Shown here: one piece after another, positions 1 through 64,000 of the stretch
Layout of the letters: the number at the start of each line of letters is the position of its first letter
Position numbering within the stretch: position 1 is the first letter of the stretch
NCBI RefSeq assembly: GCF_036240795.1
Contig: NZ_CP108454.1
Coordinates: 3,286,001-3,350,000, forward strand
Direction of reading: 5' to 3'
Length of the DNA: 64,000 bases
Source: Streptomyces sp. NBC_01268
Lineage (GTDB): Bacteria > Actinomycetota > Actinomycetes > Streptomycetales > Streptomycetaceae
Notes under the pieces: generated by a model
The model's database searches: none
What the model was told of the DNA's origin: nothing
Seen by the model: the letters and a program-made list of their open reading frames with translations, nothing else
Made by a program: the position numbers and the translations under genes

Positions 1-140
1 GCGGCGACGGCAAGTCCATGAACATGCCGATCAGCGGCTCCGCCCCGCAGAACTCGCTGCGCTGGGACAAGCCGAAGGTGAAGCAGCTCGTCGAGCAGAT
101 CCGCAACGACGAGCCGGTCACGGTCACCTCGGACCGCTGA
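1..140 (+). CDS. C-terminal end of a protein, possibly LytR-CpsA-Psr (LCP) family (partial)
   Basis: An open frame enters from the left edge and ends at TGA 138-140, giving about 45 residues that finish in DEPVTVTSDR. The stretch LRWDKPKVKQLVEQIRNDEP looks like the tail of LCP cell-wall ligases, where a short helix often ends the protein, but the fragment holds no catalytic motif. LCP proteins attach glycopolymers to peptidoglycan outside the membrane. The next gene runs on the opposite strand, so this gene ends a + strand unit. The family call is tentative. Confidence 0.5.
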   Translation, partial: GDGKSMNMPISGSAPQNSLRWDKPKVKQLVEQIRNDEPVTVTSDR

Positions 141-165
141 CCGGTGACCGGCTCGTGCGCCTCCC

Positions 166-1338
166 TTACGGGAGGTTGCGGGCCATGACGATGCGCTGGA
201 CCTGGTTGGTGCCTTCGTAGATCTGGGTGATCTTGGCGTCGCGCATCATGCGCTCGACGGGGTAGTCGCGGGTGTAGCCGTAGCCGCCGAGGAGCTGGAC
301 GGCGTCGGTGGTGACCTCCATGGCGACGTCGGAGGCGAAGCACTTGGCCGCGGCGCCGAAGAAGGTCAGGTCGCCGTCGAGTCGTTCGGACTTGGCGGCG
401 GCGGCGTAGGTGAGCTGGCGGGCGGCTTCGAGCTTCATGGCCATGTCGGCGAGCATGAACTGGATGCCCTGGAAGTCGGCGATGGGCTTGCCGAACTGCT
501 TGCGTTCCTTGACGTAGCCCTTGGCGTAGTCGAGGGCGCCCTGGGCGATGCCGATGGCCTGGGCGGCGATGGTGATGCGGGTGTGGTCGAGGGTCTTCAT
601 GGCGGTGGCGAAGCCGGTGCCCTCGGCGCCGATCATGCGGTCGGCGGGGATGCGGACGTTGTCGAGGTAGACCTCGCGGGTCGGGGAGCCCTTGATGCCC
701 AGCTTCTTCTCCGGGGCGCCGAAGGAGACGCCCTCGTCGCTCTTCTCGACGACGAAGGCGCTGATGCCCTTGGAGCGCTTGTCCGGGTCGGTGACGGCCA
801 TCACGGTGTAGTACTCGGAGACGCCGGCGTTGGTGATCCACCGCTTGACGCCGTTGAGGACCCAGAAGTCGCCGTCGCGTACCGCGCGGGTCTTCATGCC
901 GGCGGCGTCCGAGCCCGCCTCGGGCTCGGACAGCGCGTAGGAGAACATCGCGTCGCCCTTGGCGAGCGGGCCGAGGTACGTGGCCTTCAGCTCCTCCGAG
1001 CCGGACAGCACGACCGGCAGCGAGCCCAGCTTGTTGACCGCGGGGATCAGCGAGGAGGAACCGCACGCGCGCGCGACCTCCTCGATCACGATCACCGTGG
1101 CCAGCGCGTCGGCACCCGCGCCGCCGTAGGACTCGGGGACGTGGACGGCGTGCAGGTCCGCCGCGACCAGCGCGTCCAGGGCCTCCTGGGGGAACCGGCC
1201 CTCCTCGTCCACCGCCGCGGCGAACGGCGCGATCTTCGCCTCCGCCAGCGCACGGACCGTCTCACGGAGCATGTCGTGCTCCTCCGACGGGCGGTACAGG
1301 TCGAAATCAGCGGCTGAGTTGTTCTTTCCGGACGCCAA
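166..1338 (-). CDS. Acyl-CoA dehydrogenase
   Basis: This is a 390-aa flavoprotein of usual family length that oxidises acyl-CoA thioesters to trans-2-enoyl-CoA in the cytoplasm and passes electrons to ETF. The FAD-binding middle segment (ALSEPEAGSD, about 133-142; WITNAG, about 164-169) and the C-terminal helical domain are intact. The catalytic base is Glu375 in IYEGTNQ, the position used by short-chain and short/branched-chain enzymes. The start is TTG at 1336-1338, chosen because the family N-terminus (FDLYRPSEEH) begins just downstream. A GGGAG lies about 10 nt upstream of the start. It diverges from the UDP-glucose dehydrogenase gene. Substrate chain length cannot be read from sequence. 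Confidence 0.93.
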   Translation of the reverse strand: MASGKNNSAADFDLYRPSEEHDMLRETVRALAEAKIAPFAAAVDEEGRFPQEALDALVAADLHAVHVPESYGGAGADALATVIVIEEVARACGSSSLIPAVNKLGSLPVVLSGSEELKATYLGPLAKGDAMFSYALSEPEAGSDAAGMKTRAVRDGDFWVLNGVKRWITNAGVSEYYTVMAVTDPDKRSKGISAFVVEKSDEGVSFGAPEKKLGIKGSPTREVYLDNVRIPADRMIGAEGTGFATAMKTLDHTRITIAAQAIGIAQGALDYAKGYVKERKQFGKPIADFQGIQFMLADMAMKLEAARQLTYAAAAKSERLDGDLTFFGAAAKCFASDVAMEVTTDAVQLLGGYGYTRDYPVERMMRDAKITQIYEGTNQVQRIVMARNLP

Positions 1339-1359
1339 CGCTCACTCACTCCCAGGCTT

Positions 1360-1381
1360 GCTAACTACCGTTAAGTAACCC
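1360..1381. promoter_or_regulatory. AT-rich dyad upstream of the acyl-CoA dehydrogenase, possible operator
   Basis: In the 130-bp divergent spacer, TAAC-TACC-GTTA (within CTAACTACCGTTAAGTAAC) is an imperfect inverted repeat and the most AT-rich stretch around. It sits 22-45 bp upstream of the TTG start, where a repressor would act. Dyads of this kind often control fatty-acid oxidation genes through TetR-type regulators, but I cannot name a regulator. Low confidence. Confidence 0.3.
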
Positions 1382-1468
1382 AAAGGGTAGGGCGTGACCG
1401 GGCCGCGATCCAGGCCCCGACTATGCTCGGGCAGGCATTTCCCCGCCCGTACGCACAGGGAGTCCCGC

Positions 1469-2806
1469 ATGGCCCTCAAGATCACCGTGATCGGCACCGG
1501 ATACCTCGGCGCCACACACGCCGCGGCCATGGCTGAGCTCGGCTTCGAGGTCCTGGGGCTCGACGTCGTGCCCGAGAAGATCGCTCTGCTCGCCTCCGGC
1601 CGGGTGCCGATGTACGAGCCGGGCCTGGAGGAACTGCTCGCGCGGCACGTGGACGGGATCGAGGGATCCAGCGGGCGGCTGCGGTTCACCACCTCCTGGG
1701 AGGAGGTCGGCGCCTTCGGCGACGTCCACTTCGTCTGCGTGAACACCCCGCAGAAGCACGGCGAGTACGCCTGCGACATGTCGTACGTCGACGCCGCCTT
1801 CGCCTCGCTGTCCGGCGTGGTGCGCGACGGCGCGCTCGTCGTCGGCAAGTCGACCGTTCCCGTCGGCTCGGCCCAGCGGCTCGCCGGACTGCTGCCCGAG
1901 GGCGTCGAGCTGGCCTGGAACCCCGAGTTCCTCCGCGAGGGCTTCGCCGTGCAGGACACCCTGCACCCGGACCGGATCGTGGTCGGCGTCGCCGAGGGCG
2001 CGCGCGGCGAGCGGGCCGAGAAGCTGCTGCGCACCGTGTACGCGGTGCCGATGGCGGAGGGGTCGCCGTTCGTGGTGACCGACTACCCGACCGCCGAGCT
2101 GGTGAAGACCTCCGCCAACTCCTTCCTCGCCACGAAGATCTCCTTCATCAACGCGATGGCGGAGGTCTGCGAGGCGGCCGGCGGCGACGTCGCCAAGCTG
2201 GCCGAGGCGATCGGGCACGACGAGCGGATCGGCAACAAGTTCCTGCGGGCCGGCATCGGCTTCGGCGGCGGCTGCCTGCCCAAGGACATCCGGGCCTTCA
2301 TGGCGCGGGCCGGCGAGCTGGGCGCGGACCAGGCGCTGACCTTCCTGCGCGAGATCGACTCCATCAACATGCGGCGCCGCGCCTCCATGGTGGAGATGGC
2401 GCGCGAGGCGCTGGGCGGGGGCTTCCTCGGCAAGCGGGTGGCGGTGCTCGGCGCGACCTTCAAGCCGGACTCGGACGACGTGCGCGACTCGCCCGCGCTG
2501 AACGTGGCGGGCCAGATCCACCTCCAGGGCGGCCAGGTCACCGTCTACGACCCCAAGGGCATGGCCAACGCGCGCCGGCTCTTCCCCACGCTGGCGTACG
2601 CGGACACGGTCGTCGAGGCGGTGCGCGGGGCGGACGTGGTGCTGCACCTGACCGAGTGGCGGGAGTTCCGCGACGCGGTGGATCCGCTGGAGCTGGCGGG
2701 GGTCGTCTCGTCGCCCGTGATCCTGGACGGGCGCAACGCCCTGGACCCGGAGCGGTGGCGCGAGGCGGGCTGGACCTACCGGGCGATGGGGCGGCCGCGG
2801 GCCTGA
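1469..2806 (+). CDS. ugd: UDP-glucose 6-dehydrogenase
   Basis: The 445-aa enzyme oxidises UDP-glucose twice with NAD+ to UDP-glucuronate, a precursor for envelope polysaccharides. The Rossmann motif VIGTGYLG is at residues 7-14. The catalytic cysteine is Cys269 in GFGGGCLPKD, with the usual central helix and a C-terminal UDP-binding domain (GATFKPDSDD). Start ATG 1469 is preferred because the Rossmann strand begins at residue 4 and CAGGGAG lies upstream; a longer in-frame reading from 1394 would add 25 residues with no family support. It ends at a strong convergent terminator. Confidence 0.95.
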   Translation: MALKITVIGTGYLGATHAAAMAELGFEVLGLDVVPEKIALLASGRVPMYEPGLEELLARHVDGIEGSSGRLRFTTSWEEVGAFGDVHFVCVNTPQKHGEYACDMSYVDAAFASLSGVVRDGALVVGKSTVPVGSAQRLAGLLPEGVELAWNPEFLREGFAVQDTLHPDRIVVGVAEGARGERAEKLLRTVYAVPMAEGSPFVVTDYPTAELVKTSANSFLATKISFINAMAEVCEAAGGDVAKLAEAIGHDERIGNKFLRAGIGFGGGCLPKDIRAFMARAGELGADQALTFLREIDSINMRRRASMVEMAREALGGGFLGKRVAVLGATFKPDSDDVRDSPALNVAGQIHLQGGQVTVYDPKGMANARRLFPTLAYADTVVEAVRGADVVLHLTEWREFRDAVDPLELAGVVSSPVILDGRNALDPERWREAGWTYRAMGRPRA

Positions 2807-2835
2807 CGGGCGCGCGGGCGGACGAGGCGAACGGG

Positions 2836-2874
2836 CAGGGGCCCGGCAACGTCGGTGGACGTGCCGGGCCCCTG
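2836..2874. terminator. Bidirectional terminator hairpin
   Basis: Perfect 13-bp arms (CAGGGGCCCGGCA and its complement) enclose a 13-nt loop. The hairpin lies between the convergent ugd and dipeptidase-like genes, so it can serve both. Confidence 0.8.
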
Positions 2875-2882
2875 CGTCGTGC

Positions 2883-3809
2883 TCAGGCGGCCTTCAGCCG
2901 CGTCGTTCTCGCGTGGAACTCCGTTTCGCGTAGGACGCGCGTGGCGTTGCCGTGCGCGAGGGCGACCAGGTCCCGGGCGGGCCAGGCCCTGCGGAGGAGC
3001 TCCGCGAAGAGCGGGGCGTAGCCGGTGGCCGGGTCGGTCGCGTGGGAGATGCCGGTCGCTCCGGGGCCCGCGAGGGTACGCAGGCGGTCCAGGGCGTCGG
3101 CCGTCGCCGACACGTCCGGTGTGACCGGGACCATGCAGACACCCTCGCGCTCGCCGAGCAGGCGCAGGACGTCGTCCGGCATGCCGTCGGGTTCCGCGCG
3201 GGTGAGCAGGACCGGGGCCCGGCCGACCGCGAGGGTCTGACGGACGGTGTCCGGGTCGGCCCCCGCGAGGTCCACGGTGAGACCGAGGCGGTTCATCTCC
3301 CGTACCGCCTCACGGGCGAAGCGGTCGAAGCGGGTGAGGCCGACCGCCCGTGCTCCGAGCGCGTGGTACGCCCGGAGCGCGGCGACCGAACCGCCGACCG
3401 CCTCCCAGCTCACCGGCCCGAGCAGGGCCGCGACCCGGCCGCAGGCGAGGGCATGGGCCATCTCCGACGTGGTGTGCGCCAGGCGCAGTTCCTCGGGGAA
3501 GGCGGCCACCAGCGCGCGGACCGCGTCGATCCGGCGCAGGGTGCCGAGCACGCCCTCGTCCGCGCCCACGCGCAGCGACCAGAGCTGGGCTCCCGCCTCC
3601 GGCGCCCGGACCGGCGCAAGGTCGTCCGGGTCGAGCACGCGGGGCGGTTCCGCGTGCCCCTCGACGACCGGCTGCGCCGCGAGCAGGGCGCGCGCACGGG
3701 TCGACTCGTCGAGGGGCCGGGGATGTTCGGGGGGATCCTGGTCGCCCGCGGACGCGGCGTGGGCGACGGTGAACGTCATGGTGGTGGGATCGTCGAGCAG
3801 ATCTGCCAT
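2883..3809 (-). CDS. Degenerate membrane-dipeptidase-like protein (probable pseudoenzyme)
   Basis: This 308-aa protein aligns by eye with the 397-aa dipeptidase encoded just upstream on the same strand. Shared landmarks include QLWSLRV against QFWSVYV, REAVREMNRLGLTVDL against [16 protein letters not shown], and GNATRVLRE against SNAVRVLRD. Metal ligands of peptidase family M19 appear lost: DGHND has become EGHAE, GAEGG has become GPVSW, LSHV has become LAGA, and FSHSS has become LTRAE. About 90 residues are missing. No frameshift is visible and the frame is open throughout, so the gene looks kept rather than decaying. It is separated from the dipeptidase by a strong terminator and so probably has its own promoter. 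Role unknown; a binding or regulatory function is inference. Confidence 0.75.
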   Translation of the reverse strand: MADLLDDPTTMTFTVAHAASAGDQDPPEHPRPLDESTRARALLAAQPVVEGHAEPPRVLDPDDLAPVRAPEAGAQLWSLRVGADEGVLGTLRRIDAVRALVAAFPEELRLAHTTSEMAHALACGRVAALLGPVSWEAVGGSVAALRAYHALGARAVGLTRFDRFAREAVREMNRLGLTVDLAGADPDTVRQTLAVGRAPVLLTRAEPDGMPDDVLRLLGEREGVCMVPVTPDVSATADALDRLRTLAGPGATGISHATDPATGYAPLFAELLRRAWPARDLVALAHGNATRVLRETEFHARTTRLKAA

Positions 3810-3930
3810 GGGTGACTCAACTCCGTACTACTAGGCAGTACGGCCACCGTGCCACCGGCCCCTGGGCGCGGCGCGGTGGGCTGCTCCGTTCGGGCGACGG
3901 CGGGCGGGTCGGGCCAGGCCGGACCGGGAC

Positions 3931-3970
3931 GGGTCGGAACGGGTCGGAAGGGGTCGGGTCGGGTCGGGAC
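3931..3970. repeat. Four imperfect 10-bp direct repeats
   Basis: The unit GGGTCGGAAC recurs with changes four times in a row (GGGTCGGAAC, GGGTCGGAAG, GGGTCGGGTC, GGGTCGGGAC). The block lies between the degenerate paralogue's start and the terminator of the purK operon. It may overlap the promoter of the paralogue. Confidence 0.7.
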
Positions 3971-3974
3971 ACGC

Positions 3975-4005
3975 GAGAGGGCCCCGTCACCGACGGGGCC
4001 CTCTC
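3975..4005 (-). terminator. Terminator of the purK-purE-dipeptidase operon
   Basis: Perfect 14-bp arms (GAGAGGGCCCCGTC) are joined by a 3-nt loop, 32 bp downstream of the dipeptidase stop. There is no long T-run, as is usual in Streptomyces. Confidence 0.85.
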
Positions 4006-4036
4006 CTGGTCGATCGCCGAAGGGTCGGACGCGCGC

Positions 4037-5230
4037 CTACGCGTCGAGCGACGCGATCGTCGCCACCGACGGGCCCCGCAGCGCGCGCTGCTCGCGGGAC
4101 ACGGCTTCCGCGTCGCGCAGCACCCGTACCGCGTTGGACCAGGTCAGCTTGGCCAGGTCCGGGTGGGACCAGCCGCGGGTGAGGAGCTCCGCGATCAGGT
4201 TCGGGTAGCCCGCGACGTCGTCGAGGCCGGACGGGGTGAAGGCGGTGCCGTCGTAGTCGCCGCCGATGCCGATGTGGTCGATGCCGGCGACCTCGCGCAT
4301 GTGGTCGAGGTGGTCGGCGACCGTGGCGGCCGTCGCGATCGGGCGCGGGATCCGCGCCTCGAAGGCACGGTGGATCTCCATCGCCTCGGGGGTGGTGTCG
4401 AGGTGGTCGAAGCCGTGGGCGCGCAGGTTCTCGTCGGCCAGGGCGGTCCACTCGACGGCGGCGGGCAGGATGAACTTCGGCACGAAGGTGGCCATCGCCA
4501 CACCGCCGTTGGCGGGCAGCCGCTCCAGGACGTCGTCCGGGATGTTCCGCGGGTGGTCGCAGACGGAGAGCGAGGAGGAGTGCGAGAAGATCACCGGCGC
4601 GGCGGTGGTGTCCAGCGCGTGGCGCATGGTGGTGGCGGCGACGTGCGAGAGGTCGACCAGCATGCCGGTGCGGTTCATCTCGCGGACGACCTCGCGGCCG
4701 AAGGCGGTCAGTCCGCCGGCCCGCGGCGCGTCGGTCGCGGAGTCCGCCCAGTCGTTGTTGTCGTTGTGCGTGAGCGTCATGTACCGCACGCCCAGGGTGT
4801 GCAGGGCGCGCAGGGTGGCGAGGGAGTTGTTGATCGAGTGGCCGCCCTCGGCGCCCTTGAGGGAGGCGATCCGGCCGTCCTTGCGGGCCGCCTCCATGTC
4901 GTCCGCGGTGAGCGCGGGCGCGAGGTCCGCCGGGTACCGGTCGAGCAGCTGGTCGACGACGTCGATCTGCTCCAGGGTGGCGCTGACGGCGTCGTCGCCG
5001 GTGAGCCGGCAGGGCACGTAGACCGACCAGAACTGGGCGCCGACGCCGCCGGCCCGCATCCGGGCCAGGTCGGTGTGGAGCGCGCCGCTCTGGTCGCCGG
5101 CGATGTCCAGCTTGTCGAGGTCGTAGCCGCAGTGCTCGCGCAGCGCCCAGGGCAGGTCGTTGTGCCCGTCGACGACGGGGGCGGAGGCGAGGAGTTCCCG
5201 CGCCTCCGCGAGGCGGTCGGCCGCGGTCAT
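4037..5230 (-). CDS. Membrane dipeptidase (peptidase M19, renal dipeptidase family)
   Basis: This 397-aa zinc dipeptidase cleaves dipeptides, including L,D- and some D-dipeptides. The binuclear metal site is complete: DGHND near residue 21, the bridging Glu in KGAEGG, His in DLSHV, His in FSHSS, and Asp in IGGDYDG. No signal peptide is seen, so it is likely cytoplasmic. The family includes SCO3058 of S. coelicolor, a structurally studied renal dipeptidase homologue, which this most resembles by context. Its ATG overlaps the purE stop (ATGA), so it is translationally coupled to purE. Confidence 0.93.
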
Positions 5231-5751
5231 CGGGCGAACCCGAAGGTCTCCGCGCCCTCGACCTTGGCCCGCAGCCGCTTGCCCTTCTCGGTCGCCTGGT
5301 CGTTCAGTTCCTGCTGGAAGTCCCGCATGCGGACGAGGAGTTCGGGGTCGTGCGTGGCGAGGATGCGGGCCGCGAGGAGGCCCGCGTTGCGCGCGCCGCC
5401 GACCGAGACGGTGGCGACCGGGACGCCGGCCGGCATCTGCACGATGGAGAGCAGCGAGTCCATGCCGTCGAGGTACTTCAGCGGCACCGGGACGCCGATG
5501 ACGGGCAGCGGGGTGACCGAGGCGAGCATGCCCGGCAGGTGGGCGGCGCCGCCCGCGCCCGCGATGACCGCCTTCAGGCCGCGCTCGGCGGCCTGCTCGC
5601 CGTACGCGATCATCTCGCGCGGCATGCGGTGCGCGGAGACGACGTCGACCTCGTACGCGATCTCGAACTCGTCCAGGGCCTGCGCCGCGGCCTCCATGAC
5701 GGGCCAGTCCGAGTCGGACCCCATGACGATGCCAATGAGCGGATTACTCAA
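5227..5751 (-). CDS. purE: N5-carboxyaminoimidazole ribonucleotide mutase
   Basis: The 174-aa class I PurE converts N5-CAIR to CAIR in purine biosynthesis, acting on the product of PurK. Family motifs are [10 protein letters not shown] (residues 10-19) and SAHRMP, which bind the substrate phosphate and hold the catalytic His. The start reads as TTG at 5749-5751, with GAGGAA seven bases upstream, inside the purK 3' end (8-bp overlap). This supports purK-purE-dipeptidase co-transcription. Confidence 0.95.
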
Positions 5752-6883
5752 CGATCGTTCCTCGCAGGTAGTCGGCGGCGTGGCGGGCGCGCTCCAGCAC
5801 GTCGTCCAGGTCGTCGCCGTAGGTGTTGACGTGGCCCACCTTGCGACCGGGCTTCACGTCCTTGCCGTACATGTGGATCTTCAGCTGCGGGTCCCGGGCC
5901 ATGCAGTGCAGGTACGCGGCGTACATGTCCGGGAAGTCGCCACCAAGAACATTGCACATCACGGTCCACTTCGCGCGGGGGCGCGGGTCGCCCAGCGGAA
6001 GGTCGAGGACGGCCCGGACGTGGTTGGCGAACTGCGAGGTGACCGCGCCGTCCTGGGTCCAGTGGCCGGAGTTGTGCGGGCGCATGGCGAGCTCGTTGAC
6101 GAGGAGGCGTCCGTCAGCGGTCTCGAAGAGCTCCACGGCCAGGTGGCCGACGACGTCGAGCTCCTTGGCGATGCGGAGGGCCAGCTCCTGCGCCTGGCCC
6201 GCCAGCTCGTCGGAGAGTCCGGGGGCGGGCGCGATCACGGTGTCGCAGACGCCGTCGACCTGCCGGGACTCCACGACCGGGTAGGAGACGGCCTGCCCGT
6301 GCGGGGAGCGGACGATGTTCGCGGCGAGCTCGCGCGCGAAGTCGACCTTCTCCTCGGCGAGGACCGGGACCCCCGCGCGGAACGCGTCGTGGGCGTCCGC
6401 CTCGGAGCGCACGAACCAGACGCCCTTGCCGTCGTAGCCGCCGCGCACGGTCTTCAGGATGATCGGGAAGCCGTCGCCCTCGGCGGCGAAGACCGCCGCG
6501 TCGGCCGGGTCGGCCACCAGGCGGTGCCGCGGGCTGGGCGCGCCGATCTCGTCGAGCCTCGCCCGCATCACCCCCTTGTCCTGGGCGTGCGCGAGGGCCG
6601 CACGGCCGGGACGGACGGCGATGCCGTCCGCCTCCAGGGCCGCCAGGTGCTCCGCGGGCACGTGCTCGTGATCGAAAGTGATCACGTCGCAGCCGCGCGC
6701 GAAGTCACGCAGCGTGTCCAGGTCGCGATAGTCGCCGACGACGACCTCGCTCACCACCTGGGCCGCCGAGTCCTGCGGGGTGTCACTGAGCAGCTTGAAC
6801 TTGATGCCGAGGGGGATACCCGCCTCGTGGGTCATACGGGCGAGCTGACCGCCACCGACCATGCCGACTACCGGGAACGTCAC
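5744..6883 (-). CDS. purK: N5-carboxyaminoimidazole ribonucleotide synthase
   Basis: PurK is an ATP-grasp enzyme that carboxylates AIR to N5-CAIR using bicarbonate and ATP. The N-terminal preATP-grasp motif GGGQLARM, the ATP-grasp loop ([12 protein letters not shown]) and [14 protein letters not shown] are intact. From GTG 6883 the protein is 379 aa and begins [14 protein letters not shown] as expected. An upstream ATG at 6937 would add 18 residues. No good Shine-Dalgarno sequence fits GTG 6883, so a leaderless mRNA is possible. First gene of the purK-purE-dipeptidase unit, diverging from the GtrA gene. Confidence 0.92.
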
Positions 6884-7070
6884 CCTCTTAGGGTATCCGC
6901 ACAACTTCCGGACACTCGTCCGGCTGTGTTTTGTCACAGCCCGGAGTGGGTTCGCACACGGATCGCGAGCAACACAGGCGGGTGACAGGAGGGCTGGTTA
7001 GCATGGTTTGGTTGACGCCGTCCGGGCGTCGGCCGGAGCAATCCGAAACGGACGGGACAGAGCCATCACG

Positions 7071-7586
7071 ATGAGTGAACCCGGCGCGCTGCGCATGCGA
7101 GTGGACCGGCTCGTCCGCGAGGTAGCCAAGTTCGGCGTGGTCGGCGGACTGGGCGTCCTGGTGAACCTGGTGGTCTTCAACCTGGTCCGCCACCTCACCG
7201 ACCTCCCGGTGGTCAGGGCGAGCATCATCGCCACGGTCGTGGCGATCGCCTTCAACTACGTGGGGTTCCGCTACTTCACGTACCGCGACCGCGACAAGTC
7301 CGGGCGGACCAAGGAACTGACCCTGTTCCTGCTGTTCAGCCTGGTCGGCATGGTGATCGAGAACGGCGTGCTCTACGCGGCGACGTACGGCTTCGGCTGG
7401 GACACCCCGCTGGCGAGCAACTTCTTCAAGTTCTTCGGCATCGGCGTCGCGACCCTGTTCCGCTTCTGGTCGTACCGGACCTGGGTCTTCAAGGCGCTGC
7501 CCGCGAAGGAGGCGGTGCAGACCGCCGAATCGTTCCTGGAGCAGGCACCCCGCCAGACCTCCCGCAAGCAGCCCGACCGGGTCTGA
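7071..7586 (+). CDS. GtrA-family membrane protein
   Basis: The 171-aa protein has four predicted membrane helices typical of GtrA, a family proposed to flip polyprenyl-phosphate-linked sugars. Helices are visible from FGVVGGLGVLVNLVVFNLV onward, with FNYVGFRYFTYR between helices 2 and 3, where members keep an aromatic/basic motif. ATG 7071 is chosen because it follows GGGACAGAG and fits family length; a TTG at 7008 is a longer option. It stands alone with no glycosyltransferase partner adjacent, unlike the second GtrA at 59691-60146. Confidence 0.88.
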   Translation: MSEPGALRMRVDRLVREVAKFGVVGGLGVLVNLVVFNLVRHLTDLPVVRASIIATVVAIAFNYVGFRYFTYRDRDKSGRTKELTLFLLFSLVGMVIENGVLYAATYGFGWDTPLASNFFKFFGIGVATLFRFWSYRTWVFKALPAKEAVQTAESFLEQAPRQTSRKQPDRV

Positions 7587-7636
7587 CCCCGGTCCGCTCC
7601 CGGCCGGGTCCGATCCCGGCCCCGTCGACTCCCGTG

Positions 7637-7665
7637 ACGCCCGGTCCGCTCAGCGGACCGGGCGT
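7637..7665. terminator. Perfect palindromic terminator overlapping the kinase stop codon
   Basis: ACGCCCGGTCCGCT and its exact complement flank one base. The right half lies inside the last codons of the histidine kinase gene (stop at 7650-7652). It can end transcription of the convergent gtrA-like gene and possibly of the kinase. Confidence 0.75.
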
Positions 7666-8921
7666 TCCCGCTCCGCGTCCTTGTGGCTGCGGACCTCGCG
7701 GCCCAGGAAGAGCGCGAACACCGGCGGCTGCTGCTGGAGCAGTTCCAGACGCCCGCCGTCCGCCTCCGCGAGGTCCCGGGCGACCGCGAGGCCGATGCCC
7801 GTGGAGCTGCGCCCGCTGACCGCCCGCTCGAAGATCCGCGCCCCGAGGTCGGCGGGGACGCCGGGGCCCTCGTCGGTGACCTCGATCACCGACTGGTTGC
7901 CGGTGACCCGGGTGCGCAGCGCGACCGTGCCGCCGCCGTGCATGAGCGAGTTCTCGATCAGCGCCGCCAGGACCTGGGCGACCGCGCCCGGGGTGCCCAC
8001 GGCCCGCATGCCCTGCTTGCCGGAGTGGACGATGGCCCGGCCCACGCTGCGGTAGGCGGGGCGCCACTCCTCGATCTGCTGCTTGATGACCTCGTCCAGG
8101 TCGAAGGCGACGGCGGAGCCCGTCCGCGGGTCGCGCGAGTTGGTGAGCAGCCGCTCGACCACGTCGGTCAGCCGCTCGACCTGGGTGAGCGCGATCGTCG
8201 CCTCCTCCCGGACCGTGTCGAGGTCGTCGGCCATGGCGACCTCCTCCAGGCGCATGGAGAGGGCCGTGAGGGGCGTACGGAGCTGGTGGGAGGCGTCGGC
8301 GGCGAGCCGGCGCTCGGCGGTGAGCATCCGGGCGATCCGCTCGGCGGAGTTGTCCAGGACGTCCGCGACCCGGTCCAGCTCGGGCACCCCGTACCGCTTG
8401 TGCCGGGGGCGCGGGTCGCCGGAGCCGAGCCGCTCGGCGGTCTCGGCGAGGTCCGTGAGCGGCGAGGCCAGCTTGTTCGCCTGCCGCACGGCGAGCAGGA
8501 CGGCGGCCACCACGCACAGCAGCGCCACGCCCGCGATGATCATCAGCGTGCGGGCGACCTCGTCGGTGATGACCGAGCGGGCCTCCTCGACGGTCACCGT
8601 CTCGCCGCGCTCGCCCTCCGCCAGGCCGCGGATGACCTGGCCGCTCGGGCGGGCGCCGATCTCGATGGGGTCGCGGCCGGGGATGGTGATCCGGGCGTAG
8701 CGCTTGGCTCCGCTCTGCTCGGCCAGGATGTCCGGGTTGACCGGCTCCCCGCCGATGAGCCGGCTGTCCACGATGGAGACGATCCGCAGGGCCTCCGAGT
8801 CCACGCTCTCCTGGGCGCTGCTGGAGATGGTGCGGGACTCGACGATGACCAGGGAGACGCCGAAGACGGCGATGACGACGAGCACCACGGCGAGCGTGGA
8901 GTTGATCAGGCGGCGGCGCAC
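7650..8921 (-). CDS. Two-component sensor histidine kinase
   Basis: This 423-aa membrane kinase has a helix at about 7-28, an extracellular sensor of roughly 95 residues, a second helix at about 124-146, a HAMP linker, a HisKA domain with His212 in ASHQLRTP, and an HATPase domain with N-box LIENSLMHGG, G1 DEGPGVP and G2 TGIGLAVARD. It autophosphorylates His212 and hands phosphate to the regulator encoded 12 bp upstream on the same strand. The signal is unknown; the sensor region shows no known small-ligand domain. Confidence 0.95.
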   Translation of the reverse strand: MRRRLINSTLAVVLVVIAVFGVSLVIVESRTISSSAQESVDSEALRIVSIVDSRLIGGEPVNPDILAEQSGAKRYARITIPGRDPIEIGARPSGQVIRGLAEGERGETVTVEEARSVITDEVARTLMIIAGVALLCVVAAVLLAVRQANKLASPLTDLAETAERLGSGDPRPRHKRYGVPELDRVADVLDNSAERIARMLTAERRLAADASHQLRTPLTALSMRLEEVAMADDLDTVREEATIALTQVERLTDVVERLLTNSRDPRTGSAVAFDLDEVIKQQIEEWRPAYRSVGRAIVHSGKQGMRAVGTPGAVAQVLAALIENSLMHGGGTVALRTRVTGNQSVIEVTDEGPGVPADLGARIFERAVSGRSSTGIGLAVARDLAEADGGRLELLQQQPPVFALFLGREVRSHKDAERERPVR

Positions 8922-8933
8922 GGAGGTCGGTGC

Positions 8934-9611
<678 letters not shown>

Positions 9612-10036
9612 GGGGTGATGGTAGTCCGCACGGCGACGGTGCCGGGGCGTGATCCACCCGCCGTGCGCCACACCTGTGGATCTTGGCGCGTAACCTGCTG
9701 ATGACCTTCGATTGGCGGAAGTTGGTTCCGTAGTCGCCTGTGATCCATCTCTCAAGTCCTTCCATATCCGGCACTGTCGTGTCGTATGGTGTCGAGAGTT
9801 CTGTAGCGGTAATCGGGGACCTTTGGCCGTGTTCGTCCGCCAAGGGTCTCTTTTCTGCACAAGGCGCGCCTCGGCAGTCTTGGGAACAGTGAACGACCTG
9901 TGGGCCGGGTCCTGGACGCGATGACGCGCCAGGGCGTGGATCCCGGGGAGGCGCGACCGCGCCTCGCCGGTGCCGGCCTCCCCCACCGGGCGCATCCCGC
10001 TCACGAAGCGCGCGTCCCGACAGAGCAAGGATCGAC
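9612..10036. other. Divergent intergenic region between regulator and POT transporter
   Basis: These 425 bp carry no supported gene. The stretch is AT-richer than its surroundings at about 9700-9880, which fits promoters for both flanking genes and a long 5' leader for the transporter. I saw no riboswitch consensus or clear long dyad in it. Confidence 0.5.
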
Positions 10037-11557
10037 ATGGCGTCCAGCCTGACGACGACTTCGACCGGAACCCCGGGTTCCGAGAAGACGTTCCTCGGCC
10101 ACCCCCGTGGTCTGGCCACCCTCTTCTTCACCGAGATGTGGGAGCGTTTCTCCTACTACGGCATGAGGGCCCTTCTCGTCCTTTACCTGGTCTCCGGCGG
10201 CGCGGACGCGGCCACGGGCAGCCAGGGCGGCGGTCTCGCCATGACGGCCGCCACGGCCACGGCGATCTACTCCGTGTACGTGTCGATGGTCTACCTGATG
10301 GCCATGCCCGGTGGCTGGTTCGGCGACCGTGTCTGGGGCGCCCGCAAGACGGTCGCCATCGCCGGTTTCGTGATCATGGCGGGCCACGCCTCGCTGGCGA
10401 TCCCGGGTCAGGCGGCGTTCTTCGCGGGTCTGGCGCTCGTCGCCGTCGGCTCCGGTCTGCTCAAGGCCAACATCTCGACGATGGTCGGCCACCTCTACAA
10501 CGGCCCGGACGACCCGCGCCGTGACGGTGGCTTCACGCTCTTCTACATCGGCATCAACCTCGGCGCCTTCATCGCCCCGTTCGCCGTCGGCACGCTGGGC
10601 GAGAAGGTCAACTGGCACCTCGGCTTCGCGCTGGCCGCGATCGGCATGGGCGTCGGCCTCGCCTGCTTCCTGGCCTTCACCAAGAGCCTGAGCCCGAAGA
10701 GCAACATCGTCCCGAACCCGCTCTCCCCGGCGGAGCGCAAGGGCATCCTGGTCAAGGTCTCGCTCGTCGTCGTGCTCGCCGCCGTCTTCTACGGCGCCGT
10801 CGTCGCGCTCGGCATGTACACCCTGAACTGGGCGCTCGTCCCGATCACGCTCGCCGGCCTGATCATCCCGGTCGCGGTCCTCACGCGCATCAAGCGCGAC
10901 AAGGAGCTCGACAAGAGCGAGCAGTCGCGGATGACCGGCTACATCTGGTTCTTCGTCGCCGCCGCCGTCTTCTGGATGATCTACGACCAGGGTGGCTCGA
11001 CCCTGTCGCTCTTCGCCGACGGCAAGACCTCGGACACCGTCTTCGGTCTCGGCTTCCCGGCCACCTGGTACCAGTCGCTGAACCCGCTGTTCGTCATGGC
11101 GCTGGCCCCGGTCTTCGCCTGGCTGTGGCTGTGGCTGGCCCGCAAGAACCAGGAGCCGAACACCATCGTGAAGTTCGCGATGGGCCTGGTCCTGGTCGGC
11201 GCGTCCTTCTTCGTCTTCATCGTCCCGATGAACATGGCGGGCGACGGCACCAAGGTCTCCCCGATGTGGCTCGTCTCGATCTACATGATCCAGACCATCG
11301 GTGAACTGTGCCTCTCGCCGGTCGGCCTCTCGGTCACCACGAAGATGGCGCCGAAGAAGTACGCCTCCCAGATGATGGGTGTCTGGTTCCTCGCCGTCAC
11401 CGCCGGTGACTGCACCACGGGTCTGCTCTCGCTGGCCGGTGTGGACCTGAACGGCACCGGGATCATCGCCATCCAGGCGGCGGGCGCCGTCCTGGCCGGC
11501 TTCGCGGTCTTCATGTACCGCAAGAAGGTCCAGGCGCTCATGGGCAGCGTCCACTGA
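10037..11557 (+). CDS. POT/PTR-family proton-dependent oligopeptide transporter
   Basis: The 506-aa integral membrane protein imports di- and tripeptides with protons. The POT signature ExxER is at Glu33-Arg37 (EMWERFSYYG), and a second family motif lies near NLGAFIAP. About fourteen hydrophobic segments can be counted. ATG 10037 has AAGGA eight bases upstream. It ends at a strong convergent terminator. Neighbouring dipeptidase genes suggest, but do not prove, a shared interest in small peptides. Confidence 0.93.
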   Translation: MASSLTTTSTGTPGSEKTFLGHPRGLATLFFTEMWERFSYYGMRALLVLYLVSGGADAATGSQGGGLAMTAATATAIYSVYVSMVYLMAMPGGWFGDRVWGARKTVAIAGFVIMAGHASLAIPGQAAFFAGLALVAVGSGLLKANISTMVGHLYNGPDDPRRDGGFTLFYIGINLGAFIAPFAVGTLGEKVNWHLGFALAAIGMGVGLACFLAFTKSLSPKSNIVPNPLSPAERKGILVKVSLVVVLAAVFYGAVVALGMYTLNWALVPITLAGLIIPVAVLTRIKRDKELDKSEQSRMTGYIWFFVAAAVFWMIYDQGGSTLSLFADGKTSDTVFGLGFPATWYQSLNPLFVMALAPVFAWLWLWLARKNQEPNTIVKFAMGLVLVGASFFVFIVPMNMAGDGTKVSPMWLVSIYMIQTIGELCLSPVGLSVTTKMAPKKYASQMMGVWFLAVTAGDCTTGLLSLAGVDLNGTGIIAIQAAGAVLAGFAVFMYRKKVQALMGSVH

Positions 11558-11578
11558 CCCTGCCGGTCCCGTACGTAC

Positions 11579-11615
11579 GGAGGGCCGCCGCACCGATCCG
11601 GTGCGGCGGCCCTCC
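11579..11615. terminator. Bidirectional terminator hairpin
   Basis: Perfect 16-bp arms (GGAGGGCCGCCGCACC and complement) enclose a 5-nt loop between the convergent transporter and surface-protein genes. Confidence 0.88.
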
Positions 11616-11649
11616 GCCGTTTCCGCGGCCTTCCCGGCCGTCCCGGCGT

Positions 11650-13098
11650 CTAGCGCCGCAGGCGGGCCCACGGCGTGAAGGTGAACACCGCGCCGCCGAG
11701 CAGGATCACCGTGCCCGCGACGAGGGCGAGGGCGCGCAGGGCGCCGGTGTCGTCGGCACCGGTGTGGGCGAGGTCGTCCCCGCCGCCGGAGCCGCCGGAG
11801 CCTCCGGAGTCGCCCGAGCCGCCGACGACGCCGCCGGCCTGCTTGGTGGTGTCGAGCTCCAGGGAGACCGGGGAGGTGCCCTGGACCTTGCACGGGATGA
11901 CGATGTCCGTGCCGGCGAGCGACACCGTGATGGTCAGGTCGCCGGGGCTGAGCTTCGCCTTTCCGCTGGCGCCCGGCTTGTAGGTGCCGGTCATGTCGGT
12001 CAGCGACACCATCTCGCCGGCCGCCACGGGAGCCGGGTTCGCCGGGCCCCGCACGGTCACCTTGCCGCTGTCGGCACCCCCGATCCGTACGTCCATGGAG
12101 GGCTTCAGCGCCCCCTTGGGCAGCGGGGCCGGGCTGGTCATGACGCCCTTCGCCGTCTTGACCGTCAGCTCGTACGAGCCGCCGCTCTTGCGGGCGCTGA
12201 TGGACACCTTGGACGTGACGGCCTTCGGTCCGGGCGACTCGCAGGACAGCTGGACGGCGACCTCCTTGCCCGGGAAGTCGGACTGGCCGCCGCCCCCGCC
12301 CGAGCTCCCGCCGGAGGTGGTCGTCGAACCGCCGGTGCTCGTGGAGCCGCCCGAGGTGGTCGTCGAGCCGCCGGAGGCCGTGGAGCCCCCGGAGGTCGTC
12401 GTCGAGCCGCCGGACGTGGTGGTCGAGCCGCCGGACGTCGTCGTGGAGCCGCCGGAGCTCGTCGTACCGCCGGAGCTCGTGGAGCCTCCGGAGCTCGTCG
12501 TACCGCCCGAGCTCGTCGTCCCGCCGGAACTCGTCGAGCCTCCGCCGTCCGTCACCTTGATCGTGGCGGCGGCGGCGACGGACTCCTTCGGGGAGCACTT
12601 CGTGTCCGTCGACAGCGGCTTGGACACGTTGATCGTGTACTTGTCCGGCGTCAGCGTGATCTCGCCGGCCTTGTCCAGCTTCAGCTTGCCCTTCATGTCG
12701 GGCAGGAGCATCGGGCTGTTCTTCTTGATCGGCGGGTTCTGCCGCGGCCCCTCCATGGACAGCGTGCCGCTGCCCGCGCCGCCGATCCTGATCGTGCCGC
12801 TCGGCTTCACCGTGTCCTTGTCGAGGTCGAGGACGTCGGGGTTCTTGGAGGCGGCCTGGACCGTCTTCCAGACCACCTCGACCTCGTCGCCCACCTTGGC
12901 CTCGGCGGGCGCGGTGATCTGCACCGTGGTGGTGCCCTGCACCGGCGGGAGGCCGGAGATCGAGGGCGGGATGCACTCGGTCTTGTACGAGACCTCGGCG
13001 GCCAGGGCGGGGCTCGCGGTCAGCAGGATTCCCGCGCCGCCGAGCATCAGCGCGACGCCCGCCGCGAGCGTCCTCCGGGTCGTGCGTGTCGTGCTCAC
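11650..13098 (-). CDS. Sortase-anchored surface protein with Gly/Ser/Thr-rich repeat and LAHTG signal
   Basis: The 482-aa precursor starts at GTG 13098, overlapping the upstream stop (GTGA). It has a signal peptide ending PALA at about 33, a first beta-rich domain (about 35-180), a low-complexity linker of GGSTTTS-type repeats (185-271), a second domain (about 275-425) homologous to the first, and a cell-wall sorting signal: LAHTG at 443-447, a hydrophobic stretch and a basic tail WARLRR. LAxTG is the motif of class E sortases, known for long chaplins in Streptomyces. Both domains share a GGAxSG turn with the product of 14932-15645. Binding partner unknown. Confidence 0.88.
   Translation of the reverse strand: MSTTRTTRRTLAAGVALMLGGAGILLTASPALAAEVSYKTECIPPSISGLPPVQGTTTVQITAPAEAKVGDEVEVVWKTVQAASKNPDVLDLDKDTVKPSGTIRIGGAGSGTLSMEGPRQNPPIKKNSPMLLPDMKGKLKLDKAGEITLTPDKYTINVSKPLSTDTKCSPKESVAAAATIKVTDGGGSTSSGGTTSSGGTTSSGGSTSSGGTTSSGGSTTTSGGSTTTSGGSTTTSGGSTASGGSTTTSGGSTSTGGSTTTSGGSSGGGGGQSDFPGKEVAVQLSCESPGPKAVTSKVSISARKSGGSYELTVKTAKGVMTSPAPLPKGALKPSMDVRIGGADSGKVTVRGPANPAPVAAGEMVSLTDMTGTYKPGASGKAKLSPGDLTITVSLAGTDIVIPCKVQGTSPVSLELDTTKQAGGVVGGSGDSGGSGGSGGGDDLAHTGADDTGALRALALVAGTVILLGGAVFTFTPWARLRR
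11758..11772 (-). other. LAHTG sortase sorting motif codons
   Basis: These codons encode LAHTG followed by a 20-residue hydrophobic segment and a basic C-terminus, the three parts of a cell-wall sorting signal. LAxTG is typical of class E sortase substrates. Confidence 0.85.
12286..12546 (-). repeat. Tandem coding repeat, Gly-Gly-Ser-Thr-rich linker
   Basis: About twelve copies of a 5-7 residue unit (GGTTSS, GGSTTTS) are encoded in tandem. The repeat probably makes a flexible or glycosylated stalk separating the two domains of the surface protein. Copy number is likely to vary between strains. Confidence 0.9.
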
Positions 13099-14150
13099 GA
13101 CTGTCCCTTCGTCGTCGGACTGTTCTCTGACGGTGCGGAATGGGGGGTGAACCACGGCAGGACCGCGGTCGGTTCGTCGCCGGCGGTCGCCGGCGGTACG
13201 GGTACGGGAGCGCGGTCCGGCACCCGGTGGTGGTGCTGCCGCTGCCGCCGGCGGCCCGCCGGGCGGGTCCGGTCGACCACCGCCATGCCGATGCGGAACA
13301 GGGCCGCCGGGACGACGACCGCGAGCAGCAGCCAGAAGAGCGTCACGCCCCACGGGCGCCCGACCCCCCAGGGCTGCTCGACCAGCACCTTGCCGCCGTA
13401 GCGCACGGACACCTGGTAGTCGCCGTGGGCTCCCGCCGTCAGTTCGACGGGCAGCCGGATCAGGGCCTTGCGGCCGGGCGCGAGGGTGCCGCGCCACTGC
13501 CGTTCCTCGTACTGCGGCGAGAAGACGCCGTGGCTGCTGCCGACCTCGAAGACCGGGTCCTTGACCGGGGTCGGGCCGAGGTTGCCGACGGTGAAGACCA
13601 CCTCGCGGCGGGCGGGCGCGCCGAACCAGACGAGGACGCCGCCGGAGCCTTCGAGCCGTACGGTGGCGAGCACCGCCAGTCGGCCGCCGCCGGTCGGCTC
13701 GGGCAGCGGCGCGGTGGGGTGCCCCGCGACGGTGAACTCGACGTCCACGGAGTCCTGTTGGCCGGTGACCCCGGCCACGTGGACCACGCAGGGGCAGGGC
13801 TTGGGCGGTTCGGCGATCGGCAGTTTCTGGCTGAAGGCGCCCTTGGCGTCGACGGTGGCGGCCCGGCCCTCGGTGTTGGCGCAGGAGTTGGTGCCGCCGA
13901 TGACGCCCTTGCCGGGTGCGGACTGACCGCAGATCAGCAGCATGAGCAGGGCGCCCGGCTTCCAGCCGGAGCCGCTGACGGTCAGCTCGCCGCCCTTGCC
14001 GCCCTCGCTCTGCGAGAGCGCCACCTTGGGAGCCGCCTCGGCGGCCTGGGCGGCCGCGGGGGCGGTGGGCAGCAGGGCGAACAGCAGCGCGGCGAGCAGG
14101 GCGGCGGCCGCACCCGTACGCAGCGGCCTCGTCGGCCACGTCGGCCTCAT
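13095..14150 (-). CDS. Secreted/membrane-anchored surface protein, third gene of the surface operon
   Basis: The 351-aa product has a signal peptide ending near residue 37, an Ig-like domain (about 40-145) with four cysteines (74, 90, 119, 121), a second beta-rich region (about 155-262), one membrane helix (about 268-292) and a basic, proline-rich tail of about 58 residues predicted inside the cell. The first domain resembles secreted neocarzinostatin-like folds (SGSGWKPGALLMLLICGQS), an inference only. The start overlaps the previous stop (ATGA) and the stop overlaps the next GTG. Function unknown; the cytoplasmic tail could signal. Confidence 0.8.
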   Translation of the reverse strand: MRPTWPTRPLRTGAAAALLAALLFALLPTAPAAAQAAEAAPKVALSQSEGGKGGELTVSGSGWKPGALLMLLICGQSAPGKGVIGGTNSCANTEGRAATVDAKGAFSQKLPIAEPPKPCPCVVHVAGVTGQQDSVDVEFTVAGHPTAPLPEPTGGGRLAVLATVRLEGSGGVLVWFGAPARREVVFTVGNLGPTPVKDPVFEVGSSHGVFSPQYEERQWRGTLAPGRKALIRLPVELTAGAHGDYQVSVRYGGKVLVEQPWGVGRPWGVTLFWLLLAVVVPAALFRIGMAVVDRTRPAGRRRQRQHHHRVPDRAPVPVPPATAGDEPTAVLPWFTPHSAPSENSPTTKGQS

Positions 14151-14932
14151 CGGTTCCTCCGTATCGCGTACGCGGTCGCGCCGGACAGCCCGAGCAGGGC
14201 GGCGGCCGCGGCGCCGACGCCCGCCGCGGAGGCGAAGACGGTGTCCGCGGCGGCGGTCGCGGGGGCCGCGCCCGGTGCGGTGGCCGTCAGCCGGACGGTG
14301 ACCGAGTCCAGGGCGGGCGGGTCGGGCCAGGCTTCGGTGCGGGCGGCCCGCTCGCCGGGGCGCAGGGTCAGCGGCAGCGGGCGTTCGGGCCGGTCGACGA
14401 GCCGGCGGCCGAGGACGCCGTCGGCGCGGACCGCCAGGCGCGGGGCGAGCAGGGTGTTGCCGCGGTTGACGAGCGTGTAGTGCAGGGTGCCGGAGCGGTC
14501 CACGCGGACGTCCTCGACGGTGAGCGCGGCGAGCCGCGGCCCGCTGACCCGCAGGTGCAGCGGGACGAGCGTCTCGCGGCCGGCGGCGCTGGCGCGGACG
14601 GTGCCGCGGAGCTCGCCGGGCGGGGTGTCGGCGGTGACGGTCACCGCGAAGGGCACGTCCGCCCGGGTCCTGGCGGGCACGGTGACGGTCCGGGCGGCGA
14701 AGGCGACCCGGGCACCCCGGGCGCCCTGGCCGGTGAGCCGGACGGTGAGCGGGCGGGCACCGGGGTTGGTGACGGACAGGGTGTCCTGGAGCACGCTGCC
14801 GGCGGCGCCCTCCAGGTAGACGTACGGGCGTCCCGCGGCGGGCGCCGCCGTCCAGCCGGGCGCGGGGGCCGCCGCGCCCGCCCCGAGGAGGGCGAGCGCG
14901 GCGGCCCCGGTGCCGGCCCACGCCGTCCGCAT
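14147..14932 (-). CDS. DUF916-like surface protein with C-terminal membrane helix
   Basis: The 261-aa product has a signal peptide (ALLGAGAAAPA), a beta-sandwich that reads like the peptidoglycan-binding DUF916 domain of WxL-associated proteins (LSVTNPGARPLTVRLTGQG; TVTVPARTRADVPFAVTV; LRVSGP), a second domain (LAALTVEDVRVDRSGTLHYT) and a terminal helix (AAGVGAAAAALLGLSGA) with tail AIRRNR. The ATG touches the previous stop (TGATG). In Firmicutes such proteins pair with WxL surface proteins; here the partners are LPxTG and LAxTG proteins. The family call rests on pattern only. Confidence 0.75.
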   Translation of the reverse strand: MRTAWAGTGAAALALLGAGAAAPAPGWTAAPAAGRPYVYLEGAAGSVLQDTLSVTNPGARPLTVRLTGQGARGARVAFAARTVTVPARTRADVPFAVTVTADTPPGELRGTVRASAAGRETLVPLHLRVSGPRLAALTVEDVRVDRSGTLHYTLVNRGNTLLAPRLAVRADGVLGRRLVDRPERPLPLTLRPGERAARTEAWPDPPALDSVTVRLTATAPGAAPATAAADTVFASAAGVGAAAAALLGLSGATAYAIRRNR

Positions 14933-15645
14933 CAGCGTGCCGTGCGCCGGGTGAGCCAGAGCACCCCGGCCGCGCCGGTCAGCAGCACGGTGCCGCCGAG
15001 GGTGCCGAGGGCGACGGCCGAGTCGAGCGGGCCGGTCTTGGGCAGGGTGTCCGTGCCGCCGGAGTCGTCGGATCCGCCCGAGCCGCCGGTGCCCTCCGAG
15101 TCGCCCCCGCCCGCGCCGCCGGCCGCCGTGACGTCCAGCTCCAGGGCGGGCTTGGGGTTGTTCTTGGGGGTGCAGACGGCCGCGTCCATGCCGAGCGCGT
15201 GGACGGTGAGCACCCCGGCGGTGAAGGTGACCTTGCCGCTCTTCTTCGGGGTGTACGTCCCCGTCAGCCTCCCTATGGAGATCGGGGTGTTCGGCGGGAT
15301 GGCGACCGTGTTGGGGACGCCCTTGACCTGGACCTTGCCGCTGTCCGCGCCGCCGACCACGAGTTCGGCGCGCGGGGTCATGACGCCCTTCGGGAGCTCG
15401 ACGGGACTGTCGGAGACGCCCTTCTCGAAGGACATGGTGATCGTGTACGAGCCGCCGTTCTTGACGGCGGTGATGTCGACGGGCGAGACGGCGCCCTTGG
15501 GGCCGATCTTCGTCTCGCAGGCGTAGTTGACGTCGACGACCGCCGCGTGGGCGGCGGGGGCGGTGAGCAGGACCGTCGCGCCCGCCACCGTCATCGCCGC
15601 CGTCAGCGCGCCGGCCGTTCTCCTCCGGTTCGGCACCTCAAGCAC
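14932..15645 (-). CDS. LPKTG-anchored surface protein, first gene of the surface operon
   Basis: The 237-aa precursor has a signal peptide ending AAHA (about 34), one domain (about 36-165) homologous to both domains of the operon's last gene (GGADSGKVQVKG; LTGTYTPKKSGKVTF), an acidic Gly/Ser linker, then LPKTG at 201-205, a hydrophobic segment and RRTAR. This is a standard sorting signal of LPxTG type, unlike the LAHTG of its relative. GTG 15645 has GAGGGTGAGGG upstream; GTG 15636 is an alternative. It leads a four-gene overlapping operon. Confidence 0.85.
   Translation of the reverse strand: MLEVPNRRRTAGALTAAMTVAGATVLLTAPAAHAAVVDVNYACETKIGPKGAVSPVDITAVKNGGSYTITMSFEKGVSDSPVELPKGVMTPRAELVVGGADSGKVQVKGVPNTVAIPPNTPISIGRLTGTYTPKKSGKVTFTAGVLTVHALGMDAAVCTPKNNPKPALELDVTAAGGAGGGDSEGTGGSGGSDDSGGTDTLPKTGPLDSAVALGTLGGTVLLTGAAGVLWLTRRTAR
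15031..15045 (-). other. LPKTG sortase sorting motif codons
   Basis: These codons encode LPKTG, followed by a hydrophobic segment of about 23 residues and a basic tail, forming a sortase recognition signal. Confidence 0.85.
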
Positions 15646-15776
15646 CCCTCACCCTCGGGGACCGTCGCACCGCGGCTGGGCACCGCGAAGTTACTGACGG
15701 TCTTTCAGATTGGGCGTCAAGGTACGCCTGGGGTCTTGTGGAGGGAAGACAAGAGGACGGAGAGCTTGTGAAAGTC

Positions 15777-16205
15777 CTAGGCGGGTGCGCCGAGTTCGGC
15801 CCAGACCGTCTTGCCGGGGGCGCCGGGGACGCGGTCGATGCCCCAGGTGCGGCAGAGCCGCTGCACGATGAACATGCCGTGCCCGCCGGGCCGTCCGGAC
15901 CGGTGCGGGGTGCGCGGGGCGGGCTGTCCCGCGCCGCGGTCGGCGACCTCCAGGCGCAGCACCCCGGCGGACCGCAGCACCCGCAGGCTCTCCGGGCCGT
16001 CGGCGTGCAGGCAGGCGTTGGTGACCAGTTCGGAGACGACGAGCAGGACGTCCTCGGCGGCGGCCCTGCGGTCGGCGGTGGCGGCCGGCAGCCAGCCCCA
16101 GTCGAAGAGCGCCTGGCGCGTGAAGTCGCGGGCGAGCGGGACGGTGCCACTGGCCGCCCCGAGGGCGAGGGTGCGGACGTCGGGGTCGCCGGAGGCAGTC
16201 TCCAT
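15777..16205 (-). CDS. Anti-sigma factor, RsbW-type serine kinase/ATPase
   Basis: The 142-aa protein has a GHKL ATPase fold: N-box SELVTNACLHA (Glu59, Asn63), G1 EVADRGAG and G2 GGHGMFIV. Such proteins bind a SigB/F-type sigma factor and are released by a STAS-domain antagonist that they can phosphorylate. The antagonist lies 81 bp upstream and the sigma factor is divergent beyond it. By memory of gene order the trio resembles the S. coelicolor SigI module (SCO3066-SCO3068), but I assign no symbol. Confidence 0.88.
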   Translation of the reverse strand: METASGDPDVRTLALGAASGTVPLARDFTRQALFDWGWLPAATADRRAAAEDVLLVVSELVTNACLHADGPESLRVLRSAGVLRLEVADRGAGQPAPRTPHRSGRPGGHGMFIVQRLCRTWGIDRVPGAPGKTVWAELGAPA

Positions 16206-16286
16206 CAGCGCTTCACCTCACCGAGTTCAGCCGATTGACGAGTGACGGGACGAGCAGGGTCGCGGGGCCGGAGGGCCGGTGGGGGG

Positions 16287-16652
16287 TCAGTCGGGTAGAG
16301 CGGACGCGAGCGAGTCATGGAGGGTGAAGACCGCGTCCGCCCCGGTGATCTCGAAGACCCGGGCCACCACGGGCCGCATCCCCGCGAGATGGACCCCACC
16401 GCCGGCGGCGTCCGCCCGCAGGCGGGCGCCGAGCAGCACGTTGAGTCCGCTGGAGTCGCAGAAGTCCAGCCGTGAGCAGTCGAGTACGAGACGTGAGCGC
16501 CCCTCGTCGAGGGCCCGGTCGAGTGGCGCACGCAACAGTTCGGCGGTGTGGTGATCGAGCTCACCCACCGGGGTGAGCACCTCGCTCGCCCCCACGGTGC
16601 GGACCTCGACCCGGAACCGCCCGGGTGCGCTGCCGATGTGCTGGCGGTACAT
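16287..16652 (-). CDS. STAS-domain anti-anti-sigma factor
   Basis: The 121-aa STAS protein carries the phospho-acceptor motif DSSGL (66-70) after strand RLVLDCSRLDFC. When unphosphorylated it should sequester the anti-sigma kinase encoded downstream. ATG 16652 gives the family length; ATG 16664, four codons upstream, is an alternative. Both upstream and downstream genes belong to the same partner-switching module. Confidence 0.88.
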   Translation of the reverse strand: MYRQHIGSAPGRFRVEVRTVGASEVLTPVGELDHHTAELLRAPLDRALDEGRSRLVLDCSRLDFCDSSGLNVLLGARLRADAAGGGVHLAGMRPVVARVFEITGADAVFTLHDSLASALPD

Positions 16653-16834
16653 GCGTCGAACCATACAAGCGCGGGCCGGTTCCGTGCACACGAGCTCCAC
16701 CACAAAGTGAACAACCCGGACAATTGCCACTTGCAACCATCGGGGCTGAGCAGGTAGGGCTAGAAGGACACATTCCGCATGGCCGGCTTGGAGGCGCCGC
16801 AAACCGCAGCGAGAGAACAACGATGGAGGAGACC

Positions 16835-17668
16835 ATGTCACCCCGGCTCGACGTCCCGGAGCTCGCGGACCTCCCGCGGATCCCGCACCCGGACGAGATC
16901 GCGCCGCACGACGCGCGCGCCCTGTCCAAGACCCTCTTCGCCCGCCTCGGCGAGCTGGAGGAGGGAACCCACGAGTACGCGTACGTCCGCAACACCCTGA
17001 TCGAACTCAACCTGGCCCTGGTGAAGTTCGCCGCCTCCCGGTTCCGCACCCGCAGCGAACCGATGGAGGACATCGTCCAGGTCGGCACCATCGGCCTCAT
17101 CAAGGCGATCGACCGCTTCGACCTGGCCCGCGGCGTCGAGTTCCCCACCTTCGCGATGCCGACCATCATCGGCGAGATCAAGCGCTTCTTCCGCGACACC
17201 TCGTGGTCGGTGCACGTCCCGCGACGGCTCCAGGAACTCCGCATCGAGCTCGCCAAGGCCGGTGACCTGCTCGCCCAGCGCCTCGACCGCTCGCCCACCG
17301 TCGAGGAACTCGCGCACGAACTCGGCATCGGCACCGACGAGGTCGTCGAGGGCATGGCCGCCGCCAACGCGTACACCGCGAGCTCGCTCGACGCCCCGCC
17401 CGAGGAGACCGAGGCCGACGGCGCCACCCTCGCCGACCGGCTCGGCTACGAGGACCACGGCATCGAGGGCATCGAGTACATCGAGTCCCTCAAGCCGATG
17501 ATCGCCTCCCTCCCGCCCCGCGACCGCCGCATCCTCTCCCTCCGCTTCACCGCGGGCCTCACCCAGTCGGAGATCGGCGAGGAACTCGGCATCTCCCAGA
17601 TGCACGTCTCCCGCCTCCTCGCCCGCACCCTGGCCCGGCTGCGCAGAGGACTGACCGCGGAGGAGTGA
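16835..17668 (+). CDS. RNA polymerase sigma factor, SigB/SigF/SigG family
   Basis: The 277-aa sigma factor has region 2 (VRNTLIELNLALVKFAASRF; EDIVQVGTIGLIKAIDRFD; PTFAMPTIIGEIKRFFRD), region 3 (VHVPRRLQELRIEL) and region 4 helix-turn-helix (LTQSEIGEELGISQMHVSRL). It lacks region 1.1, as in stress and development sigma factors. ATG 16835 follows GGAGGAG; ATG 16823 is an equally possible in-frame start four codons earlier. It diverges from its likely regulators, leaving a 182-bp promoter region. Confidence 0.93.
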   Translation: MSPRLDVPELADLPRIPHPDEIAPHDARALSKTLFARLGELEEGTHEYAYVRNTLIELNLALVKFAASRFRTRSEPMEDIVQVGTIGLIKAIDRFDLARGVEFPTFAMPTIIGEIKRFFRDTSWSVHVPRRLQELRIELAKAGDLLAQRLDRSPTVEELAHELGIGTDEVVEGMAAANAYTASSLDAPPEETEADGATLADRLGYEDHGIEGIEYIESLKPMIASLPPRDRRILSLRFTAGLTQSEIGEELGISQMHVSRLLARTLARLRRGLTAEE

Positions 17669-17700
17669 ACGCGGAGGACTGACCGCGGAGGAGTGAACGC
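17647..17700 (+). repeat. 28-bp tandem duplication across the sigma-factor stop codon
   Basis: The unit at 17647-17674, starting AGGACTGACCGCGGAGG, is repeated at 17675-17700 with only its last two bases different. It includes the codons LTAEE and the TGA stop, so the extra copy lies just past the gene end and leaves the protein unchanged. Confidence 0.9.
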
Positions 17701-17822
17701 CCGGCGGTCGGTGGCCGTGCAGGCGTTCCCTGAGCACGACCGGGACCGCTGGACGTCCCGCCGGCACGGCACCGGCACGCGGCGCTCAGGCCCGCGTGAC
17801 CGGCCCCGTCCCGGCCGGCGTG

Positions 17823-18995
17823 TCAGACCACCCGGGTGCCCTTGCGCCAGACCTCCGACACCAGCGGGACGCCGGGGCGGTAGGCCAGGTGGACGTGGGA
17901 GGGGGCGTCCAGGACGGTCAGGTCGGCGCGTGCGCCGGGGGTGAGGCGGCCCACGTCCGTGCGGCGGAGGGCCGCCGCGCCGCCGGCCGTCGCGGACCAG
18001 AGCGCCTCGTCCGGGGTCATCCGCATGTCACGGACGGCCAGCGCGATGCAGAACGGGACCGAGGACGTGAACGACGAGCCCGGGTTGCAGTCCGTGGACA
18101 GCGCGACCGTCACGCCGGCGTCCAGCAGCCGGCGGGCGTCCGGCCACTCGGCGCGCGTCGAGAACTCCGCGCCCGGCAGCAGCGTCGCGACCGTGTTCCC
18201 GGACGCCAGGGCGTCCACGTCCGCGTCCGTCAGGTGCGTGCAGTGGTCGGCGCTCGCCGCGTCCAGTTCGACCGCGAGCTGCACGCCGGGGCCGTACGAC
18301 AGCTGGTTGGCGTGCACGCGCGGGAGGAGCCCCTTCGCCTTGCCTGCCGTGAGGATCGCCCGCGCCTGGTCGCCGTCGAAGGCGCCCTTCTCGCAGAAGA
18401 CGTCGACCCACCGCGCGTACGGGGCGCAGGCCTCCAGCATCTCGCCCGTCACCAGGTCCACGTAGCCGGCCGGGTCGTCGGCGTAGTCCGGGGAGACGAT
18501 GTGGGCGCCCAGGTAGGTGACCTCGTCCGTGTGCTCCGCCGCGATGCGCAGGGCGCGGGCCTCGTCCTCGACCGTCAGGCCGTAGCCGGACTTCGTCTCG
18601 AACGTGGTCGTGCCCTGGCGGAGCGCCTCGCGCATGTAGCGGGCGACGTTCGCCGACAGCTCGGCGTCCGTGGCCGCGCGGGTCGCCGCGACCGTGGTCC
18701 GGATGCCGCCCGCCTTGTACGGCTGGCCGGACATGCGGGCGTTGAACTCGGCGGTGCGGTCGCCCGCGAAGACGAGGTGGGAGTGGGAGTCGACGAAGCC
18801 GGGGACGACGGCGCGGCCCTCGGCGGCGACCCGGTGGTCGGCGGCGGGGGCCTGCGCCGCCGGGCCCACCCAGGCGACCCGGTCGCCGTCCAGGACCAGG
18901 GCGGCGTCCGTCAGCAGGCCGAGCGGTGAACCGTCGCCCTGGGACGGGTCGTTGGTGACCAGGGTGGCGATGTCGGTGATGAGCGTGGTGGTCAT
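17823..18995 (-). CDS. hutI: Imidazolonepropionase
   Basis: The 390-aa amidohydrolase-superfamily enzyme opens the imidazolone ring to formiminoglutamate, the third step of histidine degradation. Metal-site motif [15 protein letters not shown], the GAHIV strand, the catalytic region LPRVHANQL, and the STDCNPGSS motif are present. It is the last gene of the hut operon, 56 bp after hutF. ATG 18995 follows GGGAGCTCCGCCC. Confidence 0.95.
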
Positions 18996-19051
18996 GGGCG
19001 GAGCTCCCGGGGGGTGGGGTGGTGCGGGCCGGTGGGCACGACCGTGACGGG

Positions 19052-20389
19052 TCAGTCTCTGAGCGCGGCGATCGTCTCCGCCAGGGCCCTTCCCGTGTCC
19101 GGGACCGTCACGTGGACGCCGTCGCTCACGACGACCCGGCCGCCGACCACCACGTGGTGGACGTCCGCCGCCGTCGCCGCGAAGACCGCCGTCTCGGCGC
19201 CCAGGCGGGGGACCGGGCCCGCCGTGCGGACCGAGTCGAGGGTCAGGGTGGTGAAGTCGGCCAGGGCGCCCTGTTCCAGGGTGCCCGCGTCGGGGCGGCC
19301 CAGGGCCGCGTGGCCGTCGGCCGTCGCCGCCCGGAGCAGGGCGGCGGCCGTCCAGTGGCCGCGGGTGCGGGTGCGCAGCCGCTCGTCGAGTTCCATGGCC
19401 CGCGCCTCCTCCAGGAGGTCGATGACCGCGTGGCTGTCACTGCCCAGGGAGAGCGGCGAGCCGGCGCGCTGGAGGGCGACCGCCGGGCCGATGCCGTCCG
19501 CCAGGTCGCGTTCGGTGGTGGGGCACATACAGGTGCCCGTCGACGAGGCGCCGATCAGCGCGATGTCGGCGTCGGTCATGTGGGTGTTGTGGACGCCGGT
19601 GGTCCGCGCGCCCAGGGCGCCGTGCTCGGCGAGCAGCTGGGTGGGCGTCATGCCGTGGGCGGCCAGGCAGGCGTCGTTCTCCGCGGTCTGCTCGGAGAGG
19701 TGGACGTGCAGGGGGGCCCGGTGGTCCCGGGCCCAGTCGGCGACCGTGGAGAGCTGGTCGGCCGGGACGGCCCGTACGGAGTGGATGGCCGCGCCGATGC
19801 GGACGCCGTCCCGTTCCTTCAGGGCCGAGACCCGCTCCGCCCACGCGTCGGCGGTGCCGTCGGTGAAGCGCAGCTGGTGCGGTTCGGGGGCGGCGCCGAA
19901 GCCGGAGGAGAGGTAGGCGGTGTCGAGGAGGGTGATGCGGATGCCCGCCTCCCCCGCCGCCGCGATGAGCGCCTCGCCCATGGCGTTGGGGTCGGCGTAC
20001 GGGGTGCCGCCGGGCGCGTGGTGGAGGTAGTGGAACTCGCCGACGTTCGTGATGCCGGCCAGTGCCATCTCCGCGTACACGGCCCGGGCCAGCGCGAAGT
20101 AGCTGTCGGGGGTGAGGCGTTGGGCGACGGTGTACATGACCTCGCGCCAGGTCCAGAAGGTGCCGGAGCCCACCTGGACGGTGCCGCGCAGGGCGCGGTG
20201 GAAGGCGTGCGAGTGGGCGTTGGCCAGGCCGGGGATGGTGAGGCCGCGGAGGGCCACGGCGCCGGGGGGCGGGGTGTCGACCCCGGTCCGTACGGCGGCG
20301 ATGCGCCCGTCGGCGGACACGTCCAGGGCGACGCCCGGCTCGACGTGGGTGTCGAGCCAGGCGTGCTCCAGCCAGTAGGTCACCTGCAC
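19052..20389 (-). CDS. hutF: Formimidoylglutamate deiminase
   Basis: The 445-aa amidohydrolase converts N-formimino-L-glutamate to N-formyl-L-glutamate and ammonia. The metal-binding AHSHAFHRA motif, the HVHLSEQ segment, VHNTHMTD and the [10 protein letters not shown] motif mark the HutF family and separate it from HutI. The start reads GTG at 20387-20389, overlapping the end of the M20 amidohydrolase gene by 10 bp. HutF implies the two-step route to glutamate, which needs a deformylase. Confidence 0.93.
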
Positions 20390-21663
20390 GCCAGGTCCTC
20401 CAGTACGTCGGCGAGTGCGTGGACGCCCGCCACGCAGTCGTCCTCGGCCGCGAATTCGGCCGGGGAGTGCGAGACGCCCGTGGGGTTGCGTACGAACAGC
20501 ATGGCGGTCGGGAGGGACGCGGAGAGGATTCCGGCGTCGTGTCCCGCGCCCGTTCCCAGGACCGGGACCTTGTCGCCGGTCCGGTCCAGCAGGATCCGGC
20601 TCAGCTCGTCGCGCAGCGCGTGGGAGAAGTCCACGACCGGGGTGAAGGACTCGCGGACGACGGTGAGGTCGATGCCGGCGCGCTCGGCGTGCTCGCGCGC
20701 GGCCCTCTCGACCCCCGCGATGACGGTGTCCAGGGAGCCCTGGTCGGCGGCGCGCGCGTCGAGCCAGCCGCGGACCAGCGACGGGATGGCGTTGACGCCG
20801 TTCGGCTCGACGGCGATCTTGCCGAAGGTGGCGACGGCGCCCGCGAGTTCGGCCTCGCGGCGGGCGGCGAGGACCGTCTCGGCGTAGGTGAGCATCGGGT
20901 CGCGCCGGTCGACGAGCCGGGTGGTGCCGGCGTGGTTGGCCTCGCCGGCGAAGTCGTACCGCCAGCGGCCGTGCGGCCAGATCGCGGAGGCGATGCCGAC
21001 GGCGTCCCCGGACAGGTCGAGGGCGCGGCCCTGCTCGACGTGGAGTTCGACGAAGGCGCCGATGCGGGCGAGCCGCTCCGGGTCCGCGCCGATGGCCTCG
21101 GGGTCGTACCCGGCCGCCTCCATGGCCTGCGGGAGGCTGATCCCGTCGGCGTCCCGCAGCTCGAAGGCCTTCTCCTTGGTCAGCTGCCCGGAGGCGAGCC
21201 GGGAGCCGACGCAGGCGAGCCCGAAGCGGGCGCCTTCCTCGTCGCCGAAGTTGACGATGGCGAGGGGCCGCTTGAACGAGACGCCGCGCTTGCGGAGTTC
21301 GTCGAGGGCGGCGAAGGAGGACACCACACCGAGCGGGCCGTCGAAGGCTCCGCCGTCGGGGACGGAGTCCAGGTGGGAGCCGGTGACGACGGCGTCACCG
21401 GCGGTGGGGTCGCCGAGCCAGGCCCACTGGTTGCCGTTGCGGTCGGTCTCGACGTCGAGGCGGCGGGCCTCCGCCTGCATCCGGAACCAGAGCCGGCAGT
21501 CGGCGTCGGCCGCGGTCCAGGCGTAGCGGCGGTAGCCGCCGGAGCCCGTGTCGCGGCCGATGCCCGCGAGGCTGCGCCACATGGCGTGGAAGGTCGGGGA
21601 GGTGCCCGCCGAGGCACCCCGGGAGCCCCGGGGTGCCTCGGCGGCGTCGGAGGACGAGGTCAC
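20380..21663 (-). CDS. M20-family amidohydrolase (allantoate amidohydrolase-like) in the hut operon
   Basis: The 427-aa metallohydrolase belongs to the N-carbamoyl-amino-acid/allantoate amidohydrolase group. Metal ligands are intact: [28 protein letters not shown], and SHSPAEF near the end. It starts at GTG 21663, overlapping the hutU stop (GTGA), with GAGGG upstream in hutU. The first ~27 residues are Ala/Ser-rich and encode a perfect hairpin. The family is annotated for allantoate, but tight coupling to hutU and hutF suggests it may hydrolyse N-formylglutamate, replacing HutG (inference). Confidence 0.85.
21608..21642. other. Perfect 16-bp hairpin just inside the M20 amidohydrolase gene
   Basis: GCCGAGGCACCCCGGG and its exact complement are joined by a 3-nt loop, about 20 bp after the hutU stop. 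It resembles the window's terminators but lies within codons 8-19 of the next gene. It could lower expression of downstream hut genes relative to hutU. Confidence 0.75.
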
Positions 21664-23324
21664 GCGGAGTCACCCTCGCGCATGGGCACTCGCACACCCT
21701 TCTCGTCGGCGACGCGCTCGGCGATGTCGTAGCCCGCGTCGACGTGGCGGATGACGCCCATGCCGGGGTCGTTGGTGAGCACGCGGCGGATCTTCTCGCC
21801 CGCCAGCTTGGTGCCGTCGGCCACCGAGACCTGGCCGGCGTGGATGGAGCGGCCCATGCCGACGCCGCCGCCGTGGTGGATGGAGACCCAGGAGGCGCCG
21901 GAGGCGACGTTGACCATGGCGTTGAGCAGCGGCCAGTCGGCGATCGCGTCGGAGCCGTCGAGCATGGCCTCGGTCTCGCGGTACGGGGAGGCGACCGAGC
22001 CGCAGTCCAGGTGGTCGCGGCCGATGGCGAGGGGCGCGGCGAGGGTGCCGTTGCCGACCATGTCGTTGAACATGTCGCCGGCCTTGTCGCGCTCGCCCTG
22101 GCCGAGCCAGCAGATGCGGGCGGGCAGGCCCTGGAAGTGGACGCGCTCGCCGGCCATCTTGATCCAGCGGTGCAGCGACTCGTTCTCCGGGAAGAGGTCG
22201 AGGATCGCCTTGTCGGTCTTGTGGATGTCCGAGGCCTCGCCGGAGAGGGCGGCCCAGCGGAACGGGCCCTTGCCCTCGCAGAACAGCGGGCGGATGTAGG
22301 CCGGGACGAAGCCGGGGAAGGCGAAGGCGCGGTCGTAGCCGGCCAGCTGGGCCTCGCCGCGGATGGAGTTGCCGTAGTCGAAGACCTCGGCGCCGGCGTC
22401 CATGAAGCCGACCATGGCCTCGACGTGCCGGGCCATCGACTCCCGGGCGCGGGTGGTGAAGCCGGCCGGGTCCTTGGCGGCGGCGTCGGCCATGTCCTCG
22501 AAGGCGACGCCGACCGGGAGGTAGGACAGCGGGTCGTGGGCGGAGGTCTGGTCCGTCACGATGTCGATCGGGGCGCCCTCGGCGAGCATCTGCGGGAGCA
22601 GTTCGGCGGCGTTGCCGAGCAGGCCGATGGAGAGCGGGCGGCGGGCGTCGCGGGCCTCGGTCGCCAGCTGGAGGGCGTGGGCGAGGTTGTCCGCCTTCAC
22701 GTCCAGGTAGCGGTGCTCGATGCGGCGCTCGATGGCGCGCGGGTCGACGTCGATGCAGATCGCGACGCCGTCGTTCATCGTGACGGCGAGCGGCTGGGCG
22801 CCGCCCATGCCGCCGAGGCCGGCGGTGAGGGTGATGGTGCCGGCCAGGGTGCCGTTGAACTTCTTGGCGGCGACGGCCGCGAAGGTCTCGTAGGTGCCCT
22901 GGAGGATGCCCTGGGTGCCGATGTAGATCCAGGAGCCCGCGGTCATCTGGCCGTACATGGTGAGGCCGAGGGCCTCCAGGCGCCGGAACTCCTCCCAGTT
23001 GGCCCAGTCGCCGACCAGGTTCGAGTTGGCGATGAGGACGCGCGGGGCCCACTCGTGGGTCTGCATGACGCCGACCGGGCGGCCGGACTGGACCAGCATG
23101 GTCTCGTCCTGCTTGAGGGTGCGCAGGGTGCGCACCATGGCGTCGAAGGAGCGCCAGTCGCGGGCGGCCTTGCCGGTGCCGCCGTAGACGACCAGCTTGT
23201 CGGGGTGCTCGGCGACCTCGGGGTCGAGGTTGTTCTGGAGCATCCGGAGGGCGGCTTCCTGCTGCCATCCCAGGGCGCTCAGTTCCGTACCGCGCGGGGC
23301 CCGTACGGGGCGGGGTCCTGACAT
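21660..23324 (-). CDS. hutU: Urocanate hydratase
   Basis: The 554-aa enzyme hydrates urocanate to imidazolonepropionate using tightly bound NAD+. Family motifs are [11 protein letters not shown] near the N-terminus, [12 protein letters not shown] (NAD+ loop), [13 protein letters not shown] and the HHGGGVGMG region near the C-terminus. Length is typical. The strong Shine-Dalgarno GAGGAGGCACCGCC precedes ATG 23324. It is the first gene of the operon hutU-M20-hutF-hutI; histidine ammonia-lyase is not in the window. Confidence 0.97.
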
Positions 23325-23340
23325 GGCGGTGCCTCCTCGA

Positions 23341-23361
23341 ATGTGGTTCAGATATTCACAT
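23341..23361. promoter_or_regulatory. Inverted repeat overlapping the hut transcription start region
   Basis: ATGTG-N11-CACAT is centred just downstream of the predicted -10 box of the hut promoter. The position suits a repressor operator. The regulator is not identified; the RpiR-type gene at 27507 is one candidate only by proximity. Confidence 0.4.
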
Positions 23362-23388
23362 CCTGACTCGCTGAATAGAAGTAGTCAA
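23360..23388 (-). promoter_or_regulatory. Predicted promoter of the hut operon
   Basis: Reading toward hutU, TTGACT (23383-23388) and CAGGAT (23360-23365) are spaced 17 bp, close to the Streptomyces vegetative consensus. It lies 36 bp upstream of the hutU ATG. Confidence 0.6.
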
Positions 23389-23427
23389 CAGCTGCGCCGC
23401 CACCCCACCCGGTGGTGGGATGGGGGG

Positions 23428-24822
23428 ATGGCTTCCTCCTTCGGACCGAACCACGGAACGGACCACGGAACGGACCGCCGGGAACGCGCTCGCGACCGGG
23501 CCGTGCGCGCCGCCGTCGAGCAGGGCCTCCTCACCCCCGACGAACCCGTCGTCGCGCTCCTCGACACCGCCGGCATCCGCGCCTCCGCAGCCGCCCTGAC
23601 CAGCGCTTTCGCCGCCGTCACCGACGCCCCGGTGCTGCACGCCTTCGCCGTGAAGGCCGCCCCGCTCGTGCCCGTCCTGCGCCTGCTGTACGAGGCGGGG
23701 CTCGGCGTCGAGGTGGCCAGCCCCGGCGAGCTGGCGCTGGCCCGCGCGGCCGGGGTGCCGCCCGCCCGCACCGTCCTGGACTCACCCGCCAAGACCCCCG
23801 CCGAACTGCGCCAGGCCCTCGCGCTGGGCATCGCGGTCAACGCCGACAACTTCCAGGAGCTGGCCCGGCTCGACGCGCTGGTCGCCTCCGCGCCCACCGC
23901 CTCGCCGCTCGGCCTGCGGGTGAACCCGCAGATCGGGGCCGGCTCCATCGGCGCGCTGTCGACCGCGACCGCCACCTCCAAGTTCGGCGTGGCGCTGCGC
24001 GACGCCGGCGCCCGCGAGGCCGTCGTCCAGGCCTTTCTCGACCGCCCCTGGCTCACCCGGCTGCACACCCACACCGGCTCCCAGGGCATCCCGCTCGCCC
24101 TCATGGCCGAGGGCGTCGGAGCCGCCTACGCGCTCGCCGAGGAGATCAACACCAAGGCCGGCCGGCAGCAGATCGACACCCTCGACGTCGGCGGCGGGCT
24201 CCCGGTGAACTTCGCCTCCGACGAGGAGACCCCCACCTACGCCGAGTACACCGCCCTGCTCGCCGCCACCGTCCCCGGCCTCCTCGACGGGCGCTACGCC
24301 CTGGTCACCGAGTTCGGGCGCTCGCTGCTCGCCAAGCACGGCACGGTGCTGGCCCGCGTCGAGTACACCAAGGTCTCCGGCGGGCGCCCGATCGCCGTCA
24401 CCCACGCGGGCGTCCAGGTCGCCACCCGCACGGTGTACGCGCCGGAGTCCTGGCCGCTGCGCGTCCTCGCGTACGACTCCGGGGGCCGCCCCCGCACCGG
24501 CGAGGAGACCGTCCAGGACGTGGCGGGGCCCGCCTGCTTCGCCGGGGACCTGCTGGCCACCGGGCGACTGCTGCCCCTGCTGCGGCCGGACGACGTGGTG
24601 GCCGTGCCGGACACCGGCGCGTACTACTTCGCCCACCACTACGCGTACAACAGCCTGCCCCGGCCCGCCGTGCACGGATTCACCCCGACGGCCGACGGCG
24701 GCGTCGTCTTCAGCACCGTCCGCAGGGCCCAGACCCTCGACGAGATCGTGGCGGAGGCGGGCGGCGACCGGCCCGGCGCGCTCCTGCGGGAAGGGGCCCG
24801 CGGTGGTCCCATGAAGCCATGA
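23428..24822 (+). CDS. PLP-dependent amino-acid decarboxylase, fold type III (diaminopimelate/ornithine decarboxylase-like)
   Basis: The 464-aa protein has the alanine-racemase-like TIM barrel with PLP lysine Lys76 in HAFAVKA, the HTHTGSQG histidine motif, the glycine-rich phosphate loop DVGGGLPV, EFGRSL, and a C-terminal beta domain with ACFAGDLL (partner-subunit Cys) and the GAYYFAHHYAYNS tail. DAP decarboxylases usually read CESGD and GAY. The substrate is therefore uncertain. ATG 23428 is preferred over upstream options that overlap the hut promoter. It diverges from hutU and overlaps the following SRPBCC gene by 4 bp. Confidence 0.85.
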   Translation: MASSFGPNHGTDHGTDRRERARDRAVRAAVEQGLLTPDEPVVALLDTAGIRASAAALTSAFAAVTDAPVLHAFAVKAAPLVPVLRLLYEAGLGVEVASPGELALARAAGVPPARTVLDSPAKTPAELRQALALGIAVNADNFQELARLDALVASAPTASPLGLRVNPQIGAGSIGALSTATATSKFGVALRDAGAREAVVQAFLDRPWLTRLHTHTGSQGIPLALMAEGVGAAYALAEEINTKAGRQQIDTLDVGGGLPVNFASDEETPTYAEYTALLAATVPGLLDGRYALVTEFGRSLLAKHGTVLARVEYTKVSGGRPIAVTHAGVQVATRTVYAPESWPLRVLAYDSGGRPRTGEETVQDVAGPACFAGDLLATGRLLPLLRPDDVVAVPDTGAYYFAHHYAYNSLPRPAVHGFTPTADGGVVFSTVRRAQTLDEIVAEAGGDRPGALLREGARGGPMKP

Positions 24823-25298
24823 CAGGAACCACCTCCGTGGTCGTCGAGCGCCGGGTCGCCGCCTCCCCCGGGCGGGTCTGGGAGTCGATCACCGACCTGC
24901 GGGACATGCCCCGGGTGCTCAGCGGCGTCGAGAAGGTCGAGGTGCTCACCCCGGGCGGTTTCGGGGTGGGTACCCGCTGGCGAGAGACCCGGCGGATGAT
25001 GGGCAAGGCGGCCACCGAGGAGATGACCGTGACCGCCTGCGAACCGCCCGACCGCTACGTCACCGTGGCCGACTCGCACGGCATGCACTACGTCAACGAG
25101 ATCACCCTGCTCCCCGAGGGCCCGGCGGTCTCGGCCGAGGCCACCACCCTGCGGATGACCTTCAGCGCCCGCCCCGCGCACGACCGCAAGCCCGGCCTGG
25201 CCGCCCGGCTGATGAACCGCTTCGGCGCGAGGGCGGTCGCCCGGGCGCTCGCCAAGGACCTGGCGGAGATCGCGACGGCGGTCGAGAGCCGGGGCTGA
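24819..25298 (+). CDS. SRPBCC (START-like) family protein
   Basis: The 159-aa protein has the START-like ligand-pocket pattern of the polyketide cyclase/dehydrase group: VVVERRVAASPGRVWESITD at the N-terminus, VEVLTPGGFGVGTRW, and a long C-terminal helix (RFGARAVARALAKDLAEIAT). It probably binds a small hydrophobic ligand; no catalytic residue is evident. ATG 24819 overlaps the decarboxylase stop (ATGA), so the pair is translationally coupled. Confidence 0.85.
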   Translation: MTGTTSVVVERRVAASPGRVWESITDLRDMPRVLSGVEKVEVLTPGGFGVGTRWRETRRMMGKAATEEMTVTACEPPDRYVTVADSHGMHYVNEITLLPEGPAVSAEATTLRMTFSARPAHDRKPGLAARLMNRFGARAVARALAKDLAEIATAVESRG

Positions 25299-25501
25299 GG
25301 CGCCCGGGCGACGGGGCCGATGCCCTCGGGGGCCGGTCCAGGACAGCTTCGGGCCGCCTTCCGGACACTTTCCGCCCACCCCTACCACCCGTCTGACAAA
25401 TTCCCCTGGAAAATGCCAGAACCCCTCCCCCAGGCCGCGACGTTGAGTAGCGTCACCGTCACTGCCGTACGTCCGCACGCCTCATCGGGAGGGGATCTCG
25501 C

Positions 25502-25900
25502 GTGCCCGGAATCGACGAGTGCCTACTGGAGGCCATGGGCCTGCCGGGGGCACGCGGCGCCTGGCTGGTCGACTGGACCAGCGGGCTGGCCCTCGGCGCG
25601 GCGGGCGAGTCCCCGGTCGGCGACCACGAGACGACGGCGGCCGAGACCGCCGAACTGGCCCGCGCGGCGGCCGAGTTCGAGTCGCCCTCACCAGGGTCCG
25701 GCGAGTCGGCCGACCCGGACGGCTCCCCCGTGGAGGACCTGATCCTCACCACCCGCACCGGTTACCACCTGCTCCGCTTCGTCGAGACCGCCTTCGACAG
25801 CAGCGTCTTCCTCCACCTCTGGCTCGACCGCGACGCCGGGAACCTGGCCCTCGCCCGGATCCGGCTCGGCGACCTCGCCGAGAGGCTGGTCCTCGGATGA
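25502..25900 (+). CDS. Roadblock/LC7-like protein, first gene of the cluster
   Basis: The 132-aa product starts at GTG 25502 after GGGAGGGG. It is a clear paralogue of the cluster's last product: GAWLVDWTSGLALG against GAALVDYTSGMALG, YHLLRF against YHLIRL, and LDRDAGNLALARIRL against LDKGRANLAMARHQL. The fold is roadblock-like with an acidic central insert (about 40-80). Roadblock proteins bind small GTPases or each other as dimers, as MglB does. The stop overlaps the next ATG (ATGA). Confidence 0.75.
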   Translation: MPGIDECLLEAMGLPGARGAWLVDWTSGLALGAAGESPVGDHETTAAETAELARAAAEFESPSPGSGESADPDGSPVEDLILTTRTGYHLLRFVETAFDSSVFLHLWLDRDAGNLALARIRLGDLAERLVLG

Positions 25901-26655
25901 CCGTCTCCCCGATGCTCACCCGCCTCGCCGCCGAGAAGGCGACCGGCGCCCTGCTCCGCGACCACGGCACGCTCTACCTCGTCGACGGCCGGGTCGTGCA
26001 CGCCGAGAGCCCCTCCGCGCCCGGCCTCGACGTCCTCCTCACGGCGGGCGGGCGGCTGCCGCGCGAACGCTGGGACGAGGCCGTGAACCGGGCCGGTGCG
26101 CACCGCGCCGTCGGCCGCTTCCTGGTGGACAGCGGCCGGCTGCACGACGGCGAGCTGGAGATCTGCCACCTCGGCGCCGTCTTCGACGCCGCGTTCTTCG
26201 CCCTCGCGCCCACCAGCGGCCCCAGCCGCTTCCGGTACGGGGTGGGGCACTGGTTCGGCGCGGTGCGGCCGGTCGACGCCGAGGCCGTCGAGCGCGAGAC
26301 CGTGCGCCGCCGCGAGCTCCTCGACAGCGTCTGGCCCTACCCGGCCGTCGACACCGCGCCCGTCGTGCCCCGCCCCGCCGCCCCCGGGCAGCCGGTCGGC
26401 GCCCGGCAGCGCGCGCTGCTCGCGGCGGCCGACGGGGTGCGGACCCCGGCGGAGATCGCGCGGGCGCTCGGCCGGCCCGCCTTCCACACGCTGCTCGACG
26501 TGCGGCGGCTCGCGGCGGCCGGGCTCGTCGAGACCCCGAGCGAACCGCCGCCGCCCGACCCGCCCGCCGTGCCCGCCTGGGTCGGCGAGGTCGCCACCGA
26601 CCCGGACATCGCCCTGCTCCGCCGGCTCCGCGACGCCCTGGAGGCAGCACTGTGA
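25897..26655 (+). CDS. DUF4388/PATAN-like domain protein with C-terminal winged-helix-like region
   Basis: The 252-aa protein begins with a segment patterned like DUF4388/PATAN (ATGALLRDHGTLYLVDGRVV; HAESPSAPGLDVLLTAGG), domains found with GTPases and response regulators. Residues from about 170 (QRALLAAADGVRTPAEIARA; LGRPAFHTLLDVRRLAAAGL) look like a winged-helix element. The stop region overlaps the next gene's possible GTG. It probably acts with the flanking roadblock proteins. Function unknown. Confidence 0.7.
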   Translation: MTVSPMLTRLAAEKATGALLRDHGTLYLVDGRVVHAESPSAPGLDVLLTAGGRLPRERWDEAVNRAGAHRAVGRFLVDSGRLHDGELEICHLGAVFDAAFFALAPTSGPSRFRYGVGHWFGAVRPVDAEAVERETVRRRELLDSVWPYPAVDTAPVVPRPAAPGQPVGARQRALLAAADGVRTPAEIARALGRPAFHTLLDVRRLAAAGLVETPSEPPPPDPPAVPAWVGEVATDPDIALLRRLRDALEAAL

Positions 26656-26696
26656 TGAGGCGTGCCCTGCGCCTGCGCGCCGAGAGGAGACAACTG

Positions 26697-27089
26697 ATGA
26701 CCGCAGAAGCCGAGGTGCTCGGCGAGCTGAGACGGCTGCGGGCCCGCCTGCCGCAGCTCACCGGAGCACTCGCGGCCAGCGCCGACGGACTGGTGCTGGC
26801 CCAGGACACCGTCGACGGCGAGGCGGAGAGCGTGGCCGCGCTGACGGCGGCGGCCCTCGGCGTCGGACAGCGGCTGACCGACACCACCGGGCAGGGCGGC
26901 TTCCGCGAGCTCCTGGTCCGGGGCGAGCACGGCTACGTGGCGACGTACGCGGCGGGCGGCTCGGCCGTCCTGACCCTGCTCGCCGAGCCGCGGATCAACG
27001 TGGGACGCCTCCACCTGGAGGCACGCCGGTCGAGCGCCCGGATAGGGGAGCTCGTGGACGGCGCGCTGGAACGCAGAGACCTGAACTGA
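26697..27089 (+). CDS. Roadblock/LC7 domain protein
   Basis: The 130-aa product matches the roadblock pattern: N-terminal helix VLGELRRLRARLPQLTGALA, ASADGLVLAQDT, helix ESVAALTAAALGVGQRL, and strands HGYVATYAAGGSAVLTLLAE. ATG 26697 is chosen because GAGAGGAGAC lies just upstream; GTG 26652 would add 15 basic residues. It is 41 bp before the last gene of the cluster. Confidence 0.85.
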   Translation: MTAEAEVLGELRRLRARLPQLTGALAASADGLVLAQDTVDGEAESVAALTAAALGVGQRLTDTTGQGGFRELLVRGEHGYVATYAAGGSAVLTLLAEPRINVGRLHLEARRSSARIGELVDGALERRDLN

Positions 27090-27129
27090 CCGACGCACAC
27101 CCCTCTCTCACGAAGGAAGTACGACAGCC

Positions 27130-27501
27130 ATGGCGAACACCGAGACCTCCCTCAAGGAAGCCGCGCAGATCGAAGGCGCGATCGGCGCCGCCCTCGTCGA
27201 CTACACGAGCGGCATGGCGCTCGGCACCATCGGCGGCGGCAAGGAGCTCGACCTGAACATGGCCGCGGCGGGCAACACCGACGTGGTCCGCGCCAAGGTC
27301 CGCACGATGGAGATGCTGGGCCTGCAGGACGGGATCGAGGACATCCTGATCACCCTCGGCGGCCAGTACCACCTGATCCGGCTGCTCAAGTCCCGCGGCA
27401 CCAACGGCCTCTTCCTCTACCTCGCCCTCGACAAGGGCCGCGCCAACCTGGCGATGGCCCGCCACCAGCTGAAGCGGATCGAGGAGGAGCTGGAGGTCTG
27501 A
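27130..27501 (+). CDS. Roadblock-like protein, last gene of the cluster
   Basis: The 123-aa product has ATG 27130 behind GAAGGAAG, suggesting good expression. Its sequence is less biased than the first paralogue and shows helix-strand order GAALVDYTSGMALG, helix TDVVRAKVRTMEMLG, strands DILITLGGQYHLIRLL, GLFLYLALDK and a final helix. No GTPase gene follows, unlike conservon operons. The gene stops only 5 bp before the end of the convergent RpiR-type regulator. Confidence 0.82.
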   Translation: MANTETSLKEAAQIEGAIGAALVDYTSGMALGTIGGGKELDLNMAAAGNTDVVRAKVRTMEMLGLQDGIEDILITLGGQYHLIRLLKSRGTNGLFLYLALDKGRANLAMARHQLKRIEEELEV

Positions 27502-27506
27502 GACCC

Positions 27507-28352
27507 CTACTCCACGAACAGCCCGCGCGCGGCCGCCTTGGAGTCGAACTCCTCCAGGCGGGCCTGCGCGTCCGGCAGCCCGTCCGCCATCGCCTCCAGG
27601 AGCACCCGGCCCAGCAGCATCGGCGCGCAGGCGGTGTCGAAGGCGAGGCCCGTGCCGACGGCGGCCGGGATGAGCAGGTCGCTGTGGGCGGCGACGGGCG
27701 CGAACGCGGACTCGGCGACGGTCACCACGGTGAGCCCGGCCGAACGCGCGTACTCCAGGGCCTCGACGACCTCGCGCGGATGCCGGGGCAGCGCGAAGCA
27801 GAGCAGCGCCGTGGCCCCGGCCCGTACGGCCGCGTCGACCCGGTCGGTGAGCATGGTGCCGCCCTCGTCGAGCAGCCGGACGTCCGGGTGCACCTTGGCG
27901 GCGAAGTAGGCGAAGCCCCGCGCCTGCGAGGAGGCCGCCCGCAGACCCAGGACGAGCAGCGGCCGTGAGCCGGCGAGCAGCCGGCCGGCCCGCTCGACGG
28001 GCGCGGGGTCGGCGAGCAGCTCGGCGAGGTGCCGCAGGTTCTCGATCTCGGCGAGCACGGCCTGCTGGTACTCGTTGTACCCGGCCTGCCCGGACTCCTC
28101 CTTCACCGGCGCCGCGGGCACGCTCTCCCGCAGGTGCTTGCGGAGCGCCGGGTAGCCGTCGAAGCCGAGGGCGACGGCGAAGCGGGTGACGGAGGGCTGG
28201 CTGACACCGGCCAGCTCGGCCAGTTCCACGCTGGACAGGAAGGGCACGTCGGCGGCGCGGCGCACCATGCAGTGGGCGATCCGTCGCTGTGTCGGTGTCA
28301 GCCGCTGCCCCTCGAAGAGCGCCTGCAGCCGCCCGGCCGGGCTGTCGCTCAC
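27507..28352 (-). CDS. MurR/RpiR-family transcriptional regulator
   Basis: The 281-aa product has an N-terminal helix-turn-helix (ELAELAGVSQPSVTRFAVAL) and a C-terminal SIS domain (LLVLGLRAASSQARGFAYFA; LLCFALPRHPREVVEALEYA). SIS domains sense phosphorylated sugars, though some family members near amino-acid pathways bind other ligands. GTG 28352 has AAGGGGG at proper distance; ATG 28376 is a longer alternative. Targets unknown; hut genes are possible. Confidence 0.88.
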   Translation of the reverse strand: MSDSPAGRLQALFEGQRLTPTQRRIAHCMVRRAADVPFLSSVELAELAGVSQPSVTRFAVALGFDGYPALRKHLRESVPAAPVKEESGQAGYNEYQQAVLAEIENLRHLAELLADPAPVERAGRLLAGSRPLLVLGLRAASSQARGFAYFAAKVHPDVRLLDEGGTMLTDRVDAAVRAGATALLCFALPRHPREVVEALEYARSAGLTVVTVAESAFAPVAAHSDLLIPAAVGTGLAFDTACAPMLLGRVLLEAMADGLPDAQARLEEFDSKAAARGLFVE

Positions 28353-28734
28353 GCCGTCCCCCTTCCGCCTATTCATTCACCTGGAACTCTGCATGAGGAT
28401 ATGCAGACAGGCAAGGGAGGCGGTCGCGGGGACCGGGAGAGGGGCCGGGAGAGGGGCCGGAGGCGCCCGGGGGAACGCTTGCGCGGGGACCGCCGCACCC
28501 CCGTTTCCGGGGGGCGGGACGACGGCGGTCCCCGCGAGGGACACGGGCCCGGGTCAGGGCCGGTCCGCGTCCGCGGCGTCGAGGGAGGTCCGGGAGCCGC
28601 TCCGGAGGTCCGTGACGCCGACGAGTCCCAATCTGCCGGACGCGTGTTAAGCGGGTGCTGCGGGTACGTGTCGCGCTCGTACCGGTTGTGCGAACGCACC
28701 CGCCGTCACCCCGGCGGCACCGGTCCGTACGGAC
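28353..28734. other. Intergenic region upstream of the RpiR regulator
   Basis: These 382 bp hold no supported gene. At 28431-28470 there are short direct repeats of GGGCCGGGAGAG type. A strong hairpin at 28482-28536 is listed separately. The rest presumably carries the RpiR promoter near 28370-28400, where AT content rises. Confidence 0.5.
28482..28536 (-). terminator. Long terminator hairpin downstream of cystathionine beta-synthase
   Basis: Perfect outer arms of 14 bp (CGCGGGGACCGCCG) enclose an inner C-run/G-run stem and GTTTC loop. It lies about 200 bp past the stop of the CBS gene and reads on either strand. Confidence 0.7.
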
Positions 28735-30129
<1,395 letters not shown>

Positions 30130-30246
30130 CGTAATCTCCGGGGTCTCCGTAATGGTGTGGCCAGCGTATTGCGTGTGATGCGTAGACGGAGGCGCTTATG
30201 GGGCAGTGAGTAGTCACGAGGTGGCTCGAAGGAGGTGACGGCCCCG

Positions 30247-31305
30247 ATGTCCAGTGCGAGGGTGGCACGGCGGATCGCGGCGGGTGCGGCGTACGGCGGC
30301 GGGAGCATCGGACTGCTCGGCGTGGCCGCCGTCGGTGTCCTGCTCGCCGAGGTGCAGCTGGCCAAGCGGTCGGTGGGGGGCGGCGTGGCCCCGCTGCCAC
30401 CGGGCGCGGACGGCCGCTACGGGCGGGCGTACGGCACCGGGACCCCGCTCAGACTGGCCCTTCTGGGTGATTCCACGGCGGCCGGTCAGGGCGTGCGCCG
30501 CACGGGGCAGACCCCCGGGGCGCTGCTCGCCTCCGGTCTGGCGGCGGTGGCCGAGCGTCCGGTGGACCTGCGGAACGTGGCGCTGCCGGGCGCCCGCTCG
30601 GACGACCTGGAGCGGCAGGTGTCGCTGCTCCTCGCGGGACGGGCCGGGGCGCCGGACGTGTGCGTGATCATGATTGGCGCGAATGACGTCACCCACCGGA
30701 TGCCGGCGACCCAGTCGGTGCGCGCCATGGCGTCGGCGGTGCGGCGGCTGCGGACGGCGGGCGCGGAGGTGGTGGTCGGCACCTGCCCGGATCTGGGCAC
30801 GATCGAGCCGGTCTACCAGCCGCTGCGCTGGCTGGCCCGGCGGGCCTCGCGGCAGCTGGCGGCGGCGCAGACGATCGTGGTGGTCGAGCAGGGCGGGCGG
30901 ACGGTGTCGCTGGGCGACCTGCTGGGTCCGGAGTTCGCGGCGAACCCGCGCGAGATGTTCGGGGTGGACAACTTCCACCCGTCGGCGGAGGGGTACGCCA
31001 CGGCGGCGATGGCCCTGCTCCCGACGGTCTGCGCGGCACTCGCGATGTGGCCGGAGGCGGACCGGATCGACGAGGACCGGCACGAGAACATGCTGCCGGT
31101 GGCGAAGGCGGCGGCCGAGGCGGCGAAGGAGGCCGGCACGGAGGTCACCGGCGCCCGGGCGCCGTGGGCCCTGCTGAAGCACCGCAGGCGCCGGCGGCTG
31201 CCGGTGCCGGGGGCGGCCGCGGCGGAACCCCGGGCCGAGGAGGGGCGGCCGGAGGGCGACGAGGGCGGTCCGGGTTCGCGGAGCACCTCCGTGCGGCAGG
31301 AGTGA
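30247..31305 (+). CDS. SGNH/GDSL-family hydrolase with N-terminal membrane anchor
   Basis: The 352-aa protein has an N-terminal hydrophobic helix (IGLLGVAAVGVLLAEV) that likely anchors it outside the membrane. The esterase core follows: catalytic Ser in LLGDSTAAGQG, Gly in LPGARS, Asn in IGANDV and Asp/His in VDNFHPS. A basic and acidic low-complexity tail of about 70 residues ends the protein. ATG 30247 lies 11 nt after GGAGG; GTG 30235 is possible. Substrate unknown, presumably an acyl or acetyl ester. Confidence 0.88.
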   Translation: MSSARVARRIAAGAAYGGGSIGLLGVAAVGVLLAEVQLAKRSVGGGVAPLPPGADGRYGRAYGTGTPLRLALLGDSTAAGQGVRRTGQTPGALLASGLAAVAERPVDLRNVALPGARSDDLERQVSLLLAGRAGAPDVCVIMIGANDVTHRMPATQSVRAMASAVRRLRTAGAEVVVGTCPDLGTIEPVYQPLRWLARRASRQLAAAQTIVVVEQGGRTVSLGDLLGPEFAANPREMFGVDNFHPSAEGYATAAMALLPTVCAALAMWPEADRIDEDRHENMLPVAKAAAEAAKEAGTEVTGARAPWALLKHRRRRRLPVPGAAAAEPRAEEGRPEGDEGGPGSRSTSVRQE

Positions 31306-31463
31306 GGGCCCCGGCACGACCGGATGGGACCGCCTCGCGGGACGCCGCTGAGCGTACGCTTAGAAAAGAGGTCCGCATCACACGCCGAGGCCGGTGACCC
31401 CATGCGGTACGTACGGGTAACTTCCCTTTCAGTCCGCCCACCCAGCACCCTCCTGGAGCCGTG

Positions 31464-32684
31464 ATGCCCGAAGCCGTCATCGTCTCGACCGCCCGCTCCC
31501 CGATCGGCCGGGCCTTCAAGGGCTCCCTCAAGGACCTGCGGCCCGACGACCTCACCGCCACGATCATCCAGGCCGCCCTCGCCAAGGTCCCCGAGCTGGA
31601 CCCGCGCGACATCGACGACCTGATGCTCGGCTGCGGCCTGCCCGGCGGCGAGCAGGGCAACAACCTGGGCCGGATCGTGGCCGTGCAGATGGGGATGGAC
31701 CACCTCCCGGGCTGTACGGTCACCCGCTACTGCTCCTCCTCGCTGCAGACCTCCCGGATGGCGCTGCACGCGATCAAGGCGGGCGAGGGCGACGTCTTCA
31801 TCTCGGCCGGTGTCGAGATGGTGTCCCGCTTCGTGAAGGGCAACTCGGACTCGCTGCCCGACACGCACAACCCGCTCTTCGCCGACGCCGAGGCCCGCAC
31901 CAAGGCCGTCGCCGAGTCCGAGGGCTCCACCTGGCACGACCCGCGCGAGGACGGCCTCGTCCCCGACGCGTACATGGCCATGGGCCAGACCGCCGAGAAC
32001 CTGGCCCGCTGGAAGGGCATCACCCGCCAGGAGATGGACGAGTTCGGCGTACGGTCGCAGAACCTCGCCGAGCAGGCCATCAAGAACGGCTTCTGGGAGC
32101 GCGAGATCACCCCGGTGACGCTGCCCGACGGCACCGTCGTCTCCACCGACGACGGCCCGCGCGCCGGCGTCACCCTGGAGGGCGTCTCCGGCCTCAAGCC
32201 GGTCTTCCGCCCCGACGGCCTGGTCACCGCCGGCAACTGCTGCCCGCTGAACGACGGCGCCGCCGCGCTGGTGATCATGTCCGACACCAAGGCGCGCGAG
32301 CTGGGCCTGACCCCGCTGGCCCGGATCGTCTCCACCGGCGTCTCCGGCCTCTCCCCCGAGATCATGGGCCTCGGCCCGGTCGAGGCCTCGAAGCAGGCCA
32401 TCCGCCGCGCCGGCCTGACCAGCTCCGACATCGACCTGGTCGAGATCAACGAGGCCTTCGCGGCGCAGGTCATCCCGTCCTACCGCGAGCTGGGCTTCGA
32501 CCTGGACAAGGTCAACGTCAACGGCGGCGCCATCGCCGTCGGCCACCCCTTCGGCATGACGGGCGCCCGCATCACCGGCACCCTCATCAACAGCCTCCAG
32601 TTCCACGACAAGCAGTTCGGCCTGGAGACCATGTGCGTGGGCGGCGGCCAGGGCATGGCCATGGTCATCGAGCGCCTCAGCTAA
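31464..32684 (+). CDS. Acetyl-CoA C-acyltransferase (thiolase)
   Basis: The 406-aa thiolase has nucleophile Cys90 in [10 protein letters not shown], His361 in [14 protein letters not shown] and Cys391 in MCVGGGQG, so the triad is complete. NEAFAAQ is also present. It makes or cleaves acetoacetyl-CoA or longer 3-ketoacyl-CoA; sequence alone does not fix direction. A GTG precedes the ATG in frame. A rho-independent-like terminator follows. Confidence 0.93.
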
Positions 32685-32712
32685 CCACCCCGCGTCCAAG
32701 CCGTGACCGAAT

Positions 32713-32755
32713 CTCCCCCAGGATGTGACCTACGTCCCGGGGGAGCATTGTTTTC
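32713..32755 (+). terminator. Rho-independent-like terminator after the thiolase gene
   Basis: CTCCCCC and GGGGGAG form a stem with a 19-nt loop, followed by CATTGTTTT. A trailing T-run is uncommon in this window. Confidence 0.75.
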
Positions 32756-32896
32756 CCAGGTCACAGGGGTTTCGGGACTAAACACCAGGCACAAATACCT
32801 GTCCATTTCGTGACGTAATGCACTGACAGGACGCACCACCCCGGGCCAAGCTGATGTAGGAAGTCGGGGGATCGACTCGGAATCGGGAGTACGTCA

Positions 32897-33766
32897 GTGA
32901 GCGCACTGTCTCTTGCCCTGCTGGTGACCACGGCGGCTGCCACCGCGGTGGGCGTCGCCGCCCTGCACTCCGCCCACGCTCTCCGTAAGCAGGTCACCGC
33001 GCTGCGTGGCGAACTCGCCGCCGCCAACGGCCTGTCCGTCCCGCACGCCCGCCAGACGCCCGCCGCCGAGATACGGGCCGCGGTCGCCGAGGCGCTGGCC
33101 GAGGAGCGCGAGCGGGAGCTGGCCGAGGCGCGGGCCTTCTGGGCCGCGCAGGAGGCACGGGACGCCGCCGACGCCCCGTCGCTGCTCGGCGGCGCGGGGG
33201 GCACGGCCGAGGACGGTCCCTACTTCGTGCCCCGCCAGGCCGACTTCGTGGGCCTGGAGGCGATGGCCCTGGAGGCGATGGAGGCGGAGGCCGCCGCGCT
33301 CGACGGCCCCGACCCGCTGGACGTCTTCGACACCTTCGACGAGTTCCCGGAGCTGGCCGGAGCGTCCGAGTACCCGGACGACTCCGCCGAGCTGGCCGCG
33401 GCCCGCCGCCGGCACCCCTCGCACCCCGACTTCGTGCCGGTCCAGACCCCCGTGGTCACCGACCACGAGCGCACGGTGGCCCGCCTGGAGGAGCTCGCGG
33501 ACACCGGCACGGCGCTGACCGACGTCCGCCCCGGCCCGCTGGGCACGCTGGACGTGTACGTCTTCGCCGACGGCACCACGCTGTGCATGACCCCCGGCCA
33601 CCGGGAGACCGCGGAGCGCCTCGCCGAGGCCCTGCGCGCCGGCCACGCCCCGGTCCTGCTCGGCGGCTCGGGCGTCTCCGGCGCCTACGCCCTGACCTTC
33701 TCCTGCGGCGACGCGGCGGAGGACAACGTGTACATCCTGGCGGACCGCGTGATCGCGAGCCTCTGA
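32897..33766 (+). CDS. Conserved hypothetical membrane-anchored protein
   Basis: I do not recognise the family. The 289-aa product has one N-terminal hydrophobic segment (LSLALLVTTAAATAVGVAAL), an Ala/Glu-rich helix that could form a coiled coil (about 60-95), an acidic middle, and a folded C-terminal part (about 195-289) with LDVYVFADGTTLCMTPG and GVSGAYALTFSCGD. GTG 32897 follows GGGAG. Transcribed alone, with an AT-richer promoter region upstream. Confidence 0.8.
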   Translation: MSALSLALLVTTAAATAVGVAALHSAHALRKQVTALRGELAAANGLSVPHARQTPAAEIRAAVAEALAEERERELAEARAFWAAQEARDAADAPSLLGGAGGTAEDGPYFVPRQADFVGLEAMALEAMEAEAAALDGPDPLDVFDTFDEFPELAGASEYPDDSAELAAARRRHPSHPDFVPVQTPVVTDHERTVARLEELADTGTALTDVRPGPLGTLDVYVFADGTTLCMTPGHRETAERLAEALRAGHAPVLLGGSGVSGAYALTFSCGDAAEDNVYILADRVIASL

Positions 33767-33792
33767 CCGACGCCCCCGTACCCCAGGGGCGT

Positions 33793-34122
33793 CTAGAGGC
33801 CCGAGCGCGCCTCCGCCTCACGTACCAGCCTCACGGCCTCGTCCAGGCCCCCTTCGGGGGCGCCGGCCGGGGCCGTTCGCAGTGCTTCGGCCAGATCCGC
33901 GGCGGCCACCACGAGTTGGTCGGCCACCACGAAGACACCGGCGTCCGGCAGCTCCACCGGCTCGCGTTCCGGGAACTCGGCGCGCTGCGCCCGGGTCGCC
34001 AACTCCCTGGCCAGGGCCAGCCCTTCGGCGGCGGCGCCGCGCTGGAGGCGGCTCTGCGGGGCGGCCCGCAGGCGGTCGGCGAACCGCTCTGCGGCGACGG
34101 TCAGTCCACTCGTATCACGCAC
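33793..34122 (-). CDS. Conserved hypothetical protein
   Basis: The 109-aa, mostly helical, acidic protein (VAAERFADRLRAAPQSRLQR; LDEAVRLVREAEARSGL) has no motif I recognise. The GTG 34122 start has no strong Shine-Dalgarno, so it may be leaderless. It converges with the previous gene. Confidence 0.65.
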   Translation of the reverse strand: MRDTSGLTVAAERFADRLRAAPQSRLQRGAAAEGLALARELATRAQRAEFPEREPVELPDAGVFVVADQLVVAAADLAEALRTAPAGAPEGGLDEAVRLVREAEARSGL

Positions 34123-34225
34123 GGTGCGACCCTATGCGCCGCCCGGGCACCATTGCCAACGGGCGAACGCTCGGGCACGGTGACGTGAAGGAGCAGCACA
34201 CGGCACAACGCGTCCGGAGGCGCCG

Positions 34226-34456
34226 ATGTCCCACACCTTCTCCGAAGAGACCCACCGCAACCTCCTCGCCCGCATCCCGCACTGCACCGGCCGCGAGATC
34301 TCCGAGTGGCTGAAGACCGTGGAGGACGGGCCCTCGCTCCTCCGCTTCGAGGACAAGGTCAGCTGGCTGCGCGGGGCGCACGACCTCGCGTACGGCCACG
34401 CCAAGGCGATCATCCACGAGTACGACCTGCGCCGGGCGGCCCGCCGGATGCTCTGA
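34226..34456 (+). CDS. DUF4287 domain-containing protein
   Basis: The 76-aa small protein reads MSHTFSEETHRNLLARIPHC at the start, then GREISEWLKTVEDG, WLRGAHDLAYGHAKAIIHEY, the pattern of DUF4287. ATG follows CCGGAGG. Function unknown; members are often fused to DUF5655 or stand alone, as here. Confidence 0.85.
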   Translation: MSHTFSEETHRNLLARIPHCTGREISEWLKTVEDGPSLLRFEDKVSWLRGAHDLAYGHAKAIIHEYDLRRAARRML

Positions 34457-34474
34457 CGCCGGACCGCCCGCGGC

Positions 34475-35350
34475 TCACTCCTTCACCCACCGGCCGAGGA
34501 AGTCGCGGACCAGCTCCGCGATCTCCTCGCCGTGCGTCTCCAGGGCGAAGTGCCCGGCGTCCAGGAGGTGGATCTCCGCGTCCGGCAGGTCGCGGGCGAA
34601 GGCCTCGGCGCCGGCCGGCCCGAAGATCTCGTCGCCACGTCCCCAGGCGGCGAGCAGCGGGGGCCGGTGGGTGCGGAAGTACTCCTGGAAGGCCGGGTAG
34701 CCGTCCAGGTTGAACTGGTAGTCCCAGAAGAGCTGGAGCTGGACCTCCTTGTTGCCGGGCCGGTCGAGGCCGGCCTGGTCGAGGGTCCAGGTCTCGGGCC
34801 CGACGCGGTCGAGCCGGTCGGCCGGGACGCCGTGGGTGTACTGCCAGCGGGTGGCCTCGGCGGTCAGCAGCTCGCGCACGGCGGGCTCGTGGGCCTCCCG
34901 GTCCCCGGCGTGCGCGAAGAGCACGTCCCAGAAGGGCGTGAAGCCCTCCAGGTAGGCGTTGCCGCTCTGGGTGACGAGCGCGGTGACCCGCTCGGGGTGG
35001 CGGGAGGCGATGCGCAGGCCGATGGGGGCGCCGTAGTCCTGGACGTAGAGGGCGAAGCGATCGAGCCCGAGCCGGTCGAGGAGCTTCAGGGTGATCTCGG
35101 TGAGCTTCTCGAAGCCGTAGGCGAAGTCGGTCACGGCGGGCGCGGCGGAGGCGCCGAAGCCGATGTGGTCGGGTGCGATCAGGTGGTACGAGTCGGCGAG
35201 CTCGGCCATCAGGCCGCGGTACATGTGCGAGCTGGCCGGGAAGCCGTGCAGCAGCACGAGGGTGGGGCGGGACGGGTCGCCGGCCTCCCGGTAGAAGACC
35301 TCCAGGCCGTCGATGTTCTCGGTGCGGCCGCGCAGCGCGAATACGGACAT
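34475..35350 (-). CDS. Alpha/beta hydrolase (epoxide hydrolase/haloalkane dehalogenase-like)
   Basis: The 291-aa enzyme has oxyanion motif HGFPAS (35-40), nucleophile Asp105 in VQDYGAPIG, acid Asp240 in GRGDEIFGP and His267 in DAGHFALE. An Asp nucleophile fits epoxide hydrolases and dehalogenases rather than esterases. Its promoter holds two matching palindromes and a divergent TetR gene, so substrate-induced expression is likely. Confidence 0.88.
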   Translation of the reverse strand: MSVFALRGRTENIDGLEVFYREAGDPSRPTLVLLHGFPASSHMYRGLMAELADSYHLIAPDHIGFGASAAPAVTDFAYGFEKLTEITLKLLDRLGLDRFALYVQDYGAPIGLRIASRHPERVTALVTQSGNAYLEGFTPFWDVLFAHAGDREAHEPAVRELLTAEATRWQYTHGVPADRLDRVGPETWTLDQAGLDRPGNKEVQLQLFWDYQFNLDGYPAFQEYFRTHRPPLLAAWGRGDEIFGPAGAEAFARDLPDAEIHLLDAGHFALETHGEEIAELVRDFLGRWVKE

Positions 35351-35370
35351 GGGGTGCCCCTCCTCCGGGG

Positions 35371-35386
35371 GAGAACGAGCGTTCTC
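35371..35386. promoter_or_regulatory. TetR-type operator, copy 1
   Basis: GAGAACGAGCGTTCTC is a palindrome of 7-bp arms around AG, 21 bp upstream of the hydrolase start. A near copy lies 35 bp away. Both are in the divergent promoter region of a TetR gene. Confidence 0.75.
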
Positions 35387-35405
35387 CCTCTGCCCTGTAG
35401 AGTAG

Positions 35406-35421
35406 GAGAACGATGGTTCTC
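35406..35421. promoter_or_regulatory. TetR-type operator, copy 2
   Basis: GAGAACGATGGTTCTC repeats the first operator with the same GAGAAC/GTTCTC arms. Centre-to-centre distance is 35 bp, about 3.3 helical turns. Confidence 0.75.
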
Positions 35422-35488
35422 GGCGCAAGCGCGGAGCCGGGCCCGGACGGGGGCGCCCGCGCGGGCGCATGACGGAGGAGTGATCGGG

Positions 35489-36049
35489 ATGGACGCGGAG
35501 ACCGCCGAGCTGAAGCTCCTGGAGACGGCCGAGACGCTGTTCGACGAGCGGGGGGTGCAGGGCGTCGGCATGGACGCCATCCGCGGCGCCTCGGGCGTCT
35601 CGCTCAAGCGCCTGTACCAGCTCTTCCCCTCCAAGGACCATCTGGTCTGGGCGGTCCTCAAGCGCCGCGACGGCGCCGTCCGCGAGGCGATCGCCGCCCA
35701 CGGCGCCACCCACGCCACCACCCCGTACGGGCGCAGCCTCGCGGTCTTCGACTACCTCGGCGAGTGGTTCGCCGACCCCGGCTTCCGCGGCTGCGCCTTC
35801 ATCAACACCTTCGGCGAGATGGGCGGCATCTCCCCGGACATCGCCGAGATCGCCCGCGGCCACAAGCAGGCCCTGCGGGACTACTTCGCCGAGCAGACCA
35901 CCGCGATGAACGCCCCGCCCGCCCTCGCCGACCAGCTGGCCCTGCTCGCCAACGGCGCCATGGCCGTCGCCGGCATCAACGGCACCTCCGAGCCCGCCGC
36001 GCAGGCCAAGGACGCGGCCAGGGTGCTGCTCGACGCGTACGTGGACTAG
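35489..36049 (+). CDS. TetR-family transcriptional regulator
   Basis: The 186-aa regulator has an N-terminal helix-turn-helix (GVGMDAIRGASGVSLKRLYQ, LFPSKDHLVWAVL) and a ligand-binding domain with WFADPGFRGCAFINTF. ATG 35489 follows CGGAGGAG. It probably represses itself and the divergent hydrolase through the twin palindromes. The ligand is likely the hydrolase substrate or product. Confidence 0.92.
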   Translation: MDAETAELKLLETAETLFDERGVQGVGMDAIRGASGVSLKRLYQLFPSKDHLVWAVLKRRDGAVREAIAAHGATHATTPYGRSLAVFDYLGEWFADPGFRGCAFINTFGEMGGISPDIAEIARGHKQALRDYFAEQTTAMNAPPALADQLALLANGAMAVAGINGTSEPAAQAKDAARVLLDAYVD

Positions 36050-36070
36050 GGCCTGTCGTCGCGGAAACGC

Positions 36071-36108
36071 GGAAGGGCCCGCCCGGCGGATGCCGGACGG
36101 GCCCTTCC
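36071..36108. terminator. Bidirectional terminator between TetR and Bax-inhibitor-like genes
   Basis: Arms of 17 bp with one mismatch (GGAAGGGCCCGCCCGGC) and a 4-nt loop lie between convergent genes. Confidence 0.82.
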
Positions 36109-36126
36109 CCCGTGTCAGGGGGTGCG

Positions 36127-37029
36127 TCAGTCGTCGCCCTGGAGGATCGACAGCAGACGCAGCGCCTCCAGGTAGATCCACACCAGGGTCATGGTGAGGC
36201 CGAAGGCGGCCAGCCAGGACTCCTCGCGCGGAGCGCCGTACGTGATGCCGTCCTCGACCTGCTTGAAGTCCAGGGCGAGGAAGCAGGCACCGAGGACGAT
36301 GCCGATGACACCGAACAGGATGCCGAGGCCGCCGCTGCGGAAGCCGAGGCCGTCACCGCCGGCGAAGACGGCGAACAGCAGGTTGACCACCATGAGGAGC
36401 ATGAAGCCCATCGCGGCGGCCATCACGAAGCCGTAGAAACGGCGGGTGACGCGGATCCAGCGCATCTTGTACGCGATCAGCACGCCGGCGAAGACCGCCA
36501 TGGTGCCGAGCACGGCCTGGATGACGACGCCGTCGGCGATGTACGTCGAGACGGCGGCGGACAGCACACCGAGGAAGACGCCCTCGAAGGCCGCGTAACC
36601 GAGGATCAGGGCCGGCACGGGCTTGCGCTTGAACGACTGGACCAGCGACAGGACCAGCGCCACCAGGGCGGCGCCGATGGCGATGCCGTAGGACTTGGCC
36701 AGGTTCGCCGGGTCGACCGGCAGCAGCAGCCAGGACAGGACGGCGGTGAGCACGACCGTACCGAGCGTGATGGCCGTGCGGCTCACCACGTCGTCGATCG
36801 TCATCACGTTGCCGCGGACCTGCTGCGGCGCGCCGGGGACGGTGTCCTGCGGCGCGTACGGGTTGGTCGCGTACGGGTTCGTCGCACCCTCGGCGTACGG
36901 GTTGCCGGTGGCGTAGGGGTTGGTTCCGACGGCGGGGCCCCCGGCCTGCGGCTGCTGCGCGTTGAAGCCGGCGTAGCCGTTGTCGCGGCTGAACCCCCGT
37001 CGCGAGAAGACCGGGTTGCTGCTCCTCAT
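36127..37029 (-). CDS. Bax inhibitor-1/YccA-family membrane protein
   Basis: The 300-aa product has a polar N-terminal 75 residues with NPYA repeats (GTNPYATGNPYAEGATNPYA) and about seven membrane helices (TAITLGTVVLTAVLSWLLLP onward), ending LLSILQGDD. The BI-1-like family forms pH-sensitive calcium leak channels in some bacteria. ATG 37029 has GGAGGAG upstream; an upstream ATG would add 13 residues. Transcribed alone, between a terminator and bldA. Confidence 0.87.
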   Translation of the reverse strand: MRSSNPVFSRRGFSRDNGYAGFNAQQPQAGGPAVGTNPYATGNPYAEGATNPYATNPYAPQDTVPGAPQQVRGNVMTIDDVVSRTAITLGTVVLTAVLSWLLLPVDPANLAKSYGIAIGAALVALVLSLVQSFKRKPVPALILGYAAFEGVFLGVLSAAVSTYIADGVVIQAVLGTMAVFAGVLIAYKMRWIRVTRRFYGFVMAAAMGFMLLMVVNLLFAVFAGGDGLGFRSGGLGILFGVIGIVLGACFLALDFKQVEDGITYGAPREESWLAAFGLTMTLVWIYLEALRLLSILQGDD

Positions 37030-37170
37030 CTCACTCCTCCATGGCCGCACTGCGCGGCGTCCCCTCAAGAGTAATAGGGAAGCAAAAGAAACTCCCTAGT
37101 GCTCGGGGAGGATCTTTCGGTGAAGGGAAGCCGAGGAGTGGGGGTCGGGAGGCAAGAAGAAGAGGAGCTG

Positions 37171-37252
37171 TGCCCGGAACCGGATTCGAACCGGTACGGC
37201 CTGAAGGCCAGCGAGGTTTAAGCTCGCCGTGTCTGCATTCCACCATCCGGGC
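37171..37252 (-). tRNA. bldA: tRNA-Leu(UAA), bldA
   Basis: An 82-nt class II tRNA folds fully: acceptor GCCCGGA/TCCGGGC with discriminator A, D-arm with GTG/CAC, anticodon stem GCGAG/CTCGC, loop CTTAAAC giving anticodon TAA, a long variable arm (TGGCCTTCAGGCCGT), and T-arm ACCGG/CCGGT around TTCGAAT. CCA is not encoded. Anticodon UAA reads UUA, the rarest codon in Streptomyces. Established knowledge: this tRNA is bldA, needed for aerial growth and antibiotic production. Confidence 0.97.
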
Positions 37253-37280
37253 GGGTCGCGAAGCTCCGCGTTGGCACATG

Positions 37281-37308
37281 AGCCTATCGGGGCAGGTCGC
37301 TCGTTCAG
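37281..37308 (-). promoter_or_regulatory. Possible bldA promoter
   Basis: Reading toward the tRNA, CTGAAC (37303-37308) and TAGGCT (37281-37286) are spaced 16 bp and end 28 bp before the mature 5' end. They match a weak vegetative promoter. The tRNA would need little 5' processing. Confidence 0.5.
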
Positions 37309-37340
37309 CGGAACAGTCTCCCGATGTTGTCTTATTTTAT

Positions 37341-37360
37341 TGACACCTGAGGGTGTGTCA
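37341..37360. promoter_or_regulatory. 20-bp inverted repeat between bldA and the ABC genes
   Basis: TGACACCTGAGGGTGTGTCA has 6-bp arms TGACAC/GTGTCA around eight bases. It lies 32 bp upstream of the predicted bldA -35 box. The preceding base makes TTGACA, so it may also overlap a -35 box on the + strand. A regulator site is possible. Confidence 0.5.
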
Positions 37361-37620
37361 GTGCAGGTGAGGGCCCTTCTACGAAGGGCGGCGGGGGTCG
37401 CGGCCGCAAAGAGCGGCGTGCCGGATTGACGAAAACTCGCCGACGGTCCGTCGGTAGTCCGTCAAGATCAGGGTCGCCGTCATACCTCAGGAGGAGGACC
37501 CGGCCCCTCGGTCCGACTCCAGGCTGCCCCCGGAACGGGCACGTGGACGGACGCCCCGGCCCTGAACGTTCGAAACGATGGAGTGGTTCCCGAACAGTCG
37601 CAGTGACAGGAGTCGCCGTC

Positions 37621-38391
37621 GTGACCACCACCCCCACCGTGCCCCGCTCGACCGCGGTGGCCGCCCGCGCCACCGACCTCTCCAAGGTCTACGGACACGG
37701 CGAGACCCAGGTGGTCGCCCTCGACCGCGTCAGCGTGGACTTCCGGCAGGGCGAGTTCACCGCGATCATGGGCCCGTCCGGCTCCGGCAAGTCGACCCTG
37801 ATGCACTGCGTCGCGGGCCTGGACGCCTTCAGCTCCGGCTCCGTGCGGATCGGCGAGACCGAGCTCGGCTCCCTGAAGGACAAGCAGCTCACCCAGCTGC
37901 GCCGGGACAAGATCGGATTCATCTTCCAGGCGTTCAACCTGCTGCCGACGCTGACCGCGCTGGAGAACATCACGCTGCCGATGGACATCGCCGGCCGCAA
38001 GCCCGACAAGCAGTGGGTGCAGACGGTCATCGACATGATCGGCCTCTCCGGCCGGCTCAGCCACCGTCCCGCGCAGCTCTCCGGCGGCCAGCAGCAGCGC
38101 GTGGCCGTGGCCCGCGCGCTGGCCTCCAAGCCCGAGATCATCTTCGGTGACGAGCCGACCGGAAACCTGGACTCGCGCTCCGGCGCCGAGGTCCTGGGCT
38201 TCCTGCGCAACTCGGTGCGCGAGCTCGGCCAGACCGTGGTGATGGTCACCCACGACCCGGTCGCCGCCTCCTACGCGGACCGCGTGATCTTCCTGGCCGA
38301 CGGCCGGATCGTCGACGAGATGCTCCACCCCACGGCGGACGGCGTGCTCGACCGGATGAAGGCCTTCGACGCCAAGGGCCGCACGAGCTGA
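37621..38391 (+). CDS. ABC transporter ATP-binding protein, MacB/LolD type
   Basis: The 256-aa ATPase has Walker A GPSGSGKST (51-59), Q-loop FQAFNLL, signature LSGGQQQR, Walker B IIFGDEPTG and switch THD. It pairs with the 842-aa permease 54 bp downstream. GTG 37621 follows AGGAG at 8 nt; an earlier GTG at 37603 would add six residues. Members of this type drive export or mechanotransmission rather than import. Confidence 0.94.
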   Translation: MTTTPTVPRSTAVAARATDLSKVYGHGETQVVALDRVSVDFRQGEFTAIMGPSGSGKSTLMHCVAGLDAFSSGSVRIGETELGSLKDKQLTQLRRDKIGFIFQAFNLLPTLTALENITLPMDIAGRKPDKQWVQTVIDMIGLSGRLSHRPAQLSGGQQQRVAVARALASKPEIIFGDEPTGNLDSRSGAEVLGFLRNSVRELGQTVVMVTHDPVAASYADRVIFLADGRIVDEMLHPTADGVLDRMKAFDAKGRTS

Positions 38392-38445
38392 CGCGGCCCC
38401 GCCGCACCCCGTCCTCCGTCCCAGCTTCCGTTCAGGACCCCACCC

Positions 38446-40974
38446 ATGTTCCGTACCGCCCTGCGCAATGTGCTCGCGCACAAGGCCAGGCTGCTGATGA
38501 CCGTCCTCGCCGTGATGCTCGGCGTGGCCTTCGTCTCCGGCACCCTCGTCTTCACCGACACCCTCTCCAACGCCTTCCGCAACCAGTCGGCCAAGAGCTA
38601 TGACGACGTCGCCGTCGCCGTCAGCGCCGCCCCCAACCAGCAGGACCCGAACCAGACGCCGGGCCTCTCCGAGCAGACCCGGCAGAAGATCGCCGGGCTG
38701 GACGGCGTCGCCAAGGCGACGGGCCGGGTCAACGGCTTCGCCGGCGTGCCGGACAAGAACGGCAAGCTGATCGGCGTCGGCTGGTCCAACAAGGGCACCA
38801 ACTTCGCCCCCGGCCAGGACGGCAAGGACCCGGCCTACGCCTTCACCAGCGGTGAGGGACCGGTCGAGGACGACCAGATCGCGCTCGACAAGGAGACCGC
38901 CGACAAGGGCGGCTACCAGGTCGGCGACCAGGTCCGGGTGGCCACCAACGGCCCGGTCGAGACGTACACGCTCTCCGGTGTCTTCACCACCGAGGACGGC
39001 GCGGTGAACGCCGGCGGCAGCCTCGTCGTCTTCGACACGGCCACCGCCCAGAAGCTGTACCTCAAGCCCGGCCACTTCCTCGACATCACGGTCACCGGCA
39101 AGCCCGGCGCGGACTCCGCGAAGATCCTCTCCGAGGTCGAGAAGGTCGTCGGCGACACCGCCGAGGCCCAGACCGGCCAGGCCCTCGCCGACCAGCAGGC
39201 CAAGGACATCGAGCAGGGCCTGGGCGCGCTCAACCAGATGCTGCTCGGCTTCGCCGGCATCGCGCTCTTCGTCGGCATCTTCCTGATCTCCAACACCTTC
39301 ACGATGCTGGTCGCCCAGCGCACCAAGGAACTCGCGCTGATGCGCGCCGTCGGCGCCTCGCGCAAGCAGATCACCCGCTCCGTGCTCGCGGAGGCCGGTG
39401 TGGTCGGCCTGGTCGCCTCCGTGGTCGGCTTCGTCCTCGGCATCGGGCTCGCCGTGGCCCTGCGGGCCGGCATGGCCGGCTTCGGCCTGAAGATCCCGGA
39501 CGGCGAACTCGTCGTCGGCACCACCCCGCTGGTCTCGGCGCTCGCCGTCGGCATCCTGATCACCATGCTGGCCGCCTGGCTGCCCGGCCGCCGTGCCGCG
39601 AAGATCCCGCCGGTCGCCGCCATGAGCAGCGTCCACGCGGTGGCCTCCACCAAGTCGCTGGTCGTGCGCAACACCATCGGTGCGATCGTCACCGCCCTGG
39701 GTGCGGTCTCGATCGTCGCCGGCGCCGGCAAGGGCGGCGACGACGGCCGGATGCTGATCGCCGGCGGCGCGTTCCTCTCGCTCATCGGCGTAATCGTGCT
39801 GATCCCGCTGCTGTCCCGCCCGGTGATCGCGCTGGCCCGCCCGTTCCTGAAGCCCTTCGGCGTGGCCGGTTCGCTGGCCGGTCAGAACGCGGTCCGCAAC
39901 CCGCGCCGCACCGGCGCCACGGCCTCCGCGCTCGCCATCGGTCTCACCCTGGTGACCGGCCTCTCGGTGCTCGGCGCCACGGTCGGCTCGGCCGTGGACC
40001 GGATGACGACCGACCAGGTCAAGGCCGACTACATGATCTCCATGGCGAGCGGTGACGGCCTCAACCAGGCCGCGCTGGACGCCGTCCGCAAGACCCCGGG
40101 CCTGACCGCCGTCTCGCCGCAGCAGGCCGGCTACCTCCAGGTGAAGGGCGACTTCAAGTCCGTCTCCGGCGTCACCCCGGGCGACATCGAGAAGGTCCTC
40201 AACCTGAAGGTCGTCGACGGCTCGCTGGGCTCGCTCGCCCAGGGCAAGGTCGCCGTCGAGGAGAAGACCGCCGAGAAGAAGGGCTGGAAGGTCGGCTCGA
40301 CCCTGCCGGTCGAGTTCTCGGACAAGAAGAAGGGCTCGCTGACGGTCGGCGCGGTCTACGAGGGCAGCGAGTTCGTCTCGCCGCTCGTCCTGGACGCGAA
40401 GATCCTCAACGCGCACGACCCCAAGCCGTACATCCCGCAGATCCTCGTGAAGATGGACGGCGGCGCCTCCGACTCGGCCGAGAAGGCCCTGATGAAGGCG
40501 ATGGGCGACAACCCGGCCATGACGGTCATGGACCAGAAGGACATCCGCGACTCGTTCGGCGGCGTCATCAACATGATGCTGAACATCATGTACGGCCTGC
40601 TGGCGATGGCCCTGATCATCGCGGTGCTCGGTGTCGTCAACACGCTGGCCATGTCGGTCTTCGAGCGCCAGCAGGAGATCGGCATGCTGCGGGCGATCGG
40701 TCTCGACCGGCGCCGGGTGAAGCGGATGGTGCGCCTGGAGGCCGTGGTCATCTCGCTGTTCGGCGCGGTCGTCGGCATCGGCCTCGGCTCGTTCCTCGGC
40801 TGGGCGATCGGCGAGACGCTGAAGAACAGCCTGCCGGACTACGCGCTGGTGCTGCCGTGGGGCCGGATCGGGATCTTCCTGCTCCTGGCCGGACTGGTCG
40901 GCGTGCTGGCCTCCCTGTGGCCGGCCCGCAGCGCGGCGAAGCTGAACATGCTCTCCGCGATCAAGGCCGAGTAG
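38446..40974 (+). CDS. ABC transporter permease, FtsX/MacB-like duplicated fold
   Basis: The 842-aa permease has an N-terminal helix, a large extracytoplasmic MacB-PCD-type domain (about 45-255), three helices (from MLLGFAGIALFVGIFLISNT), a second set beginning near residue 475, another extracytoplasmic domain and a final FtsX triplet (MAMSVFERQQEIGMLRAIGL). This duplicated layout matches actinobacterial lipoprotein or envelope-stress exporters. The substrate is unknown. Confidence 0.92.
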   Translation: MFRTALRNVLAHKARLLMTVLAVMLGVAFVSGTLVFTDTLSNAFRNQSAKSYDDVAVAVSAAPNQQDPNQTPGLSEQTRQKIAGLDGVAKATGRVNGFAGVPDKNGKLIGVGWSNKGTNFAPGQDGKDPAYAFTSGEGPVEDDQIALDKETADKGGYQVGDQVRVATNGPVETYTLSGVFTTEDGAVNAGGSLVVFDTATAQKLYLKPGHFLDITVTGKPGADSAKILSEVEKVVGDTAEAQTGQALADQQAKDIEQGLGALNQMLLGFAGIALFVGIFLISNTFTMLVAQRTKELALMRAVGASRKQITRSVLAEAGVVGLVASVVGFVLGIGLAVALRAGMAGFGLKIPDGELVVGTTPLVSALAVGILITMLAAWLPGRRAAKIPPVAAMSSVHAVASTKSLVVRNTIGAIVTALGAVSIVAGAGKGGDDGRMLIAGGAFLSLIGVIVLIPLLSRPVIALARPFLKPFGVAGSLAGQNAVRNPRRTGATASALAIGLTLVTGLSVLGATVGSAVDRMTTDQVKADYMISMASGDGLNQAALDAVRKTPGLTAVSPQQAGYLQVKGDFKSVSGVTPGDIEKVLNLKVVDGSLGSLAQGKVAVEEKTAEKKGWKVGSTLPVEFSDKKKGSLTVGAVYEGSEFVSPLVLDAKILNAHDPKPYIPQILVKMDGGASDSAEKALMKAMGDNPAMTVMDQKDIRDSFGGVINMMLNIMYGLLAMALIIAVLGVVNTLAMSVFERQQEIGMLRAIGLDRRRVKRMVRLEAVVISLFGAVVGIGLGSFLGWAIGETLKNSLPDYALVLPWGRIGIFLLLAGLVGVLASLWPARSAAKLNMLSAIKAE

Positions 40975-40989
40975 CACCGACACGGACGG

Positions 40990-41032
40990 CCGGAAGGGCC
41001 GGTCCCCCGCTCGGGGGGACCGGCCCTTCCGG
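40990..41032. terminator. Strong bidirectional terminator
   Basis: Perfect 19-bp arms (CCGGAAGGGCCGGTCCCCC) with a 5-nt loop lie between the convergent ABC permease and phospholipase-D-like genes. Confidence 0.9.
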
Positions 41033-41051
41033 CGTTCCCGGTGCCTGTGGG

Positions 41052-42287
41052 TCAGCTGCCCGCGCAGTACGTCATGAGGTACTGGTGGTTGGCCTTGAAC
41101 TGGGCGTAGAGCGCCGGGTCGTCGATCTTCAGCAGGGTCTCGTCGTTGGCCCGCAGCGCCGGGTAGGTGTAGTTGTGGCTGCCGGTCCACACGAGCTTCC
41201 TGCCGGCCACGCCGTCGTACGTGCCCTCGATCAGCAGGTACTTGGAGTGCAGGCCCGCCTTGGCGACGCCGGTGCCCCGGTCCTCGTAGCACTCGACGCG
41301 CTGGGTGAGCTTGCCCGAGACGATCGACTCGACGCCGGCGCCCATGGAGCCGGGGGCGCCGTCGTGGGCGAGGATCACGGAGCAGCCGGCGTTCTTCAGG
41401 GCGACCAGCTTGGTGGCGACCTCGTCGCGGGTGAAGAGGTTGGCGGCCATCCGGATCTGGGTGCCGCCGGTGCAGCTGACGTTGTCGAGGATCAGCTTGA
41501 CGGTGTCGGTGGAGGCGTCGTTGTCGTACGTGGTGCCGGCGGCCTCCTTGCGCGGGAAGAAGTACGCCTTGTACGGGCCGCTGGCCGGGGTCTTGTAGTA
41601 GTGGCTGAGCCCGGTCGCGGAGGTGCCGTAGGCGAGCAGGTCGGCGAAGTAGTCCTGGTAGATGCCGTAGAGACCGGTGTCGACGATGGTGACGGCGTTG
41701 TTGAAGAGGTCGGTGCGCTGGACGCCCGTCATGTTGGCGGAGGTCTGCACGACGACGTCGTTCGCGCCGCCGGTGTTCGAGAACAGCCAGAACTTGTTGT
41801 GGTTGATGGCACCGTCGGGGTCGCCGGGCAGCTGGCGGGAGCCGATGCAGCCGCGTCCGGCGGGGCAGGCGAAGACCCAGGAGCCCTGGGCACGGTCGGT
41901 GCCGAGGCGGGCGACGAGCCGGGTGTACTCGCCGCCGGTCATGGTGACGGAGGTGTTGTCGACGACGACCCTGACGTTCACGCCGCGGTTCTTGGCGGCG
42001 CCGAGGGCGTCGGTGACGGTGTCGTCGGTGAAGGTGTAGAGCCCGGCGGTGATGGTGGCGCCCGCCGGGGTCTGGTCGATGAGGCCGATGATGTGGTCGC
42101 GGACCCGGTCCTGGGCGGCGGCGTCGCCGGACGGGTCGTTGAAGGTGGCCGTGGTGGTGACGGCGGTGGTGTCGGCACCGGCCGGGGCCGGGGAGGCCGC
42201 GAGCAGGCCGACGGCGGCGGCCAGGGTGAGGACGAGACGGACGGGACGGCGCAAGATTCCCCCTGAGGCGCGAGGCGACATATACAT
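41052..42287 (-). CDS. Secreted phospholipase-D-like protein with degenerate HKD motifs
   Basis: The 411-aa product has a signal peptide ending APAGA (about 38). Two PLD-type half-sites are present: INHNKFWLFSN and LHSKYLLIEG, each keeping His and Lys of HxK but lacking the usual Asp seven residues later (Ser and Glu instead). ANMTG and GSHNYT supply the Asn/Ser positions. Such proteins may be phosphodiesterases or nucleases; activity is uncertain. It is secreted and followed by a convergent terminator. ATG 42287 and 42281 are both possible. Confidence 0.85.
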   Translation of the reverse strand: MYMSPRASGGILRRPVRLVLTLAAAVGLLAASPAPAGADTTAVTTTATFNDPSGDAAAQDRVRDHIIGLIDQTPAGATITAGLYTFTDDTVTDALGAAKNRGVNVRVVVDNTSVTMTGGEYTRLVARLGTDRAQGSWVFACPAGRGCIGSRQLPGDPDGAINHNKFWLFSNTGGANDVVVQTSANMTGVQRTDLFNNAVTIVDTGLYGIYQDYFADLLAYGTSATGLSHYYKTPASGPYKAYFFPRKEAAGTTYDNDASTDTVKLILDNVSCTGGTQIRMAANLFTRDEVATKLVALKNAGCSVILAHDGAPGSMGAGVESIVSGKLTQRVECYEDRGTGVAKAGLHSKYLLIEGTYDGVAGRKLVWTGSHNYTYPALRANDETLLKIDDPALYAQFKANHQYLMTYCAGS

Positions 42288-42365
42288 GACAATCCGGACC
42301 CGAAAGGAACGGGGTGCCGATCCGAACCGGCACCCCGCCTTCCGGAACCCGAAGGTCCGAACGTA

Positions 42366-43724
42366 TCAGCGCCCTTGGGCCTCCCGGGACTCCCAGGACT
42401 CCCGGGACTCGCTCCACACCCTCGGCCGCAGCGCCACGCCCGACGCGCCCGAGCCCGGCGTGCGCACCGCCAGGAACTGGTTGACCCCGATGCGGTTGCG
42501 CTCGAAGGAGACCGCCGAGGCCGCCATGTACAGGCGCCAGATCCGCGCCCGGCCCGGCGAGGTCAGCCGCACCGCCCGGTCCCACCCGGCCTCCAGGTTC
42601 GCCACCCAGCTGCGCAGCGTCAGCGCGTAGTGCTCGCGGATCGCCTCCACGTCCCGCACCTCGAAGCCCGCGTCCTCCAGGGTCGTCAGGGTGCGCCCCA
42701 TCGGCGCCAGTTCGCCGTCCGGGAAGACGTACGCGTCGATGAACGCGTCCACCTCGTACGCCTCCTCGTCCGGCTCCGGGCGGCGCGAGATCTGGTGGTT
42801 CAGCAGCCGCCCGCCGGGCTTCAGCAGCCCGTACAGCGCGTCCGCGTACTCCCGGTACTTCACCGTGCCCACGTGCTCGGCCATGCCGATCGACGAGATC
42901 GCGTCGAACGGGCCGTCCGTGACGTCCCGGTAGTCCTGCACCCGGATCTCGATCCGGTCGGTCAGCCCCTCCTCCGCGATCCGCTTGCGCGCGAACGCGG
43001 CCTGCTCCCGGGAGAGGGTGACGCCGACCACCCGGGCGCCGTACTCACGGGCCGCGTGGATCGCCATGGAGCCCCAGCCGCAGCCGACGTCCAGCAGCCG
43101 GTCGCCCTCCCTCAGGCGCAGCTTGCGAGCGATCAGGTCCAGCTTGTCCCGCTGGGCGTCCTCGAGGGTGCCGCCGGAACCTTCGGTGCCGCCGGTGCCG
43201 TCGGGGGCCCAGTAGGCGCACGAATAGACCATCGACGGGCCCAGCACCAGCTCGTAGAACTCGTTGCCCACGTCGTAGTGGTGACTGATCGCCTGCTTGT
43301 CCCGGCGCCTGGTGTGCCGCACCCCGCTGCGCCCGCGCATCTCCTCCAGGGGAGGCTTCGGCGGCGGGAGGGGGCCGGCCAGCTTCAGGAGGGCGCGGGC
43401 GGCGGCCCGCACCTTCGGGTCGCGCGCGGTCTCCAGGAGGCCGCGCGACTCCTCGCCGCGCTCCCACAGGAACCCCGCGAGCCGGTCGAGGACCGTGTAG
43501 AGGTCCCCCTCGACGTCGATCTCCCCCGCCACCCATGCCCTGGCGAGGCCGAGCTCCCCCGGCTTCCACAGCAGCCGGCGCAGGGCCCGGCGCTCGCGGA
43601 TGATCAGTACCGGGCCGTCCGCGGGACCTGCTTCGCTGCCGTCCCAGGCCCGCAGCCGCACGGGGAGCGGAGCTCCCAGCACGTCCTCGGCGAGGGCGGT
43701 CAGCCGCGACGCGGCGTCGGCCAT
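42366..43724 (-). CDS. Cyclopropane-fatty-acyl-phospholipid synthase-family methyltransferase
   Basis: The 452-aa SAM-dependent enzyme has an N-terminal lipid-binding part, YDVGNEFYELVLG, and SAM motif LLDVGCGWGSMA, followed by GVTLSREQ and SSIGMAEHVG, as in CFA synthases. It would modify unsaturated membrane lipids. A short C-terminal tail (SESRESWESREAQGR) is encoded by three 9-bp repeats. ATG follows GGAGGTG. Confidence 0.92.
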   Translation of the reverse strand: MADAASRLTALAEDVLGAPLPVRLRAWDGSEAGPADGPVLIIRERRALRRLLWKPGELGLARAWVAGEIDVEGDLYTVLDRLAGFLWERGEESRGLLETARDPKVRAAARALLKLAGPLPPPKPPLEEMRGRSGVRHTRRRDKQAISHHYDVGNEFYELVLGPSMVYSCAYWAPDGTGGTEGSGGTLEDAQRDKLDLIARKLRLREGDRLLDVGCGWGSMAIHAAREYGARVVGVTLSREQAAFARKRIAEEGLTDRIEIRVQDYRDVTDGPFDAISSIGMAEHVGTVKYREYADALYGLLKPGGRLLNHQISRRPEPDEEAYEVDAFIDAYVFPDGELAPMGRTLTTLEDAGFEVRDVEAIREHYALTLRSWVANLEAGWDRAVRLTSPGRARIWRLYMAASAVSFERNRIGVNQFLAVRTPGSGASGVALRPRVWSESRESWESREAQGR

Positions 43725-43876
43725 GATGAAACACCTCCGTGATCTCGTGCCCCAGAAATGCTTGTCACCAAGGGAACACCGTCGGTAGGCGTTCCACTCC
43801 CGTTCGAGGGCAACGAGTCCGGAAAAACACGCGAAGGGCGGTGCGCGGGGGTGCGTTCGTGGTCCACCCGCGCACG

Positions 43877-43918
43877 CGAAAGGGCCGTCCGCACCACGGA
43901 TGGCGGACGGCCCTTTCG
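43877..43918 (-). terminator. Terminator of ndh
   Basis: Perfect 16-bp arms (CGAAAGGGCCGTCCGC) enclose a 10-nt loop, 17 bp past the ndh stop. Confidence 0.85.
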
Positions 43919-43934
43919 GGTGTTGCTGGAGGGA

Positions 43935-45317
43935 TCAGGCCTTGGCCTTCTCCTGCGCCGGGGCGGCCGGCGCCGGGGCGGGCTTCGCCGCCTCGTAGAA
44001 CTCCTCGCGCGGGGTCTCCATGGCGCCCAGGGAGACGACCTCACGCTTGAGGAACATGCCCAGGGTCCAGTCGGCGAAGATGCGGATCTTGCGGTTCCAG
44101 GTCGGCATCGCCATGCCGTGGTAGCCACGGTGCATGTACCAGGCGAGACGGCCCTTGAGCTTGATCTTCATCTTGCCCATGACGATCATCGCGACGCCCT
44201 TGTGCAGGCCGAGACCCGCGACGGCGCCCTTGTTGGAGTGCGCGTACTCCTTCTGCGGGAAGCCCCGCATGCCGGACACCACGTTGTCGCCGAGGACCTT
44301 GGCCTGGCGCAGCGCGTGCTGGGCGTTCGGCGGGCACCAGGCGCGCTCGGCCGGGACGCCGGCCTTGATCGCGGCCAGGTCCGGGACCTGGGCGTTGTCG
44401 CCCGCGGCCCACACGTAGTCGAGGCCGTTGACCTGGAGCTTCTCGTTGCAGTCCACGTGGCCACGGGGGCCGAGCGGCAGACCGAAGCGGGAGAGCGCCG
44501 GGTTCGGCTTCACACCGGCGGTCCACACGATCGTGTTGGAGTCGACCTCGAGGCCGTTCTTCAGCACGACGTGGCCGTCGACGCAGGAGTCCATCGAGGT
44601 CTGGAGGTAGATCTCGATGCCGCGGCCCTCGAGGTGCTCCTTGCCGTACTGGCCCAGCTTCGGGCCGACCTCGGGAAGGATCTTGTCGGCGGCGTCGACC
44701 AGGATGAAGCGCATGTCCTCGCGCTTCACGTTCTGGTAGTACTTCGACGCGTCGCGGGCCATGTCCTCGACCTCGCCGATGGTCTCCGCGCCGGCGAAGC
44801 CGCCGCCCACGAAGACGAAGGTCAGCGCCTTGCGGCGGACCTCCTCATCGGTCGTCGAGTCGGCCTTGTCGAGCTGCTCGAGGACGTGGTTGCGCAGGCC
44901 GATGGCCTCCTCGATGCCCTTCATGCCGATGCCCTGCTCGGCGAGACCGGGGATCGGGAAGGTGCGGGAGACGGCACCCATCGCAATGACCAGGTAGTCG
45001 AACGGCAGCTCGTACGCCTCGCCGACGAGCGGCGAGATCGTGGCGACCTTGCGGTCCTGGTCGATGGTGGTGACCCGGCCGGTGAGCACCTCGGCTCCGC
45101 GCACGACGCGTCGCAGCGGGACGACGACGTGGCGCGGCGAGATGCTGCCGGCGGCGGCTTCGGGGAGGAAGGGCTGGTAGGTCATGTACGACCGCGGGTC
45201 GACGACCGTGACGGTCGCCTCCGCGTAGCGCATCTTCTTGAGGATGCGCCGAGCTGCGTACAGGCCTACGTACCCGCCGCCTACTACGAGGATCCTGGGA
45301 CGCTCCGTGGTGCTCAT
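43935..45317 (-). CDS. ndh: Type II NADH dehydrogenase
   Basis: The 460-aa membrane-associated flavoenzyme passes electrons from NADH to quinone without proton pumping. The FAD motif VVGGGYVGLYAARR is at about 12-25, the NADH motif FVFVGGGFAGAETIGE near 165-180, and WAAGDNAQVPD near 320. ATG 45317 begins nine residues before the FAD strand. A 380-bp untranslated region with hairpins lies upstream. A proline/alanine-rich tail ends the protein. Confidence 0.93.
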   Translation of the reverse strand: MSTTERPRILVVGGGYVGLYAARRILKKMRYAEATVTVVDPRSYMTYQPFLPEAAAGSISPRHVVVPLRRVVRGAEVLTGRVTTIDQDRKVATISPLVGEAYELPFDYLVIAMGAVSRTFPIPGLAEQGIGMKGIEEAIGLRNHVLEQLDKADSTTDEEVRRKALTFVFVGGGFAGAETIGEVEDMARDASKYYQNVKREDMRFILVDAADKILPEVGPKLGQYGKEHLEGRGIEIYLQTSMDSCVDGHVVLKNGLEVDSNTIVWTAGVKPNPALSRFGLPLGPRGHVDCNEKLQVNGLDYVWAAGDNAQVPDLAAIKAGVPAERAWCPPNAQHALRQAKVLGDNVVSGMRGFPQKEYAHSNKGAVAGLGLHKGVAMIVMGKMKIKLKGRLAWYMHRGYHGMAMPTWNRKIRIFADWTLGMFLKREVVSLGAMETPREEFYEAAKPAPAPAAPAQEKAKA

Positions 45318-45697
45318 GCATCCGAGTATCCACCCCTCCCAGGGGGGTTGCTCGTGCGCCCCTTCACAAGGTTGTCGGGGTCCTCTGCTACACTCCGCCG
45401 CCCACGTGACCCAGGTCATGGTCCAGCAAAGGAACCAGGGGGTGCCCGTGGACGTTGTTCACCCCCTGTGAACTGGCCCGGAGAGCCTTACGCAACGCAG
45501 AACCACGGGGTGCGTTCACACGAAGGAAACATCGAGCGAAGTGGCCTCCGCGCCTGCGAAAGGGCCCTGAGAAGCCCCTCGAAGGGACCAAAGGCCCTCC
45601 TCGGACGCCATCAGGGCCCTTTCTCTTGTGAAGAACTTCACGAACTTTCCCGACGGAGCGTCGTCCAGGGGGCCCTGTCAGGCCTCATAGGCACCCG
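45318..45697. other. Untranslated region between ndh and ppx with inverted repeats
   Basis: These 380 bp carry no supported gene. They hold an inverted repeat GTTCAC-N5-GTGAAC (45454-45470) and a large hairpin at 45558-45623. The ndh promoter should lie near 45350-45420. A small RNA is possible but not shown. Confidence 0.5.
45558..45623. other. Hairpin with 13-bp perfect arms and 40-nt structured loop
   Basis: GAAAGGGCCCTGA and its exact complement enclose 40 nt that can fold again (AGCCCCTCGAAGGGACC). It lies 75 bp past the ppx stop. It may be the end of the ppx/eno transcript or of an unannotated RNA. Confidence 0.65.
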
Positions 45698-46618
45698 CTA
45701 TGCGACGGATAGCGCGATCCCATCGAGGATGTCGTGCTCGCTGACGACCACCTCGGCGGCTCCGGTGCGCTCCATGATCTCGGCGAGGACCAGCGCTCCG
45801 GCGACGATCACGTCGACCCGGCCGGGGTGGATCACCGGGATCGCGGCCCGCTCGTCGTGGGTGGAGGAGAGCAGCCGGGCCACCACCTCGTCGACCTGCG
45901 CGCGGGAGATCCGCGCGTGGTGGATCTTCGTGGAGTCGTACTCCGGGAGCCCGAGCGCGACGGCGGCGACGGTGGTCACCGAGCCGGCCAGGCCCACCAG
46001 GGTCTCGGCCTCGCCGATCGGCACGGTCTCGGCGGCCAGGTCCAGCGCGGCCCGCACGTCGGCGCGGATCGCGGCGATCTCCTCCGCGGCCGGCGGGTCG
46101 TGCCGCACATGCCGCTCGGTGAGGCGGACGCAGCCGATGTCGACCGAGCGGGCCGCCTCGACGTGCCGGTTGCCGACGACGAACTCGGTGGAGCCGCCGC
46201 CGATGTCCACCACCAGGCGCCGGTCGGCGCCGTGCAGCTCGCCGGTGGCACCGGTGAAGGAGAACTCGGCCTCCTGGTCGCCGGTGATGACCTCGGGCTC
46301 GACGCCCAGGATCGCCACGACCCCGTTCACGAAGTCGGCGCGGTTCTCGGCGTCGCGGGAGGCGGAGGTGGCGACGAAGCGCAGCCGGTCGGCGCCCACC
46401 CCGAACTCCTCGATGACGGCCGCGTACTCCCGGCAGGCCGCGAAGGTCCGCTCCAGCGCCTCGGGCGCGAGCCGGCCGGTCCGGTCGACGCCCTGGCCGA
46501 GCCGGACGATCGTCATCCGCCGGTCGAGCTCGATCAGCTCACCCGTCTCCGGGTGCACGTCGGCGACGAGCAGGCGGATGGAGTTGGTACCGCAGTCGAT
46601 TCCGGCGACCCGGGTCAC
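45698..46618 (-). CDS. Exopolyphosphatase/guanosine pentaphosphatase (Ppx/GppA)
   Basis: The 306-aa actin-fold protein has phosphate motifs GIDCGTNSIRLLVAD and VVDIGGGSTEFVVG with LAGSVTTVAA, and lacks a C-terminal HD domain, like other actinobacterial short forms. GTG 46618 overlaps the DUF501 stop (GTGA). It hydrolyses polyphosphate or pppGpp; which one is not clear. Confidence 0.92.
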   Translation of the reverse strand: MTRVAGIDCGTNSIRLLVADVHPETGELIELDRRMTIVRLGQGVDRTGRLAPEALERTFAACREYAAVIEEFGVGADRLRFVATSASRDAENRADFVNGVVAILGVEPEVITGDQEAEFSFTGATGELHGADRRLVVDIGGGSTEFVVGNRHVEAARSVDIGCVRLTERHVRHDPPAAEEIAAIRADVRAALDLAAETVPIGEAETLVGLAGSVTTVAAVALGLPEYDSTKIHHARISRAQVDEVVARLLSSTHDERAAIPVIHPGRVDVIVAGALVLAEIMERTGAAEVVVSEHDILDGIALSVA

Positions 46619-47154
46619 TCGGCGGACTCCTTCGCGTCGGCGCACGGCGTCACGCACGGGCCCTTCGCCCACCACTCGGGCAGCATCGCGAGGGCCTCGT
46701 CGCCGAACGGGTTCACGCCCGGGCCGGCGGCGAGCGAGTGGCCGACGAGCACGTGCAGGCACTTGACCCGGTCCGGCATGCCGCCGGCGCTCGGGAAGCC
46801 CTCCAGGACCTCGATGGCGTCGCGGCGCGCGATGTAGTCCTCGTGCGCGGCCCGGTAGGCCGCGGCGAGCTCCGGGTCGGTGGCGAGCCGGGCCTGCATC
46901 TCCTTCATGACCCCGTTGGCCTCCAGGGTGCCGATGGCCGAGGCCGCCCGGGGGCAGGTCAGGTAGTACGTGGTGGGGAACGGGGTGCCGTCGGGGAGCC
47001 GGGGAGCGGTCTCGACGACGTCCGGGTTGCCGCACGGGCAGCGGTGCGCGATGGCACGCAGGCCGCGGGGCGGCCGGCCGAGCTGGTCCTCGAACGCCGC
47101 GATGTCCGCGTCGGTCGGCTCGGTGCGTTCGGTCTGCGGAGGAGGCGTTTCCAT
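46615..47154 (-). CDS. DUF501 domain-containing protein
   Basis: The 179-aa protein has the DUF501 pattern: QLGRPPRGLRAIAHRCPCGN, LPDGTPFPTTYYLTCPRA, MPDRVKCLHVLVGHSLAAGP. Conserved Cys and His residues hint at a metal site. It sits between ftsB and ppx, a conserved actinobacterial arrangement, and overlaps ppx by 4 bp. Function unknown. Confidence 0.9.
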   Translation of the reverse strand: METPPPQTERTEPTDADIAAFEDQLGRPPRGLRAIAHRCPCGNPDVVETAPRLPDGTPFPTTYYLTCPRAASAIGTLEANGVMKEMQARLATDPELAAAYRAAHEDYIARRDAIEVLEGFPSAGGMPDRVKCLHVLVGHSLAAGPGVNPFGDEALAMLPEWWAKGPCVTPCADAKESAE

Positions 47155-47172
47155 GGTGGATCCTGGGGTTGG

Positions 47173-47643
47173 TCAGTGGCGGTCGGCGTTGTCCACGCCG
47201 TCCCACAGGTTGTCGTACCAGGGGCGGTCCGTCGCACCCTGGTCGGTGCGGGGCCGGTGCTCCGCGTCCGGGTCGTTCACGGTGAAGCCGGTCTCACCGG
47301 GCATCAGGTAGTGCAGGTGCTCGCGGGCGAGCCGGCGCACGTAGGCGGGATCCTGGAGGCGGGCCTTCTCGTCCCGCAGTTCCTCGACCCGCTGCGCCGC
47401 CTCGGCGGACTTGCGCTGCTGGTCGGCGATCTCGCCCTGCTGGGAGACGTACTGCCGCATCGGGTAGGCGAGCGCCACCACCAGCGAGCACACGACCAGC
47501 GCGAGGAAGGCCGCGCGGCCGGTGAGGCGGGAGCGGCGGGCCTGCCGGCGGGTCTGGGAGCGGTAGACACGGGCGGCGGTCTGCTCGCCGAGCAGCCTGA
47601 TCCGGGTCGCGGTCGAGAACCGGTCCCGGTCCTTCACGGCCAT
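47173..47643 (-). CDS. FtsB/DivIC-family septum formation initiator
   Basis: The 156-aa protein has a basic cytoplasmic N-terminus (about 1-43), one membrane helix (AAFLALVVCSLVVALAY), a coiled coil (EIADQQRKSAEAAQRVEELR), and a short extracellular end with LAREHLHYLMPGETGF. FtsB/DivIC bridges FtsL and FtsQ in the divisome. Downstream of eno with a terminator between them. Confidence 0.9.
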   Translation of the reverse strand: MAVKDRDRFSTATRIRLLGEQTAARVYRSQTRRQARRSRLTGRAAFLALVVCSLVVALAYPMRQYVSQQGEIADQQRKSAEAAQRVEELRDEKARLQDPAYVRRLAREHLHYLMPGETGFTVNDPDAEHRPRTDQGATDRPWYDNLWDGVDNADRH

Positions 47644-47684
47644 GTCGTACGCCTCCCCTGTCGCTGCCGGCCCTCTTCACACGC

Positions 47685-47723
47685 ACGTCCCCGCACACGG
47701 TACGGGACCGAGTGCGGGGACGT
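47685..47723 (-). terminator. Terminator of eno
   Basis: Perfect 12-bp arms (ACGTCCCCGCAC) enclose a 15-nt loop, 18 bp past the enolase stop. Confidence 0.8.
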
Positions 47724-47740
47724 ACGGATCAGAGCAGGTG

Positions 47741-49264
<1,524 letters not shown>

Positions 49265-49287
49265 TCACCGCGGGTGGGTCGTCAGGC

Positions 49288-50245
<958 letters not shown>

Positions 50246-50464
50246 GGTCGACGGGGCCCGCGGTGGCGAGCGGTCACGACCGTAGACATAGACCCGGTGG
50301 AAGTTCAAAGACCATCAACCCGGAAATATCGCCCCTACTTGCTCCCCCGAGTGGGGTGTTTGCGCAGGTGAGGGGCGACGCGAGCAAACTTTGCGGACGT
50401 GACACGCCAGTTCGGCAAGAGAGACCCATGTCTCACTTACTCATAACGGACATTCAGCAGCGAA
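50246..50464. other. Promoter-proximal region of the riboswitch and end of the second rpf gene
   Basis: No gene is seen. AT content is raised at 50290-50460, fitting a promoter for the long riboswitch leader. A weak GAGAC/GTCTC hairpin at about 50425-50437 may end the second rpf transcript. Confidence 0.45.
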
Positions 50465-51490
50465 CTACTCCGCCGCGACGGTGGATTCGGCCTTCAACTC
50501 AAGGCTCTGACCAGGGATGATGAGGTCCGGGTCCGCACCGACCGTGTTCTTGTTGGCGTCATAGAGGGCGGCCCAGCCGCCGGGCAGCGCGTTCTCCTGC
50601 GCAATGTCCGACAGGCTGTCACCCGGCTTGACGGTGTATTCGTCAGCCTTGCCCGAGTTGTCCGACTTCTCCCCGGTGACCGCGCTCTCCGTCGACTCCG
50701 CGCCGTCGGCGCCCTCGCCCGTCGACCCGTCAGTCGGGGCCGCATGACGCCCGGATTCGGGCGCGGTGTCCGAGTTGCCCGAATCCTCCGGCGCAGCGTC
50801 ACCGCGGTGCTTGCCCGTGCCGGGAGCAGCCGGGTCCGTCGTGCCGGGCGTGCCGGGCGTGCCGGGCGTGCCGGAGGTGTCCGGCGTGCCGGGCGTGACC
50901 GGCGTGCTCGGCGTCGCGGAGCCGTCGGGGGTGGCCGGGGTCACGGGCGGGGTCGTGGCGCCGCCCGACGGCGTGGCCGGCGTCACGGGGGTGGCCGGGG
51001 TCGTGGCGGTCGTCCCGGAGCCGGCCGGCTGACCGTCGGTCCGGTTGGACTCGGCGACCGGGCCCGTGGACGCCTTGGGCTTGACGGCGGGCCCCGGGGA
51101 GACAGCGGGCTTCTTGCCGTCGTTCTTCAGACCGGCGATCGGCGCACAGGTGGCCCACTGGGTGTCGCCCGCGGCGAGCGCCTTGTCGGCGATGGCGATC
51201 TGCTGCGCCCGGCTGGCGAGGTCGGGGCTCGGCGCGTACGCCAGGCCGCCGTGCCGCTCCCAGCTCTCCTGGGTGAACTGGAGACCGCCGTAGAGTCCGT
51301 TGCCGAAGTTGGCGCTCCACGCGCCGCCCGACTCGCATTCGGCGACCCGGTCCCAGGTCGGGGCGTCCGCCGCGGAGGCGGAGCCGGTGGCGAGCAACGG
51401 CAGGGCCATGGCCGAGCCGGTGACGCCCGCCGCGACGACGAGAGCGGGGGCCTGGCGGGGTCTGCGGTGTCGTCCGTTCCCGGAGCGCAT
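50465..51490 (-). CDS. Second Rpf-type transglycosylase with Pro/Thr repeat and LysM domain
   Basis: The 341-aa secreted protein has a signal peptide, an Rpf domain with catalytic Glu53 in AECESGGAWS and GLQFTQESW, a long Pro/Thr/Gly-rich linker (TPGTPGTPGTT type, about 150-225), an acidic segment and a C-terminal LysM (YTVKPGDSLSDIAQENA). ATG 51490 gives MRSGNGRHRR. Its leader lacks the ydaO consensus, so it is regulated differently from its neighbour. Confidence 0.92.
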   Translation of the reverse strand: MRSGNGRHRRPRQAPALVVAAGVTGSAMALPLLATGSASAADAPTWDRVAECESGGAWSANFGNGLYGGLQFTQESWERHGGLAYAPSPDLASRAQQIAIADKALAAGDTQWATCAPIAGLKNDGKKPAVSPGPAVKPKASTGPVAESNRTDGQPAGSGTTATTPATPVTPATPSGGATTPPVTPATPDGSATPSTPVTPGTPDTSGTPGTPGTPGTTDPAAPGTGKHRGDAAPEDSGNSDTAPESGRHAAPTDGSTGEGADGAESTESAVTGEKSDNSGKADEYTVKPGDSLSDIAQENALPGGWAALYDANKNTVGADPDLIIPGQSLELKAESTVAAE

Positions 51491-51614
51491 ACGGACTGCC
51501 TTTCGCGTGGCTGCTGAGATGCCGGTGAACGTAGCGGCATTCGAACGTGAGTCACAAGTCGATGCAGCGGAGATCACGCGAAGATCACATTTCTGACGTG
51601 CCGTCAGTCACGCG

Positions 51615-52892
<1,278 letters not shown>

Positions 52893-52983
52893 GCTCCCGA
52901 CACTAACCCCCCGCCCGGGCGGGCACGCGCCCCCGTACGGTCGCGCGGCCCGCCCGCTCGTCACCTCCGGGCGTACCCCTCTC

Positions 52984-55900
52984 CTACAGCCGGGCGTACA
53001 CGCCCTTCGCCGTCAGCTGGTCGAAGGCCAGCCGGACCACGGTGGTGCTGTCGACCGGGAGCGGACCGCCCACGGTGGTGATCTCCGCGTCCGTCAGGTG
53101 GCGCCGGATCAGCGTGAACTCGTCCAGCGAGCCCGTCAGCCGGTCCTTGTCCGCCCCCACGCTGTCGGGGCGCGCCCCGAGCTGGAGGCCGCGCACGTCG
53201 AAGCCGTCCTCGGAGGTCACGGCACCGGAGACGGCACCGGTCGCCACGGACTGCAGGGCGGTGCCGTCGCCGACCGACAGGGTCAGCGTGCCGCCCTGCC
53301 GGCGCAGCACGACGTGCCGCCAGGTGCCGTCGCCGAAGACGGTCCCGGCCGGGGCCGCCGCCTCCAGGCCGGTGATGCCCCGGTCGGTCTGGACGTGGGC
53401 GACGACCTTGTTCTCCTGGGAGAGGGCGCGGATCCACAGCTGGCGTTCCGAGGTACCGGTCCCGTACGCCCAGACGAGCACCGGGCTGGTGTTGTCGGCC
53501 TGCCGGAAGCGCACCCAGGTCGCCAGGGTGAAGTCGCCCGAGCCGAGCGCCCGGTCCTCCCCGTAGGGGAGCTCCACGGCGCCGGTCCTCCCGTCGAGGT
53601 CGAGGCCGCGGCCGAACCGGCCGCCGGTGTCGGTGACGGTGGCGCCGGGGCGCACGACGCCGTGGCCGCAGTGCCGGGAGGCGTCGGGGGTGGCGCGGGC
53701 GGCCGGGTCGTCGGCGGGCCGGGTCACCAGGTGCTGCTCGGTGTGGCCGCCCTCCATGGTCCACCAGACGTACGGGTCGCGCGGGGCGCTCGATCCGCCG
53801 ACGGCCGTGTTGTAGAGGCCGGTCTCCTCGGTCGCCGTCAGGGCCCGCTTGTAGTAGCGGAAGTCGTCGAGCTGGCCGGTGAGGACGTCGGTGCCGGTGG
53901 GCTTGGAGCCGACGCGGAAGCCCTCGGGGGCGGCGATGCCGTCCGTGAAGGAGCCGGTCAGGCCCTCGGCGGTGGTGGGGGTGCCGTTGTCGACGCGCAG
54001 GGTGACGGTGGTCGCCCCGGCCTCCGGGGTGGCCTTCTTGCGGGTCAGGGTCAGCAGGTGCCAGGCGTTGTCGCCGAACGCGACCCGGTCGGTCCTCGTG
54101 TCGATCACGTCGAGCGGGATCGAGGCGCCGGCGGTCTCCAGGCGGGCCGTCAGCCGGTCGGCGGACGGCTTGGCCCGCACCCACAGCGAGGGCTTGCCCG
54201 AGGTGGACCCGTACGCCCAGAGCAGCGCCGCGTCCTGCGGGTTCGCCGTGGAGTCGTAACGGAACCAGAGGGCGAAGGTGAACTCGCCCGTGCCGTTGTC
54301 GACGGCGGGGACGTAGGGCACCTCCACGCCCGGCAGGTTCGGGCCGACGGCGAGGGCGCCGCCTCCGATGCGGCCCTTGACGACCGCGCTCTCGGTGCTG
54401 GTGGTGCCGAGCACGGTGCCGTCGGCGCAGTGGCCGGAGACGTCGTCCTGGATGCGGGTGTTCACGAGGGCGACCGGGTCGGCGGTGTCGATCACCTCGA
54501 AGGGGAGGTGGGCCTTCAGCGCGGCCGGGGCCACGTCCTCGGGCCGCGCCCCGCGCAGGGCCTCCCGGTCCTGGTCGGACAGGACCGTGCCGTACAGCCG
54601 GAACTCGTCGAGGGTGCCGGTGAACCCGTCGGTGGCGTCCGTGCCGGGCTTGTCGCCGAGGCGGATGCCGGACGGGTCGGCGGTGCGCGCCGGGGCGAGC
54701 CGGCCGACGTCGGTGCGGGTGTCCTGGGCGGAGAGGCCGTCGACCCGGAGGGTGACGGCGGCGCCCTGGCGGGTGAGGACCAGGTGGTGCCAGAGGCCGT
54801 CGCCGAAGGCCTTCGCGGTCGGGTGCGCGGGAGCCTTGAGGGTCAGCGTGACGTGCTGCCCGCTGTCGCCCTCGACCCGGGCCATGACCTGGTCGTTCTG
54901 CGGCTGCACCCGGACCCACACCTGCGGCCGGGGGTCGCCGACCCCGTACGCCCACAGCAGGGTCTGCTGCGGGGTGGCGGCGGTGGCGTCGTACCGGAAG
55001 AAGAGGGAGTACGTGACGTCCCCGGCGCCCGGGTCGAGCTCGGGCGCGTACGGCAGGTCGGCGGAGCCGGCGTTGCCGCCGGCGCCGCCGTCCAGCTTGA
55101 GGCCCTGCCCGAAGCTCCGCGTGCCGAACTGCGCGCCCGGGGCGAGCGTGGCGCCGCTGCCGAGGTAGGCGTCGTCGGCCTGGACGGTCGTGTCGGGGCT
55201 GGTGCGGCCGGCGGCCGGGGAGGTCTGCGGTAGCGCGGTGCCCTGGGCGGCGAAGGTGCCGGGGATGCCGAGCTCGCCGACGGTGAAGCGGGTGAAGTAG
55301 ACGTGCTCGGCCGAGAAGGTCTGGCCGCCCTCGTGCACCATGCCGATCTCGCCGGCGGACAGCTCGGCCAGGTCGGAGTAGCCGGCCCGGTCCCCGAGCA
55401 CCTTGGCGACCTGCCCGCCGGGGGCGTCCTGCCAGGTCTCCCCGCGGTCGTCGGAGTAGCGGATCCGCATGCCCTGGCGCAGCGTCATGTGCGAGGGCGT
55501 CGACATGAGGAGGAGGTCGCCGGGGCGGCTGCGGTAGGTCTGGCGGGGTGCGAGCAGGCCGACCTGCACGTCCGGCCCCTTGAATCCCCTGGTCAGCCCC
55601 AGCTTCGGCACCTTGAGGGCGCCGGTCGTGTCGTCGACGGCGCTCGTGTGGGTGCGGTGGCCCTCCACCTGGGTGGCGTCGGTCGCGCTGACCCGTACGT
55701 CGTAGGGGCTGCGGGCGCTGACGTAGACCTGGCCGCCGGGCAGTTCGGCCACCACCGGCTCGCCGGGCTTGGCGACGGGGGCGTCCGCGGTGGTGCCGGG
55801 CGGCAGCGCGGGCAGGTCCTCGGCGCGCAGGAAGGAGTTCTCCGTGACGCTCGCGGTCCAGTTCCGGCCGTGGTCGTCGCTGTAGAGGACGCCGGCCCGC

Positions 55901-56619
55901 TGGTCCTCGGCCCCGGCGGTGTCGCTCGCGGTCTCGTAGGCGCCGACGACCAGGCGCCCGGCGTGCGGGCCCTCCTGGATCTGGATGCCGTGCGAGGGGC
56001 CGGTGCCGAACCACTTCCGGCCGCTCGTCGTCAGGCGCGGAACGGCCCGCGGGGCGCCGAAGCTCAGGCCGTCGTCGTCGCTCTGCTGCACCCAGGACAT
56101 GCGGGTGCTGACCGGGGTGGAGGTCTCGGAGTTGGAGAGGAGCAGGACGGTGCCGTCCTCGTCGGCGACCGGCGAGGGGTTGCCGCGCACGTGCGGTGCG
56201 TCCGGGTCGGTCTCGGTGCCGGAGAGGACGACCCGGATCGGGGACCAGGTGCGTCCGTCGTTGGTGGAGCGGCGCATCACGATGTCGATGGGGCCGCGGT
56301 CCGCGCACGAGGGGGAGGTGCGGCCCTCGGCGAAGGCGAGCAGGGAGCCCTTGGCGGTCTTCACCAGGGTCGGGATGCGGAAGCAGCCGTAGCCGGCGGT
56401 CCCGGAGCGGAAGAGGACCTGCTGGGTGCCGAGGTCGCCGTCGGCGGATATGCGGGTGCCGCTCGCGGCTGCGGGTGCCGCGGCGGCGAGGCCGAGCGCG
56501 GGCACCATCGGGAGGAGGGCCGCGAGGGCGGCGAGGGAGACCGGCCAGGCCCCCGGGCGGCGCCCGCCGCTATGTCGCCCGGACTCACGTTTGCCATGTC
56601 CACTGCGGAATCGGTTCAT
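52984..56619 (-). CDS. Secreted exo-alpha-sialidase with three C-terminal LamG-like domains
   Basis: The 1211-aa protein has a signal peptide ending near residue 53, a GH33 six-bladed propeller (about 60-450) with FRIP at 80-83, four Asp boxes (STNDGRTW 118, SDDDGLSF 180, SDDHGRNW 247, SDDRGETW 389) and nucleophile Tyr414 in AGYSDLAE. Three LamG-like repeats follow (about 505-690, 750-935, 1000-1185), each with LLWAYG/VLVWAYG and GxLDEF elements. It cleaves terminal sialic acids from extracellular glycans. No neuraminate catabolic genes are adjacent. Confidence 0.93.
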   Translation of the reverse strand: MNRFRSGHGKRESGRHSGGRRPGAWPVSLAALAALLPMVPALGLAAAAPAAASGTRISADGDLGTQQVLFRSGTAGYGCFRIPTLVKTAKGSLLAFAEGRTSPSCADRGPIDIVMRRSTNDGRTWSPIRVVLSGTETDPDAPHVRGNPSPVADEDGTVLLLSNSETSTPVSTRMSWVQQSDDDGLSFGAPRAVPRLTTSGRKWFGTGPSHGIQIQEGPHAGRLVVGAYETASDTAGAEDQRAGVLYSDDHGRNWTASVTENSFLRAEDLPALPPGTTADAPVAKPGEPVVAELPGGQVYVSARSPYDVRVSATDATQVEGHRTHTSAVDDTTGALKVPKLGLTRGFKGPDVQVGLLAPRQTYRSRPGDLLLMSTPSHMTLRQGMRIRYSDDRGETWQDAPGGQVAKVLGDRAGYSDLAELSAGEIGMVHEGGQTFSAEHVYFTRFTVGELGIPGTFAAQGTALPQTSPAAGRTSPDTTVQADDAYLGSGATLAPGAQFGTRSFGQGLKLDGGAGGNAGSADLPYAPELDPGAGDVTYSLFFRYDATAATPQQTLLWAYGVGDPRPQVWVRVQPQNDQVMARVEGDSGQHVTLTLKAPAHPTAKAFGDGLWHHLVLTRQGAAVTLRVDGLSAQDTRTDVGRLAPARTADPSGIRLGDKPGTDATDGFTGTLDEFRLYGTVLSDQDREALRGARPEDVAPAALKAHLPFEVIDTADPVALVNTRIQDDVSGHCADGTVLGTTSTESAVVKGRIGGGALAVGPNLPGVEVPYVPAVDNGTGEFTFALWFRYDSTANPQDAALLWAYGSTSGKPSLWVRAKPSADRLTARLETAGASIPLDVIDTRTDRVAFGDNAWHLLTLTRKKATPEAGATTVTLRVDNGTPTTAEGLTGSFTDGIAAPEGFRVGSKPTGTDVLTGQLDDFRYYKRALTATEETGLYNTAVGGSSAPRDPYVWWTMEGGHTEQHLVTRPADDPAARATPDASRHCGHGVVRPGATVTDTGGRFGRGLDLDGRTGAVELPYGEDRALGSGDFTLATWVRFRQADNTSPVLVWAYGTGTSERQLWIRALSQENKVVAHVQTDRGITGLEAAAPAGTVFGDGTWRHVVLRRQGGTLTLSVGDGTALQSVATGAVSGAVTSEDGFDVRGLQLGARPDSVGADKDRLTGSLDEFTLIRRHLTDAEITTVGGPLPVDSTTVVRLAFDQLTAKGVYARL

Positions 56620-56720
56620 GATCGAGAACCTAGACGCCCGCCGCTCGGGGAAGCCCGGATTCCGCCTCCGGCCCCGCGGTTGTGATCGTCACGTGACGCC
56701 CCGTGGCCTAGATTCACCCC

Positions 56721-57932
56721 GTGGATGCCCAGTTGCTCAGAAGTACGTTCGCGGTCGTCGAGAGACGGGCCGAGCACGCCGTCACCTTCTTCTACTCGCA
56801 CCTCTTCTGGAACAACCCGGGCATGCGCGCGCTCTTCCCCCAGGACCTGGCCCCCCAGCGCGACCGCCTCTTCGCCGCCCTCACCCATGTGGTGACCCAC
56901 CTGGAGGAGCCGCGACTCGCCCACTACCTGCGCGAACTGGGCCGCGACCACCGCAAGTTCCTCGCCACGCCCGCCCTCTACTCCGCCGTCGGCACCAGCC
57001 TGCTCGCCGCCTTCGCGCACGCCTCGGGACCCGCCTGGACGATCGAGGCCGAGAAGGCCTGGACCGAGGCGTACGGGCGGGTCGCCGAGCTGATGGCGGC
57101 CGGCGCCGAGGAGTCCGAGAAGGAGGGGCAGCCGGCCTGGTGGGACGCCGACGTCGTCGGCCACGAGCGGTACGGGGACGACCTGGCCCTGCTGACCCTG
57201 CGGCCCCGCCGCCCCTACCCGTACCTGCCCGGGCAGTACGTCAGCGTCAGCACCCTCCACGTGCCCCGGGTCTGGCGCACCTACTCCCTCGCCAACGCGC
57301 CCCGCGCCGACGGCACCCTCGAACTCCACGTCAGCCGGGTCACGGGCGGCCCGATGAGCACCGCCCTCACCGAACTGCTGCGGGTCGGCGAGACACTGCG
57401 GCTCAGCAGCCCCGGCGGCGCGCTCACCGCCCGCACCCCGCCCGGAAAGCCCCGCACCTACATCGCGGCCGGCACCGGCTGGGCACCCGTGCGGGCCCTC
57501 CTGGAGGAGGCCGCCGAGGACGAACCCGAGCTGGAGGGGCGCCTGTTCGTCGTCGCCCGGGCCAAGGAGTACCTGTACGGGAGACCGGACGCCGAGCGGT
57601 TGTGCGCGCTCATACCCGGCCTGCACGTCACCTACATCACCGCCGCGCCCCGCCGCCCCCGCGACCAGGCCACCGAACGCCTCGTCCAGGCCCTCCGGGC
57701 GGCCGTCCACTGGCCGGCCCACGACGTCTACCTCGCCGGCCCGCCCGGCTTCCTCGGCGAGGTCGCCGAGGAACTGGAGGAGCTCGGCACCGACCCGGCG
57801 CGCGTCTTCCACGACACGCTCCCGGCCGTGGGCCGCTACACCACACGCCCCAACACCCGCGCGGAGTGGCTGATCGAGCCGCCCCCGCTGCACTGGCACA
57901 ACCCGGAGGCCCGGGCCCCGCGCGAGAGATGA
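56721..57932 (+). CDS. Flavohaemoglobin-like globin with FAD/NAD reductase domain
   Basis: The 403-aa protein has a globin domain (about 1-135) with B10 Tyr25 in FFYSHLF and proximal His77 in GRDHRKF, then an FAD domain with RTYS (186-189) and an NAD domain with GTGWAP (251-256). This is the layout of Hmp nitric oxide dioxygenases. Sequence differs from classic Hmp (the reductase resembles ferredoxin reductase-like oxygenase reductases). GTG 56721 start. It diverges from the sialidase gene. Confidence 0.9.
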   Translation: MDAQLLRSTFAVVERRAEHAVTFFYSHLFWNNPGMRALFPQDLAPQRDRLFAALTHVVTHLEEPRLAHYLRELGRDHRKFLATPALYSAVGTSLLAAFAHASGPAWTIEAEKAWTEAYGRVAELMAAGAEESEKEGQPAWWDADVVGHERYGDDLALLTLRPRRPYPYLPGQYVSVSTLHVPRVWRTYSLANAPRADGTLELHVSRVTGGPMSTALTELLRVGETLRLSSPGGALTARTPPGKPRTYIAAGTGWAPVRALLEEAAEDEPELEGRLFVVARAKEYLYGRPDAERLCALIPGLHVTYITAAPRRPRDQATERLVQALRAAVHWPAHDVYLAGPPGFLGEVAEELEELGTDPARVFHDTLPAVGRYTTRPNTRAEWLIEPPPLHWHNPEARAPRER

Positions 57933-57957
57933 ACCCCCGGGCCCCGGCCCCTGGCTG

Positions 57958-58944
57958 CTACTCGGTGCCGACGCCCTCGCCGACGCCCTCCGCCTCGCGG
58001 ATCGCGTCCCGGTAGAGCCGGCCGGCCGCCCGCAGCGCCGCCTCCGGGTCGACCCCGGCGGCCTCCGCCCGTACCGCGAGGGCGAGCAGCTCGTACCCGA
58101 TGCCGTCCCCCGTGGGCGGGGCGACGCCCAGCCCGGCCGTGCGCACCCGGCCCGCCAGCTTCGCGGCGAGCGCGAGACCCGGCTGCCCGAGCGGCACCCC
58201 GTCGGTCACGGACTCCCGCCGCTTCTCGGCGGCCTTGGTCCGCAGCCAGTGCTCCTTGACCTCCTCCGGCGTCTCGGCGGTCGCGTCGCCGAAGACGTGC
58301 GGATGCCGGTGGATCAGCTTCTCCACGATCGTCCCGGCCACGTCGTCCACGGAGAACGGCTCCTCGGCGTCCTCCTGCGCGATCCTGGCGTGGAACACCA
58401 CCTGGAGCAGCACGTCGCCGAGCTCCTCGCGCAGCGCCTCCCGGTCGCCGTCCTCGATGGCCTCGACGAGCTCGTACGCCTCCTCGATCGCGTACTTCGC
58501 CAGCCCCTCGTGCGTCTGCCGCGAGGACCACGGGCACTCCCGCCGGATGCGGTCCATGACCTGCACGAGGTCGAGCAGCCGGGCCCCCGGAAGGTCGTAC
58601 GAGCCGGGCAGCAGCTCCAGGTCGGGCATGGCCACGCGGCCCGAACCGGCGAGCCGGGCGAGGCCGTCGGTCAGCGCCGCGTCCCCCTCCCCCGACGGCA
58701 GCACGAGGACGGTCCGGCCCCCCGCGCACGCCTCGACCAGCTCCTGGGCCGAGGGCCGCAGGAGCTCGACGTCGACCCCGGCCTCGCGCAGATACGGCAG
58801 CTGGGGGTGGCCGGCGTCGGGGCACAGCACCCGGTCGGCCGCGCGCAGCGCCTGCCAGGCGGGCCAGGACAGCAGCCCGGGCGCGACGCGGTGGCTGGCG
58901 GTGAGCAGGACGATGCGGCCGGGGTCAGGGTTCTGGGCGTTCAC
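57958..58944 (-). CDS. mazG: Nucleoside triphosphate pyrophosphohydrolase, MazG
   Basis: The 328-aa protein has an N-terminal ~115-residue part that resembles the tetrapyrrole-methylase-like half of YabN, and a MazG domain with metal ligands EE154-155, E158, EE173-174 and D177. MazG hydrolyses NTPs to NMP and pyrophosphate, helping clear aberrant nucleotides or lower (p)ppGpp. Start GTG 58944. Fused forms are common in actinobacteria. Confidence 0.92.
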   Translation of the reverse strand: MNAQNPDPGRIVLLTASHRVAPGLLSWPAWQALRAADRVLCPDAGHPQLPYLREAGVDVELLRPSAQELVEACAGGRTVLVLPSGEGDAALTDGLARLAGSGRVAMPDLELLPGSYDLPGARLLDLVQVMDRIRRECPWSSRQTHEGLAKYAIEEAYELVEAIEDGDREALREELGDVLLQVVFHARIAQEDAEEPFSVDDVAGTIVEKLIHRHPHVFGDATAETPEEVKEHWLRTKAAEKRRESVTDGVPLGQPGLALAAKLAGRVRTAGLGVAPPTGDGIGYELLALAVRAEAAGVDPEAALRAAGRLYRDAIREAEGVGEGVGTE

Positions 58945-58970
58945 CCTCCGAACCTACCCCGGCCCACGGG

Positions 58971-59609
58971 TCACAGGTTCTGCTCGGGCGCCCTGGTGAT
59001 CTGCCGCACCCACGGCGCGGTGTAGGCGGCGAGCTGGATCTTGTCGTCGTCCCAGCTCCCGAAGCGCGGGTTGACGTCGATCCGCAGCGCCTTGGAGGCC
59101 TGCCCGAAGGCCTCGGTGAGCTTCTTCTGCCCCTCGGGGGTGTCGGTGACGCCCAGCTTCTCGGCGATCTTGTTCATGAGGACGGCCCGCCGTGCGACGT
59201 CGTCGATCTGGTCGGGCGCGACGCCCTGCTGCTGGAGCAGCACGGCCGCCATCTGCTGCTCGCCGCCGCTCTGGCGGGCGAAGTCGCCGCGGGTCTTCTG
59301 GATCTCCCCACGGCTCGCGCTGACCCCGTTGTCCGCGGCGACCTTGTCGACGACCCGGTCGAAGATCATGCCGTGCAGCTTGCGCCGGCTGAGGTCACCG
59401 GTCTCCTTGATCAGCTGCACGGACTGCGGGGAGGCCTGCTGGGCGGCCCGCACGTCCTCGACCTGCGCCTGCAGGCTGGAGACCTCGATCCGCTGCCCGC
59501 CGACGACGGCCGCCGCCCCGGGATGGGCGTCACTGCCGCAGGCGGTGAGGAGGGGGGCCGCGGCGAGCAGGGCGACGGCGGAGACGGAGAGCGCGGTGCG
59601 GCGGTGCAA
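58971..59609 (-). CDS. SurA N-terminal domain lipoprotein
   Basis: The 212-aa protein has a lipobox LLTAC (Cys24) and a helical SurA_N-type chaperone domain (VGGQRIEVSSLQAQVEDVRA). No parvulin PPIase domain follows. It is exported and lipid-anchored, possibly a chaperone. The start reads TTG 59609 with GGGAGG upstream. It lies 26 bp past mazG. Confidence 0.88.
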   Translation of the reverse strand: MHRRTALSVSAVALLAAAPLLTACGSDAHPGAAAVVGGQRIEVSSLQAQVEDVRAAQQASPQSVQLIKETGDLSRRKLHGMIFDRVVDKVAADNGVSASRGEIQKTRGDFARQSGGEQQMAAVLLQQQGVAPDQIDDVARRAVLMNKIAEKLGVTDTPEGQKKLTEAFGQASKALRIDVNPRFGSWDDDKIQLAAYTAPWVRQITRAPEQNL

Positions 59610-59690
59610 AGGAGCCTCCCGGCGTGGGTCGTGCGTCAGTGGGACGACCGTGCGGTGATCGATGTTAGGCAGTCGCCGTGGCCCGGGCCA

Positions 59691-60146
59691 CTACTTGGAA
59701 GCGACTGTTTCGGTCAACGACTCACGTGTTCGGGTGGTGTCGGGTCCCAGCATGATCGTCCGGGAGAGCAGGAAGGTGACCGGGATGGCCGCCGCCGCGG
59801 CGATCAGCGGCGCGTAGGTGCTGTCGACGGACAGCAGGTCCACCAGGACGTAGACGCCGACGGTCGTGATGACGAAGTTGGCGGCGTTGGTCAGCGGGAA
59901 GAGGAGGAACTTCCGCCAGGTGGGGCGGGTCCGGTAGGTGAAGTACGAGGTGAGGAAGAACGAGCCGACCATGGAGAGCGCGAACGCCAGGACATGGGCG
60001 GCGAGGTACGGGAGCCGGAGCCCGAGGAGCAGGTAGAGGCCGTAGTACGTACCGGTGTTGACGGCGCCGACCAGGGCGAAGCGCACCACCTGCCAGACGA
60101 CCTCGGTGCGGGTCGTCCGCGTCGGCGGTGTCGGCGGCGGCGTCAT
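59691..60146 (-). CDS. GtrA-family membrane protein (putative flippase)
   Basis: The 151-aa protein has four helices of GtrA type (VVRFALVGAVNTGTYYGLYL; SYFTYRTRPTWRKFLLFPLT). GtrA proteins are proposed to flip undecaprenyl-phosphate-hexose. ATG 60146 overlaps the GT2 stop (ATGA), so the pair is coupled. With the GT2 and the divergent YfhO protein it forms a likely three-part glycosylation system. Confidence 0.9.
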   Translation of the reverse strand: MTPPPTPPTRTTRTEVVWQVVRFALVGAVNTGTYYGLYLLLGLRLPYLAAHVLAFALSMVGSFFLTSYFTYRTRPTWRKFLLFPLTNAANFVITTVGVYVLVDLLSVDSTYAPLIAAAAAIPVTFLLSRTIMLGPDTTRTRESLTETVASK

Positions 60147-61105
60147 CGGCGCAGGAGCTCCTCGTCGCGGGCGCGCGGGGCCGGGACGGCCGCGTTGGTG
60201 GCCTTCACCAGGAAGTGCGGGCGCCGCTTCACCTCGTAGTAGATGCGCCCGACGTACTCGCCGACAAGCCCCAGCATCACCATCTGCACGCCGGCGAGCG
60301 CCGTGACCGTGACGAGCAGGGTGACGTAGCCGGGGGTGTCCACCCCGTTCACCAGGGCGACGCCGACGATCCAGGCGGCGTACGCGAAAGCCACCGCGAC
60401 CAGCGTCATTCCGAGATAGACGGCGGCCCGCAGCGGCTTGTTGTTGAACGAGATGAGACCGTCGAGGCCGTAGTTCAGCAGCTTTCCGAACGTCCATTTC
60501 GAACGCCCGTCCTCGCGCACGGCATTCTCGTACGAGAAGGTCGTCGTCCGGAATCCGACCCAGGCGAAGATCCCCTTCGAGAACCGGTTGTATTCGGTCA
60601 GTTCGAGAATCGCCTCGACCGTGCGGCGGGAAAGCAGCCGGAAGTCGCCGACCCCGTCGACCAGCTCCACGTCCACCAGCCGGTTGATCGCCCAGTAATA
60701 GGCGCGGGCGGTCAGGGTGCGGGTGACCCGGTCGCCGGTGCGGGTGCGCCGGGCGATGACCTGGTCGTACCCCTCGCCGTGCAGGGCCACCATGCGGTGC
60801 ACGAGCTCCGGCGGATGCTGGAGGTCGGCGTCCATGATGACGACGGCGTCGCCGCCCGCGTGCCGGAGGCCGGCCAGCATCGCGGCCTCCTTGCCGAAGT
60901 TGCGGCTGAAGGAGACGTAGCGCGCCCGGGGATCGCCTGCGGCGATCTCCTCCAGGAGCGGCAGCGTACGGTCATGGCTTCCGTCGTCCACGTAGACGAT
61001 CTCGAATTCTCCGTCGAAACGGGAGAGTTCCTTCGTCACATGGTCGTGGAAGCGACCGATGATCTCTTCTTCGTTGAAGCACGGGACCACGATCGAGAGC
61101 AGCAC
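60143..61105 (-). CDS. GtrB/DPM1-type glycosyltransferase family 2
   Basis: The 320-aa enzyme has a GT-A fold: SIVVPCFNEEE, VDDGSHDRT, and the metal-binding MDADLQHP, plus two C-terminal helices (AAVYLGMTLVAVAFAYAAWI; VTLLVTVTALAGVQMVMLGL). It would load a sugar from a nucleotide donor onto undecaprenyl phosphate. GTG 61105 is preferred because the family begins at LLSIVVP; GTG 61114 is an option. No clear Shine-Dalgarno precedes it. Confidence 0.9.
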   Translation of the reverse strand: MLLSIVVPCFNEEEIIGRFHDHVTKELSRFDGEFEIVYVDDGSHDRTLPLLEEIAAGDPRARYVSFSRNFGKEAAMLAGLRHAGGDAVVIMDADLQHPPELVHRMVALHGEGYDQVIARRTRTGDRVTRTLTARAYYWAINRLVDVELVDGVGDFRLLSRRTVEAILELTEYNRFSKGIFAWVGFRTTTFSYENAVREDGRSKWTFGKLLNYGLDGLISFNNKPLRAAVYLGMTLVAVAFAYAAWIVGVALVNGVDTPGYVTLLVTVTALAGVQMVMLGLVGEYVGRIYYEVKRRPHFLVKATNAAVPAPRARDEELLRR

Positions 61106-61241
61106 GCACGACACGACAACGGGTGCGGATGTCGGCGCCGGATTCGACCGGTGACGGGGAGGCGACCATTGAATGAACTGACCTTCCCGTACACCGGTTT
61201 CACACCTTCGCGTCCGTTCTCGCTGCCATATTCGGAACACG

Positions 61242-63587
61242 ATGAAGATCCGGATCCCGCGCGCCGCCGGGCTCGCCGCACTGCTCACCGTGCTCGCCGT
61301 GTGCGCGGGGGACGCCGTCGCGAGCACCTTCCCCTTCGGCCGGCACCGGCGCGGCGTCAACGACCTGGCCAACCAGTTCCTGCCGTTCCACGCGCACCTG
61401 TGGGACCTGCTGCACGGGCGGGCCGACGGCGGGCTGCTCCTGAACTGGCAGTCCGGCTGGGGCAGTAGCTTCCTCCCCGACCTCGGCACCTATCTGACCA
61501 GCCCGTTCGCCCCGCTCGTCGCCCTCTTCCCGCGCGCGGACCTCGCGTACGCGCTGTACGGGATCACCGTCCTGAAGATGGCGGCCGCCGCGGCGGCGAT
61601 GGCCTGGACGCTGCCGCGGATCCGCCCGGGCGCGTGGTGGGCGGCGGGCCTGCTGGGCGCGGCGTACGGAACGTGCGGCTGGGCGCTCCTGGAGGCCGTC
61701 TACAACCCCATGTGGATGGACGGCCTGATCGCCTTCCCGCTGCTGTGCCTGGTCGGCGTGTGGGTCCGGGAGGGGCGGCGGCCGCTGCTCGGGACGCTCG
61801 TCGTGGCGGCCTGCTGGACCGCGAACTTCTACACCGCCTACATGGCGACCATCGGCGCCGCCCTCGTCCTCCTGGTCATGGCACCGCACCGGCGGGTGCT
61901 GCTGCGGGGCGCCGTGACCGTGCTGCTCGGGGTCGGGCTCAGCGCGCCCCTGCTGCTGCCGGTCTTCCTCGGCACCCGGCACGCCTATCCGGGCGTCGTC
62001 CGGGACTTCGCCGCGGCGGACGGGACGGACCTGGCCGCCCGTCTGATGCCCGCCACCTACGGCTTCTCCACCCCGGCCCTCTTCGTCTTCACCGCGGTCC
62101 CGGTCCTCGCCGCCTCCCTCCTCTTCCGCCGCGACGCCCGCGAGCGCGCCCTCCTGCGGTGGCCGGCCCTGGTCGCGGCGGTCGCGCTCTCCCTCCAGTG
62201 GGGCCCGACCCACCTGGTGTGGCACGTCTTCGCCACCCCGAACGGCAGCCCCTACCGCCAGACCTTCGTGCTGGCCGGGGTCCTGGTGCTCGCCGCGTGG
62301 CAGGCGGTGGCCGACGGCCTGCCGGAGCGGCGGGCGCTGCTCGGCGGCACGGGGCTGGTCGGCGTGTTCGCCCTGGCGGCGCTGGGCAGCGCGCAGGCGA
62401 CCGGCTGGGGCTGGGCCCTGTTCGCGGCGGGCCTCGCGGCGCCCCTCGTCGTGCGGCGCGGGCGGCCCGCCGTCCTGGCCCTGGCCGCCGTCCTCGTGGC
62501 GCAGGCCGCCGCCACCACGGCCTACGGCGACCAGGAGCGGCTCGCCCGCCTCGACGACTACCCGGCCTGGAGCGCCGCCGACACCCGCAGGGCCGCCGCG
62601 CTCGCCGAGGCCGACGGCTGGCCCGCGTACCGCACCGACTCCGGCCGCCCCCAGACCACCGGCAACGAGCCGATGCTCCTCGGCGGCCAGGGCGCCGCCT
62701 ACTACAGCAGCCTCACCCCCGACGTACTGACCCGCACCCTGCAGGCCCTCGGCGGCGGCTGGACCTCCCGGGGGCGCAACCTCCAGAGCCTCGACAACCC
62801 GGTGACCGACGCCCTGTTCGCGGTCGGCGCCCGCGGGCGCGACGGCGCCGTGGTCCGTACGGGTCCGACGGCGCCCCTCGTGACGGTGCGGCCGCCGGGG
62901 CCCCCGCCCGCCTACGGCAGCTCCCCCTTCCGCAACCAGGAACTGCTCCTGGGCGTCCGCGTCTACGAACCCCCGGGCCCCGGCGGCGCCTGCCGCACCG
63001 GCACCGAGACCTTCCTCTGGGCGCCCGACTTCACCGGCACCGCCCGCCTCGGCGACCGCACGGTCGCGCTGCGCGGACAGCTCCTCAAGTGGCGGGCCAC
63101 CCTGACCTCGCTGGGCGTCCAGACCGTCCCCGGCGCCCGCCCGGTCCTCACCGGCCGCGGCCACCACGGCGAACTCGCCTGCCTCGACCACACCCGCCTG
63201 GCCACCGCGGTGGCCGCCCTCCGCTCCACCTCCCCCACCACGATCACCGTCACCTCCACCGGCTTCCGCGCCACCCTCCGCCCCGGCACCCGGGGCACCG
63301 TCGTCCTCGCCGCCCCGCGCATCGCGGGCTGGCGGTGCGAGGGACGGCCGGCGGACGCGTACGGCGGCCTGGTGGCGGTGCCCGCGACGGGCCGGACCGA
63401 GGTGAGCTGCGCCTTCCGGCCGCCGGGCCTGCGCGCCGGCCTGGCCGCCGGCGGGGCGGCCGCGCTGCTGCTCGCCCTGTGGGTGACGTGGACGACGGTC
63501 GGCGCAAGGGCCGCGGCGCGGCGGCCTCGGCCCCTGCCACCAGCTCCTTCTCCGACGGATTCACCCGTGCCCGCCCTGCGGCGGTGA
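61242..63587 (+). CDS. YfhO-family membrane protein (GT-C glycosyltransferase candidate)
   Basis: The 781-aa multi-pass protein has about twelve membrane helices and an extracellular C-terminal region (about 430-740) before a last helix. YfhO-like features include NDLANQFLPFHAHLWDLLHG, GWGSSFLPDLGTYLTSPFAP, NPMWMDGLIAFPLL and NFYTAYM. B. subtilis YfhO is the glycosyltransferase of a CsbB-type system that glycosylates teichoic acid. It diverges from GT2/GtrA with a shared 136-bp promoter. Confidence 0.87.
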   Translation: MKIRIPRAAGLAALLTVLAVCAGDAVASTFPFGRHRRGVNDLANQFLPFHAHLWDLLHGRADGGLLLNWQSGWGSSFLPDLGTYLTSPFAPLVALFPRADLAYALYGITVLKMAAAAAAMAWTLPRIRPGAWWAAGLLGAAYGTCGWALLEAVYNPMWMDGLIAFPLLCLVGVWVREGRRPLLGTLVVAACWTANFYTAYMATIGAALVLLVMAPHRRVLLRGAVTVLLGVGLSAPLLLPVFLGTRHAYPGVVRDFAAADGTDLAARLMPATYGFSTPALFVFTAVPVLAASLLFRRDARERALLRWPALVAAVALSLQWGPTHLVWHVFATPNGSPYRQTFVLAGVLVLAAWQAVADGLPERRALLGGTGLVGVFALAALGSAQATGWGWALFAAGLAAPLVVRRGRPAVLALAAVLVAQAAATTAYGDQERLARLDDYPAWSAADTRRAAALAEADGWPAYRTDSGRPQTTGNEPMLLGGQGAAYYSSLTPDVLTRTLQALGGGWTSRGRNLQSLDNPVTDALFAVGARGRDGAVVRTGPTAPLVTVRPPGPPPAYGSSPFRNQELLLGVRVYEPPGPGGACRTGTETFLWAPDFTGTARLGDRTVALRGQLLKWRATLTSLGVQTVPGARPVLTGRGHHGELACLDHTRLATAVAALRSTSPTTITVTSTGFRATLRPGTRGTVVLAAPRIAGWRCEGRPADAYGGLVAVPATGRTEVSCAFRPPGLRAGLAAGGAAALLLALWVTWTTVGARAAARRPRPLPPAPSPTDSPVPALRR

Positions 63588-63725
63588 CGTGGGCGGGGCC
63601 GTCGGCGGGGCCGATGGCGACGCCGTCGAGAATTGGCCGTTTCTCGTCTGCCGTACGCGGCCCGATGGGCGCTTAATGGGGCTCCCGCGCGACGCGGGGT
63701 GAGGGACGAGCACACGGGGGAGCTC

Positions 63726-64000
63726 ATGGACTCCACGGGGAACTTCGGCCCGCCGCCACCACGGACACCACCGCCCGGACCAACGCCCGGAGCAACGCCC
63801 GGACCGCCGCCCGGGCCTCCGCCGTCCGCGCCGCCGGGTGCTTCGGACGGGGCGCCGCGGGCGTTCCCGCCGGTGCCGCGCCGGGGCGGCACCCTGGAGA
63901 TCGCGGTCAGGCACCGGATGCTCTGGGTGGGCTCGGCCGCCTTCCCGCTGCACAACCTCAGCCGGGTCGAGGCCTTCAGGCTCAAGCCCGACCGGGGCGC
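63726..64000 (+). CDS. DUF6232-family protein, N-terminal part (partial)
   Basis: The frame begins at ATG 63726 after GGGGGA and leaves the window. About 55 proline-rich residues (FGPPPPRTPPPGPTPGATPG) precede a region reading LEIAVRHRMLWVGSAAFPLH and NLSRVEAFRLKP, which matches DUF6232. Function unknown; members are often Streptomyces membrane proteins. Confidence 0.72.
   Translation, partial: MDSTGNFGPPPPRTPPPGPTPGATPGPPPGPPPSAPPGASDGAPRAFPPVPRRGGTLEIAVRHRMLWVGSAAFPLHNLSRVEAFRLKPDRG

Follow-up and report, generated by a model that had tools for sequence, protein, structure and literature searches.

A four-gene Streptomyces operon that probably derives from a WxL-type surface complex

Introduction

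Four genes (g1–g4) lie end to end on the minus strand of a 64,000-nucleotide stretch of the Streptomyces sp. NBC_01268 genome, the whole of which is hereafter called the window. A first-pass annotation read them as an operon building a sortase-linked surface complex, with a layout that recalls WxL/DUF916 systems but lacks WxL. The locus raises the question of whether this resemblance reflects homology and, if so, what takes the place of the WxL protein.

Results

Organization and conservation of the operon

The genes and their features are as follows, in window coordinates.

14932..15645, minus strand: g1, secreted protein of 237 aa with one shared domain and LPKTG (open reading frame; family alignment A3)
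15124..15546, minus strand: shared beta domain of g1, residues 34–174 (profile match to g4 domain b)
15031..15045, minus strand: LPKTG motif of g1 (sequence)
14147..14932, minus strand: g2, WxLIP-like membrane protein of 261 aa with two Ig-like domains and a C-terminal helix (PF06030, hhalign, model, Foldseek)
13095..14150, minus strand: g3, probable membrane protein of 351 aa with a neocarzinostatin-like domain, a second probable Ig-like domain, one predicted hydrophobic helix and a putative cytoplasmic tail (PF00960; NF040680)
13722..14030, minus strand: neocarzinostatin-like domain of g3, about residues 41–143 (Pfam/NCBIfam scans, PF00960 family scan)
13149..13160, minus strand: LPWF motif in the putative cytoplasmic tail of g3 (sequence, conserved)
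13104..13109, minus strand: AAGGGA, likely ribosome-binding site of g4 inside the final g3 codons (sequence)
11650..13098, minus strand: g4, secreted protein of 482 aa with two beta domains, a Ser/Thr/Gly linker and LAHTG (open reading frame; model)
12547..12999, minus strand: g4 domain a, homologous to the N-domain of a WxL-like protein encoded elsewhere in this genome (hhalign; domain tree)
11842..12279, minus strand: g4 domain b, homologous to the g1 domain (hhalign; domain tree)
11758..11772, minus strand: LAHTG motif of g4 (sequence)

As originally described, the four genes overlap end to end, the successive overlaps being 1, 4 and 4 bases. Conservation was surveyed in a named set, for which g1 peptide patterns (one including LPK) gave 211 confirmed stretches and the best 80 were kept, and in a second set of 29 loci, comprising the window and 28 loci found via g3, which is free of the LPK pattern bias; the two sets have at least two genomes in common (L047/G004 and L060/G006). 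Some family alignments hold mechanically called open reading frames with odd ends (e.g. L107 in A1 and L109 in A4). The homologues largely stay together, with 76 of the 80 named loci and 21 of the 29 in the second set carrying all of g1–g4; the hits include an S. griseus locus (L073). Reduced forms comprise g1 and g3 without g2 and g4 (four loci), g1-g2-g3 without g4 (two loci), and g2-g3-g4 without g1 (one locus).

A four-base overlap is kept at 92 of 102 g2–g3 junctions and 91 of 99 g3–g4 junctions, while the g1–g2 overlap is mostly not kept across loci. Coupled translation, from which a stoichiometric complex was first suggested, usually does not link g1 to g2. The candidate g4 ribosome-binding site encodes a C-terminal Lys-Gly that is present in most aligned g3 members.

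The genes flanking the operon recur as well: ATPase-like, STAS and sigma gene relatives are each found in 101 of 108 fetched loci, so the togetherness of g1–g4 is partly synteny. This recurrence, the uncoupling of g1 from g2, and the persistence of g1 and g3 in the four loci without g2 and g4 would suit a rival reading, namely that g1–g4 are surface proteins that are merely co-transcribed, with no joint complex or WxL ancestry required; in Streptomyces, sorting signals are common, as are Ig-like folds. The conserved four-base overlaps argue against it.

g2 is a WxLIP-like protein with two short loops

Like g3, g2 looks like a single-helix membrane protein, and its sequence places it in the DUF916 family, now called WxLIP. 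When the window proteins were scanned alone against Pfam and NCBIfam, all matches fell below cut-off, and family alignments were needed. Specifically, PF06030 is unlisted for window g2 even at E ≤ 1 in the Pfam scan, and it matches 16 of 32 g2 family members at E ≤ 0.1, with a best value of 1.7e-6; the window copy is not one of the 16. Furthermore, g2 aligns with a WxLIP encoded elsewhere in the same genome, which itself exceeds the Pfam cut-off, at 36% identity and an E value of 4e-47 (hhalign). No match to DUF3324/HBD is listed among the 32 members in the Pfam family scan.

The structural model of g2 (pLDDT 90.8) contains a second beta domain and a helix at residues 236–260. Its Foldseek matches at ranks 2–4 are Enterococcus faecium WxLIP (9i25/9i1y, E 1e-9 to 4e-9), with low TM-scores (0.34–0.39), and other Ig-tandem proteins score about equally, the best being Vpr. 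Such generic Ig-tandem matches suit co-transcription without WxL ancestry; together with the sequence matches, the WxLIP hits carry the DUF916-like identity of g2 beyond mere layout. In a WxLIP tree, g2 forms a single group (support 100/99) among WxLIPs, with a weak join to the Streptomyces WxLIPs (91/54).

In an alignment-based measure, two loops of g2 are short in comparison with 23 WxLIPs whose loci include a WxL-like neighbour (in one of these, L180, the neighbour is merely similar to a WxL-like protein and lacks a Pfam WxL match). The loop G106–G131 spans 24–25 residues in 95 of 100 measurable g2 proteins (105 in total) versus 34–39 residues in 23/23 WxLIPs, and V139–N156 spans 15–21 residues in g2 (102 measurable of 105) versus 26–27 in 22 of the 23. 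The third loop, N56–P86, is bimodal in g2, with 25–30 residues in 65 of 100 and 40–57 in 35, and has 48–49 residues in 21 of 23 WxLIPs; loop loss across g2 is thus not uniform.

g1 and g4 share a domain, and g4 looks chimeric

The first-pass annotation recognized one copy of a common domain in g1 and two in g4, and profile alignment confirms that the domains are related. The g1 domain matches g4 domain b at an E value of 3e-47 (hhalign, profile–profile), g4 domain a is more distant (~28% identity to g1), and g1 has a single GGAxSG turn (GGADSG) where g4 has two (GGAGSG and GGADSG). Cys43 and Cys158 of the g1 domain are invariant across 20 aligned members.

g4 domain a matches the N-domain of the in-genome WxL-like protein, with 40% identity and an E value of 1e-22 (hhalign). 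The domain tree splits the g1 and g4b side from g4a and the WxL-protein N-domains with a support of 98/91; the join of g4a with the N-domains is weak (90/55), and the program warned of long branches meeting. g4 looks chimeric, with domain a grouping with WxL-protein N-domains and domain b with g1. This tree and the WxLIP tree were midpoint-rooted only for drawing, so they do not prove the direction of a swap between g4 and a WxL protein.

The WxL domain itself has no match in the four window proteins (Pfam, E ≤ 1) or in 20 g1 and 15 g4 family members (Pfam, E ≤ 0.1), which bears out its reported absence. A disguised WxL fold in g1 or g4 was also considered and is unsupported. The top PDB match of the g4 model is 3lso from Corynebacterium diphtheriae (E 3.7e-5, low TM-scores); weak PDB profile matches between g4 and enolase were set aside as chance, and PDB sequence searches with the g1, g3 and g4 profiles and with g3 alone gave nothing useful.

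These data bear on the idea that the g1/g4 domain is a diverged WxL-like module that g2 grips by strand insertion, as in Firmicutes, with sortase providing an added anchor. The kinship of g2 with WxLIP fits that idea, and in the part of PMC1534035 cited here the CscA–D cluster has a parallel gene content. However, the 50 PDB matches listed for the g4 model include no chain of 9i25, which is described as WxLIP bound to a long WxL protein, the two extended loops are shortened in g2, and g1/g4-type and WxL-like domains stand side by side in one protein, which marks them as distinct. We regard a diverged WxL module as quite unlikely.

Two types of sorting signal are conserved

A hydrophobic stretch and basic residues follow both LPKTG in g1 and LAHTG in g4, and the placement of the two signals in the first and last genes stands. 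LPxTG is found in g1 in 80/80 named and 27/27 other loci (107/107), and LAxTG in g4 in 73/76 named and 22/23 other loci (95/99); the totals span two sets with at least two common genomes, and the named g1 count is partly biased by the LPK pattern. The named exceptions in g4 are L048 (LAHTG) and L058 (LANTG), in which the motif lies in another reading frame, in L058 behind a run of N, and L085, which has LAESG; the exception in the second set, L198, is cut by a contig end. g1 is the top of 18 Gram_pos_anchor matches in its own genome (21.6 bits, above cut-off there), and scores 17.8 bits, below cut-off, in the protein scan.

The genome encodes four class E sortases (over cut-off), eight class F sortases and one unassigned sortase. 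g4 has the sequence features expected of a class E substrate, namely LAxTG, a predicted hydrophobic helix and a basic tail in a genome with class E sortases, and Streptomyces coelicolor SrtE1/E2 are described as accepting LAXTG (PMC5148588, in part). The suggestion that the mixed signals call for more than one sortase is consistent with the presence of both classes, but an LP/LA mixture is no proof of two sortases, because the single class E sortase of Actinoplanes is reported to accept LPVTG substrates in the cited part of PMC13251363, where the physiological roles of class F sortases are stated to be still unknown.

g3 carries a probable neocarzinostatin-like domain

The Ig-like domain and cytoplasmic tail initially ascribed to g3 remain plausible from sequence, as does its membrane location, but its N-terminal neocarzinostatin-like domain had been overlooked. 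PF00960 matches 31 of 31 aligned g3 members (E ≤ 0.1; best 2e-7); window g3 scores 21.2 bits, below the curated cut-off of 25, and matches NF040680 at an E value of 2.5e-8, also below cut-off. The LPWF motif is present in 74/78 named and 26/29 other g3 frames scored (100/107), the exceptions being L080 and L200 (contig-cut), L048 and L107 (aberrant frame), L069, L205 and L206.

Such conservation, together with the recurrent ATPase-like, STAS and sigma gene relatives, could point to membrane signalling, in which g3 would sense wall state or a small ligand via its neocarzinostatin-like domain and its LPWF tail would report inward, perhaps to the neighbouring sigma/anti-sigma genes. However, the flanking genes look like general synteny, LPWF is degraded in L205 and L206, and it is absent from both g3 homologues inspected in a sister genus (L172 and L175). 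A signalling role of this kind appears very unlikely.

WxL-type relatives in the same genome and in a sister family

Two findings go beyond the initial description, as do the chimeric g4 and the short g2 loops. The first is a WxL-type locus in the same genome (L138), which encodes a 192-aa secreted protein, a 445-aa WxL-like protein and a WxLIP. As in the operon, its WxLIP is homologous to g2, and its first protein is weakly g1-like (hhalign E 8e-6, probability 83%); unlike the operon, the locus includes a WxL-like C-terminus. There, the g2 relative adjoins the WxL-like protein, whose N-domain is the homologue of g4 domain a. No LPxTG or LAxTG was found in the inspected ends of its three proteins, and no g3 match within the stretch fetched.

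The second is an operon in a sister family within the same order, in which a WxL-like protein stands where g4 does in Streptomyces. The order LPHTG protein, WxL-like protein, WxLIP, g3 homologue is found in 9/9 fetched sister-genus loci (L172–L177 and L181–L183, representing nine of ten sister-genus genomes with a g3 match, G048 being left out). The sister-genus WxL-like proteins (5/9 scanned) match Pfam WxL at E values of 5e-5 to 3e-3, below cut-off. In a further locus, L178, the WxLIP and g3 genes overlap by four bases, and a WxL protein above cut-off is encoded on the opposite strand. The WxL identity of the Streptomyces and sister-genus proteins is based on similarity to L178 by BLAST and on the sub-cut-off Pfam matches; two WxL-system proteins were also searched against the PDB, with no useful result.

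Relatives of g4 and g2 adjoin WxL-like proteins, and the resemblance to WxL/DUF916 systems is real homology. That homologues of g2 and g4 domain a neighbour each other at a second locus of one genome, and that the set recurs in another family with WxL in place of g4, both argue against mere co-transcription, which we consider unlikely.

Discussion

We favour the reading that the operon encodes a derived WxL/Csc-type surface complex of Streptomyces that has probably given up WxL for anchoring by sortase. Ancestrally, a WxL protein would grip peptidoglycan non-covalently and be held by a membrane-anchored WxLIP, accompanied by a small LPxTG protein and a neocarzinostatin-like g3. In Streptomyces, g4 would have replaced the WxL protein, keeping its N-terminal domain and carrying a copy of the g1 domain and an LAxTG sorting signal where WxL had been. 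g2 and g3 would stand on the membrane with their Ig-like domains reaching into the wall, and g1 and g4 would cross the membrane beside them, after which a class E sortase would attach g4 to peptidoglycan and an LPxTG-accepting sortase would do so for g1. The outcome would be a membrane–wall bridge that displays the g1 and g4 domains on the hypha.

A more specific version, to which we give even chances, is a complete anchor swap: a chimeric gene combining a WxL-protein N-domain with a duplicated g1 domain brought in a covalent LAxTG anchor in place of WxL, the WxLIP lost its long loops, and two sortase specificities came to position the two homologous subunits, possibly in different places or at different stages as the hypha grows. 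If so, the operon would be a natural, testable case of a change from non-covalent WxL to two types of covalent sortase anchor. One Streptomyces genome would hold both WxL-type and sortase-type versions, and the role of WxL could be told apart from that of the partner protein. The LPxTG and LAxTG proteins, closely kept together in a single operon, would also serve as naturally paired substrates for studying what Streptomyces class E and class F sortases do.

Among sortase-anchored actinobacterial surface proteins, the operon resembles CwpA/CwpB and SspA of Actinoplanes missouriensis and the long chaplins of S. coelicolor, and CwpG has a neocarzinostatin-like domain, as g3 probably does (PMC13251363, in part). 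In the cited part of that source, no WxLIP partner is named, and CwpA/B homologues are stated not to be conserved in Streptomyces; Pfam scans of g1–g4 and their families list no chaplin domain.

The operon also resembles the WxL/Csc clusters of Firmicutes, the phylum that holds over 91% of WxL sequences in one survey (PMC9772566, in part). As described in parts of PMC1534035, PMC9772566 and PMC10599100, a single operon of this kind encodes a DUF916/WxLIP membrane protein together with a larger secreted protein and a small one bearing LPxTG. At the family level, the operon likewise has a WxLIP protein with a C-terminal helix and a small LPxTG protein, although g1 is larger than CscD, which has just 40–60 residues ahead of its motif (PMC1534035, in part). 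It differs in lacking the WxL domain and the extended WxLIP loops that are associated with binding or buttressing WxL (two of three are short, and the third is short in 65 of 100), in having a second signal of LAxTG type and a probably neocarzinostatin-like g3, and in residing in an actinobacterial host.

Organization of the operon

The four genes occupy 15645 to 11650 on the minus strand, with overlaps of 1, 4 and 4 bases in the ORF reading:

g1, minus strand, 237 aa: secreted protein, C-terminal sorting signal LPKTG
g2, minus strand, 261 aa: WxLIP-like, N-terminus resembling a signal peptide and a single hydrophobic helix near the C-terminus
g3, minus strand, 351 aa: neocarzinostatin-like domain, N-terminus resembling a signal peptide and a single hydrophobic helix near the C-terminus
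g4, minus strand, 482 aa: secreted protein, C-terminal sorting signal LAHTG

The coordinates, overlaps and motifs in the ORFs confirm the first-pass annotation of four overlapping genes, LPKTG first and LAHTG last. Its assignment of g2 and g3 as single-helix membrane proteins is also supported: the g2 helix is visible in a confident structure model (pLDDT 90.8), and that of g3 is predicted from sequence. The g3 tail carries an LPWF motif in 100 of 107 frames, which suggests a putative partner in the cytoplasm. The likely ribosome-binding sequence of g4, AAGGGA, sits within the final g3 codons, and this overlap may explain the conserved C-terminal Lys-Gly of g3.

Conservation of the gene set and its overlaps

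We detected g3 in 40 of 61 genomes (the own genome and 60 relatives): in 29 of the 37 Streptomyces, in 10 genomes from a single genus that belongs to a different family within the same order, and in 1 more distant genome. The co-occurrence survey proposed at first pass found the complete set in 76 of 80 named loci (the best 80 of 211 retrieved with g1) and in 21 of 29 loci of a second set (the window and 28 loci retrieved with g3). Among the remaining named loci, L080, L081 and L108 reach contig ends and L089 holds g1 and g3 only; in the second set, L205–L207 hold g1 and g3 only, L209 and L210 lack g4, L208 is without g1, and contig ends cut into L200 and L211. L089 and L205–L207 have lost g2 and g4 together, as if these formed one unit, but L209 and L210, without g4 alone, argue against a strict rule.

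Four-base overlaps join g2 to g3 at 70/77 junctions among the best 80 of 211 loci and 22/25 in the second set, and g3 to g4 at 70/76 and 21/23, respectively, whereas g1 and g2 overlap in any manner at only 23/78 and 5/24. Therefore g2, g3 and g4 are usually coupled and g1 is usually not, so that the coupled translation first proposed for all four genes stands for the last three.

The operon seems to be placed at a syntenic site (flanks: window 15777–17668 and 10037–11557). By tblastn, the ATPase-like, STAS and sigma-factor genes each have a relative somewhere in the fetched stretch at 101/108 loci, and the POT transporter has one at 98/108. In a record titled Microtetraspora glauca (L114), the operon is 65–78% identical to that of the window, as close as many Streptomyces, reflecting either a mislabelled record or transfer.

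g2 is related to WxLIP

PF06030 (now WxLIP_PGBD) is matched by 16 of 32 aligned g2 proteins at E ≤ 0.1 (best 1.7e-6), the Pfam scan listing no PF06030 match for the window copy. Searching the PDB with a g2 profile gave Enterococcus faecium WxLIP1 (E 0.009), and Foldseek placed WxLIP1 at ranks 2 to 4 for the g2 model (E 1e-9 to 4e-9), with low TM-scores of 0.34–0.39 and other Ig tandems ranking alongside. The single PF06030 match of the own genome, above cut-off, is the WxLIP of a second locus (L138); homology between the two proteins covers the greater part of g2 (36% identity, E 4e-47). The earlier DUF916-like reading of g2 is thereby upheld, through its family members and this relative.

WxL-type relatives of the operon

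L138 spans 6761–9941, at ~2.742–2.745 Mb of the own genome:

L138 6761–7735: WxLIP
L138 7798–9135: 445-aa WxL-like protein, preceding the WxLIP
L138 9363–9941: 192-aa secreted protein, likewise ahead of the WxLIP

At its N-terminus the 445-aa protein carries a domain that shares 40% identity with g4 domain a, the N-terminal beta domain of g4 (E 1e-22). Its C-terminus matches Pfam WxL weakly (E 0.075) and aligns by BLAST (E 1.3e-9) with a protein of another WxLIP locus, L178, that exceeds the Pfam WxL cut-off (29.6 bits). Two further resemblances are possible but weak: one between the middle of the 445-aa protein and the g3 domain (E 8e-5, probability 62%), the other between the 192-aa protein and g1 (E 8e-6, probability 83%). 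Of the 37 Streptomyces genomes searched, 13 have long matches (>430 residues) to the 445-aa protein. At L180, a further WxLIP locus, the 604-aa protein adjoining the WxLIP (3329–5143) has an HtaA domain (E 5e-22), and another stretch of it resembles the Streptomyces WxL-like protein (E 3e-7).

In a sister-family genus, all nine fetched loci (L172–L177 and L181–L183; 9 of its 10 genomes with a g3 match) have the order LPHTG protein, WxL-like protein, WxLIP, g3 homologue, with a 4-base WxLIP–g3 overlap in L172, L173, L175 and L177. Five of the WxL-like proteins were scanned against Pfam WxL, giving E 5e-5 to 3e-3, all under the cut-off. Thus, by gene order, the same system also exists with a WxL-like protein where Streptomyces has g4.

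A tree built from 63 domain copies has a branch (98/91) that parts g1 and g4 domain b, the g1-domain homologue, from g4 domain a, WxL-protein N-domains and sister-family domains, a split that fits a chimeric g4. The join of g4 domain a with the Streptomyces WxL N-domains has weak support (90/55), and the software flagged the meeting of long branches. A second tree, of 58 WxLIP-type proteins, gathers g2 into a single group (100/99) next to the WxLIPs from WxL-type loci of Streptomyces and the sister family, its join with the former being weak (91/54).

Two g2 loops differ markedly in length from those of the comparison WxLIPs. Region G106–G131 is 24 or 25 residues long in 95 of the 100 g2 proteins that could be measured (of 105; the rest 21, 21, 29, 63 and 63), versus 34–39 in 23/23 WxLIPs from loci with a WxL-like neighbour, including L180, whose neighbour has no Pfam WxL match. 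V139–N156 has 15–21 residues in g2 (102 measurable of 105) versus 26–27 in 22/23 comparison WxLIPs; a third loop, N56–P86, is short in 65/100 and long in 35/100. In published modelling (PMC10599100), one long hairpin of WxLIP completes the sandwich of WxL, and another loop serves as a buttress. The text assigns no residue positions to either, and we infer that the shortened g2 loops may correspond to them.

Sorting signals and sortases

g1 has an LPxTG motif in 80/80 named loci (best 80 of 211) and 27/27 others; g4 has LAxTG in 73/76 named loci (same best 80 of 211) and 22/23 of the second set. The exceptions are L048 (LAHTG) and L058 (LANTG), both in another frame, L085 (LAESG), and L198, where a contig end cuts the gene. 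Sortase matches in the own genome number 13, with 4 of class E and 8 of class F above NCBIfam cut-offs. The remaining one, L215 850–1716 (~0.073 Mb), falls under both the class E and class F cut-offs (63.5 and 26.9 bits); three class E genes cluster on one strand at L139 3955–7595 (~4.077–4.080 Mb).

The mixed motifs had been taken to suggest more than one sortase. The genome indeed encodes classes E and F, and the conserved LP/LA split suggests two specificities; the split is not proof, because S. coelicolor SrtE1/E2 prefer LAXTG (PMC5148588) but an Actinoplanes class E sortase is reported to use LPVTG (PMC13251363).

Proposed assembly and relation to WxL clusters

g2 and g3 would act as membrane posts, while sortases would receive g1 and g4 and fix both to peptidoglycan, g4 most likely through a class E enzyme; together the four proteins would link the membrane to the wall and present the g1 and g4 domains. 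Since g4 stands in the place of the WxL protein and relatives of g2 and g4 domain a are adjacent elsewhere, a putative g2–g4 contact is the first candidate interaction. Four loci with g1 and g3 but neither g2 nor g4, and 2 in which only g4 is absent, speak against a fixed complex of all four.

Among the listings and passages of an open-access library, no paper described a Streptomyces WxLIP operon that lacks WxL and uses sortase anchors, which does not prove that no such description exists. In Firmicutes, Csc clusters are known to combine DUF916 with two families of WxL proteins and one small LPxTG protein (PMC1534035, PMC9772566). The Streptomyces operon differs from this kind in the defining WxL domain, which is absent, and is therefore a WxL-less variant of the WxL cluster; the likeness to WxL/DUF916 systems without WxL, first noted as an analogy of layout, is raised to homology.
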